Part shown: piece after piece, positions 1-39,128 of the stretch | Numbering within the stretch: position 1 is the first letter of the stretch | Layout: every line of letters begins with the position of its first letter | Translations under genes and position numbers: made by a program | The notes under the pieces: model-generated | What the model was told of the DNA's origin: nothing | The model's input: the letters and a program-made list of their open reading frames with translations, nothing else | Database searches by the model: none | Origin: a virus | Reading direction: 5' to 3' (one strand) | Length of the DNA stretch: 39,128 nucleotides | IMG/VR virus record: IMGVR_UViG_3300049489_001239 | Location: 1-39,128 of that record

Positions 1-40
1 GGACAACGCACAGGGACACGGGACGCCCGGGACAGCCGCG

Positions 41-655
41 ATGAGCGTGCGCGCGATGGCGGCGGCGCTCGGCGACGTGTCGAAGAGCCAGGTCGACCGC
101 CTGTTCAAGCTCGGCATGCCGCGCCACAGCGTGGAAGCGGCGCGCGCCTGGCGGCTGGATAACCTGGAGCTGTCGCGCACCGCCGACAGCCGCATCGACC
201 GCCCACAGGCGCCTGCACGTGCGCCCGAGCGCCCAGCCGAAGAACCCGCGCCGCCCCCGGTTGCGGGTGACGACGACGGCCCGGCCGACGCCAACACCTC
301 CGCCTACCGCGCCGACCGCGCCCGCAACGAGCGCATCAAGGCCGATCGCGCCGAGATCGAACTGCGCCAGCTGCAGGGCGAGCTGGTCTCCGCGCGCGAA
401 GCCGAGCAGATGCTCTTCACCGCCGGCCGCATCGTGCGAGACCGCATAGAAATGGTGCCGGCGCGTGCCTCGGCCGACCTGCACGCGCTGCTGCTCCTGC
501 AGGTGCCCGAAGAGCACCGCGCCGCCGTGGCCGCCGGCCTCGAGCTGCACACCTTCGAGCGCCGCCTGGCCGAACTGCTGCGCGAAGCCCTTGCCGACGC
601 CACCAAGGCCATCGAAGACGCCCGCCGTGACGACGACGACGAAGACGCCGCTTGA
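41..655 (+). CDS. terS: Terminase small subunit (Nu1-like)
   Basis: Predicted DNA-recognition subunit of the packaging motor; it binds the packaging site and recruits the large subunit. The 204-residue protein starts with a short helix-turn-helix-like segment (MAAALGDVSKSQVDRLFKLG, about residues 6-25), like the winged-helix start of lambda Nu1. A Pro/Ala-rich linker (about residues 54-85) follows, then a long charged helical region suited to oligomerisation and terminase contact. The linker carries the dispersed palindrome CAGGCGCCTG. It lies directly before the large subunit and overlaps it by 29 nt, which suggests translational coupling. Identification rests on position and architecture; sequence similarity to Nu1 itself is weak by eye. 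Confidence 0.8.
   Translation: MSVRAMAAALGDVSKSQVDRLFKLGMPRHSVEAARAWRLDNLELSRTADSRIDRPQAPARAPERPAEEPAPPPVAGDDDGPADANTSAYRADRARNERIKADRAEIELRQLQGELVSAREAEQMLFTAGRIVRDRIEMVPARASADLHALLLLQVPEEHRAAVAAGLELHTFERRLAELLREALADATKAIEDARRDDDDEDAA
206..215. repeat. Dispersed palindrome CAGGCGCCTG (8 exact copies)
   Basis: First of eight exact copies: 206-215, 2526-2535, 10309-10318, 14958-14967, 24864-24873, 29780-29789, 32397-32406 and 37567-37576. Six extend to GCAGGCGCCTGC. A near copy is at 26851. Coding copies usually fall in Gln-Ala-Pro-Ala linkers or near gene ends and use the Pro codon CCT, which is rare elsewhere in the window; one copy is intergenic. Confidence 0.8.
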
Positions 656-2705
656 CCGCTGCTGGCGCGCCTACGCCAACGGCCTGCGCCCTGACGACCT
701 GGTCTGGGCCGACGAGTGGGCCGAACAGAACCGCGTGCTCCCGCCCGACACGCCCGAGCCCGGCCCGTACCGCAGCACGCGCACGCCGTACCTCATCGAC
801 ATCCAGCGCACCATGTCGCCGGCGTCGGACTACTACCAGGGCTGGTGGCAGAAGCCCGTGCAGATCGGCGGCTCGGTCAGCGGTGAGAACCTCATCGCCA
901 CGTGGATCTGCGCCGCGGCCGGCAGTGTGCTGGTCGTCTTCCCCACGCTCGACGACGCCAAGACCTGGGAGCTGCAGCGCTTCGAGCCCCTGCGCGTCGG
1001 CACGCGCGAGCTGCGGCGCCGCATCCGCCCCGCCAGTGAGAAGGGCGCCGACAACACCAAGCTCCGCAAGAAGTACCCCGGCGGCGTGATGCGGCTGATG
1101 GGCAGCAACCGCCCCATCAAGTCCACCACCATCCGCTACGTCAAGTTCGAAGAGCCTGACGACTACGTCACCGACGTCAACAAGCAGGGCAGCCTGATCG
1201 ACCAGGCCATCGCCCGCACCAAGAACTTCGGCCGCCGCCGCAAGATCTACGGCGACGGCACGCCCACCGTCAAAGGCTCAAGCGCCATCTGCGCCAACGC
1301 CGAGCGCGGCGACAAGCGCGAGTGGCGCCTCTTCTGCCCCGACTGCAAGCACCCCCAGCGCCTGGTGTGGACGCAGCTGCGCTGGGTCGACGGCGACCCC
1401 ACCACCGCCAAGTACGGCTGCACCGAGTGCGGCGCGCTGAACACCGAAGAGGCCTGGAAGGTCGGCAACTACGCCCCGCTGCGCACCCGCGGCATGAGCG
1501 AAGCCGCCGCCGCCTCGGCCGGCCTGGCGCACTGGCAGCCCACCGCGGTCGGCGAGCCCGGCGTCGCCAGCTGGGTGGGCTTCAACGCCCTGGGCGCTCC
1601 GCTCGGCTGGCGCCCCTGGCCCGACCTGGTGGTCGAATGGCTGGCCGCGCAGGGCGACGCCGACAAGCTCAAGGTCTTCTACAACAACATCCTCGCCGAG
1701 CCCTACACCGACAGCATCGCGGCCACCATCGGTGCCGACGTGCTGCAGGCCCGCGCCGAGCGCTACGAGCTGATGACCTGCCCCTACGGCGGCCTCATCG
1801 CCTGCGCCAGCGTCGACACGCAGGACAACCGCCTCGAGGTGCTCATCCGCTGCTGGGGCCGCGGTGAAGAGAGCTGGGGCGCCTGGTACGGGCAGATCTG
1901 GGGCGACCCTTCACTGCCCGACGTCTGGGCCAAGCTGCGAGACCTGCTCGACACCCCGCTGCGCCACGAAAGCGGCCAGCAGATGCGCGTCGACGCCGCC
2001 TTCATCGACGCCGGCGGCCACCACGGCGAAGACGTCTACGCCTTCTGCCGCGACGCCCAGCTCCGCGGCAAGCAGTGGCACGCCATCCGCGGCGCAAAGG
2101 ACTACTACGCCCCGCGCCTGGGCAAGCCCAAGAAGATCGACTTCAACTGGCGCGGCGTGGAAGTGCCGGGTGGCGCCGTGCTGCGCTTCGTCGGCACCCA
2201 GTCCATCAAGAACCTGATCGACGGGCGCTTCAAGATCACCAAGCCGGGCGGCGGGTACTACCACTTCCCGCTGGGCTTCCCGGCCGACTACTACAAGGGC
2301 CTGCGCGTCGAAAAGCGCGAGTGGCGGCGTGACAGCCGTGGCCGCAAAGAGCTGTGGTGGGTCAACGCCGCAGGCAACGAACCGTGGGACCTGGAAGGCT
2401 ACAACTACGCCGCCTTCCTGTTCTGCATGCAGGGCCAGCACGCCGAAACAGTGTGGCGCGCCCGCGAAAAGCTCTTCGGCAAGGTCCGCCAGCTCGACCT
2501 GCTCGAAGGCCCCGAAGGCGCCACGCAGGCGCCTGCGACACCCGAGCCCGGCACCCCGCCAGGCGCCGACACCGGCGGCGAAGGCGCCACCGAGATCGTC
2601 GACCCCGAAGAGACCGCCGCTGAAACCGTGCGCGCGCCCATCCCGGCCCGCCTGAACAAACCGCCACGCCCCAAGCGCGGCGGCTTCGTCAACCGTTGGA
2701 GATAG
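627..2705 (+). CDS. terL: Terminase large subunit (GpA family ATPase/nuclease)
   Basis: Packaging motor ATPase and cos-type endonuclease, 692 residues from the GTG at 627. The frame is open further upstream to 465, but that part is inside TerS. An N-terminal ATPase has the P-loop region KPVQIGGSVSGEN with Lys76, placed like the lambda gpA P-loop Lys76, but with an atypical Gly/Ser-rich loop. An acidic FEEPDDY segment resembles Walker B. A zinc-finger-like insert has CPDC (237-240) and CTEC (265-268). The nuclease domain begins with SVDTQDNRLEV (Asp397), followed by FIDAGGHHGEDVYAFCR, both hallmark GpA-family motifs. The C-terminal tail is Pro/Thr-rich, carries a CAGGCGCCTG palindrome and ends in basic residues, as expected for a portal-docking tail. 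The family call is firm; the exact start is inferred. Confidence 0.95.
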   Translation: MTTTTKTPLDRCWRAYANGLRPDDLVWADEWAEQNRVLPPDTPEPGPYRSTRTPYLIDIQRTMSPASDYYQGWWQKPVQIGGSVSGENLIATWICAAAGSVLVVFPTLDDAKTWELQRFEPLRVGTRELRRRIRPASEKGADNTKLRKKYPGGVMRLMGSNRPIKSTTIRYVKFEEPDDYVTDVNKQGSLIDQAIARTKNFGRRRKIYGDGTPTVKGSSAICANAERGDKREWRLFCPDCKHPQRLVWTQLRWVDGDPTTAKYGCTECGALNTEEAWKVGNYAPLRTRGMSEAAAASAGLAHWQPTAVGEPGVASWVGFNALGAPLGWRPWPDLVVEWLAAQGDADKLKVFYNNILAEPYTDSIAATIGADVLQARAERYELMTCPYGGLIACASVDTQDNRLEVLIRCWGRGEESWGAWYGQIWGDPSLPDVWAKLRDLLDTPLRHESGQQMRVDAAFIDAGGHHGEDVYAFCRDAQLRGKQWHAIRGAKDYYAPRLGKPKKIDFNWRGVEVPGGAVLRFVGTQSIKNLIDGRFKITKPGGGYYHFPLGFPADYYKGLRVEKREWRRDSRGRKELWWVNAAGNEPWDLEGYNYAAFLFCMQGQHAETVWRAREKLFGKVRQLDLLEGPEGATQAPATPEPGTPPGADTGGEGATEIVDPEETAAETVRAPIPARLNKPPRPKRGGFVNRWR

Positions 2706-2708
2706 ACC

Positions 2709-3362
2709 ATGGACCAGTTCTTCGCCACCGCCCGCCAAGGGCTGGGCATCGGCGCAATCGACATCGACACGGCCGTGCTGAAGTGCTCGCTGGTGCGCGG
2801 CTACACCTACAACGCCGCGCACCAGTTCGTCAGTGACATCACCGGCGCCGGCGGCACGCTGGTGCAGACCAGCGGCGCGCTCACCACCGTGTCCTTCGTC
2901 GACGGCGTGCTCGACGCCGACGACGTCACCTTCACCAGCGTGCCGGCCGGCGCGGCCATCACCTCGGCGCTGATCTTCCAGGCCAGCGCGGTGACCGGCG
3001 GCGCCGACGTGGCCGCCAGCGCGCAGCGCGTGGTCGGCATCCTGGACGGCAAGTTCCGCTTCACCGTGGCCGCGGCGGCCGCCGGCGGCGCCACTGCCGT
3101 GGTCGTCGACGCGCTGCTGCTCGGCATCGCCAACGGCGCCGTGGCTTCGCTCATCAGCGGCACCGGCCCGGCCACCATCACGCTGGGCGCCGCTGCCTCG
3201 GCCAACGCGCGCTCGCTCACCGTCAGCGCGCTCGGTAGCGCCCTCAGCGTCGACGCCGTGTACGAAGTGCTCTACAGCGGCGGCAACCTGCCCATCACGC
3301 CCAACGGCGGCAACATCGGCCTGGCGTGGAGCAACGGCCCCAACAAGATCATCCGGATCTGA
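2709..3362 (+). CDS. Putative virion protein, function unknown
   Basis: 217 residues, starting at an ATG preceded by GGAG (ttggagatagacc). The N-terminus (IGAIDIDTAVLKCSLVRGYTYNAAHQFVSDI) resembles phage proteins found beside head genes and thought to be minor virion components. The rest is Ala/Gly/Val/Thr-rich with alternating hydrophobic residues, suggesting beta structure. No catalytic motif or signal peptide is visible. It sits four bases after TerL and ten before the next gene, in one transcription unit with the head genes. A structural role is inferred from composition and location only. Confidence 0.6.
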   Translation: MDQFFATARQGLGIGAIDIDTAVLKCSLVRGYTYNAAHQFVSDITGAGGTLVQTSGALTTVSFVDGVLDADDVTFTSVPAGAAITSALIFQASAVTGGADVAASAQRVVGILDGKFRFTVAAAAAGGATAVVVDALLLGIANGAVASLISGTGPATITLGAAASANARSLTVSALGSALSVDAVYEVLYSGGNLPITPNGGNIGLAWSNGPNKIIRI

Positions 3363-3371
3363 GAGGTCATC

Positions 3372-3839
3372 ATGGGCGTTCTCGTCAACCTCTCGCGCGG
3401 CTCGCACACGCCGAGCATCACGGTCGCGTCGATCATCATCGACATCCCGGCCTTCGAAGTGCTGAAGGTCTGGTCCTCCGAAGTGGTGGGCATGGCCAAC
3501 GCGGCCGCCGCGGGTGAATCGCATGGCCTCTACCTGGCCACCGCGCTCGGCACCGTGGGCACGCCGACGGCGCTGACCTTCAAGCCGGAGAACGACACGC
3601 AGACCGTGCCGTCCGGCTGGGAAGCGCGCTACGGCTTCAGCGTCGAGCCCACGCTCGAAGCCGTGCCCCGCCTGGCGCTGCCGTTCCAGCCTGCCGGGGG
3701 CGTCGGCCAGTGGCCGGTCGTCGCCGGCAGTCCGCTTATCTTCCACAACAAGAGCGCGGCGGCGATCCGGTGCGCGCTGCGCAGCATCCTGGGCACCTCG
3801 CCCATCGCGCTCAACCTGCGGCTCGAGCTCGGGGTCTAG
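3372..3839 (+). CDS. Putative virion-associated protein, function unknown
   Basis: 155 residues, ATG preceded by GAGAGG (ctgagaggtcatc). Predicted soluble and beta-rich, with no transmembrane or signal segment and no recognisable catalytic motif. It lies between another unknown structural-type gene and a glycoside-hydrolase-like gene, all in the interval between terminase and portal where lambda has only gpW. The ending SPLIFHNKSAAAIRCALRSILGTSPIALNLRLELGV looks like a beta-sandwich of a decoration or fibre-associated protein, but that is a guess. I do not recognise the family. Confidence 0.55.
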   Translation: MGVLVNLSRGSHTPSITVASIIIDIPAFEVLKVWSSEVVGMANAAAAGESHGLYLATALGTVGTPTALTFKPENDTQTVPSGWEARYGFSVEPTLEAVPRLALPFQPAGGVGQWPVVAGSPLIFHNKSAAAIRCALRSILGTSPIALNLRLELGV

Positions 3840-3842
3840 GCG

Positions 3843-5243
3843 GTGCAAGCAGGGCGCGGCCTCGGCTGGCTGTCGCGGGGCTTCGGCGGCCTGCGGCAGA
3901 CGACGCCGCGTGTTGTCACGGCAGGGCGCGGCGCGGCGTCGATGTTCCCGCTGTCGATCAGCTCGAATGGCCGCTACCTGCAGCAGGCAGACGGCACGCC
4001 GTTCCTGCTGAAGGGCGACACGGTCTGGTCGCTGGCGACGAACGCCACCACCACGCAGATCGACTCATATCTCGACGACCGCCAGGCCAAGGGCATGACG
4101 GCCGTGCTGTTCTCGGCCCCCGAGCGCGCGTACACCAACCAGACCCCGACCTACCGCAACGTCAACGGCGACGACCCGTTCACCAGCCACAGTGGCGACA
4201 CGACCAACTGGGTGCTGAACAACGCGTACTGGGCCCACGTCGACTACCTGGTCAACGAGTGCCTGGCACGCGGCATCGTGTGCATGGTGAACCCGGCGTA
4301 CTGGGGCTATGGCGACACGCCGCCCAGCCTGGATGGGTGGGATCAGGAGATCAGCAGCGCCAGCGACGCGGCCCTGCAAGCCTATGGCGCAGCGCTGGCG
4401 AACCGCTACACGCAAGGCAACGTGATCTGGTGCCTCGGCGGCGACGACGACCTCGGCGCCAGCGGCGACTACGGCAGCGTCACCGATCGCACCAAGCAGT
4501 GGCAGATCGTCGTCGGCATGCGCACGGTGCGCACCACGGACCTCATCACGTTCCACACGGCGCGCAACGGCACAAGCGGCCCGAACGGCGAGGCGGCGCT
4601 GGCCTGCAACTCCACGTATGCCGGCTTCAACCTGAACAACGTCTACAGCCAGGACGGCACCACCGACGCGGCCGCTCTGGCGAGCACGGCCTACGCACGC
4701 AGCCCCACGCGGCCGCTGTTCCACATCGAAGCCGGTTACGAGAACACGGACAGCGACGCCGAGAACATGACGGTGCCGGCCATCCAGACCGTGCTGCGCG
4801 GCGGCATCGTCGGCTTCTTCGGTGGGCACGACGCACTCTGGCACCTCGGCAACGTGGCCCCGAGCACGGGCGGCGCCGCGTCGGTGCTGTCCACCTACCT
4901 GTCCGGTTCGTGGTTGACGCTGGGCTACTTCGGGGCGCTGCTGGATTCGTACCAGTGGCACCTGCTCGAGCCGAAGATCGACACCAGCCTCGTGACGACG
5001 GCGCTCGGGTCCGGCGCGTCGGCCATCTGCCCGGCGCTGGCATCTGACGGCTCGTTCGCCCTGATCTGGACGAACGGCTCGAACCTCACGGTCAACATGG
5101 CCGCCTTCACGCCGAGCAGCGTTCGCGCCCGCTGGTGGAACTGGCAAACCGGCGCCTTCACGGCCATCGCCAACTACTCGAACACCGGCACGCAGGCCTT
5201 CACCGCGCCAGGCGCGCGCATCCTCGTTCTGGACGCGGCATGA
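3843..5243 (+). CDS. Apiosidase-like glycoside hydrolase (DUF4038/GH140-type)
   Basis: 466 residues. From about residue 36 the protein reads as a DUF4038 (apiosidase-like) TIM-barrel: LSISSNGRYLQQADGTPFLLKGDTVWSL is the typical N-terminal strand. NVIWCLGGDDD (Asp201 region) fits the acid/base position, and PLFHIEAGYE (Glu296/Glu300) the nucleophile position. The last ~90 residues (PALASDGSFALIWTNGSNLTVNM onward) match the small beta domain (collagen-binding-like) that often follows DUF4038. A GTG at 3843 gives a basic 33-residue extension; the ATG at 3942 (MFPLSIS) begins exactly at the enzyme domain and is an alternative start. There is no signal peptide, so it is more likely a virion-borne polysaccharide-degrading enzyme than a secreted one. 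Catalytic residues are assigned from motif context. Confidence 0.75.
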   Translation: MQAGRGLGWLSRGFGGLRQTTPRVVTAGRGAASMFPLSISSNGRYLQQADGTPFLLKGDTVWSLATNATTTQIDSYLDDRQAKGMTAVLFSAPERAYTNQTPTYRNVNGDDPFTSHSGDTTNWVLNNAYWAHVDYLVNECLARGIVCMVNPAYWGYGDTPPSLDGWDQEISSASDAALQAYGAALANRYTQGNVIWCLGGDDDLGASGDYGSVTDRTKQWQIVVGMRTVRTTDLITFHTARNGTSGPNGEAALACNSTYAGFNLNNVYSQDGTTDAAALASTAYARSPTRPLFHIEAGYENTDSDAENMTVPAIQTVLRGGIVGFFGGHDALWHLGNVAPSTGGAASVLSTYLSGSWLTLGYFGALLDSYQWHLLEPKIDTSLVTTALGSGASAICPALASDGSFALIWTNGSNLTVNMAAFTPSSVRARWWNWQTGAFTAIANYSNTGTQAFTAPGARILVLDAA

Positions 5244-8104
5244 CCACCGCCAGCGACGCATTCACCCGTGCCAACGAGACGCCCGTAGCGTCGCCGTGGG
5301 CCACGGTCACGCCGCTGGGTGGCCTGAACCTCGCGAGCAACGCGCTCACCGGCGTCACCGACGTCGCGCGTGCTTCGCTCTACAACAGCGGCACCTGGGG
5401 CAACGATCAGCGCGTCGATGTCGTGGTCGGCAACCTGCAAGGTGGCACGCGGTACGCCGAAGCGTGGGTGCGCGGAAGTACGGGCGGAAACGGCTACAAG
5501 GTCTACACCGACGGCACGACGGGCGGCACCGCCATCGCCCGCATGGACGCTGGCTCCGAGGTGTCGCTGCAAGCGGTGGCAGTTGCGTTCGCGGCCGCCG
5601 ACACGCTGGGCATCGGCATCGTCGGCACGACGATCACGCTCTACAAGAACGGCGTGGCACAGACGCCGACGGCCACAGACGCCACCTATGCCAGCGGCTT
5701 GCCCGGAGCTGGCGCCTATGGTCTGGCGACGATCGACGACTGGACCGCCGACGACGGCGTCAGCTCGGCTACGCTTGAACAAGAAGGCGCCCGCGTCGGT
5801 GCCGACGACGGCAGCGAAAGCGCCCACACCTGGCTGGCCGCGCAGGACGCGAACGCCACGGTTGCGCTGGGCACCGCGTTCCTGGTGCGCCTGCTCGTCA
5901 ACGGCACCGGCGACCCCGCCAGCGCCAGCCACGTGCTGCGCTACCAGAAGAACGGCGCCGGCGGCTTCGTGCCGGTGCCGGTGGGCGCGAACAGCGCGCC
6001 GGCTCTGAGCTACGGTGCCATCGGCACGCTGGCCTACTCGGCGGCCAGTGGCACCAGCGTGGCGCCCGCCTACCCGGCCGGCATCACGACGCGCAGCGCG
6101 CTCATCATGCTGGTCGGCCAGAAGCCGACCACCGCGAACGGCGGCACCGTCACTACGCCCAGCGGCTGGACGATCATCGGCAGCATCACCGGTGCCAACG
6201 ACGGCGACACCGGCGGGTACACGACGACGCTGGCTGCCGACACCGGCAACACCAACCTCTTCGCCTACGCGAAGGACACGGTCAGCGGCAGCGAAAGCGG
6301 CACGCTCACCGTGACGGTGGGCGACAACAACGTGGCCTGGGCCGCGATCATCCGGCTGCAGAGCAGCGACGATTGCACCTGGTCGTTCGCCGTCGCCACC
6401 GGCAAGGACACCAGCGCCGGCAGCGTGAGCATCGCTACCGGCAACCTGGCGGTGCAGGCCGGCGACCACCTGCTCGGCGCGATGGTGGTCCCCACGGACG
6501 TGACCACGCCCAGCCAGTTCAGCGCCGAGGCGCTGTCGCAGACCGGCACCACCTTCGGCACCGTCACCGAGATCGCCGAGCCAGACTCCACGGCCGGCAA
6601 CGACATCGGCGGCTTCATCGTCGAGGCGCCGGTCAGCAGCGGCAGCGGCAGCGGCGCCGTCACGATGACGGCGACGGCGGGCGGCACCACCACCAACGTG
6701 CGCGGCCCCGGCTTGGTGCTGCGGGCGCGCGCCGTGTCGCTGGTGCGCGAGCTGTATGTTGCCCCCAGCGCCAACATCGCCGCCGGCGGCGAAGCCACCA
6801 CCGCGCGCCTCACCGCGCCCAGCGGCAAGACCACGGCCGACTTCATCACCGGCCGCCGCTGGGACGACGAGAACGGCACCGACGCGATCGACATCACGGT
6901 CGACGACTACACCGAGCTCGAGTGGTGCCTGAACACCCAGGCGCCGGCCACCAACGGCGACGCGTACCAGTTCCGCGTGTACGCCGGCGCCACGGCGCTG
7001 GACACCTACGCCGTCACGCCGCAGGTCACGCTGTCCAGCGGCGGCTCTTCGCCGCTGCCGCCTGCGCGCCGCCGCCGCGCCCGCGCCTTCGCTGACGATG
7101 CGGGCCTCGACGTCCGGCGCGCCCGCGCCCCGCTGGCGGCCACCTTCGCCACCAACGCGCAGGTGCTGCAGCTCGGCGGCACCGCGCAAGCCGAGCAAGC
7201 CGGCGGCGCTGCCCTCACGCCTGGGGCCGTCACCCTTGCCCTGGGCGGCAGCGCCGAGCGTGAACGCGCCGGCGGCCTTGCAACCACCGCCACCGCCAGC
7301 CTCGCGCTCGGCGGCGTGGCCGAACGTGAACAGCCCGGCGGCCTGGCCACCACCAGCGCCGCCACCGCGACGCTCGGCGGCAACGCCGAACGCGAGCGCA
7401 CCGGCGGCGCCGCGCTCACCCCCGGCGCCGTCACCCTGCAGCTGGGCGGCCAGGCCGAGCCCGAGCGTGCCGGTGGCCTTACCGCCGGTGCCGGCTTGCA
7501 GACGCTGCAGCTGGGCGGCACCACCGCGGCCGAGCTGGCCGGCGGCCTGCAAGCTCAGCCTGGCGCCGTCACCCTGGCCCTGGGCGGCGTTGCCGAAGCC
7601 GAACGCGCCGGCGGCCTGGTGGCAGGCGCTGGCGTGCAGACCATCGCTCTGGGCGGCACGGCCGAAGCCGAACGCCCAGGCGGCGCCGCGCTCACCCCCG
7701 GCGCTGTCACCCTGCAGCTGGGCGGCCAGGCCGAGCGTGAAGCCACCGGCGGCATCGTCGTCGCGGCCGGCGCGCAGATCGCGGCCCTGGGCGGCACCGC
7801 CGAGCGTGAACGCGCCGGCGCCATCACCGCCACGCCCGGCACCGCCACCGTGCAGCTGGGCGGGGCAGACGAGCGCGAGCGCACCGGTGGCCACCAGGTG
7901 GTGCCGGGCGTCGTCGGCATCGCGCTGGGCGGCCTGCGCGAACGCGAACGCGCCGGCGGCCTGGTGGTCACCGAAGGCACGCTGCCGGTCACGCCCACGT
8001 GGCCGGCGGGCGGCACCGCACGCATCGGCGGCAGCCCACTGGCGCAGGGCGGCAGCCGCATCGGCAATTCGCCGCTGCGCAAGAGCACACGAAGGATTGG
8101 CTGA
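5240..8104 (+). CDS. Large virion/fibre-like protein with C-terminal 23-residue repeats
   Basis: 954 residues from the ATG at 5240, which overlaps the stop of the hydrolase gene (ATGA); the frame is open upstream to 5135 inside that gene. The N-terminus (SDAFTRANETPVASPWATVTPLGGLNL) is the start of a concanavalin-like beta-sandwich common in phage minor structural proteins, followed by further Thr/Gly-rich beta domains (about 20-630). An Arg-rich break (PPARRRRARAF, about 610-620) precedes twelve repeats of 22-23 residues (643-916) built around LGG-x-AERERAGG, then a Gly/Arg/Ser tail (GGSRIGNSPLRKS). No signal or transmembrane segment. Position between terminase and portal suggests a head fibre or injected/accessory virion protein; function is unknown. 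The strand is supported by the coherent protein and by overlaps with neighbours. Confidence 0.75.
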   Translation: MTTASDAFTRANETPVASPWATVTPLGGLNLASNALTGVTDVARASLYNSGTWGNDQRVDVVVGNLQGGTRYAEAWVRGSTGGNGYKVYTDGTTGGTAIARMDAGSEVSLQAVAVAFAAADTLGIGIVGTTITLYKNGVAQTPTATDATYASGLPGAGAYGLATIDDWTADDGVSSATLEQEGARVGADDGSESAHTWLAAQDANATVALGTAFLVRLLVNGTGDPASASHVLRYQKNGAGGFVPVPVGANSAPALSYGAIGTLAYSAASGTSVAPAYPAGITTRSALIMLVGQKPTTANGGTVTTPSGWTIIGSITGANDGDTGGYTTTLAADTGNTNLFAYAKDTVSGSESGTLTVTVGDNNVAWAAIIRLQSSDDCTWSFAVATGKDTSAGSVSIATGNLAVQAGDHLLGAMVVPTDVTTPSQFSAEALSQTGTTFGTVTEIAEPDSTAGNDIGGFIVEAPVSSGSGSGAVTMTATAGGTTTNVRGPGLVLRARAVSLVRELYVAPSANIAAGGEATTARLTAPSGKTTADFITGRRWDDENGTDAIDITVDDYTELEWCLNTQAPATNGDAYQFRVYAGATALDTYAVTPQVTLSSGGSSPLPPARRRRARAFADDAGLDVRRARAPLAATFATNAQVLQLGGTAQAEQAGGAALTPGAVTLALGGSAERERAGGLATTATASLALGGVAEREQPGGLATTSAATATLGGNAERERTGGAALTPGAVTLQLGGQAEPERAGGLTAGAGLQTLQLGGTTAAELAGGLQAQPGAVTLALGGVAEAERAGGLVAGAGVQTIALGGTAEAERPGGAALTPGAVTLQLGGQAEREATGGIVVAAGAQIAALGGTAERERAGAITATPGTATVQLGGADERERTGGHQVVPGVVGIALGGLRERERAGGLVVTEGTLPVTPTWPAGGTARIGGSPLAQGGSRIGNSPLRKSTRRIG
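7166..7987 (+). repeat. Twelve tandem 66-69-bp coding repeats
   Basis: In-frame tandem repeats encoding 22-23-residue units of consensus (L/I)xLGGxAERERAGGxxxxPGxxT. Units are divergent overall, but some share near-identical DNA: the stretch beginning at 7405 (GGCGCCGCGCTCACCCCCGG) recurs at 7682 with single-base changes over about 55 bp. The alternation of a short hydrophobic segment, LGG, a charged AERER segment and GG suggests a solenoid or stacked beta/turn array. Confidence 0.85.
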
Positions 8105-8658
8105 TGCAACAGAACGAAGTGGTCGCGGGCGACAGCCTGAACTTCACCGTGGCCGGCGGCGCCTACCCCGCCAGCGCCGGCTGGGTGCTCACCTACCGGT
8201 TGGTGCCGCGCGCTGTCGGCGCGGAGATCAACTTCAACGCCACCGCCAGCGGAGACGACTTCGTCGTTGCCCTGGACGCCGCCGCCACGGAAAACTGGGC
8301 CGCAGGCGCCTACACGTGGTGGCAGCGGGTGGAGAAGGCGGGGGAGAAGTACACGCTGGGGCAGGGCCAGCTCACCGTGCGGCCGAACCCCGCCACGCTC
8401 ACCGGCGGCTTCGACGGCCGCAGCGAAGCCGTCAAGGCGCTGGAAGAAGCGAAGGCCGCCCGCGCCTCGTGGATCACGTCGGGCGGCCGCATCGCCAGCT
8501 ACCAGATCGCGGGGCGGACCATGACGTACAAGAGCGCGATCGAGATCGACCGCGAAATCCGCTTCTGGGAAGGCGAAGTCGCGCGCCATCAGCAGGCCGA
8601 GCGCATCGCCGCAGGCCTGCCCACCGGCGGCCGCTTCTACGTGAGGGCCGTGCGGTGA
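8104..8658 (+). CDS. gpW-like head-tail connector with N-terminal beta domain
   Basis: 184 residues from the ATG at 8104 overlapping the previous stop (TGATG). Residues 1-95 look like a small beta-sandwich (NEVVAGDSLNFTVAGG, AGWVLTYRLV, WAAGAYTWWQRVE). Residues 108-162 (EAVKALEEAKAARASWITSGGRIASYQIAGRTMTYKSAIEIDREIRFWEGEV) follow the helix, Gly-turn, beta-hairpin, helix pattern of lambda gpW, which closes the head-completion end of the portal. Lambda gpW is about 68 residues, so this would be a fusion. Its place directly before the portal gene agrees with the lambda order A-W-B. The gpW relation is by pattern, not by clear identity. Confidence 0.6.
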   Translation: MQQNEVVAGDSLNFTVAGGAYPASAGWVLTYRLVPRAVGAEINFNATASGDDFVVALDAAATENWAAGAYTWWQRVEKAGEKYTLGQGQLTVRPNPATLTGGFDGRSEAVKALEEAKAARASWITSGGRIASYQIAGRTMTYKSAIEIDREIRFWEGEVARHQQAERIAAGLPTGGRFYVRAVR

Positions 8659-10295
8659 GTGACACCCGATTCCGCGAGCCCGGCAGCGTTATCCTGCGCG
8701 AGTTCAAGGCTGCCATGGAAGCGCGCCGCGCCGGCCAGGTGGTGCACTTCGCGCAGCAGGCGGGCGCCACGCGCCGCAACTTCGAAGCCGCGCAGTCCAA
8801 CCGCCTCACCGCTGGTTGGACCACGTGGGACGCGAGCATCAACGCGCTGCTGCAGCAGTCCCTGCAGGTGCTGCGCACCCGTTCGCGCCAGTGGGGCCGC
8901 AACACCGGACCCGGCCGTCGCTTCCTGAACATGGTGCGTGATGGCGGCGTCGGCCCCAACGGCTACACGCTGGCCATGCGCTGCGGCGACTGGGTCAAGG
9001 AAACCGGCGGCTGGAAGTTCAAGCTCGACAAGCTGGCCAACGACGCCATCGAACGCGCCTGGCTGGAATGGTGCGAGCGCGGCAACTGCGAAGCCACCGG
9101 CCGTCTCAGTTTCGCCGACGTGTGCAAGCTCGAACTGGAGATCGCCGCGCGCGATGGCGAGTTCCTGGCCAAGCGCCTGCGCGGCGCCAGCAACAAGTGG
9201 AACTACAAGCTGCAGCTGCTGGCCACCGACCGCATCGACACCACGCTCACCACGCTGCCGCGCGCCGGGAATGAGGTGTGCCTGGGAATCGAGCGCAACG
9301 AAGCCGGCGAGATGCAGGCCGCGTACATCCTGCGCGGCCACCCGGGCGACTACCGCGGTACGCGCGAAGCCGACCGCGTGCCGGCCAAGGACCTGCTGCA
9401 CGACTTCGTCGCGATCGACGCCGAGCAGGCGCGCGGCGTGCCGTGGTCGCACGCCATTCTGCTGGGCGCGCACATGCTCGCATCGTTCGAAGAGTCTGCT
9501 GTGTTCGCTGCGCGCGTGGGCGCCAGCCACATGGGCTTCTTCTTCCAGGACGCCGTGGAAGGCGGCCCCATCAAGACCGAAGACCTGGGCGCTGCGCAAG
9601 GTGAGGGTGGCGATGCGCCTATCACCGATGTCGAGCCCGGCGCGCTCGAGCTGCTGCCCCGCGGCATCAAGGACTTCAAGGCTTTCGACAGCAAGTACCC
9701 CAGCGAGGCCTTCGACCCCTTCACCAAGAGCCGCAAGCGCGACATGGCCACCGGCCTGAACGTCGCGAACCACAACTTCACCGGTGACATGACCGGCGTG
9801 AACTACAGCAGCGCGCGCATCGCCGAGCTGGGCGAGCGCGACCACTGGCGCGGCGTGGCGCATTGGTTTGTGGGCAGCTTCGTGCGCCCCGTGTTCATGG
9901 ACTGGCTGGAGATGGCCCTGCTGTCGGGCGCCATCAAGCTGCCCGGCGGTCAAACGCTGCCGGCCACCAAGCTGGAGAAGTACGCCGCCGGCGTCGTCTT
10001 CCGCGGTCGTGGCTGGGACTGGGTCGACCCGCTCAAGGAAGTGCAGGCTGCCAAGGTGGCCCGCGAAGAGGGCTTCGCCACCCGCACGCAGATCGTGGCG
10101 TCCAAGGGCGGCGACTTCGAAGACAACGTGCTCGAGCTGGCGCACGAGGAAGAAGTCATCGAAGAGGCCGGCGTGAAGCTGGGCGCCCCTACCCCGCCGG
10201 CCGCAGCCGCCGCGGCACCCGCCGGCAGCACCAAGCTCGGCAAGGCCGCCGCCGCGGCCGACGACACCGAGGAAGAAGGGACCCCCGATGAGTGA
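8655..10295 (+). CDS. Portal protein (lambda gpB family)
   Basis: 546 residues from the GTG at 8655, which overlaps the previous stop (GTGA). It would form the dodecameric ring at one capsid vertex through which DNA enters. Lambda-family portal signatures: an N-terminal helical region (FEAAQSNRLTAGWTTWDASINALLQQSLQVLRTRSRQW), FADVCKLELEIAARDGEFLAKRL, HDFVAIDAEQARGVPWSHAIL and GLNVANHNFTGDMTGVNYSSARIAELGERDHWRG. Lambda gpB is 533 residues, so the length fits. The C-terminus is an Ala/Pro-rich, acidic, probably disordered tail. It overlaps the protease-capsid gene by 8 nt. The open frame extends far upstream to 7098, but that is antisense-like noise within the repeat protein. Confidence 0.92.
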   Translation: MSDTRFREPGSVILREFKAAMEARRAGQVVHFAQQAGATRRNFEAAQSNRLTAGWTTWDASINALLQQSLQVLRTRSRQWGRNTGPGRRFLNMVRDGGVGPNGYTLAMRCGDWVKETGGWKFKLDKLANDAIERAWLEWCERGNCEATGRLSFADVCKLELEIAARDGEFLAKRLRGASNKWNYKLQLLATDRIDTTLTTLPRAGNEVCLGIERNEAGEMQAAYILRGHPGDYRGTREADRVPAKDLLHDFVAIDAEQARGVPWSHAILLGAHMLASFEESAVFAARVGASHMGFFFQDAVEGGPIKTEDLGAAQGEGGDAPITDVEPGALELLPRGIKDFKAFDSKYPSEAFDPFTKSRKRDMATGLNVANHNFTGDMTGVNYSSARIAELGERDHWRGVAHWFVGSFVRPVFMDWLEMALLSGAIKLPGGQTLPATKLEKYAAGVVFRGRGWDWVDPLKEVQAAKVAREEGFATRTQIVASKGGDFEDNVLELAHEEEVIEEAGVKLGAPTPPAAAAAAPAGSTKLGKAAAAADDTEEEGTPDE

Positions 10296-12228
10296 CACCG
10301 CCACCCCGCAGGCGCCTGCGCGCCTGCCCAAGGCCGACCTGCGCCGGCTCAAAGCCGAAAAGCAGCAGCGCGCCTTCGCCACCTTCGACCGCTCGGCTAT
10401 CGAAGTCGAAGCCCGCACCGTCGAAATCGCGTGGGCTTCCGAGATTGCCGGCGAGCGCTGGTACGGCATCGAGATTCTTGATTGTTCGCCCCAATCCATT
10501 CGCCTGGGCCGGCTGGTGGATGGGGCGGCAGTGCTCTTCAACCACGACATCAACCGCCTGATCGGTGTGGTGGAGAGCGTGCAGATCGGCCAGGACCGCA
10601 TCTGTCGAGCCAAGGTCAGGTTCGACACGTGCGAAGAGGCCGAGATGCGTTTCCAGCAGGTGATCAACGGCGTGCTTCGGCACGTCAGCGTGGGCTACAT
10701 GGTCCACGCGTACGTGCTGGAGAGTGAAGAAGACGGCGTCCGCACCTACCGCATCACCGACTGGGAACCGCACGAGCTGACGTTCTGCTCCGTGCCGTTC
10801 GACCCGAACGTGGGCGTGGGCCGCACGCTGGGCTTGCCGACCGATCAGGACCTGCTCCAACCCTCCCAACCGTCAAAGGACGATCGCACCATGGAAAATA
10901 CCACCGAAGAAGTGAAGACGCAGCCGGCCGCTCCCGCCGGCGAAGTCACCCGCGGCAACCCCGCCGCCACCGCCGAACGCGCGCTGGCCGACCTCGACCT
11001 CAAGCGCCGCGACGCCATCATCGAGCTCGGTGTGCGCTACGCCGACTACCTGACCATGACCGACGTGAAGGACGCCTGCCAGCGCGGCCACTCCACGGAC
11101 CAGGTGCAGGAACTGGTCATCCAGCGCATGAAGACGAAGCACACCGACACGCGCGGCGCGCACATCGGCATGAGCGCCGCCGAGACCGGCCGCTACAGCA
11201 TCGCCCAGGCCGTGCGCGCCATGCTCACCGGCGAGTGGAAGGAGGCCGGCCTGGAGCGCGAAGCCAGCCAGGCGGCCGCCCAGCGTTTCGGCATGGGCTC
11301 CAAGGGCCTGCTGATCCCGTTCGACGTGATGGCACAGCGCGACTTCACCGCCGGCACCGCCAGCGAAGCCGGCAACCTGGTGCAGACCACGCTGCGCACC
11401 GACCTGTTCGCCGACGTGCTCCGCAAGCGCCTGGCGCTGGGCCGCCTGGGCGCGACCATGCTGTTCGGCCTCACCGGCAACATCGACATGCCGCGCAAGC
11501 TGACGGGCTCGGCGCTCGGCATGCTGACGGAAGTGGCCGGCGCTGCCGAAACCGCGCCGAGCACCGGCAAGGTCACGCTGTCGCCCAAGCGCATCGGCGG
11601 CTACATCGAGTTCTCCAAGCAGGCCGTCATCCAGTCGGCGATGGCCGTGGAGCCGATGCTGCGCCAGGACATCTTCGCCGAGTACCAGGTGCAGTTCGAG
11701 GACCAGGCCGTCAACGGCTCGGCCTCGGGTGCCAACGCGCGGGGTCTGCGCCTCACCAGCGGCATCGGCGCGGTGGTCGGCGGCACCAACGGCGCCCAGG
11801 TCAACTGGGGCCACATCGTGGGCCTGGAGTCGGCGTGCGCGAACGTCAACTCCGAGCCGGACGCCAGCTCGGGCTACCTCATCAACACCCGCACGCGTGG
11901 CTGGCTCAAGACCGTGCAGAAGGCGGCCAACCTGCAGTTCATCTGGGACAACGGCGCCCAGCCGCTGAACGGCTACCGCGCCGAGGTGACCAACGTGGTG
12001 CCCAACACGCTGACGAAGGGCACCAGCTCCGGCGTGTGCTCGTCGGTCATCTTCGGCAGCAACTGGCCGATGCTGGTGATGGCCACGTTCGGTGCGGTCG
12101 AGATCCTGGTCGACGAGACCAGCCAGGCCGTCAACGGCCTGAACCGGCTGATCCTCAACGCCTTCATCGACGTCGGCTGCCGCCGCCCGGCGGACTTCGC
12201 CTCGATGGAAGACGCGCTCACCGTCTGA
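10288..12228 (+). CDS. Fused prohead protease (U35) and HK97-fold major capsid protein
   Basis: 646 residues. Residues ~25-185 form an HK97-type prohead serine protease: LFNHDINRLIGVVES carries His86, RHVSVGYMV carries Ser134, and the end WEPHELTFCSVPFDPNVGVGR is the usual closing motif with Glu163. From about residue 202 (MENTTEEVKTQ) there is an acidic, helix-rich delta/scaffold-like region, then an HK97-fold capsid protein (GLLIPFDV, STGKVTLSPKRIGGYIEFSKQAVIQS, QFEDQAVNGSASGANARGL, SCANVNSEPDASSGYLINTRTRGWLK). The protease should mature the capsid by removing the N-terminal region after assembly. An in-frame ATG at 10891 with its own AAAGGA could also produce capsid protein separately. No independent scaffold gene is seen. 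Confidence 0.93.
   Translation: MSDTATPQAPARLPKADLRRLKAEKQQRAFATFDRSAIEVEARTVEIAWASEIAGERWYGIEILDCSPQSIRLGRLVDGAAVLFNHDINRLIGVVESVQIGQDRICRAKVRFDTCEEAEMRFQQVINGVLRHVSVGYMVHAYVLESEEDGVRTYRITDWEPHELTFCSVPFDPNVGVGRTLGLPTDQDLLQPSQPSKDDRTMENTTEEVKTQPAAPAGEVTRGNPAATAERALADLDLKRRDAIIELGVRYADYLTMTDVKDACQRGHSTDQVQELVIQRMKTKHTDTRGAHIGMSAAETGRYSIAQAVRAMLTGEWKEAGLEREASQAAAQRFGMGSKGLLIPFDVMAQRDFTAGTASEAGNLVQTTLRTDLFADVLRKRLALGRLGATMLFGLTGNIDMPRKLTGSALGMLTEVAGAAETAPSTGKVTLSPKRIGGYIEFSKQAVIQSAMAVEPMLRQDIFAEYQVQFEDQAVNGSASGANARGLRLTSGIGAVVGGTNGAQVNWGHIVGLESACANVNSEPDASSGYLINTRTRGWLKTVQKAANLQFIWDNGAQPLNGYRAEVTNVVPNTLTKGTSSGVCSSVIFGSNWPMLVMATFGAVEILVDETSQAVNGLNRLILNAFIDVGCRRPADFASMEDALTV
10875..10893 (+). promoter_or_regulatory. 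Possible internal ribosome binding site and start for capsid protein
   Basis: Within the fused gene, AAAGGA at 10875-10880 lies ten nucleotides before an in-frame ATG at 10891, exactly at the junction between the protease domain and the capsid domain. This would yield a 445-residue capsid precursor in addition to the 646-residue fusion, similar in principle to lambda C/Nu3. Functional use is inferred from spacing and position. Confidence 0.5.
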
Positions 12229-12241
12229 CCCTGATGTCTCC

Positions 12242-12307
12242 TTGATCGGTGTGGAGCCGATCAATTCCGCCCGCCGTGGGCAACTGCGGCGGGCTTCTTT
12301 CTTTCCT
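12242..12307 (+). terminator. Tandem hairpins / rho-independent terminator after capsid gene
   Basis: Two hairpins lie between the capsid gene and the next gene. The first pairs TTGATCGG (12242-12249) with CCGATCAA (12257-12264). The second pairs GCCCGCCG (12269-12276) with CGGCGGGC (12287-12294), with a 10-nt loop, and is followed by TTCTTTCTTT. This is a terminator form, probably partial, which would lower expression of downstream genes relative to capsid. Confidence 0.75.
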
Positions 12308-12323
12308 CTCTGGAGATCCCAAC

Positions 12324-12548
12324 ATGTTTTTCGGCAAGAACGAAGGTCAACCCGTGACCGTGGTGTGCGTGGAGCACACCTTCGTGGAAGGCAAGCTGCT
12401 CGAGCAGAGCACCGTGGTCAAGGACATGCCGCACGAGCTGGCGCTCGAGCTGGCGTCGTCGGGCAAGGTGCGCGTGGCCAAGGACGTCGACATCGAAGCC
12501 TTCAAGGCGTCGGCGCGCAAGGCCAACAAGACCCCGGCCGAGGCCTGA
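12324..12548 (+). CDS. Small head-region protein, function unknown
   Basis: 74 residues from the ATG at 12324, with GGAG nine bases upstream (ctctggagatcccaac). An open frame reaches back to 12249, but that part crosses the terminator, so the internal ATG is preferred. The sequence (VTVVCVEHTFVEGKLLEQSTVVKDMPHELALELASSGKVRVAKDVDIEAFKASARK) has a beta-strand part and a Lys-rich helical end. It lies in the slot between capsid and head-tail joining genes, where phages keep small head completion or decoration proteins. The family is not recognised with confidence. Confidence 0.7.
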   Translation: MFFGKNEGQPVTVVCVEHTFVEGKLLEQSTVVKDMPHELALELASSGKVRVAKDVDIEAFKASARKANKTPAEA

Positions 12549-12552
12549 CCCC

Positions 12553-12726
12553 ATGGCCCTCAAGCGCTACACCATCCGCACCGGCGCCGCCTTCCGCACC
12601 ACCAACGAAGAAGGCAAGCCGGTCACTCTGACCGGTGGCGACAAGATCGACCTGGAAGACGACGTGGCCGCCATGCACGCCGACAAGCTCGAGCTCGACG
12701 CCGAGCAACCCGCGGCCGAGGGCTGA
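12553..12726 (+). CDS. Very small acidic protein (57 aa), function unknown
   Basis: ATG GCC CTC at 12553 to TGA at 12726: MALKRYTIRTGAAFRTTNEE, then a Gly-Lys-Pro segment, ending with Asp/Glu-rich LELDAEQPAAEG. It begins four bases after the previous stop and ends three bases before the next start, and its frame is fully open, so it fits the compact operon. Similar small proteins occur in this position in many phages and may be head-tail interface components. The role is inferred from location only. Confidence 0.6.
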   Translation: MALKRYTIRTGAAFRTTNEEGKPVTLTGGDKIDLEDDVAAMHADKLELDAEQPAAEG

Positions 12727-12729
12727 AGC

Positions 12730-13014
12730 GTGGCCGTCGTCGAAGACCTCGACGCATTCCTCGCCGACTTCGGCGTGGCGTGCGTCTTCGGCGCCCAGCA
12801 GTTCGTCGCGCTGCCCGACCAGCCTGACGAGCTGATGAACCTGGCGCGCGCGGGCGCGCACTCCACGGAGTACCTCATCACCTACCGGACCGATGCCGCC
12901 ACGCTCACGCGCGGCGACGCCGGCACGGTGGGCGGCGTGGCCTACACCGTGCGGGAAGCCCCGCGCAAGGTCGACGACGGCGCCTTCAGCCGCGTGCTGC
13001 TGACGAAGGCGTAG
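12730..13014 (+). CDS. Head-tail joining protein (gpFII-like)
   Basis: 94 residues, GTG start. The pattern LDAFLADFGVACVFGAQQFVALPDQPDEL followed by TRGDAGTVGGVAYTVREAPRKVDDGAFSRVLLTKA is that of the gpFII/Gifsy-2 FII-type connector, which forms the head-tail interface ring; lambda gpFII is 117 residues. The ending YTVREAPRKVDDG-FSRVLL is especially typical of the small beta-barrel connector. It sits between capsid-associated small genes and the tail terminator, the lambda order. Confidence 0.75.
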   Translation: MAVVEDLDAFLADFGVACVFGAQQFVALPDQPDELMNLARAGAHSTEYLITYRTDAATLTRGDAGTVGGVAYTVREAPRKVDDGAFSRVLLTKA

Positions 13015-13017
13015 CCC

Positions 13018-13479
13018 ATGCCCGCAAGCCTTGCAGAGCAGATCGCCCAGCGTGGTGAGGCCATCGCCCTCACCATCGCCGCCCTCAGCGGCCGCGTGTA
13101 CCGCGACCGGCAGGACGCCTTCACCCGTGAAGAGTCGCCCGCGCTGATCGTCGAGCACGTCGACGAAGACACCACGCCCGTGGGCGGCCCCGTGGGGCCC
13201 TTCACGCCGCTGGGTGCGCTGGAGTCCAACGACGTGCGCATCGCCTTCGTGGCGTGCGCCCGCGCCGCCAGCTGGCAGACCGTGGCCGATGGCGTGCGCG
13301 TCACCCTGCACCAGCTGCTGCTGGCCGACGCGGCGCTGCGCTCCCTGTGCACCCGCATCCAGCGCGACCGCTGCGAATGGAAGGCCGCCAGCGCCGACCA
13401 GCCCTTCGGCTACTGCGCGCAGATCTACACCTTCAAGACCCTGACCCGCGCTCACGCGCTCGACCTTGTGGCCACCTGA
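13018..13479 (+). CDS. Tail terminator / gpU-like minor tail protein
   Basis: 153 residues, ATG three bases after the previous stop. It alternates helices and strands: an N-terminal helix (AEQIAQRGEAIALTIAALSG), a strand with ALIVEHVDED, then RIAFVACARAAS and a long helix (TVADGVRVTLHQLLLADAALRSL), ending with a strand AQIYTFKTLTR. This alpha/beta order fits gpU/tail-terminator proteins, which cap the finished tail tube and join it to the head. Its place directly before the major tail protein gene supports this. Confidence 0.65.
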   Translation: MPASLAEQIAQRGEAIALTIAALSGRVYRDRQDAFTREESPALIVEHVDEDTTPVGGPVGPFTPLGALESNDVRIAFVACARAASWQTVADGVRVTLHQLLLADAALRSLCTRIQRDRCEWKAASADQPFGYCAQIYTFKTLTRAHALDLVAT

Positions 13480-13522
13480 CCGGGGCCGCCGTTCCTTCAC
13501 CTTCCTCTAGGAGAAACTCACC

Positions 13523-14281
13523 ATGTTCATGTTCGGCTCCGGCATCCTGTGGGGCACCCCGCTCACCGACGCATCGGGCGCGGCCATCGCGAACCCCACG
13601 CCGCTCATCTTCGGCACGCTGCAAGACACCGACCTCGACATCAAGTTCGAGCTGAAGAAGCTGCACGGCCAGAACCAGTTCGCCGTGGCCGTGGGCCGCG
13701 GCAAGGGCAGCATCTCGGGCAAGGCCAAGCTGGCCGACATCCGCGCCGCCTTCCTGGAGACCATCGTCTTCGGCGTCGCCGGTTCGGCGGGCACCACGTC
13801 GATGGTGTACGACACGGTCGGCAGCGCCGTGCCCACCACGCCGTTCCAGGTGACCGTCACGCCGCCCAGCTCGGGCACGTGGGCGGCCGACCTGGGCGTG
13901 ATCGACAGCACCACCGGCCGCGCCATGACGCGCGTGGCCTCGGCGCCGGCGGCCGGCCAGTACACCGTGGCCGCGGGGGTCTACACCTTCAACACCGGCG
14001 ACGTCGGCAAGGTCGTGTACATCAGCTACCGCTACACGGCCACCAGCACCGTCGCGCGCAAGATGAACATCAGCAGCCTGCCCATGGGCTACGCGCCGCA
14101 GTTCCGGGCGGACTTCTACGGCCCCTACCAGGGCAAGAGCGCCGTGCTCACGCTGAACAACTGCATCAGCGACGGCTTCAAGCTCACCGCCAAGAACGAC
14201 GACTTCAGCGTGCCGGAGATGGGCTTCGAAGCCTTCGCCGACAGCGCCGGCGTGGTGGGCGTGCTTTCGGTGACGGAATGA
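13523..14281 (+). CDS. Major tail tube protein (gpV-like)
   Basis: 252 residues with a strong AGGAGA upstream of the ATG (ctaggagaaactcacc), as expected for a highly expressed virion protein. The sequence is beta-rich (LIFGTLQDTDLDIKFELKKLHGQNQFAVAVGRGKGSISGKAKLADIRAAFLETIVFG). In the middle (about 85-170) there is a Ser/Thr/Gly-rich Ig-like insert. The C-terminal part (SAVLTLNNCISDGFKLTAKNDDFSVPEMGFEAFADSAG) resembles tail-tube proteins. It is followed directly by the frameshifted chaperone pair, the standard order for siphovirus tails. Confidence 0.85.
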   Translation: MFMFGSGILWGTPLTDASGAAIANPTPLIFGTLQDTDLDIKFELKKLHGQNQFAVAVGRGKGSISGKAKLADIRAAFLETIVFGVAGSAGTTSMVYDTVGSAVPTTPFQVTVTPPSSGTWAADLGVIDSTTGRAMTRVASAPAAGQYTVAAGVYTFNTGDVGKVVYISYRYTATSTVARKMNISSLPMGYAPQFRADFYGPYQGKSAVLTLNNCISDGFKLTAKNDDFSVPEMGFEAFADSAGVVGVLSVTE

Positions 14282-14709
14282 GCCAGCCGCTGAAGTTCGC
14301 CGGCCTCGAGGTGCAGCTCGGCGGCACCACCTACGTGATGCCGCCGCTGTCGGCCAAGGCCGCCAAGGCCTACTGGCCGCGCATGCTGGCCCTGCAGGCC
14401 GGCACCGAGGAAGACGTGCTCGACCTCGGCGCCGGCGTGGCGCACGCCTGCCTGGCGCGCAACTACCCCGAGATCACGCGCGAGCAGGTCGACGAGCTGG
14501 TGGACCTGGGCAACGTGGAAGAGCTGCTCGCCAAGGCCGGCGGCAACGGCAGCTTCAAGCGCTGGACGCAGCAGCAGCTGGCGCTGCAGGCCGCCGAGGG
14601 AAACGCGGCGACCCACCCGCCGGCGCCGGCAGCGGGTGGGACTGGGGCGGCATCTACGCCGGCATCGCCACCGCCACCGGGTGGCGCTTCGCCGACATCG
14701 ACGAGCTGA
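14278..14709 (+). CDS. Tail assembly chaperone G
   Basis: 143 residues from the ATG at 14278, overlapping the stop of the tail tube gene (ATGA). The N-terminal ~105 residues (KFAGLEVQLGGTTYVMPPLSAKAAKAYWPRM, then a helical region with ARNYPEITREQVDELVDLGNVEELLAKAG) match the gpG-type chaperone that coats the tape measure protein during tail assembly. The last ~35 residues (Pro/Ala/Ser-rich) are what is read when no frameshift happens. Its 3' part contains the slippery heptamer at 14598. Confidence 0.85.
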   Translation: MSQPLKFAGLEVQLGGTTYVMPPLSAKAAKAYWPRMLALQAGTEEDVLDLGAGVAHACLARNYPEITREQVDELVDLGNVEELLAKAGGNGSFKRWTQQQLALQAAEGNAATHPPAPAAGGTGAASTPASPPPPGGASPTSTS

Positions 14710-14981
14710 GCCTCGACGACCTGGCCGACCTCTGGAGCTACTGGCGCGAGCACCCCCCGGTGCACGTGGCGGTGGGCGCCCTGTTGCGCGGCCTGGCCGG
14801 TGGTGGCGGCGGGGGTAGCCCGCGCACGCCGGCGCCACGCGCCCCGGCCAGCGGCGAGGCGCAGGCCTCGGCCATGGAAGCGGCGGCGTCGATGCTGGGC
14901 CCGCCGCGCGGCAAGTTCGTGCCGCCCTGCCGCATGTTGACCCCGGCGCCCGATTCGCAGGCGCCTGCACAGGACCCGTAG
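14278..14981 (+). CDS. Frameshifted tail assembly chaperone GT (-1 frameshift at 14598-14604)
   Basis: A -1 slip at GGGAAAC (14598-14604) joins the first 109 codons of G to a second frame that stays open to the stop at 14979-14981, giving about 234 residues. The new frame encodes a conserved-looking T domain: GWDWGGIYAGIATATGWRFADIDELSLDDLADLWSYWREHPP, followed by a Gly/Pro-rich linker and a short C-terminus. In lambda the same arrangement (slippery GGGAAAG) makes gpGT at a few percent of gpG, and T bridges the tape measure to the tube protein. The second frame has no good start of its own, supporting frameshift expression. Confidence 0.88.
14598..14604 (+). promoter_or_regulatory. Ribosomal -1 frameshift slippery heptamer GGGAAAC
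   Basis: In the zero frame the heptamer is read as G-GGA-AAC, the X-XXY-YYZ form. After slipping, GGG and AAA are read and translation continues in the T frame. It sits 105 nt before the zero-frame stop. The following region is GC-rich and can fold, but no single stimulatory structure was defined. Confidence 0.88.
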
Positions 14982-14984
14982 CGC

Positions 14985-17459
14985 ATGGCCACCGACAAGA
15001 GCATCAAGTACACCGCCACGGTCGACGACAACCCGTTCGCCGCGGCCACGCGCCGCATGGCCGAGAACCTCTCGGCCATGCAGCAGCGCTGGCTGGGCGT
15101 GGGCAGCAGCTGGGGCACCACCAGCAGCGCCATGGGCGCGCAGATCGGCCAGCTCACGCAGAGCGTGGCCGGCGGTGTCACGTCCATGGGCGGGCACTTC
15201 AGTGGCCTGCTGGAAGGCATCACGCGCACCAGCGGCGGCATGATGGCCATGGTGGGCGTGGCCGGCGCGCTGGCCGCCACCAAGGCGGTGAAAGCCACCG
15301 CCGAGATGACCGAAGGCGCCATGGACCTGGGCCGCGTGCTCGGCAGCAGCACGAACGAAGCGCAGCAGTGGCGCCTGGCGCTGGAAGACGTGGGCGCCAG
15401 CCAGGGCGACCTGGAAGGCGCCGCCAAGGGCATGGCCCGCCAGCTCAAGGAGAACGAAGCGAGCATGCAGGCCATGGGCCTGAGCACGCGTGACGCGTCG
15501 GGCAACCTGCGCCCCATGACCGATCTGCTGCAGGATGGCCTGGACATCCTGAACCAGCACAAGGAAGGCGCCGACCGTGCGCTCGCCTCGCAGCAGCTCT
15601 TCGGCCGCGGCGTGGATGCTTCGTCCAAGCTGCTGCTCGTCAACAAGGACACGCTGGCCGAGGCCAAGGCCACCATGCAGGAGCTGGGCCTTGAGGTCGG
15701 GGGCAATGCCGTGCAGGCCTGGAAGAACTGGGACAGCGCCACCGACCGCGCCGGCTTCAGCGTCAAGGGCCTGGGCAACACGGTCGGCACCATCCTCATG
15801 CCGGTGATGACGGACCTGGTCAAGCTGTTCAACCTGGCCATGCCCTACGCCATCGTCATTGCGCGCGGCGCCATCGGCGGGCTGGTCTCGGCGTTCTACT
15901 TCCTGCAGACCGGCGTGCGTACCACGTGGGAGGTGATCAACGCCATGGTGGTGTCGATCGCCGAGCCCATCCGCGCCGTGGTGGAAGCAGTGGGCCGCGC
16001 GATGGTGGGCGACTTCACCGGCGCCGCCACGGTGATGAAGAGCGTGCCCGGCACCATCCAGACCGCCTGGTCCACGGCCTTCGACAACATCGCCGAGAGC
16101 GCCGCCGACACGCGCGCCCGCGTGGCCGCCATCTTCACGCCCGACACCACGCCCGGCGCACCGGAAGGCCAGCGCGGCACCAAGGGCTACAAGCCCCCGC
16201 CTGACAAGGGCGGCAAGCCGGCCGCCGAAGCCAGCGACATGCCGTACTTCCAGAACGCGCTGGAGCAGGTCAAGCTGTACTACGCCCAGACCGACACCCT
16301 GCGCGAGTTCTCCAAGCAGCAGGAACTGGACTTCTGGAACACCATTCTCCAGAACACCAACCTCGCCACCAAGGACCGCCTGGCCATCCAGAAGAAGGCC
16401 ACCGAGCTCGAAGTGCAGGTGCTGCGCGAAAAGGCCAAGGAAGCGCAGCAGATCGACGCCATCGGCCTGAAGAGCTGGGAAGACCGCGAGCTTGCCCGCG
16501 TGGCCATGTCCGAGCAGGCCGCGCGCGAGGCGCTGGCCCTGGGCCGCATCACGCAGGGCCAGCTGCTGCAGCAGGAAGAGCAGTTCGAGCAGAGCCGCCA
16601 GGCCATCAAGCTGGGCGCGCTCACCGCCAAGCTGGCCACGCTGGACCCCGACCGTGACCCGGTGAAGTACGCCGAGGTCAACGCCCAGATCGAAGCGCTC
16701 GAGCTCGCGCACCAGCAGCGCCTGGCCGGCATCCGCGGCCAGGTGGCGGTGGAGTCGGCCGCCGAGCTGAACGCCATCTGGTCCGACCTGGGCAGCCGCA
16801 TGAGCGGCCTGTGGGACAGCGGCGTCCAGGCCATGATGAACGGCACGCTCACCTGGCGCAACGCCATGCGCGCCACCGGCACCGAGCTGGTGGGCTGGTT
16901 CGCCGGCATCGTGAAGCGCAAGGTGGTCACCTGGGTCACCGGCGAAGAGGCGCTCACCGCCGCCACCGCCGCCGGCACCATGCAGCGCTGGGCCATGGAA
17001 AGCTGGGCCGCGGCCAAGAGCGTGGCCCTGTGGGCCGCCACCGCGGTGAAGAACATCATGGTCAGCGCCTGGGAGGCCATGGCCGCCGCGTGGAAGGCCA
17101 TCGTGGGCATTCCTTACGTGGGCCCGTACCTCGCACCCATTGCGGCCGCGGCGGCCTTCGCGGGCGTGGCCAACCTGGCAGGCAACATCGCCAGCGCCGA
17201 GGGCGGCTTCGACATCCCGCGCGGCGTGAACCCCATGGTGCAGCTGCACGAGCAAGAGATGGTGCTCCCCCGCGCGCAGGCCGACGTCATCCGCAACATG
17301 GCCGCCGATGGCGGCGCCCCCGCCGCGCGCGGCGGCGACCTGCACCTGCACCTGCGCGGCGCCAGCGTGGGCGACTTCTTCCTCGTGCACCGGGCGGACT
17401 TGGTCAAGGCCATGAAGCAGGCGCACCGCGACGGCCACATCACCGGCATCAAGGCATGA
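14985..17459 (+). CDS. Tape measure protein (gpH-like)
   Basis: 824 residues, ATG three bases after the GT stop. It sets tail length and is ejected with the DNA. The N-terminal ~270 residues are helical and include a tape-measure core (MDLGRVLGSSTNEAQQWRLALEDVGASQGDLEGAAKGMARQL, then QQLFGRGVDASSKLLLVN). A central hydrophobic stretch (ILMPVMTDLVKLFNLAMPYAIVIARGAIGGLVSAFYFLQTGV, about 265-310) can cross membranes. A linker (TPDTTPGAPEGQRGTKGYKPPPDKGG) and coiled coil (about 415-590) follow, then a Trp/Ala-rich region and a conserved C-terminus with EGGFDIPRGVNPMVQLHEQEMVLPRAQADVIRNM. At roughly 0.15 nm per residue the length predicts a tail of about 120 nm (rule of thumb). Confidence 0.93.
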   Translation: MATDKSIKYTATVDDNPFAAATRRMAENLSAMQQRWLGVGSSWGTTSSAMGAQIGQLTQSVAGGVTSMGGHFSGLLEGITRTSGGMMAMVGVAGALAATKAVKATAEMTEGAMDLGRVLGSSTNEAQQWRLALEDVGASQGDLEGAAKGMARQLKENEASMQAMGLSTRDASGNLRPMTDLLQDGLDILNQHKEGADRALASQQLFGRGVDASSKLLLVNKDTLAEAKATMQELGLEVGGNAVQAWKNWDSATDRAGFSVKGLGNTVGTILMPVMTDLVKLFNLAMPYAIVIARGAIGGLVSAFYFLQTGVRTTWEVINAMVVSIAEPIRAVVEAVGRAMVGDFTGAATVMKSVPGTIQTAWSTAFDNIAESAADTRARVAAIFTPDTTPGAPEGQRGTKGYKPPPDKGGKPAAEASDMPYFQNALEQVKLYYAQTDTLREFSKQQELDFWNTILQNTNLATKDRLAIQKKATELEVQVLREKAKEAQQIDAIGLKSWEDRELARVAMSEQAAREALALGRITQGQLLQQEEQFEQSRQAIKLGALTAKLATLDPDRDPVKYAEVNAQIEALELAHQQRLAGIRGQVAVESAAELNAIWSDLGSRMSGLWDSGVQAMMNGTLTWRNAMRATGTELVGWFAGIVKRKVVTWVTGEEALTAATAAGTMQRWAMESWAAAKSVALWAATAVKNIMVSAWEAMAAAWKAIVGIPYVGPYLAPIAAAAAFAGVANLAGNIASAEGGFDIPRGVNPMVQLHEQEMVLPRAQADVIRNMAADGGAPAARGGDLHLHLRGASVGDFFLVHRADLVKAMKQAHRDGHITGIKA

Positions 17460-18064
17460 GCGACGCTGTGTACCCCGTGCTGCCCGGCCTGACGTGGCCG
17501 GTGAAGCGCACGCCCATCTTCAGCACCAAGATCAGCACCACGCCGAGCGGGCGTGAGTTTGCCCAGGCGCGAATGACCTACCCGCGCTACCGCTACGGGC
17601 TCACCTACGAGTTCCTGCGCAGCGAGGCGGCCTACCTGCAGTTCCAGACGCTGTTCGGCTTCTACGGCCAGCGCCTGGGCATGTACGACAGCTTCCTGTT
17701 CCGCGACGAAGACGACCGCGCCGTCACCGCGCAAGGCTTCGGCACGGGAGACGGCACCACCGTGGCCTTCCAGCTCGTGCGCGCGCTGGGCGGCCACACC
17801 GTGCCCGTGTGGGCGGTGGACAGCAGCGCCGGCGCGCCCACCATCTTCGTGGCCGGCGTGCCCAAGACCGCCGGCGCCGACTACACGCTCAGCGCCACCG
17901 GCCTGGTCACCTTCACCACCGCGCCGGCCGCGGCCGCCGCGCTCACATGGACCGGCGCGTACTACTGGCGCTGCCGGTTCGAGATGGACGAGATGCCGCT
18001 CGACCAGTTCATGCGCCACTTCTGGAAGACCGGCGAAGTGCGCTTCATCACCCGCAAGCCATGA
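17456..18064 (+). CDS. Tail-tip protein, DUF2460 family (gpM-position)
   Basis: 202 residues from the ATG at 17456 (ATGA overlap with the tape measure stop). Family features: YPVLPGLTWPVKRTPIFSTKISTTPSGREFAQARMTYPRYRYGLTYEFLRS near the start, FQTLFGFYGQRLGMYDSFLFRDEDD, and the end FEMDEMPLDQFMRHFWKTGEVRFITRKP, all characteristic of DUF2460. These proteins replace lambda gpM in many phages and connect the tube end to the tail-tip complex. The neighbours DUF2163 and NlpC/P60 complete the usual four-gene set ahead of the central fibre. Confidence 0.93.
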   Translation: MSDAVYPVLPGLTWPVKRTPIFSTKISTTPSGREFAQARMTYPRYRYGLTYEFLRSEAAYLQFQTLFGFYGQRLGMYDSFLFRDEDDRAVTAQGFGTGDGTTVAFQLVRALGGHTVPVWAVDSSAGAPTIFVAGVPKTAGADYTLSATGLVTFTTAPAAAAALTWTGAYYWRCRFEMDEMPLDQFMRHFWKTGEVRFITRKP

Positions 18065-18957
18065 AGACACCTTCGTGGGAACCCAGCCCCGGCGCGCTGG
18101 TGGCCTGGCTGAACGCGAACACGCAGGCCCGGCCGATCGACGCGTGGACCTTCACGCTGGCCGGCGGCACCGTGCTGCGCTACAGCGGCGGCGACAGGCT
18201 CATCACCGTCAACGCCACCACCTGGCTGCTGGGCCCTGGCCTGCAGCGCCAGCAGCTGCGCCAGACCATCGGCGTGGCGGTGGACAGCCTCACCCTGCGC
18301 CTCACGGCCGACGCCGGCGTGCTGGTGAGCGGCACGCCCATCTTGCAGGCGCTTGCGAAGGGCGCCTTTGCGGGCGCCACGGTGCTGCTCGAGCGCGCCT
18401 TCCTCGACGACGACAACGCCTGCCGCGGCCTGGTGCCGCTGTTCTTCGGCCGCATGGGCGGCATCCGCGCCTCGCGCTCCGAAGCCACCATCGAAGTGCG
18501 CTCGCACGCCGAGCTGCTCGACGTGATGATCCCGGGCGACGTGTACCAGCCCGGCTGCCGCAACACCGTGTTCGACGCGCAGTGCGGCCTTTCCGCCGCG
18601 GCCCACACCGTGGCCGGCAGCACCAGCACCGCCGGCGACAGCACGCGCCGCGTGCTCACCAGCACCAGCGCCGCCGTCACCGCCAAGCCCACCGCCTGGG
18701 CCGACCTGGGGCTGCTCACCTTCACCAGCGGGGCCAACGTGGGCCAGGCGCGCACCGTGCGCTCGCACGTGCTCGCCGCCGGCGTGGCCACGGTGGCGGC
18801 GGTGTACCCGTTCCCGTTTGCCATCGGCGCGGGCGACAGCTTCACCCTGCGCGCCGGCTGCAACAAGGTGAAGGACGGCGACTGCACCGTCAAGTTCAGC
18901 AACGTGGCCCGCTTCCGCGGCGAGCCCTACATCCCCGCGCCGGAGACCGTGCTGTGA
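18061..18957 (+). CDS. Tail-tip protein, DUF2163/BR0599 family (gpL-position)
   Basis: 298 residues, ATG overlapping the previous stop. The N-terminal DUF2163 part (LVAWLNANTQARPIDAWTFTLAGGTVLRYSGGDRLITV) and the C-terminal BR0599-type part (CRNTVFDAQCGL ... AGCNKVKDGDCTVKFSNVARFRGEPYIP) are clear. Four cysteines (166, 175, 267, 275) are arranged as C-x8-C and C-x7-C, like the iron-sulfur-binding C-terminal domain of lambda gpL. A Ser/Thr/Ala-rich insert of about 90 residues separates the two pairs. The protein would sit in the tail tip between the DUF2460 ring and the central fibre. Cluster binding is inferred from the cysteine pattern. Confidence 0.92.
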   Translation: MKTPSWEPSPGALVAWLNANTQARPIDAWTFTLAGGTVLRYSGGDRLITVNATTWLLGPGLQRQQLRQTIGVAVDSLTLRLTADAGVLVSGTPILQALAKGAFAGATVLLERAFLDDDNACRGLVPLFFGRMGGIRASRSEATIEVRSHAELLDVMIPGDVYQPGCRNTVFDAQCGLSAAAHTVAGSTSTAGDSTRRVLTSTSAAVTAKPTAWADLGLLTFTSGANVGQARTVRSHVLAAGVATVAAVYPFPFAIGAGDSFTLRAGCNKVKDGDCTVKFSNVARFRGEPYIPAPETVL

Positions 18958-19397
18958 GCCAGGCGCTGCGGGCCCGCATCGTGGCCGAAGCCTGGGCCTG
19001 GCAGGGCACCAAGTACCACCACCACGGCCGCTTGAAGGGCGTGGGGGTCGACTGCGCAAACCTGCTGGCCGCCGTGTACGAAGCGGCGGGCGCCATCGGC
19101 CACGTGGAGCTGGGCGACTACTCGCCCCAGTGGCACCAGCACCACACGCGCGAGCTGTTCCTCGAATGGCTGGAGCGCCTGGGCGCGCGCCGCCTGCCCG
19201 AGGGCCAGGCCCCGCAGGCTGGCGACGTGGGCGTGTGGCACTACGAAAAGACCTTCAGCCACGGCGGCATCGTCGTCGAAGGCGGTGCGGACCCGCTGGT
19301 GCTGCACGCCTACATCGGCCGCCGCGTGGTGCCCACCCGCTGCAGCGAAGAGCCGCTGCGCGGCGTGCCTGCCTGCTTCTGGAGCATCGTGGAATGA
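18954..19397 (+). CDS. NlpC/P60-family tail-tip peptidase (gpK-like)
   Basis: 147 residues from the GTG at 18954 (GTGA overlap). Catalytic residues of the NlpC/P60 fold are visible: Cys34 in GVDCANLL, His103 in FSHGGIVV, and a following polar position (LHAYIG). Such enzymes cut stem-peptide bonds in peptidoglycan and, in tail tips, assist wall penetration or tip assembly; lambda gpK has an equivalent domain. The lambda gpK Mov34/JAMM domain is absent, as is usual in DUF2460-type phages. It is between the gpL-position protein and the central fibre. Confidence 0.92.
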   Translation: MSQALRARIVAEAWAWQGTKYHHHGRLKGVGVDCANLLAAVYEAAGAIGHVELGDYSPQWHQHHTRELFLEWLERLGARRLPEGQAPQAGDVGVWHYEKTFSHGGIVVEGGADPLVLHAYIGRRVVPTRCSEEPLRGVPACFWSIVE

Positions 19398-22300
19398 GCG
19401 GCTCGCAAACGCTGTCGATGAGCGAAACGCGCATCGAAGCAGTCAAGCTGCAGAGCAGCGCCTACGGCGTCACCATCCCCGTGGTGGGCGGCGTCAACCG
19501 CGTGCCGGGCAACCTGGTGTGGTACGGCGACTTCCTGGCCGAGCCCACCACCACCACCACCGGCGGCGGCGGCAAGGGCGGCGGCGTGAAGACGCAGAAC
19601 ACCGCGTATGCCTACTCTGCGGCCGTCATCATGGGCATCTGCCAGGGCCCCATCGGCGCGGTGTCGCGCATCTGGAAGGGCAAGGAAGTCCTGGCCAACG
19701 ACGACCTGGCCAACAACGCGCTGCCCGCCAGCCAGATCTGGACGGTGCCCGCCAGCGGCGCGATGACGCTCACGCTGACGCACGGCGCCACCATCGTGGG
19801 TGACCCGGTGGTGCGCGTGTCCATGGAGGACGCCCACGGCCTGTACATCGGCCGCTTGCACGCCGGTGTCGACTTCGCGGTGGCCGGCGGCGTGTTCACC
19901 GTGCTGCGCGATGTGTGGCGGGGGCGCTCGCTGTCCATCCAGTACAGCTACTCCGTCAGCGTGCCGGCCGGTGCGGTGCTCACGCGGCTGAACGCATCGC
20001 TGGCCCTGGGCACCATGTCGCAGGCCGCGCCCTCCTGGCTGGCCAGCGGCTTCCCGGCCGAGGCGCTGGCCTACCCAGGGCTGGCCTACATCCACAGCCA
20101 GAAGTACAGCCTGGGCACCGGCGCGCAGGTGGAGAACCACAGCTTCGAGGTGCAGGGCAGCGGCGCCTACTTCTACGGCCCGCTGGTGGCCGACTGCAAC
20201 CCCGCCGAGTTCGCCGTCAGCGTGCTCACCCATGGCCGCTACGGCGCGCGCATGCCCGGCGAAACGCTGGAGGTGGAAGACTGGTCCAACTACGTGGCCG
20301 CCGCCGGCCTGCTGATGAGCCCGCTGCTCACGGAGCAGGTGCGCGCCAGCGAGTTCATCGACCTGCTCTGCCGCATGACCAACGCCGCCGCGGTGTGGAG
20401 CGTGGACCGCCTGCGCATCGTGCCCTACGCCGACGCGGCCGTCACCGGCAACGGCGTGACCTTCACGCCCAACACCACGCCGCTCTACGACCTGAACGAC
20501 GACTGCTGGCTGCAAGACGGCAGCGACGACCCGCTGGAGTGGACGGTCAAGGAACCCAGCGACCGCTTCAACCACGTGCGCGTGGAGTTCAACGACCGCG
20601 GTGCATGGGACGGCGCCAAGTGGACCGGCCACTACAACAAGACCATCGCCGAAGCGAAAGACGACGCCGACATCGCGGCCAACGGCCTGCGCACCATGGA
20701 CACCATCAGTGCCCCGTGGATCTGCGACGCGGCGGTGGCGCAGCTGGTGGCCGAGGTCTTCAAGCAGCGCAGCCTGAACATCACCGGCACCGGCCGCTTC
20801 AAGCTCCCGTGGGCCTACGGCCTGCTGGAGTGCATGGACCTCGTCACCCTCACCGACGCCGGGCTGGGCTTCGACAGGCTGCCCGTACGCGTGATCTCCG
20901 TGGGGGAAGACGAAGACGGCGACCTTGAGCTTGAGGTCGAAGACTGGCCCCTCGGCACCGCCACCCCCACGCGCTACCCCAGCCAGCTGGCCAGCGGCTT
21001 CCAGCAAGACTGGAACGTGGCGCCGGGCGCCATCACCACAGCCACCATCTTCGAAGCGCCGGTGGAGCTGACCACCACCGGCCTGGAGCTCTACGTCGCG
21101 CTGAACAGCACCTCACCCACCTGGGGCGGGGCCGACGTGTGGATCTCGGTGGACGGCAGCAACTACCGCCGCGCCGCCCGCGTGACCGGCCGCGCCCGCA
21201 CCGGCCGCATCACCGGCCCCGTGGCCGGCAACGTGCTGCCGGTGGACGTGGGCGCCAACAACGAGATGCTCACCGGCAGCGCCGCCGATGCCGCCGCGCT
21301 GGCCACCCTGTGCTACGTGGGCGGCGCCAGCCCGGAGTATCTGGCCCACACCACCGCCACGCTCACCGGCGCTGGCCAGTACAACCTCACGCTGGCCGCG
21401 CGCGGCGCCTACGGCACGCCGGTGGCGGCGCACAGCACCAACGACCCCTTCGTGCGGGTGGACAGCGCCGTGGCCAAGAGCGGCCCGCTGGACTTGGCGC
21501 TGATCGGTCAGACCGTCTACTTCAAGTTCACGTCGTTCAACGTCTTCGGCGGCGGCCAACAGAGCCTGGGCGAAGTGGCGCCGGTGGCGTACGCCGTCAG
21601 TGGCTTCATGGCCAGGCTGCCGCCCAGCACGCCCACGGGCTTCACCGCCACGGCCGAGCCCTTCGGCGTGCGGCTGCGGGTGAACCAGAACCCCGAACCC
21701 GACGTGCTGCGTTACGAATACCGCAGCGGCGCCAGCTGGGTCACCGCCGCGGTGCTGGAAGAGAACGGCGGCACCAGCTACCCCTGGGTGGTGCAGAACG
21801 CAGGCGCCTACACCGTGTGGGTGGCCGCGGTAGACGTGTTCGGCAACTACAGCACGCCGGTCAGCGCCACCGCCGCCGTGGCCGCGCCCGGCCTGGCCGA
21901 CCTGCAGGCCGCGCTGTCGGGCACCGACCTGAACCTGAGCTGGGGCGCCACGGCCGGGTCTTTCGCCATCGCGGGGTACGAAGTGCGGCACGGCGCCAGC
22001 TGGGCGGCGGGCGCGGTGCTGCAGTTCGTGCAGAGCAGCAAGTACAACGAGCTGGTCAAGTGGGGCGGTACGCGCACCTACTGGGTGGCCGCGATCGACG
22101 TCAAGGGCAACGTGGGCACGCCCGCCAGCCTGGTGGTCACCATCACCGCGCCGGGCGCCGTGCAGGCGCAGCGCAGCGAGGTGGTGGACAACAACGCCCT
22201 GCTGTACTGGGGCGCCCCGGTCGTGGGCAGCCTGCCCGTGGAGCGCTACGAAGTGCGCAAGGGCGCCACCTGGGCCGGCGGCACCGTGGTGGGCAGCAAC

Positions 22301-23143
22301 GGCAACAGCACGTTCGCGGCCATCTTCGAGCAGCAGGCCGGCAGCTTCACGTACTGGATCACGGCGGTCGACTCGGCGGGCAACCTGGGCGCGCCGGCCG
22401 CGGTGTCGGCCACCATCGGCCAACCGCCCGACTACGTGCTGCGCAGCAACATCGACAGCACCTTCACCGGCATCAAGACCAACCTGTACCTGGAGGCCGG
22501 AAAGCTGATCGGCCCGGTGAGCACCACGCAGACGTGGGCCACGCACTTCAGCGGCAACGGATGGGCCACGCCTGCCGACCAGGTGGCCGCAGGCTTCCCG
22601 CTCTACGCCATGCCCAGCCTGGCCAGCGGCGCATACGAGGAGGTCTTCGACTACGGAACCACGCTGCCGGCGACATCCATCACGGTGACGCTGAACTCGA
22701 CCGTGCTGGCCGGCAGCGTGACCGCCAGCCCGACGATCTCGTGGTCGGCCGACAACGTGAGCTACACCTCCGGCACCGTCGGCCAGGCGCAGGTGCTGGC
22801 GCCGGCGGGCTTCCGCTACGTGAAGGTGCGCTACGACTTCACGTGCACTGCCGGTGCCAACCTCATCGAGATCAGCGGCATGAACGTCCGCCTGGCCAGC
22901 AAGCAGAAGACCGACAGCGGCAAGGCCACCATCACCAACGCCACGAACGGCGTGGTCGTGAACTTCAACCAGAGCTTCATCGACGCTGACACGCCAATCG
23001 TGCAGCCCGATGGCACCACGCCGCTGATCCCCGTGGTCGACTTCTCCGACGTGCCGAACCCCACGTCGTTCACCGTCTATCTCTACAACACGTCCGGCGT
23101 GAAGGTGACAGGCTCCTTCAGCTGGACAGCGCGAGGCTCCTGA
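19394..23143 (+). CDS. Central tail fibre / tip attachment protein (gpJ-like)
   Basis: 1249 residues from the ATG at 19394 (ATGA overlap); the frame is open upstream to 19130 but that is inside the NlpC gene. The N-terminal ~600 residues carry the tail-hub region (VKLQSSAYGVTIPVVGGVNRVPGNLVWYGDF, a TTTTTGGGGKGGGV loop, YAYSAAVIMGICQGPIGAVSRIWKGK; later FNHVRVEFNDRGAWDG and LVTLTDAGLGFDRLPVRV). Residues ~740-1010 contain three fibronectin-III-like modules, each ending with (Y)TVWVAAVDVFGNYSTPVS-type strands. The C-terminal ~230 residues form further beta domains that may contact the receptor. It would form the trimeric hub that opens on host binding. Confidence 0.93.
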   Translation: MSGSQTLSMSETRIEAVKLQSSAYGVTIPVVGGVNRVPGNLVWYGDFLAEPTTTTTGGGGKGGGVKTQNTAYAYSAAVIMGICQGPIGAVSRIWKGKEVLANDDLANNALPASQIWTVPASGAMTLTLTHGATIVGDPVVRVSMEDAHGLYIGRLHAGVDFAVAGGVFTVLRDVWRGRSLSIQYSYSVSVPAGAVLTRLNASLALGTMSQAAPSWLASGFPAEALAYPGLAYIHSQKYSLGTGAQVENHSFEVQGSGAYFYGPLVADCNPAEFAVSVLTHGRYGARMPGETLEVEDWSNYVAAAGLLMSPLLTEQVRASEFIDLLCRMTNAAAVWSVDRLRIVPYADAAVTGNGVTFTPNTTPLYDLNDDCWLQDGSDDPLEWTVKEPSDRFNHVRVEFNDRGAWDGAKWTGHYNKTIAEAKDDADIAANGLRTMDTISAPWICDAAVAQLVAEVFKQRSLNITGTGRFKLPWAYGLLECMDLVTLTDAGLGFDRLPVRVISVGEDEDGDLELEVEDWPLGTATPTRYPSQLASGFQQDWNVAPGAITTATIFEAPVELTTTGLELYVALNSTSPTWGGADVWISVDGSNYRRAARVTGRARTGRITGPVAGNVLPVDVGANNEMLTGSAADAAALATLCYVGGASPEYLAHTTATLTGAGQYNLTLAARGAYGTPVAAHSTNDPFVRVDSAVAKSGPLDLALIGQTVYFKFTSFNVFGGGQQSLGEVAPVAYAVSGFMARLPPSTPTGFTATAEPFGVRLRVNQNPEPDVLRYEYRSGASWVTAAVLEENGGTSYPWVVQNAGAYTVWVAAVDVFGNYSTPVSATAAVAAPGLADLQAALSGTDLNLSWGATAGSFAIAGYEVRHGASWAAGAVLQFVQSSKYNELVKWGGTRTYWVAAIDVKGNVGTPASLVVTITAPGAVQAQRSEVVDNNALLYWGAPVVGSLPVERYEVRKGATWAGGTVVGSNGNSTFAAIFEQQAGSFTYWITAVDSAGNLGAPAAVSATIGQPPDYVLRSNIDSTFTGIKTNLYLEAGKLIGPVSTTQTWATHFSGNGWATPADQVAAGFPLYAMPSLASGAYEEVFDYGTTLPATSITVTLNSTVLAGSVTASPTISWSADNVSYTSGTVGQAQVLAPAGFRYVKVRYDFTCTAGANLIEISGMNVRLASKQKTDSGKATITNATNGVVVNFNQSFIDADTPIVQPDGTTPLIPVVDFSDVPNPTSFTVYLYNTSGVKVTGSFSWTARGS

Positions 23144-23145
23144 CC

Positions 23146-24699
23146 ATGGCGATCGACTTCACCAAGCCGGCCACCGCCGACAACTACACCACCGTCTTCG
23201 TTCCTAGCATCCTAGCGAACCAGACCGCGCTGGCGCAGCTGCTCGACAGCGGCCTCGTCAGCATCACCGGCACACCTCCGACCGGGGCGAAGCGGTACAA
23301 CCGGACGAGCTCGGCGCTGGAAGAGTGGAACGGAAGCGCGTGGGTCGTGATGCCGCTGCAGGGCATCACGTACAGCGCCAACAAGATCGGCGTCAACGTC
23401 ACGCCCACGGCCGGGCTGCACGTGGTGGCACCAGCGTCGACGACGTATGCGAAGTGGGACGCGCCCACTGCGGCATTTGGCTATCACCAGTTCATGCAGG
23501 GTGGTGTCGCGTTCGGCTACCTCGGGCAAGCCAGTGGCCTCATCAGTGGTGGTCTTGGCACAGACCTGGCGATCCGAACTCAGGGCAACTTGATCTTCGG
23601 GCAGTCGTCGACCGAGATTGTGCGAATGGATAGCGTTGGTCGCGTGGGCATCGGCACCGTGCCGGTGAACAGCGCGGCCAATGCGACGAACCTGCAAATC
23701 GGCAACCCCCTTGTCGCGGGCGGGTCAGGCATCACGATCGGCGCCACGACAACGAGCGACATCGCGTTCGCGGATGGGGTCGATGGCTCGTCGCAGTTTG
23801 CGGGCATGATCCGCTACAGCCACGCGTCCGACACGATGGGCCTGTGGACCGCTGGTGTTCAGCGCGTCACGATCGGCCCGCTTGGTGCCGTCACCATCGC
23901 GTCGCTCGCCGCAGCACCAGGGCTTCACGTCAACGGCGGCGACGTCACGACTGGCGCTGCGATTCAACTCATCGGCGTCGATCGGAACTGGCAGATCGCG
24001 CAGGGTGGAACTCGTGGCGGCGGGGCTGGCGGCATCGCGTTCTACGACACCGTCTCTGCGGCGACGCGGCTCTCGATCAGCGCGCTTGGCCTCGTCAACG
24101 CGCCAGTCGGATTCTCCGGGCCAGGCTCCGGGCTCACAGCCCTAAGCGCCGACAACATCGCCAGCGGCACGCTCGCGAACGCGCGCACGACCGGCGCCAC
24201 GGCTGCGACTTCGAACACGCTTGCACTGCGCGACGCGAACGGCGACACCGCCGTGCGTGGATTGGCGCTTGGCAACACGGCGGTGGCCGGTGCCAACGTG
24301 TTGGACTGGTATGAGGAGGCCGCAGCGGTTTCGCCCGGCATGACTTTCGGCGGCAGCTCCACCGGGTGGACCTTCTCAGTTGTCGCGGCGGCTGCAACGC
24401 GGTTGGGCAATCGCGTCGACTTCTCGATCGAACTGAGCGTCACCGCTGTCGGCGCCGCCAACGGCATTGCCAACGTCACGGGCTTGCCGTGGACCGCGAC
24501 ACTGTCGCAGATCGTCAGCTTTGAGGCCGTCAACCTGGTCAGTGTTGCCCACGAGCGCTTGACCGCGACAACGCTCGCCACGACCACGCGGGTGAACCTT
24601 GGGCAGTACGTGTCGGCAACCGGGTCCGGCACGACGTTGACGCACGCCAATTTCCAGGTGGGCAGCAACGTGCGTGTGTTTGGCACCTATTTCGTCTGA
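23146..24699 (+). CDS. Distal tail fibre protein
   Basis: 517 residues, starting two bases after gpJ. The beginning (FTKPATADNYTTVFVPSILANQTALAQLLD) is a typical fibre attachment segment. The middle is Gly/Thr-rich repeated beta structure (GRVGIGTVPVNSAANATNLQIGN, GLTALSADNIASGTLANARTTGA), seen in trimeric fibres. The last ~125 residues (DWYEEAAAVSPGMTFGGSSTGWTFSV ... VGSNVRVFGTYFV) look like a C-terminal beta-sandwich head. Codon use here is visibly less GC3-biased than in the neighbours (for example GTTGGTCGC, TTTGCG, CTTGGT), suggesting acquisition by exchange. A role in host recognition is inferred. Confidence 0.85.
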   Translation: MAIDFTKPATADNYTTVFVPSILANQTALAQLLDSGLVSITGTPPTGAKRYNRTSSALEEWNGSAWVVMPLQGITYSANKIGVNVTPTAGLHVVAPASTTYAKWDAPTAAFGYHQFMQGGVAFGYLGQASGLISGGLGTDLAIRTQGNLIFGQSSTEIVRMDSVGRVGIGTVPVNSAANATNLQIGNPLVAGGSGITIGATTTSDIAFADGVDGSSQFAGMIRYSHASDTMGLWTAGVQRVTIGPLGAVTIASLAAAPGLHVNGGDVTTGAAIQLIGVDRNWQIAQGGTRGGGAGGIAFYDTVSAATRLSISALGLVNAPVGFSGPGSGLTALSADNIASGTLANARTTGATAATSNTLALRDANGDTAVRGLALGNTAVAGANVLDWYEEAAAVSPGMTFGGSSTGWTFSVVAAAATRLGNRVDFSIELSVTAVGAANGIANVTGLPWTATLSQIVSFEAVNLVSVAHERLTATTLATTTRVNLGQYVSATGSGTTLTHANFQVGSNVRVFGTYFV

Positions 24700-24710
24700 G
24701 CGTAACCAGC

Positions 24711-24884
24711 ATGAACCCGTCGCACTACACCGTCCCGGCCCCGCTGATGCAGGCCATCGTCAACACACTGGGCGCGCTGCCCTGGCAGCAGGTGCACCAG
24801 CTCATGGGCGCCGTGATGGCCGAGGTGGCGCGCCAGGAGGCGCCGGCGCCGGCCGAACCGCCGCAGGCGCCTGCAAAACCCTGA
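24711..24884 (+). CDS. Small tail-region protein (57 aa), function unknown
   Basis: ATG at 24711 to TGA at 24882-24884. It starts MNPSHYTVPAPLMQAIVNTL, continues with a helical GALPWQQVHQLMGAVMAEVARQ and ends in a Pro/Ala tail (EAPAPAEPPQAPAKP). A CAGGCGCCTG palindrome is embedded in the tail codons. It fits between the fibre gene and the terminator at 24911. Small proteins in this slot are common in phages of this type; their role is unknown to me. Confidence 0.6.
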   Translation: MNPSHYTVPAPLMQAIVNTLGALPWQQVHQLMGAVMAEVARQEAPAPAEPPQAPAKP

Positions 24885-24910
24885 CGCCGCGTCGAGCCCT
24901 TCTTACCACC

Positions 24911-24942
24911 GCCCGCCCCGGGTCACCGCGGCGGGCTTTTTC
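24911..24942 (+). terminator. Rho-independent terminator before lysis genes
   Basis: GCCCGCC (24911-24917) pairs with GGCGGGC (24930-24936), followed by TTTTT. The stem is nearly the same as that of the terminator after the capsid gene. It separates the tail module from the lysis cassette. Confidence 0.85.
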
Positions 24943-24960
24943 ATGCCCAAGGAGAACGCT

Positions 24961-25257
24961 ATGAACCTGCCTTCGCTGCCGGCCGACAAAGCCAACCACG
25001 CGCTGTACGGCGCGCTGATCTTCATTCTGGTGGGCGCGGTGCTCACCCTCATCGGCCAGGCCGCCGTGGCGCGGCCGGCCGGCGTCGCGGCAGCCGTGGT
25101 GGTGGGGCTGCTGAAGGAATTGCTCGACTGGAGAGCCAACCGGGCCGCCGTGGCCGCGCACATGCCGCCCCCGCACGGCGTGGAGAAGGCCGACTTGGTG
25201 GCCACCGGCGGCGGTGCACTGCTCTGCTGGTTGGCCGCGGTCGCCACCGGGGGCTGA
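24961..25257 (+). CDS. Small integral membrane protein in lysis cassette (YfiM/DUF2279-like)
   Basis: 98 residues from the ATG at 24961, six bases after AAGGAG; an earlier ATG at 24943 lies upstream of that site and is less likely. The pattern DKANHALYGALIFILVGAVLTLIG, then AAVVVGLLKELLDW and DLVATGGGALLCWLAAVA, with conserved Asp-Lys...His and Lys-Glu...Asp positions, resembles the YfiM/DUF2279-type membrane proteins seen in many phage lysis regions. Two to three transmembrane helices are likely. It precedes the holin gene by three bases. Its exact part in lysis is unknown. Confidence 0.7.
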   Translation: MNLPSLPADKANHALYGALIFILVGAVLTLIGQAAVARPAGVAAAVVVGLLKELLDWRANRAAVAAHMPPPHGVEKADLVATGGGALLCWLAAVATGG

Positions 25258-25260
25258 AGC

Positions 25261-25674
25261 GTGCGGAGACGTCTTGTGTCCATCCTGCTGGCGCTTCACA
25301 TGGTGCCGTCCATGGCGGCCGACCGGCACCCGCTCGACATCCCGCTGCGTGAGTACCTGCTGGTGCTGTTGTTCAGCATCCTCGGCGGCTTCGTCAGCTG
25401 GTACACGCGCATGAAGCGCGGGCACTCGCGCGCGTTGTCTCTGCTCACGGCGGTGGGTGAGGTCTGCACCAGCAGCCTGGCGGGCCTGCTCACTTTCTTC
25501 GGCTGCACGTTGCTGGACACGCCGCAGTTGTTGACCGTGAGTCTGGTGGCCGTTGCCGGCCACCTGGGCGCGCGTGCCATCGCCGCCTTCGAACTGGCCG
25601 CCGAGCGCCGCTTCGGCCGTCTGCTGCCCGAAACCAAGCCCGGCGAGCTGCCGCGCACGACAGGAAAACCCTGA
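25261..25674 (+). CDS. Holin, LydA type
   Basis: 137 residues from the GTG at 25261. A hydrophobic N-terminus is followed by LREYLLVLLFSILGGFVSWYTRMKRGHSRALSLLTAVGEVCTSSLAGLLTFFGCTLLDTPQLLTVSLVAVAGHLGARAIAAFE, which follows the LydA holin family pattern (GG-x-VSWY, a Ser-x-x-x-Gly-Leu helix and a GH-x-G-x-R-A motif). About three transmembrane helices are expected. Holins form lesions in the inner membrane at the programmed lysis time and normally release an endolysin, which is not evident here. It overlaps the next gene by one base. Confidence 0.85.
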   Translation: MRRRLVSILLALHMVPSMAADRHPLDIPLREYLLVLLFSILGGFVSWYTRMKRGHSRALSLLTAVGEVCTSSLAGLLTFFGCTLLDTPQLLTVSLVAVAGHLGARAIAAFELAAERRFGRLLPETKPGELPRTTGKP

Positions 25675-25886
25675 TGAAGCTGATTCCCGAGTGGCGCCGC
25701 GCGCACCGCATGTTCACCGTGCAGCTGGGCCTTGTCTTCACCGCATGGGGCGCGCTGCCCGCCGAAATGCAGGCCGCGGTGCTTGAGCTGTTGGGCGTTC
25801 CCGTCAACCGCGTGCCCGCCATCCTGGGCCTGGCCGTCATCGTCGGACGCGTGGTGGCACAGGCGTCGGTCAGGAGCACGCGATGA
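25674..25886 (+). CDS. Small membrane protein, possible second holin or antiholin
   Basis: 70 residues, ATG overlapping the holin stop by one base. MKLIPEWRRAHRMFTVQLGLVFTAWGALPAEMQAAVLELLG is followed by a hydrophobic segment (VNRVPAILGLAVIVGRVVAQ). This is a common small-protein type in phage lysis cassettes, with a basic amphipathic start and one or two membrane segments. Operon position suggests a role in lysis timing; the function is not established from sequence. Confidence 0.7.
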   Translation: MKLIPEWRRAHRMFTVQLGLVFTAWGALPAEMQAAVLELLGVPVNRVPAILGLAVIVGRVVAQASVRSTR

Positions 25887-26587
25887 AGCTGCGCGTGTGG
25901 ATGATCCTGCTGGCTGAGGCGTTGCTTGTCGCGGCGCTGCTGACCGCGCTGCCGGCGCAGGCGCAACGCTGCGCACCCAAGACCGCGCTGACCCCAGGCG
26001 CGCCGGGCTCGAACACCGTGCTGTTCAGCGATGCAACCGGCGCCGCGCGGTGCTGGATGTGTCCGTCCACACCAGGCACGGCCGTGGCCAGGTGCTATGC
26101 CGGCCTGTGGCGACCAGACCTGCTGGCCGCGGCCACGGCGAAGATCGCTACCGCGGCCGACCCGTGGGCGCAATTCGACGTCGAGATGCGCGAGGCCGGC
26201 GTTGCGCCAGCGGGTAGCGTCGAGGCCTGCCAGGTCAAGCGCCTGGAGCGCGAAGCCTGCATGCGGCTGTACGTCGACGGCATGCCGGGCTGGATTCCGC
26301 CCACCACGGCGGCCGACGCTGCCACGCTGGGCAAGTGCGGCCCGTCGATCGACTGCACGCCGCCGCCGGCCTGGGTGGTGGATGCGGCCACCAGTGCAGA
26401 CGGAACGCGCCCGGCCTACCCGTTCAGCGCTGGCGTCCGTGGTGAAGTGGCGACAGGCCGAGCGCTGGCGGGGCAGCCCTGCAGGCCCGAGATCGCGCAA
26501 GCGCCGTCGCTCACGGCCGGAACGGTCTGGGCGGCCTACGGGCCGCAGTTCTCGCCGGCCATGTTGGCGCGCTGCCGGCGGCCGTGA
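25883..26587 (+). CDS. Secreted cysteine-rich protein of unknown function (lysis cassette)
   Basis: 234 residues with an N-terminal signal peptide (MKLRVWMILLAEALLVAALL, likely cut after ALPAQA). The mature part has ten cysteines (30, 57, 60, 71, 116, 126, 152, 158, 200, 231), an even number that suggests disulfide bonds in the periplasm. No lysozyme, transglycosylase, amidase or peptidase motif (E-x8-D/C-x5-T, zinc ligands, etc.) is visible. Its start overlaps the previous gene (ATGA), so it is co-translated with the holins, at the place where an endolysin or spanin is usually found. It could be a non-canonical lysis enzyme or a periplasmic accessory protein. Confidence 0.75.
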   Translation: MKLRVWMILLAEALLVAALLTALPAQAQRCAPKTALTPGAPGSNTVLFSDATGAARCWMCPSTPGTAVARCYAGLWRPDLLAAATAKIATAADPWAQFDVEMREAGVAPAGSVEACQVKRLEREACMRLYVDGMPGWIPPTTAADAATLGKCGPSIDCTPPPAWVVDAATSADGTRPAYPFSAGVRGEVATGRALAGQPCRPEIAQAPSLTAGTVWAAYGPQFSPAMLARCRRP

Positions 26588-26593
26588 ACGCCA

Positions 26594-26617
26594 CGCGCGC
26601 CGAGATCTGGGCGCGCG
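26594..26617. other. GC-rich hairpin at convergent gene ends
   Basis: CGCGCGCC (26594-26601) pairs with GGCGCGCG (26610-26617) around an 8-nt loop. It starts seven bases after the last lysis-gene stop and faces the leftward operon from the other side. There is no T-run on either strand, so it is not a standard intrinsic terminator, but it may slow or end transcription at this convergent junction. Confidence 0.4.
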
Positions 26618-26640
26618 AGCCCATGACCCGCTTCTCTGAC

Positions 26641-26671
26641 GTTGAAGTTCTGGTTCCAGGCGCACGAGCCA
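26641..26671 (-). repeat. Truncated template repeat (TR) of a diversity-generating retroelement
   Basis: On the minus strand a 16-nt block TGGCTCGTGCGCCTGG is followed by codons AAC-CAG-AAC-TTC-AAC. The same 31 positions occur in both variable-repeat genes (27309-27339 and 27798-27828), with 4 and 3 differences respectively. All seven differences fall on adenines of this copy and none on the 24 non-adenine positions. AAC-rich codons (peptide CAWNQNFN) are the usual mark of DGR templates. Homology ends abruptly at 26641 on one side and 26671 on the other. It lies 171 nt beyond the stop of the avd-like gene, the normal TR location. Confidence 0.75.
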
Positions 26672-26842
26672 AGATCGTGCAATCTACGTCGCCAGGCCGA
26701 AGGCTCGCGCCGATCAGCGTGGGGACTGCGCCGGGCCGGGCCTGCACGGGGGCAGCGGTCTCCGTGGTGCGCATGGCGGTGGCCTCGTGGGCCAGCGGCA
26801 CGACCAGATTCAGTTTGCGCACGGGCATGGGGGCCTTGACCG

Positions 26843-27208
26843 TCATGCTGCAGGCGCCTTGTTCGATGCGGCCTTGAGCCAGCCGCCGCCCTGCTTGCCG
26901 ATGCTGTCGAGCAGCTTGACCGACTCGGCCCACAGCGCGGTGCTGACGTACCGGCTGTCGTGGCTGACGCGCAGCAGCACGGTGGCCGCACGCAGGCGCT
27001 GCATGAGCGCCTGGATGTGCGCGGCGCGCTCGGCCTTCTGGGTGGCGTTGGCCAGCGCCATCAGGTCGAGCATGTCCACGCAGTGCTGGGTGATCTTCTC
27101 GCCCAGACTGCGCTTCACGCCGCGCGGCATCTGCTGCTGCGCCTTGAGCGCCAGAGCGAGCAGCTGGACGCCGGTGCGGTGGATGGGAAGGTCTGTGTGC
27201 AGGGCCAT
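26843..27208 (-). CDS. avd: Avd-like four-helix-bundle protein (DGR accessory)
   Basis: 121 residues, all predicted helical. The order TGVQLLALALKAQQQMPRGVKRSLGEKITQHCVDMLDLMALANA, then AALMQ-type helix and ATVLLRVSHDSRYVSTALWAESVKLLDSIGKQGGGWLKAA follows the four-helix-bundle/bAvd family: a Pro-Arg...Leu-Gly-Glu motif in helix 2 and a Gly-Gly-Trp ending. Avd is the small pentameric partner that binds reverse transcriptase and template RNA during mutagenic retrohoming. Its neighbours are two genes with variable repeats on one side and a template-repeat fragment on the other, which supports the DGR role. No reverse transcriptase follows. Without that context it could be a generic four-helix-bundle protein. 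Confidence 0.78.
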   Translation of the reverse strand: MALHTDLPIHRTGVQLLALALKAQQQMPRGVKRSLGEKITQHCVDMLDLMALANATQKAERAAHIQALMQRLRAATVLLRVSHDSRYVSTALWAESVKLLDSIGKQGGGWLKAASNKAPAA

Positions 27209-27236
27209 GGTGGTGGCTCAGTGAAGGATCAAAGGA

Positions 27237-27689
27237 TCAAGCGGTGAATCTGCGGATGGCTCGGGCACGGCCTTCCCAGCTCTTGTGGTCGTGGTTCTGG
27301 GTGCCGTAGTCGAAGCCCTGGTACCAGGCGCACGAGCCATCGCGCTCGTGCTGCTCGCCGGACCAGTACCACTCGAGCTTGAAGTGGCTCTTGAGGTTGG
27401 CGTACAGCAGGGCCTGCTCGCTGCGGGTGGGCAACGCGCCGCCGATGGTCTCGGCCCAGTCGATGGCGTCTTGCCAGGTAGTCTTCTCACGCTCACCGGG
27501 CAGCAGCACCAGGTGGTAGTCGATGCTGCCGTCTTCGTTGAGGATGACGCCGGCGTAGTGCTCGCCCTGGCGCAGCTCGATGCCAGCTTCGGGCAGCACA
27601 AGCAGCTTGGACGCAGGCGTCTGCAACTGAGCGATGAGGTGACCCAAGCGTGTGTGCTCGGCCTGGATCTGATCGAGTGTGATGAGCAT
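27237..27689 (-). CDS. DUF1566/C-type-lectin-like DGR target protein A
   Basis: 150 residues. After an N-terminal helix (MLITLDQIQAEHTRLGHLIAQLQ), the domain GEHYAGVILNEDGSIDYHLVLLPGE...TTWQDAIDWAETIGGALPTRSEQALLYANLKSHFKLEWYWSGEQ is that of DUF1566-like lectin folds, ending CAWYQGFDYGTQNHDHKSWEGRARAIRRF. The C-terminal residues from ~117 are the variable repeat; most variable codons are of form NNC, as expected from AAC in a template. The protein has no signal peptide or membrane segment. It is paralogous to the next gene upstream. The binding partner is unknown; DGR targets usually are ligand-binding proteins. Confidence 0.8.
   Translation of the reverse strand: MLITLDQIQAEHTRLGHLIAQLQTPASKLLVLPEAGIELRQGEHYAGVILNEDGSIDYHLVLLPGEREKTTWQDAIDWAETIGGALPTRSEQALLYANLKSHFKLEWYWSGEQHERDGSCAWYQGFDYGTQNHDHKSWEGRARAIRRFTA
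27252..27339 (-). repeat. DGR variable repeat VR1
   Basis: An 88-bp segment from TGGCTCGTGCGCCTGG to the end of the constant block (AAGAGCTGGGAAGGCCGTGC, then CCGAGCCATCCGC) at the 3' end of protein A. Compared with the template fragment it has A-to-T, A-to-G (three) changes only. Compared with VR2 it differs almost solely in first and second positions of NNC codons; the sole difference in the constant block is ATC/GTC. Confidence 0.78.
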
Positions 27690-27719
27690 GGCTGGTGGTG
27701 GGTTGAAAGGATTGAAGGA

Positions 27720-28112
27720 TCAAGCGGTGAGCTGAATCAAGCGGACGGCTCGGGCACGGCCTTCCCAGCTCTTGTGGTTGCTGCTCTGGTCGCCGTAGTT
27801 GAAGTACTGGAGCCAGGCGCACGAGCCATCGAAGGCTTCGCTCGTCCAGTGCCAGCTGGGGTCGAAGTGCTGCTTGGCGTTGGCGAACAGCAGCGCGGCC
27901 ACGGGGCGCGTGGGCAGCTCGGCTTCCAGGTCTTCGGCCCACTTCACGGCGGCCTTCCAGGCCAGCGGCTTGGCCGGCGCGTCGGGCAGCAGGGCCACGG
28001 CGTGGTGCGTGCCGTCGGGCTTGGTGGTGAGGCCGACGAAGATGCCGCCGGCCAGGGGCTGGCCGAGCGGAGGAAGGTCGGAGAGGCGAGTCGGCGAAAG
28101 AACGGTGTCCAT
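27720..28112 (-). CDS. DUF1566/C-type-lectin-like DGR target protein B
   Basis: 130 residues from the ATG at 28112, which is nine bases after AGGAG; an ATG at 28118 is only three bases from that site. The sequence GGIFVGLTTKPDGTHHAVALLPD...LAWKAAVKWAEDLEAELPTRPVAALLFANAKQHFDPSWHWTSEAF is clearly related to protein A (shared WA-E-L...LPTR...LL-AN-K-HF...W-W-S/T-E) and ends CAWLQYFNYGDQSSNHKSWEGRARAVRL. Both genes share 16 identical nt beyond their variable repeats (27232-27247 and 27715-27730), so one arose by duplication. It is the first of the three DGR-type genes in transcription order. Cellular location is probably cytosolic or virion; no signal peptide. Confidence 0.8.
   Translation of the reverse strand: MDTVLSPTRLSDLPPLGQPLAGGIFVGLTTKPDGTHHAVALLPDAPAKPLAWKAAVKWAEDLEAELPTRPVAALLFANAKQHFDPSWHWTSEAFDGSCAWLQYFNYGDQSSNHKSWEGRARAVRLIQLTA
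27741..27828 (-). repeat. DGR variable repeat VR2
   Basis: An 88-bp segment at the 3' end of protein B, same constant ends as VR1. Against the template fragment it shows A-to-C and two A-to-T changes, none elsewhere. Codons that vary between VR1 and VR2 (TAC/CTC, GGC/TAC, GAC/AAC, ACC/GAC, AAC/AGC, CAC/AGC, GAC/AAC) are all consistent with an AAC template. Confidence 0.78.
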
Positions 28113-28151
28113 TGGCATGGGCTCCTGGGTTGTGCCCTTGCGGGCGATAGA

Positions 28152-28391
28152 TCAGCGGGTGGGGGTGAGTTGGCGTGCAGCACGCCGTCGCCACGGTCTG
28201 TCGGCGAACCACATGCCAAGGCGAAAGGCCACGCCCAGGCGGTCGCTCAGCAGCAGCTGCTCGCCTTGGGCCTGCCACTGCTCGATCTGGGCAACCTGGC
28301 CGCGCAGGCGGTCGCGCTCGGCCTTGGCGCATGCGCAGCAGTCGCAGTCGGGCAGGGGCTCGTGCGGTTCGATGAGGTCTTCGCTGCTCAT
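28152..28391 (-). CDS. Small Cys-rich/helical protein (79 aa), function unknown
   Basis: ATG at 28391 overlapping the stop of the next upstream gene (ATGA type). MSSEDLIEPHEPLPDCDCCACAKAERDRLRGQVAQIEQWQAQGEQLLLSDRLGVAFRLGMWFADRPWRRR contains a compact CDCCAC cluster followed by a coiled-coil-like helix. The cysteine cluster could bind metal. Its frame continues far upstream, antisense-like, so only the part after 28391 is taken. A role in early phage development is inferred only from the operon. Confidence 0.65.
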   Translation of the reverse strand: MSSEDLIEPHEPLPDCDCCACAKAERDRLRGQVAQIEQWQAQGEQLLLSDRLGVAFRLGMWFADRPWRRRAARQLTPTR

Positions 28392-28861
28392 GCGGCCTGC
28401 CTTTCCGCCGCGGCGGCGGCAACGGTGCCGCGCAGCGCTTCGGCCATCTGGCCGATCTTGCGTTCGGACCAGTCGGCCGCGGCGCTGGCGGTGGCCTGGT
28501 CGGTGGCTTCGGCCAGCAGGTCCATCACGATGGTGCCGGCCTTGGCGAGCTGGTAGTCCGGGCCGTTGAACGCCACGCGGCCGGTGCGGTGGTAGCGCGC
28601 CACCAGGCGCATGGCCAGCGCCACCTGGTCGGCCATCTCGGGCACGCCCAGCTGCAGCAGTTCGGCAGTGCGTGACCAGGTGAGGCAGCCGCCCACCCAG
28701 TCCCACAGCACGGCTTCGTCGGCCTGGCCGCGAGCGATGAGGTCGAGGTTGTGGTGGTGCACCAGGCTCAGGTCGGACTTCTGCAGCTTGTCGAGCTTGG
28801 GCCGCAGACCCCGCGGCGGCATGGGCATGATCACCTGCCGCCGGCAGCGCTTGCGGCTCAC
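28388..28861 (-). CDS. Phage early protein of unknown function
   Basis: 157 residues from a GTG at 28861 that overlaps the ParB-like stop (GTGA); ATGs at 28828 and 28822 are alternatives. The sequence RPKLDKLQKSDLSLVHHHNLDLIARGQADEAVLWDWVGGCLTWSRTAELLQLGVPEMADQVALAMRLVARYHRTGRVAFNGPDYQLAKAGTIVMDLLAEATDQATA is helical, with conserved-looking Trp and His positions. It has no catalytic motif I recognise. Co-translation with the ParB-like gene suggests a linked job, perhaps in partition or DNA metabolism (inference). Confidence 0.7.
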   Translation of the reverse strand: MSRKRCRRQVIMPMPPRGLRPKLDKLQKSDLSLVHHHNLDLIARGQADEAVLWDWVGGCLTWSRTAELLQLGVPEMADQVALAMRLVARYHRTGRVAFNGPDYQLAKAGTIVMDLLAEATDQATASAAADWSERKIGQMAEALRGTVAAAAAERQAA

Positions 28862-30468
28862 GGGGCCACCTCGGCGAAGTCGAGCACGTTGACGCCGTAG
28901 CGCTGGGCCAGCTGCACCATGCGTTCGGCCTGGCTGCGGCTGGGGCGCTCGGCGCTGCCCAGCACTTCCAGCGCCGCGATGGCGGTGATGACGGCGCCCA
29001 GCGTGTCGGCCGTCTGCTCGGCCAGCCACTCTTCGAACCACAGGTGTTCTTCGAACTCGACGTCGGCGCGCTTGGCTTCCTGTTGCGCTGCGGCCTGGTG
29101 CTCGGCGATGCCGAAGTGCGCTTCGATGGAGGGGCCGAAGTATTCGGCCAGCAGCCGCTCGCGGCGCAGCACTTCGCGCATGTCGTCGGTGGTGCGCGGG
29201 CTGTTGCTGATGGCTTGCAGCACGGCCGCGATGACGCCCTTGCGCTGGTGCTCGTTGAACACGGCCCGTTGCTCGGGCGTGTAGTCGGCCAGCGCGTCGG
29301 GGCTGCCGGCCGGGCCGGTGTTGGAGTCGGCGTCATCCTCGAACAGGTGGGCATTGCCACCCGGCCCCGCCAGGCTGGCCGGGTCCTTCTTCAGCGCCTT
29401 CAGCACGGCGGCGGTGTCGCCTTCGCGGATGAAGCCGCGCAGGAAGCCGTGCGTGGTGTTGACCACGTACACCAGCTTGGGCTGCGGCGCCTTCTTGGGC
29501 AGACGGCCCAGTGCCTGCTCCCACGTGACGTCGACACTGCCTTCTTCGAAAGCCGGGTGGTCCAAGGCCTCCATGTCGAACGGCACGAAGCTGCGGTACG
29601 GCATGAGGCGCTGCGCTTCGTCGCCGGTGATGACTTCGTGCCCGGCCTCGCGCAGATCGCCCGCGCGGCGTTCCAGGTGGCGGGTGGTCTTCAGCTCGAA
29701 GCAGCTGCGGTCCATGCACAGCTCGGGGTCGAGGTCGGTGCACGCGGGGTCGTTGCCGGCGCGCTTGGGGCAGCCTTCGCAGGCGCCTGCCACCGCCAGG
29801 GTGGCGTCGCTGAGCGGGAAGATGCCCTCCAGCAGTGGCGTGAGGTAGCTGCTGAGCCGGCGCTTGGCTTCGCGGTAGCTGACCCAGCCGTGCCCTTCGG
29901 CGCCGTGCGGGTCGCGCAGCGTCTTGAGCGCCGCAGCCTGCACGCTCACGGCCAGGCGCGCCACTTCCACGGCCAGCTGCGGCGGCAGCTGTTCATTCAG
30001 CACGGCGTGGCGCACCTCGGGCGCCACGCGGGCCAGCTTGAGCGCGTTGTACACGCTGCTGAGGCTCTTGCCGGCACCCTGGGCAATGGCGGCGGGGCTC
30101 AGGCCCATCTCGCGCTGCAGGTGGGCCATGGCGTCGGCCTCTTCCATGGCGCTGATGTCCTGGCGCTTGGCGTTCTCATGCAGCTGGGCCAGCGCGGCCT
30201 GCTCGTCGGTGAAGTCGACGATGAGCGCGCGGATGCTGTCCATGCCCGCCAGCGCTGTGGCGCGCGTGCGGCGGTGGCCGACCACGATTTCGTACACGTG
30301 CTCGCCGCCGGCCGCCTGGCGCAGCGGCCGCACCGTGATGGGCTGCAGCAGGCCCTGGCCACTGATGCTGTCGGCCAGCTCCTGCAAGGCTGCTTCAGGG
30401 AACTGCTTGCGGGGGTTGAAGGGGCTCTCGCGCAGGGCGCTGAGCGGCAGGATTTCGATGCGTTCCAT
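28858..30468 (-). CDS. ParB/Spo0J-family nuclease-type DNA-binding protein
   Basis: 536 residues. The N-terminal ParB/Srx domain is clear: NPRKQF (18-23), IVVGHRRTRATALAG (61-75, with the CTP/nucleotide-contact GHRR), HENAKRQDISAMEEADAMAHL (97-117), then a helix-turn-helix (LSPAAIAQGAGKSLSSVYNALKLARV). A cysteine cluster (230, 233, 243, 251, 256; CEGCPKRAGND ... CMDRSCFELK) follows, and a helical C-terminus. This longer form with the Cys cluster is found on plasmids and phages. It could act in partition of a plasmid-like prophage or in transcription/recombination. No ParA is encoded in the window. A CAGGCGCCTG palindrome lies between the HTH and the Cys region. Confidence 0.9.
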   Translation of the reverse strand: MERIEILPLSALRESPFNPRKQFPEAALQELADSISGQGLLQPITVRPLRQAAGGEHVYEIVVGHRRTRATALAGMDSIRALIVDFTDEQAALAQLHENAKRQDISAMEEADAMAHLQREMGLSPAAIAQGAGKSLSSVYNALKLARVAPEVRHAVLNEQLPPQLAVEVARLAVSVQAAALKTLRDPHGAEGHGWVSYREAKRRLSSYLTPLLEGIFPLSDATLAVAGACEGCPKRAGNDPACTDLDPELCMDRSCFELKTTRHLERRAGDLREAGHEVITGDEAQRLMPYRSFVPFDMEALDHPAFEEGSVDVTWEQALGRLPKKAPQPKLVYVVNTTHGFLRGFIREGDTAAVLKALKKDPASLAGPGGNAHLFEDDADSNTGPAGSPDALADYTPEQRAVFNEHQRKGVIAAVLQAISNSPRTTDDMREVLRRERLLAEYFGPSIEAHFGIAEHQAAAQQEAKRADVEFEEHLWFEEWLAEQTADTLGAVITAIAALEVLGSAERPSRSQAERMVQLAQRYGVNVLDFAEVAP

Positions 30469-30474
30469 GGGGCC

Positions 30475-31047
30475 TCAGGCGGTGAAGGTGGGCGCGAGCT
30501 GCTCGTCGAGCTGCAGGCGCAGGTCGAACAGGTCGCCGGTGTTGTCGATGCGCAGGTCGGGCTCGATCAGGCCGAACTGCTGTTCGCTGGCGTGGTCACG
30601 CACGGGGGCGGTGTCGCGGTCCACCGCCACCACCTGGCCGCCCATGCGCTTGATCCACTCGGCTTCGTTCGGGAAGCGCACGTCGCTGAGCGCGATGCGG
30701 TCGTGGATGGGCGCGCTGTTGGGCAGGTCGTGCAGGCCCAGCCGCATGGCGGCGTGCTTGACCCAGAAGTCGGGGTCGATGCTGCGGCCCCAGTCGCCCA
30801 GGGTCTGCATGAGCTGCCGCGCGCTGACGCCCAGGCCCGGGATGGGCTGTTCCTTCACGCCGGGCTCGAACAGGTACGCGTAGTCGATGCCGGCGCTGAC
30901 CAGCAGCGCGGTGAGCATGTCGCGGATGGGCTCGGCGAAGGCGTCGACGGTGAAGTCGTGCTGGTCGCACAGGTAGCCCGCGGCCGTGCTCTTGCCCGCG
31001 CCGGCCGGGCCCATGAAACCGATGAGCACGGGGTCACGCTGCGGCAT
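30475..31047 (-). CDS. Deoxynucleoside monophosphate kinase
   Basis: 190 residues with a P-loop at the start (GPAGAGKST, residues 13-21), then GYLCDQHDFTVDAFAEPIRDML, QTLGDWGRSIDPDFWVKHAAMRL and SDVRFPNEAEWIKRMGGQVVAVDR, the series of motifs of phage dNMP kinases (T4 gp1 type). It would phosphorylate dNMPs to dNDPs to feed phage DNA synthesis. It overlaps the next upstream gene by 14 nt and is six bases from ParB, in the leftward early operon. Confidence 0.88.
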   Translation of the reverse strand: MPQRDPVLIGFMGPAGAGKSTAAGYLCDQHDFTVDAFAEPIRDMLTALLVSAGIDYAYLFEPGVKEQPIPGLGVSARQLMQTLGDWGRSIDPDFWVKHAAMRLGLHDLPNSAPIHDRIALSDVRFPNEAEWIKRMGGQVVAVDRDTAPVRDHASEQQFGLIEPDLRIDNTGDLFDLRLQLDEQLAPTFTA

Positions 31048-31465
31048 GGCGGCGCTCCCGGACGACGTGGGCCACTTGGTTGCGGCCGCCGAAGTAGGCG
31101 AACGCGGCGGGGGTGTTCTGCTCGCCGGCGTACCACGAGGCCTTGGCGTGGGCGCGCGCCACGGCAGCGAACTCGCTGGCGTTGCGGTAGCCCAGGCGCA
31201 GGGCGTAGTAGGTGAGGCCTTCGCTGTCGATCTTGGGCAGGCTCTTCATCTCGGCCTCGAAGTGCTTGCCGCCCACGCTGCGCAGGTCGATCACGTACCA
31301 GCGCAGCTCGTCGTGCCGCAGGGCGCGCAGGAACATGTCGTCCACGCCCTCGGTGTAAACCGGGTGCAGCACCACGCGCGAGCCATCGGGCCACGTGACG
31401 GTGTGCTCGTGCGCCAGCACGTCGAACTGGCCCTGGCGGTGGATGATGCGGGTGTCAATGAGCAT
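31034..31465 (-). CDS. Early phage protein, function unknown
   Basis: 143 residues from the ATG at 31465 with GGAGG upstream; the frame extends further upstream but that overlaps the next gene. IIHRQGQFDVLAHEHTVTWPDGSRVVLHPVYTEGVDDMFLRALRHDELRWYVIDLRSVGGKHFEAEMKSLPKIDSEGLTYYALRLGYRN looks like a mixed alpha/beta globular protein. The last part has AFAYFGGRNQVAHVVRERRH. No active-site motif is recognised. Position next to dNMP kinase suggests DNA metabolism or takeover of the host (inference). Confidence 0.65.
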   Translation of the reverse strand: MLIDTRIIHRQGQFDVLAHEHTVTWPDGSRVVLHPVYTEGVDDMFLRALRHDELRWYVIDLRSVGGKHFEAEMKSLPKIDSEGLTYYALRLGYRNASEFAAVARAHAKASWYAGEQNTPAAFAYFGGRNQVAHVVRERRHAAA

Positions 31466-31910
31466 GGGTGCCCTCCGTGGGGAGCGAGATCTCGGCGGCA
31501 GGGCGCACGCCGATGGTGTGGATGAGGCGCAGCACGTCTTCGCCCTGGGCTCGGCCGCGTTCCAGACCGCGGCCGAGCACCATGACTTCGGTGCCGGCGG
31601 TGAGGCGGCGCGCCAGCGCGCGCGCGTCGTCGAATGCCTGGGCCAGGCCGGCCTCGGGCGGGAACCACTGCGCGGCGTACAGCGGCAGGGCGGTGGGGTG
31701 GTGCTCCAGCTGCTGGGCGACGAGCACCTCGAGCGCGACGCCGCCGCTGGTGGTTTCACGCACGGCGGCGTCGCGCAGCAGCGCGCCCAGCACGGCCAGC
31801 TTCAGCGGGTGGCCGGCGTCCAGGTCGCGCAGCACGGCGGCGCGGTGGCGGCCGGTGGGCGCGGGCGGCATGCCTTCCAGCTGCGGCTGGGGCGTGTGGT
31901 CGGCGCGCAT
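31455..31910 (-). CDS. Early phage protein, function unknown
   Basis: 151 residues; the stop region overlaps the next gene start by 11 nt and its ATG overlaps the previous stop. It is helical and Ala/Leu-rich: HRAAVLRDLDAGHPLKLAVLGALLRDAAVRETTSGGVALEVLVAQQLEHHPTALPLYAAQWFPPEAGLAQAFDDARALARRL, with no membrane segment or known motif. Overlaps on both sides support it as a real gene of the operon. Confidence 0.6.
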   Translation of the reverse strand: MRADHTPQPQLEGMPPAPTGRHRAAVLRDLDAGHPLKLAVLGALLRDAAVRETTSGGVALEVLVAQQLEHHPTALPLYAAQWFPPEAGLAQAFDDARALARRLTAGTEVMVLGRGLERGRAQGEDVLRLIHTIGVRPAAEISLPTEGTHAH

Positions 31911-32311
31911 CAGAAGCCCCGCTCCACGGCCAGGTGCAGGCCGCTGGCGCGGCCCACGCCCGGCGGCTTGGGCAAGAAGGCAAGGCGGGCGGCGAAGCCA
32001 TCGCCCAGGCCGAAGCGCACGCTGGGCGCCAGCAGCGGCAACACGCGGCGCGCGGGGTAGCCGCTCACGGCGCCGGCGGTCAGCGCCCAGCGGCCGTCAG
32101 CGGTGGTGAAGGTCCACCCGGCGTAGGCGCTGGCGCGGCCGTAGCTGTTGCGGTAGGCGCCGAGGGTGGCGCCGCCTTCCAGCCGCACGTACAGGCCGGG
32201 CGTGGCGGTGTGCAGGTCGGCCGCGTCGCTGCCCAGGTGCTGGGTGGCCAGGTGGGCGCCGAGGGTGAGGGCGGCGGCGATCACGGCGTGGCGCCCCACG
32301 GCCACGGCCAC
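31910..32311 (-). CDS. Small outer-membrane beta-barrel-like protein
   Basis: 133 residues with a hydrophobic, export-type start (MAVAVGRHAVIAAALTLGAH). The mature part alternates polar and hydrophobic residues, with strands such as PGLYVRLEGGATLGAYRNSYG, RASAYAGWTFTTADGRWALTAGAVSGY, VRFGLGDGFAARLAFLP and a final strand LHLAVERGF. A terminal Phe is typical of the beta-signal of outer-membrane proteins. Phage proteins of this general look occur in early regions. It might alter the host surface, for example to block other phages; that is inference. Confidence 0.6.
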   Translation of the reverse strand: MAVAVGRHAVIAAALTLGAHLATQHLGSDAADLHTATPGLYVRLEGGATLGAYRNSYGRASAYAGWTFTTADGRWALTAGAVSGYPARRVLPLLAPSVRFGLGDGFAARLAFLPKPPGVGRASGLHLAVERGF

Positions 32312-32454
32312 TCGGCGCCGACGAGGATGCTGATGGCGAACGCGATCAGGTACAGGGCGATCAGCCCCGGCCAGTCACGTTCTTCCTTGAAGGTCGCAGG
32401 CGCCTGCGTGGCTACCGGCAGCTTAGACTGCGTGGGATTCGGGGAGGATTGCAT
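32281..32454 (-). CDS. Small single-pass membrane protein (57 aa), first gene of leftward operon
   Basis: ATG at 32454 to TGA at 32281-32283. The N-terminus is polar (MQSSPNPTQSKLPVATQAPA, with the palindrome CAGGCGCCTG inside it), then TFKEERDWPG and a membrane helix LIALYLIAFAISILVGAEW with a Trp/Pro-rich end. It overlaps the next gene by 31 nt. It starts about 27 nt downstream of the predicted leftward promoter, so it would be the first protein made after derepression. GGGGAGG precedes nothing obvious on this strand, and no clear ribosome binding site is seen. Confidence 0.6.
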   Translation of the reverse strand: MQSSPNPTQSKLPVATQAPATFKEERDWPGLIALYLIAFAISILVGAEWPWPWGATP

Positions 32455-32480
32455 GGGCGCTCCGTCGTTGGACGGGCGCC

Positions 32481-32509
32481 AGTATCACAAACGTGATTCA
32501 GTTAGTCAA
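32481..32509 (-). promoter_or_regulatory. Leftward early promoter (PL-like)
   Basis: On the minus strand TTGACT (plus 32504-32509) and GATACT (plus 32481-32486) are separated by 17 nt. Both elements overlap the operators at 32508-32521 and 32484-32497, so repressor binding would block RNA polymerase. It would drive the minus-strand genes down to 26843. Confidence 0.72.
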
Positions 32510-32521
32510 CACGTTTGTGAT
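32484..32521. promoter_or_regulatory. Left operator pair
   Basis: Two inverted-repeat sites: ATCACAAACGTGAT (32484-32497) and AACACGTTTGTGAT (32508-32521), spaced 24 bp start to start. Same consensus (ATCAC-N4-GTGAT) and spacing as the right operators. Likely bound by the repressor at 33040-33507 and by Cro. Confidence 0.82.
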
Positions 32522-32540
32522 GGACAGCCACTGTGCGGCT

Positions 32541-32900
32541 TCAGTTCATCACTTCCTTCACGGCCGTGACGTCCCATTGGCCGCCTGCATCCTTAAGCTC
32601 GCAGCGGGCACGGGTCAGCACCAGCGCGCCCAGCTTGTTCTTGGCGCGTACCTCCATCTCCAGCGTGGCGGTGCCGTTCCCGCGCGTGCGCAGCTGCGGC
32701 GGTCGCTCGGCCTGGCTCACTGAATCGGGGTCGTGAGCGGTGCGCTTGAACGCCCGCAGGCATGCGAACGGCGCGGTGCCGTCCTTCATGGCGCGCTCAT
32801 CTTGCGCTCGCTGGTCCGGTGACTTCATGGCCTCGAAAACGATGCCGCCGCCGAGGGCAACACCAAGGAAGACGATCAGAAGCAGCTTTGTGCGGGTCAT
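32541..32900 (-). CDS. Exported protein in the rex position (possible lysogenic conversion/exclusion factor)
   Basis: 119 residues with an N-terminal signal or anchor (MTRTKLLLIVFLGVALGGGIVFEAM). The rest is periplasmic-type with two Cys (FACLRAFKRTAHDPDSVSQAERPPQL and LVLTRARCELKD), spaced to form one disulfide, and VRAKNKLGALVL. It lies between the repressor gene and the left operator and is read in the same direction as the repressor, exactly where lambda has rexA/rexB. It would be expressed from the prophage. An exclusion or host-modification function is inferred from position and export; the family is not recognised. Confidence 0.65.
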   Translation of the reverse strand: MTRTKLLLIVFLGVALGGGIVFEAMKSPDQRAQDERAMKDGTAPFACLRAFKRTAHDPDSVSQAERPPQLRTRGNGTATLEMEVRAKNKLGALVLTRARCELKDAGGQWDVTAVKEVMN

Positions 32901-33039
32901 GGCTACTTACTCAAGTGAGTGGATGACGAAAAGAGGCCCCAGGTACGGTCGATGCTTTCCACGCAACTGAGTGGGGACTCCATCGTCTGGGGGATGGATG
33001 ACGGCCTTTGGCTGGCAAAGCTGTACACCTTGGCGATCT

Positions 33040-33507
33040 TCATCCTGCGGCGAGGCGTTTCCCTGGGCGGGGCTGCAGCAGCGGCAGCACATCTGCCGCA
33101 ACATCTGCCGCGGCTTCGGGATGTTCCGGCAGCGCGTCAAGTCTGGCGCGCACCATCGCCCACTGTCCTTGGGTCAGCACGCCGAGCGCTTCCAGCACCA
33201 CCGCTAGCGCCTGCTCCAGCGGTAGGTGCTCGTTCGTGTAGGGCTTGGCTGGCTCGGCCGCGAATGGGCCGTTGCCGCCCAGGCGCAGCACCTGCGTGGG
33301 GTGTTTGGGGCCACGGCCGGTCTTGAGGTAATCCGGGCTCAGGTTCACCGCGGCCGCAATGGCCAGCAGTTCCCGTGGAGCCTGACGCAGGTCAGCCTCG
33401 ATGTTGCCGATCGTGCCTTGGCGAACGCCGGCCTTGTCGGCCACTTCCGCTTGGGTCAGGCCGAGGGCTTCGCGCGCGCTGCGCAGTCGTTCGCCAATGG
33501 TGCTCAC
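33040..33507 (-). CDS. CI-type repressor with HTH but no peptidase domain
   Basis: 155 residues from a GTG at 33507. The N-terminal HTH_3 domain is clear (IGERLRSAREALGLTQAEVADKAGVRQGTIGNIEADLRQAPRELLAIAAAVNLSPDYLKTG, residues 4-64). The remainder (about 90 residues) is a linker with a helix (LEQALAVVLEALGVLTQGQWAMVRARLDAL) and a Pro-rich end. The LexA/S24 self-cleavage domain (Ser-Lys dyad) is missing. It is divergent from Cro, and an operator overlaps its start, so it should autoregulate. Lack of the peptidase suggests that induction does not use RecA-stimulated self-cleavage. Confidence 0.87.
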   Translation of the reverse strand: MSTIGERLRSAREALGLTQAEVADKAGVRQGTIGNIEADLRQAPRELLAIAAAVNLSPDYLKTGRGPKHPTQVLRLGGNGPFAAEPAKPYTNEHLPLEQALAVVLEALGVLTQGQWAMVRARLDALPEHPEAAADVAADVLPLLQPRPGKRLAAG

Positions 33508-33570
33508 ACTCGTGATTCCGCCTCAGATTTGCATCACGTTGGTGATGGCTGTTAGTATCACGTTCGTGAT
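33503..33570. promoter_or_regulatory. Right operator cluster (three sites)
   Basis: CTCACACTCGTGAT (33503-33516), ATCACGTTGGTGAT (33533-33546) and ATCACGTTCGTGAT (33557-33570), all of form ATCAC-N4-GTGAT with one mismatch in the first. The last two are 24 bp apart, the same as in the left pair. The first overlaps the repressor start codon; the last abuts the Cro start codon. Confidence 0.85.
33529..33558 (+). promoter_or_regulatory. Rightward early promoter (PR-like), weak match
   Basis: TTGCAT (33529-33534) and TAGTAT (33553-33558) with 18-nt spacing, overlapping two operators. Transcription would start about four bases before the Cro ATG, giving an almost leaderless message; no Shine-Dalgarno sequence is visible before that ATG. 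The elements are only 3-4 of 6 matches, so this is tentative. Confidence 0.45.
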
Positions 33571-33916
33571 GAACACGCCCCCCCAAGACCCCACCTCACC
33601 TGCCGCAGCACTTGAGGCGGCCATCGCCCTGGCGGATGGCCCTGTGGCGTTGGCGCGCAAGCTCGATGTGCCGCTGAGTCTGCCCAGCATGTGGCGATCC
33701 CGCGGGCGCGTGCCGGCCGACTACTGCCCCGCCATCGAGCGGGTGACGGAAGGCAAGGTGCGATGCGAAGACCTGCGGCCCGACGTGGAGTGGTCGGTAT
33801 TGCGGGTGCCTGGGGTGGCAACCCGCTTGTCGGAGCCGGAAGGTGGTGGCTGCATGGTCAACAGAGTAGGCGATCAGGGCAGCGCTTACAGGGCTGCACC
33901 TTGGGGGGAGTCATGA
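33569..33916 (+). CDS. Cro-type regulator, YdaS family
   Basis: 115 residues from the ATG at 33569, which lies immediately beside an operator. The core ALEAAIALADGPVALARKLDVPLSLPSMWRSRGRVPADYCPAIERVTEGKVRCEDLRPDVEWSVLR is the classic YdaS/Cro helix-turn-helix (ARKL...VP..Y-CPAIER-T-G-V-CE-LRPDV-W). A further ~40 residues without known features follow. The divergent placement against the repressor gene indicates the lysis/lysogeny switch. An open frame upstream of 33569 lies within the repressor gene and is not used. Confidence 0.88.
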   Translation: MNTPPQDPTSPAAALEAAIALADGPVALARKLDVPLSLPSMWRSRGRVPADYCPAIERVTEGKVRCEDLRPDVEWSVLRVPGVATRLSEPEGGGCMVNRVGDQGSAYRAAPWGES

Positions 33917-34302
33917 CTGCTGCTTGTGATCCCGATGTGATGGCGTTGCGGCATTTGGTCGGGGGCAGCGTGGCGCGCCGGCGCGAGATTGCGGCGGTGA
34001 TTGGCTGCAACGAGCAGACGCTATATCAGATCGTTCGAGGGATTCCGTTGCAGTCCGGCCGCTTGCGCGGTGTGGGGCGCGCGTTGCGGGAGCAACTTGA
34101 CCGCCATTTCCCGGGCTGGCGCATCTCTTTCCGTGCGCAGCAGGCAGTGGTCGACGTGCAGCAGCAGCCTCCTGAGGCTTGCCACTCGTTGCGGTTGGAG
34201 CCCGACGAGGCGGCGTGGGTGAAGCAGTGGTGCAACCCGCAGACTGATCGTTGTCGCTTGTATCGCGCACCGCTTGAGCGGCGCCAGCGGAGGGGGGGCT
34301 GA
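33913..34302 (+). CDS. Small HTH-type regulator in the cII position
   Basis: 129 residues from the ATG at 33913 overlapping the Cro stop, with a strong GGGGGGAG just before. The N-terminus (DVMALRHLVGGSVARRREIAAVIGCNEQTLYQIVRGIPLQSGRLRGVGRALREQLDRHFPGW) has a helix-turn-helix pattern with a Gln recognition helix. The C-terminal half is unknown (SLRLEPDEAAWVKQWCNPQTDRCRLYRAPLERRQRR). It is the second gene of the rightward operon, where lambda has cII; a role in establishment of lysogeny or in replication is possible. Confidence 0.7.
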   Translation: MTAACDPDVMALRHLVGGSVARRREIAAVIGCNEQTLYQIVRGIPLQSGRLRGVGRALREQLDRHFPGWRISFRAQQAVVDVQQQPPEACHSLRLEPDEAAWVKQWCNPQTDRCRLYRAPLERRQRRGG

Positions 34303-34580
34303 TGCGCCCCCGCGGCGAGATCCGCACCGCGCTGGTCAGCGCGGCCGAGCAGCTGGGCGACCAGTGCTTCACCTGGCGTGACCTGGCCGTCACGGCACAG
34401 GTGGGCTTCGCGGTGGCGAAACAGTACGCCGTGGACATGCGCCGCGCGGGCGAGCTGGAACCCAGCGGCACGCGCAAGGTGCCGCACGCGCGCCGGCCGA
34501 TGGTGACCTATCGCCGCCGCAGCGGTTTCGTGAACGCGCCGCTGGCCACGCTTGACGGCGTGCTGCGCGCCTGGCGGTAG
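34302..34580 (+). CDS. Small winged-helix-like DNA-binding protein
   Basis: 92 residues; ATG overlaps the previous stop by one base. EIRTALVSAAEQLGDQCFTWRDLAVTAQVGFAVAKQYAVDMRRAGELEPSGTRKVPHARRPMVTYRRR looks like a winged helix: a helical part, a recognition helix (VAKQYAVDMRRAGEL) and a basic wing. Similar small proteins sit ahead of replication genes in many phages. Function unknown; perhaps a replication accessory or regulator. Confidence 0.65.
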   Translation: MRPRGEIRTALVSAAEQLGDQCFTWRDLAVTAQVGFAVAKQYAVDMRRAGELEPSGTRKVPHARRPMVTYRRRSGFVNAPLATLDGVLRAWR

Positions 34581-34661
34581 GCGGCGAAAGGCATCTGATG
34601 GGGTGGGCATCAAGGGCGCGGGCCACCGCGCCGTGGAACAGGCACCTCTGCCGGGGCGTGC

Positions 34662-37346
34662 ATGGCTGAGCACGGCGGGTTCCAACCGATCGACTTCGTG
34701 CGCTTGGCAGCTGAGCTGCTGCAGCGCGCCGACACGCTGGTGCCCGACTGGCTGCGCGGCGGTGTGCGCCGCGGCAGCGAGTGGGTGTGCGGCGACCTGA
34801 GCGGTGGCGAAGGTGGCAGCGTCAGCGTGAACCTCAGCACCGGCCGCTGGGCCGACTTCGCGAACGACGACAAGGGCGGCGATCTGGTATCGCTGTACGC
34901 CGCGATCCGCAATCTGGGCCAGCGCGAGGCCGCGCTGGAGCTGATGGAAGATCTGGGCTGGGAGCGGCAGCGCCAGGCGGCGCCGGCGCGCGCGCCCAGG
35001 CCAGCGCCGCAGCCGGGGCCTGCACCCGAGCCGGCGCGCCTGGGGGTGGACGCGCCGGCCGCCCGGCCGCGCAGCTTGTGGCGGGCCATCGTGCCCGTGC
35101 CGGGCAACGCGCCGCCGTGCCGCTTCCGCTGGGGCTACAAAGACAAGCGCAGCGGCGAGTGGGTCGAGCTCGAGGCGGTGGACTTCTGGGAGTACTGCTT
35201 CGAGCAGGTGCGCTACGGCTACGTGGCGCGCTTCCACCGCACGAACAGCCGTGGCGGCGTCGACAAGGAAACCGTGCCCTTCACCTGGTGCGTGGACACC
35301 AGCGACGACCGCGGCACGATGAAGTGGCGCCCGAAGCAGTGGGACGCGCCGCGCCCGCTGTACGTGCCGGCCACGCTGCTGGGCGACCCCGCGCAGACGC
35401 CTGTGGTGGTGGTGGAAGGGGAGAAGTGCGCCATGGCCGGGCACCGGCTGCTGGGGCACGAGTTCGACTTCGTCAGCTGGCCGGGCGGCGGCAAGGCGTG
35501 GCCCCAGGCGAGCTGGGGCTGGCTGATGGGCCGCACGGTCTTCCTCTGGCCCGACAGCGACGCGAAGCGCGAACGCCTCACCGCCGCGGAGCGCGAAGCA
35601 GGGGCAGACCCGGATGCCAAGCCGCTGCTGCCGGCCGCGCGCCAGCCTGGGCTGGTGACGATGCGTGGCATTGGCCAGCTGCTGCAGACCGAGCACGGGT
35701 GCACGGTGCACATGGTGCACCTGAAGCCGCCAGGCGAGCGGGCCGATGGCTGGGACATTGCCGACGCCATTGCCGAGGGGTGGGGCGCTGACCAGGTGCG
35801 CGACTTCATCCGGGGCGCCAGCCCCTTCGTGGCGCCCGAGGATGCGGCCCGCGCGAAGCAGGGCGCAGCCATTTCTACCCCTTCCATGGCTGCCGCGAGG
35901 GAAGGGGAGGATGGTGAAGACCCGGCGCGCGCGTGGCTGAAGTACCTGCTGTCGTCAACGAACGGCGCGGTGCGCCCGGTGCGGGAGAACGTGGTGCTCG
36001 CGCTCGACGGCCGCCCCGAGCGCAGCGTGGGCGGCGTGCCGGAGTGCGCGGGCCTGATCGCGTTCAACGAGTTCACGAACAACATCGAGAAGACGCGCGC
36101 CACACCCTGGGGCTCGCCCGCCGGTGAATGGCTTGAGGCCGACGAGCTGCAGATGGGCGACTGGCTGGTGCGGGAGCACTGGCTGCCCAGCATCAGCCGC
36201 GAGCAGTTGGCCGAAGCGGTGCTCATCGTGGCGAAGCGGCACGCGTTTCACCCGCTGAGGGCCCGCATCGAAGCCCTGCGCGGCGCCTGGGACGGCGGGC
36301 CCCGCCTTGACGAGTGGCTGCGCCGCTGCTGTCTGGAAGAAGACGAGTGGGATCTGGAAGACCCGCTGCAGCGCTACCTGACGCTGGCCGGGCGCTACTT
36401 CGTGATGGGCATGTGCGCGCGCGTCATGAAAGAGAAGCGCCACGGCGCCGACGTGCTGGTGGGCCCGGGCTGCAAGTTCGACTTCATGCTGATCCTGGAA
36501 GGGCCGCAGGGCTGGGGCAAGAGCACGCTGGCGAAGACGCTTGGCGGCGACTACTTCGCCGACACGGGCCTGACGATCGGTGAGAAGGATTCGCTGATGA
36601 ACATCCAGGGCATCTGGGTGTACGAGTGGGGCGAGCTCGACAACATGTCGAAGCAGGAAGTGTCGAAGGTGAAGCTGTTCATCAGCTCGCCGGTGGACCG
36701 CTTCCGCGCCACCTTCGACCGCCGGCCGGCGAAGTACCCGCGCCAGGTGGTGTTCGTGGGCACCACGAACGAAAGCCACTACCTCACCGACACCACGGGC
36801 AACCGGCGCTTCTGGCCGGTGCTGGTGACGCGGCGGCCCGACATTGCCTGGCTGCGCGAAAACCTCGAGCAGATGCTGGCCGAGGCCGTGCACCGGGTGG
36901 ACGCGGGCGAGCGCTTCTGGCCAACGCCGGAAGAGCAGCGCCAGCTTTTCGACCCGCAGCAGCGCGAGCGCACGGTGGAAAGTTCGCTGGAGAGCGCCAT
37001 CCGCACCTACCTCTACGACGAAGGCCAGAAGGTGCCGCTGGGCCAGCCCAACGGCGCGCTGATCTCGGAGGTGACGATGCAGGACCTGCTCACCCGCATC
37101 GGCTACACGATCGACAAGCAGACCGACGCCGTGGTCAAGAAGGCCGGCGCCGTGATGCACATGCTGGGCTGGACGAAGCGCCGCCTGGCCGCCGACGGCG
37201 AGGGCAAGCGGCCCCGCGCGTACGTGCGGCCGAATGACCGCAGCTCGAGCGGCACGCCGCACGCTGCGGTGGCGCGCGCCAGCCATGGAACGCAACGCCC
37301 GACGCAGGGCAACACCCAGGGGGCCGACAGTGACTGCCCGTTCTGA
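34662..37346 (+). CDS. Primase-helicase, Toprim + VapE/VirE-type ATPase
   Basis: 894 residues from the ATG at 34662. The N-terminal part (FVRLAAELLQRADTLVPDWL ... VSVNLSTGRWADFANDDKGGDLVSLYAAI) is a primase-type start. A Toprim-like region follows (about 248-310: VVVVEGEKCAMAGHRL, SWPGGGKAW, VFLWPDSDAKRE). The C-terminal half is a VapE-family ATPase with Walker A GPQGWGKST (614-622), Walker B-type IWVYEWGELD, and VGTTNESHYLTDTTGNRRFWPV. The protein should start and unwind replication forks of the phage. It is the only replication protein in the window, so origin recognition is probably a part of it or of the small genes upstream. Confidence 0.92.
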   Translation: MAEHGGFQPIDFVRLAAELLQRADTLVPDWLRGGVRRGSEWVCGDLSGGEGGSVSVNLSTGRWADFANDDKGGDLVSLYAAIRNLGQREAALELMEDLGWERQRQAAPARAPRPAPQPGPAPEPARLGVDAPAARPRSLWRAIVPVPGNAPPCRFRWGYKDKRSGEWVELEAVDFWEYCFEQVRYGYVARFHRTNSRGGVDKETVPFTWCVDTSDDRGTMKWRPKQWDAPRPLYVPATLLGDPAQTPVVVVEGEKCAMAGHRLLGHEFDFVSWPGGGKAWPQASWGWLMGRTVFLWPDSDAKRERLTAAEREAGADPDAKPLLPAARQPGLVTMRGIGQLLQTEHGCTVHMVHLKPPGERADGWDIADAIAEGWGADQVRDFIRGASPFVAPEDAARAKQGAAISTPSMAAAREGEDGEDPARAWLKYLLSSTNGAVRPVRENVVLALDGRPERSVGGVPECAGLIAFNEFTNNIEKTRATPWGSPAGEWLEADELQMGDWLVREHWLPSISREQLAEAVLIVAKRHAFHPLRARIEALRGAWDGGPRLDEWLRRCCLEEDEWDLEDPLQRYLTLAGRYFVMGMCARVMKEKRHGADVLVGPGCKFDFMLILEGPQGWGKSTLAKTLGGDYFADTGLTIGEKDSLMNIQGIWVYEWGELDNMSKQEVSKVKLFISSPVDRFRATFDRRPAKYPRQVVFVGTTNESHYLTDTTGNRRFWPVLVTRRPDIAWLRENLEQMLAEAVHRVDAGERFWPTPEEQRQLFDPQQRERTVESSLESAIRTYLYDEGQKVPLGQPNGALISEVTMQDLLTRIGYTIDKQTDAVVKKAGAVMHMLGWTKRRLAADGEGKRPRAYVRPNDRSSSGTPHAAVARASHGTQRPTQGNTQGADSDCPF

Positions 37347-37636
37347 CCAGCGAACGCGGGGCGCCGCGGAAAAGGTCGGGGCAGCCCAGGCCGTGCCTAT
37401 GTGACCGAACCGCGACCCGGCGCACCGGGCCACCTGCCGTGTCCACGTGTCCACGTGCCTGCTGAGACTTTGCCGCGCTCCCTGTAGCTGTCGGCAAGGG
37501 GTTCTGGGCGGAGCACTGCCCGGGATCGTCCAGGTGGCCAGGTGCAAGCGCAGGGGCGCAGGTGCACAGGCGCCTGCGTGCGCGCGCGCCCGGGCGCAAG
37601 CACTCAATCTCTTCTCTCAGGTGGAAGGTGGACAAG
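37347..37636. other. 290-bp intergenic region with short repeats
   Basis: No credible gene. TCCACGTG occurs twice in tandem (37442-37449 and 37450-37457), each containing the palindrome CACGTG. Further on, several CAGGTG-type words and one copy of CAGGCGCCTG (37567-37576) occur in a G/C-rich, repeat-like tract. It could hold the replication origin or a ParB-binding site, but nothing is decisive. Confidence 0.4.
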
Positions 37637-37933
37637 ATGGACAAGGAAAAGCGGGATTGGAGTTGGCTGCCGGCCTTCATGCCGCGCACGCGGGCTTTGC
37701 TGGTGGAGAAGAAGCGCGAGCTGGGCGAGGCCCACGTGAACGAATGCTGGAAGCGCGGCGTGCAGCTGGGCCTGCCGGGCTACTTCTTCGCGCGGGAGGG
37801 CGTGCTGGCCGTGGGCTTGCCGTGGGGCGACGTGGCCGACCTGGTCAACGTGCAGCCCCAGAAGGGCCAGGCCCTGATCGCGCTGCACACGGCGCCGCTG
37901 CCGCCACTGGAGACCGCCGATGGCGCGCATTGA
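37637..37933 (+). CDS. Small protein upstream of Q, function unknown
   Basis: 98 residues from the ATG at 37637, with AAGGTGG five bases upstream. MDKEKRDWSWLPAFMPRTRALLVEKKRELGEAHVNECWKRGVQLGLPGYFFAREGVLAVGLPWGDVADLVNVQPQKGQALIALHTA is soluble, with a helical start and beta strands after. It overlaps the Q-like gene by 14 nt. No family motif is recognised. The frame is open further upstream but without a good start. Confidence 0.68.
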   Translation: MDKEKRDWSWLPAFMPRTRALLVEKKRELGEAHVNECWKRGVQLGLPGYFFAREGVLAVGLPWGDVADLVNVQPQKGQALIALHTAPLPPLETADGAH

Positions 37934-38327
37934 GGACATTGAGCGCCGGCTCCTGAACTGGGCGCGTTGGCGCCTGGGCGGGCAAAGCGGCGGGCTTGGC
38001 TACTCGACCGTCAATCTGGCCGACGCTGAAGCGGCGCGGGACGGCTATCGCGAGGCGGTCATACCCACGGTGGACTGCGAGGCCGAAGAGACCGACCGCG
38101 CCGTGGTGTCGCTGGCCAGCGAGCTGCGGGCCACGGTGGAAAGCGTGTACCTGGGCGGGGGCGGCCTGGCGCAGAAGGCGCGGCGCCTGTGTTGCAGCAT
38201 CCCGACGATCCACGCGCGGGTGGACCTGGCGCACCGGCGCATCCAGGCGTGGCTGGCTGACGCCGAGGTGGCGCGCAAGGCGCAACGCGAGCGCATCGAA
38301 CGCCTGCAGGCAGCGGCGCGGCCGTGA
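37920..38327 (+). CDS. Late antiterminator Q-like protein
   Basis: 135 residues. The start IEDIERRLLNWARWRLGGQSGGLGYSTVNLA and the closing sigma-region-4-like helix-turn-helix (GGGLAQKARRLCCSIPTIHARVDLAHRRIQAWLADAEV) match the protein group commonly annotated as phage antitermination protein Q. Q proteins load onto RNA polymerase at the late promoter and let it pass terminators. A strong terminator lies 75 nt downstream (38403) and the late genes follow, as required. Family assignment is by pattern and context. Confidence 0.78.
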   Translation: MARIEDIERRLLNWARWRLGGQSGGLGYSTVNLADAEAARDGYREAVIPTVDCEAEETDRAVVSLASELRATVESVYLGGGGLAQKARRLCCSIPTIHARVDLAHRRIQAWLADAEVARKAQRERIERLQAAARP

Positions 38328-38402
38328 CAGGGGTTTTCCACCTTATAGAGAACCGCTACAGTTCGGGCACGCTGCGCAAGGGTCACGACTCAAGCAAGGC
38401 CA

Positions 38403-38437
38403 CGCCCCCGAGCCCACCCCTCGGGGGCGTTTTCTTT
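38403..38437 (+). terminator. Strong terminator between Q and late genes (tR'-like)
   Basis: Perfect 10-bp stem CGCCCCCGAG (38403-38412) / CTCGGGGGCG (38420-38429), a 7-nt loop and TTTTCTTT after it. It would stop late transcription unless polymerase is modified by the Q-like protein. The region before it (38328-38402) could hold the late promoter; TACAGT at 38357 is a possible but weak -10 element. Confidence 0.93.
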
Positions 38438-38446
38438 GAGGCCGGC

Positions 38447-39115
38447 ATGCGCTCGAACTTCAGCAGCAACATCGATGAGGTGTTGGGCGCGACGGCCAGG
38501 CTACATCCTCAGTTCAGGTTTGCTGCGGCGGTGGCGTTGACCCGCTCGGTGAACGCCGCGCGCAGTGCCATGCCGGGCGAGGTGGAGCGGGTCTTTGACC
38601 GGCCCACTTCCTTCACTGCGGGGGGCTTCTTCTCACAGCCTGCCCGAAAAGACAGGCTCGAAGCCTCGGTCGGTGTGAAAGACCGCCAGGCGCAGTACCT
38701 CACCTACCAGGTTGAAGGCGGTGCGCGGCAACCCAGCCGCAAGGCGCTGCGGCTGCCTGCGGTGGTGGACTTGAACGAGTTCGGCAACATGCCAGCGGGC
38801 CTGATCAAGTCGCTGGTCAACAGGGCGCGGCAAGGCAAGCGCGCCACCAAGTCGCAGGCCGCTCGCTTCGGCGTGAGCCAGAAGCTCGAGCTGTTCTACG
38901 GCGAGCCGGGCGATGGGCGGCCTGCGGGCATCTACAAGCGCATCACCCTGGGCGCCAGCCGCCAGCAGCTGGTGCCGGTGGTGGTGTTCCCGAAGCAGGC
39001 TGCTCGGTACGAACGGCGCTTCGACTTCTACGGGTTCGCAGCCCGTGTCGTCGATCGCACCTTCGATGTCGAGCTCGCCCGCAGCTGGCGTGAGGCCATG
39101 GCCACGGCACGCTAG
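38447..39115 (+). CDS. First late gene, possible gpZ-like tail protein
   Basis: 222 residues from the ATG at 38447, with GAGG five bases upstream. An in-frame GTG at 38324 would translate through the terminator and is rejected. NIDEVLGATARLHPQFRFAAAVALTRSVNAARSAMPGEVERVFDRPTSFTAGGFF is followed by a basic central region and the end QLVPVVVFPKQAARYERRFDFYGFAARVVDRTFDVELARSWREAMATAR. The general pattern (helical start, basic middle, VPVVVFP-A..Y-RRFDF end) resembles phage proteins of the gpZ/HK97 gp10-like type, otherwise missing from the tail module. This is a tentative assignment. On a circular map it precedes TerS. Confidence 0.6.
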   Translation: MRSNFSSNIDEVLGATARLHPQFRFAAAVALTRSVNAARSAMPGEVERVFDRPTSFTAGGFFSQPARKDRLEASVGVKDRQAQYLTYQVEGGARQPSRKALRLPAVVDLNEFGNMPAGLIKSLVNRARQGKRATKSQAARFGVSQKLELFYGEPGDGRPAGIYKRITLGASRQQLVPVVVFPKQAARYERRFDFYGFAARVVDRTFDVELARSWREAMATAR

Positions 39116-39128
39116 CCCCATCAACGGG

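Follow-up and report, generated by a model that had tools for sequence, protein, structure and literature searches.

Among the described diversity-generating retroelements (DGRs), those of Burkholderia phage Magia (MT701587) and Shewanella phage vB_Sb_QDWS (OK094664) are closest to the locus analyzed here. In both phages, two small lectin-like target genes are followed by avd, the structured RNA RT-15 and the template repeat (TR), and both TR and reverse transcriptase (RT) are complete; in Magia, an integrase lies downstream. The DGR of the Bordetella phage BPP-1 has the same avd-TR-RT logic and the same adenine-specific change, and its structured RNA, which recruits bRT-Avd, is placed after TR and before brt (PMC12875486). 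Reconstitution of the BPP-1 system showed that none of RT, Avd and TR is dispensable, and that the cDNA is primed from the spacer 3′ of TR (PMC12875486). Truncated DGR RTs were reported in 2012, and for a duplicate DGR of Pseudogulbenkiania, loss of RT with retention of the distal targets was inferred (PMC3521204).

The DNA stretch analyzed (the window, 39,128 nt of a viral record) contains VR2, VR1, avd, a structured RNA and TR positions 1–31 of a Magia-type DGR, in the same order as in Magia and QDWS; unlike these phages, it breaks off at TR position 31, and unlike Magia it has no integrase. The VR2 gene (27720..28118, minus strand) encodes a DGR target of 132 aa with a C-terminal lectin-like variable domain (PHROG 4245, 1.4e-7), and the VR1 gene (27237..27689, minus strand), which ends in VR1, encodes a second target of 150 aa. 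The matches of both to Pfam Lcl_C were under the cut-off (0.0022 for the VR2 gene and 0.00054 for the VR1 gene). The VR1 gene showed 48-49% identity to the target genes of Magia and QDWS, the VR2 gene product could be aligned with the same targets, and the Magia homologue is annotated as a lectin fold. When the target profiles were compared with solved structures, a weak match to HbP1 was obtained. Both target genes end in their variable repeats and, judged by sequence, would encode lectin folds.

Realignment placed the two 88-nt variable repeats, VR1 (27252-27339) and VR2 (27741-27828), and the TR fragment (26641-26671) on the minus strand, exactly at the coordinates given in a preliminary description of this DNA. 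The fragment corresponds to positions 1–31 of 88 and makes up the first third, at the 5′ side, of a genuine TR. Over these 31 nt it had four mismatches to VR1 and three to VR2, and none of its 24 non-adenine positions was changed in either repeat, as had been described; the mismatches fell on five distinct sites, all five among the seven adenines of the fragment (hypergeometric P = 1.2e-4). VR1 and VR2 differed from each other at 12/88 positions; at 11 of these, the complete TRs found in the closest relatives carry an adenine (P = 2e-6), the single non-adenine difference being position 83, close to the 3′ end. Compared with the TRs of two of these relatives (L093 and L105; related loci are denoted by L numbers), 10-11 adenines and 3-4 other bases were changed in VR1, and 9-10 adenines and 2-3 other bases in VR2. 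The window therefore shows the near-identity of TR and VR with differences at TR adenines that marks a DGR. The TRs of L093, L100, L105 and L010 were identical to the fragment at 30/31 positions. The sole mismatch, position 9, is a G in the TR fragment, VR1 and VR2 alike, and because this G is common to all three, the fragment was identified as the template source of both repeats. No third VR was found in the window, and no copy of the 3′ part of TR (positions 32-88) was found there except inside VR1 and VR2, so the TR of the window consists of positions 1-31 of 88 and has no 3′ end.

The gene among the repeats, avd (accessory variability determinant; 26843..27208, minus strand), is intact and encodes 121 aa. 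It had been called Avd-type, and it matched PHROG 3206, the ‘Avd protein of DGR’, at 1.5e-23, with Pfam bAvd just below the cut-off (1.4e-9), and these family matches were enough to identify it; comparison of the Avd profile with solved structures yielded nothing meaningful. Its identity to the Magia and QDWS avd was 40%, and to the avd of RT-bearing loci up to 84-85%. The mean dN of the window Avd was 0.162, compared with 0.188 among RT-bearing relatives, showing no excess of amino-acid changes. Between avd and TR, a complete RT-15 RNA (Rfam RF03018, model positions 1-192; 26668..26859, minus strand) was found with 160.3 bits against a gathering threshold of 82 (E 8e-40). The relatives scored 138-182 bits at the equivalent place, and the window lies inside this range of RT-bearing loci. 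Whereas the BPP-1 RNA lies between TR and brt, RT-15 lies 5′ of TR in the window. The same RT-15 position, with RT almost directly after TR, was observed in the lineage of L001, L010, L088-L096, L100 and L105.

In all, 162 loci were collected by scanning IMG/VR twice and bacterial genomes once. The exact TR fragment as a query revealed no close relatives, nor did VR1 alone against IMG/VR; protein alignments did find relatives. TR and VR could be paired in 124 non-redundant loci, and in their 265 VR-TR pairs 43% of adenines were changed, compared with 0.9% of other bases. Variation at non-adenine positions among relatives would have spoken against a DGR, and this comparison went in its favour. 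Six IMG/VR contigs (L088, L093, L100, L105, L096 and L010) were closest, with 73-84% identical avd and ~77-82% DNA identity across the cassette; unlike the window, all six carry RT. Relatives with RT and full TR, for which the preliminary description had proposed to search, were thus found, and the order it took as usual (VR gene, avd, TR, RT) was seen in them as VR-VR-avd-RNA-TR-RT. Among the sequences scanned, no parent or sister genome was found in which this very locus is intact.

The homology to DGR loci ends at the junction 26640..26641. With most of the closest relatives, the blastn alignment stopped exactly at 26641, inside TR, and beyond this point no significant match was obtained; neither this break nor the RT-15 RNA had been noted in the preliminary description. 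A concealed end of TR or a leftover of RT was looked for past 26641: at the TR register, 21/38 non-adenine bases matched, but 0.65% of positions do as well and the gapped scores were within the background of other GC-rich DNA; the candidate was rejected as a chance match. On the other side of the junction, a putative late gene is cut after 19 codons and only its 5′ part is left (26584..26640, plus strand); its GTG start overlaps the stop of the upstream gene (GTGA). No homologues of this ORF were found; its position as the probable last late gene was deduced from the relatives L171 and L138, and in relatives the corresponding end of the lysis cluster has the endolysin on it or close by. The gene at 25883, used as a query, revealed no close relatives. 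The cassette had been assigned to an early operon, and this location stood but was refined to the very end of that operon, where it adjoins the late (lysis) operon, which is directly abutted by the TR fragment.

No RT was detected in the record, either as a match to RVT_1 or by tblastn with the Magia RT. The record has no integrase; no endolysin family was found among the scanned proteins, and Phage_lysozyme and Amidase_2 had no match in the record. Absent from the window are therefore TR positions 32-88, RT, integrase, excisionase and a recognisable endolysin, while a gene for a repressor-like HTH_3 protein is kept at 33040-33507. The contig starts just ahead of the small terminase gene and ends just past the gene that precedes the small terminase in L171, at most about 100-200 nt being missing between. 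With virtually the entire genome thus contained in the record, a short fragment is not the cause of the absences. A stretch that is absent from L171 (2709-8104) encodes, between the terminase and head genes, a 433-aa apiosidase-like glycoside hydrolase (3942-5243; PF13204, 4e-44) with a collagen-binding-like domain, and a 954-aa protein (5240-8104) with no PHROG or Pfam match.

According to these results, the window probably carries, in the early operon of what was once a temperate phage of the cos type, a Magia-type DGR that was recently disabled through a real deletion. In the intact stage, RT and Avd, acting on an RNA carrying RT-15 and TR, would have made an adenine-mutated cDNA of TR, and this cDNA would have been written into the 3′ ends of the two lectin-like genes. 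A single event would then have joined TR position 31 to the late gene. One deletion from TR position 31 into the last late gene may have removed RT, xis, int and endolysin together, and it could account for all the absences because RT, xis, int and the lysis end occupy that stretch in relatives: the order in L138 is avd, RT, HNH endonuclease, excisionase, integrase and lysis genes with endolysin, and xis and int follow RT in L139, L129 and L098 as well. VR1 and VR2 would now be fixed, already diversified alleles, and Avd and the RT-15 RNA would be left without template or enzyme. Since RT, Avd and TR were each required in BPP-1, the cassette of the window, by analogy, would be unable to act in cis. 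Avd and RT-15 RNA show no decay, and therefore either the break appears to be recent or the contig was mis-joined. Against a deletion stands the lack of a recognisable endolysin, with which the phage should be defective.

A mis-join is considered rather unlikely. In that case the phage itself would possess a complete DGR together with integrase and endolysin, and the connection of TR with the late operon would be an error of the contig. A mis-join would suit the undecayed avd, RT-15 and both VRs, and the stretch skipped would hold the integrase and endolysin that a temperate phage needs. The break also lies inside TR, which is a repeat of a hypervariable sequence, and such sequences, DGR VRs among them, have been reported to interrupt assemblies (PMC8008677). 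No second contig with this junction was seen, with a DNA pattern that would have revealed it. However, the window has no N run, no sequence common to both sides of the break and able to cause a false join was seen, the contig is otherwise a whole genome that ends in the gap ahead of the terminase gene, and broken DGR cores are present in other contigs too. A DGR-less phage like L171 might instead have gained a VR-VR-avd-TR piece by illegitimate recombination where its early operon ends, RT never having been present. Judged by late genes, L171 is the closest relative (capsid 70%), and it lacks RT; gene order around the DGR differs among relatives. Since the DGR lies before the ParB-like gene more often than after it, recombination could have brought in a cassette that was truncated beforehand. 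This acquisition was judged improbable, given that in L119 ParB and g28388 are followed, as in the window, by avd, with a complete RT coming next, and that L171 retains integrase and endolysin, so that acquisition alone leaves their absence unexplained.

Still more doubtful, and in our estimate very improbable, is a non-autonomous cassette for which a co-resident DGR phage or prophage with matching TR and RT would still diversify VR1 and VR2 in trans. Nearly all of the non-adenine bases that are conserved in TRs are still present in VR1 and VR2, 3′ ends included, near-identical TRs are used by many relatives, and the Pseudogulbenkiania case (PMC3521204) offers a precedent for RT loss with distal targets remaining; but the record supplies neither RT nor full TR, and a recent loss explains the conservation of the VR bases equally well. 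If it were true, the targets would keep diversifying without an enzyme of their own, borrowing template and RT. The earlier reading as the remnant of a DGR was upheld by the 30/31 identity of the TRs and the order in relatives. Of the two states named in the preliminary description, ‘degraded or trans-dependent’, the degraded state is favoured, while the trans-dependent state found no support.

RT was counted at avd loci followed by 1.7 kb or more of sequence (n=140). A full RT was found in 134/140, and 6/140 were broken; two more broken target loci, L037 and L053, had no detectable avd. As in the window, targets are kept and RT is deleted or truncated in L091, L111, L044, L109, L160, L016, L037 and L053; all of these retain a piece of RT, whereas the window retains none and is broken inside TR. 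In three of them an HNH endonuclease (HNH_3) occupies the place of the RT core and partly of avd and TR (L016:3214-3717, L037:6471-6929 and L053:7055-7537), with the C-terminal end of RT (about residues 340-426) still downstream, which looks like repeated replacement of the DGR core by a homing-type endonuclease. In L044 (6421-7158), a deletion has produced an open frame of 245 aa, in which Avd residues 1-39 run in frame into RT residues 224-424. Internal RT deletions were observed in L091 (6435-7060) and L111 (886-1038), with the C-terminal end kept from about residue 374-380 in both. The record of L111 also holds a second, distant RT-like stretch on the opposite strand (L199:8884-9642; 35% to Magia RT).

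Because broken DGR RTs have already been described, the locus in the window adds a decayed member to a kind that is already known, and it leaves the knowledge of how DGRs work unchanged. It offers a clean example in which the enzyme has probably just been lost, beside more than 130 intact relatives. Taken with this locus, the other broken cores (6/140 avd loci and the two without detectable avd) give a rough decay rate for this phage DGR lineage, and they show that diversified target genes can stay intact after the loss of the DGR machine.
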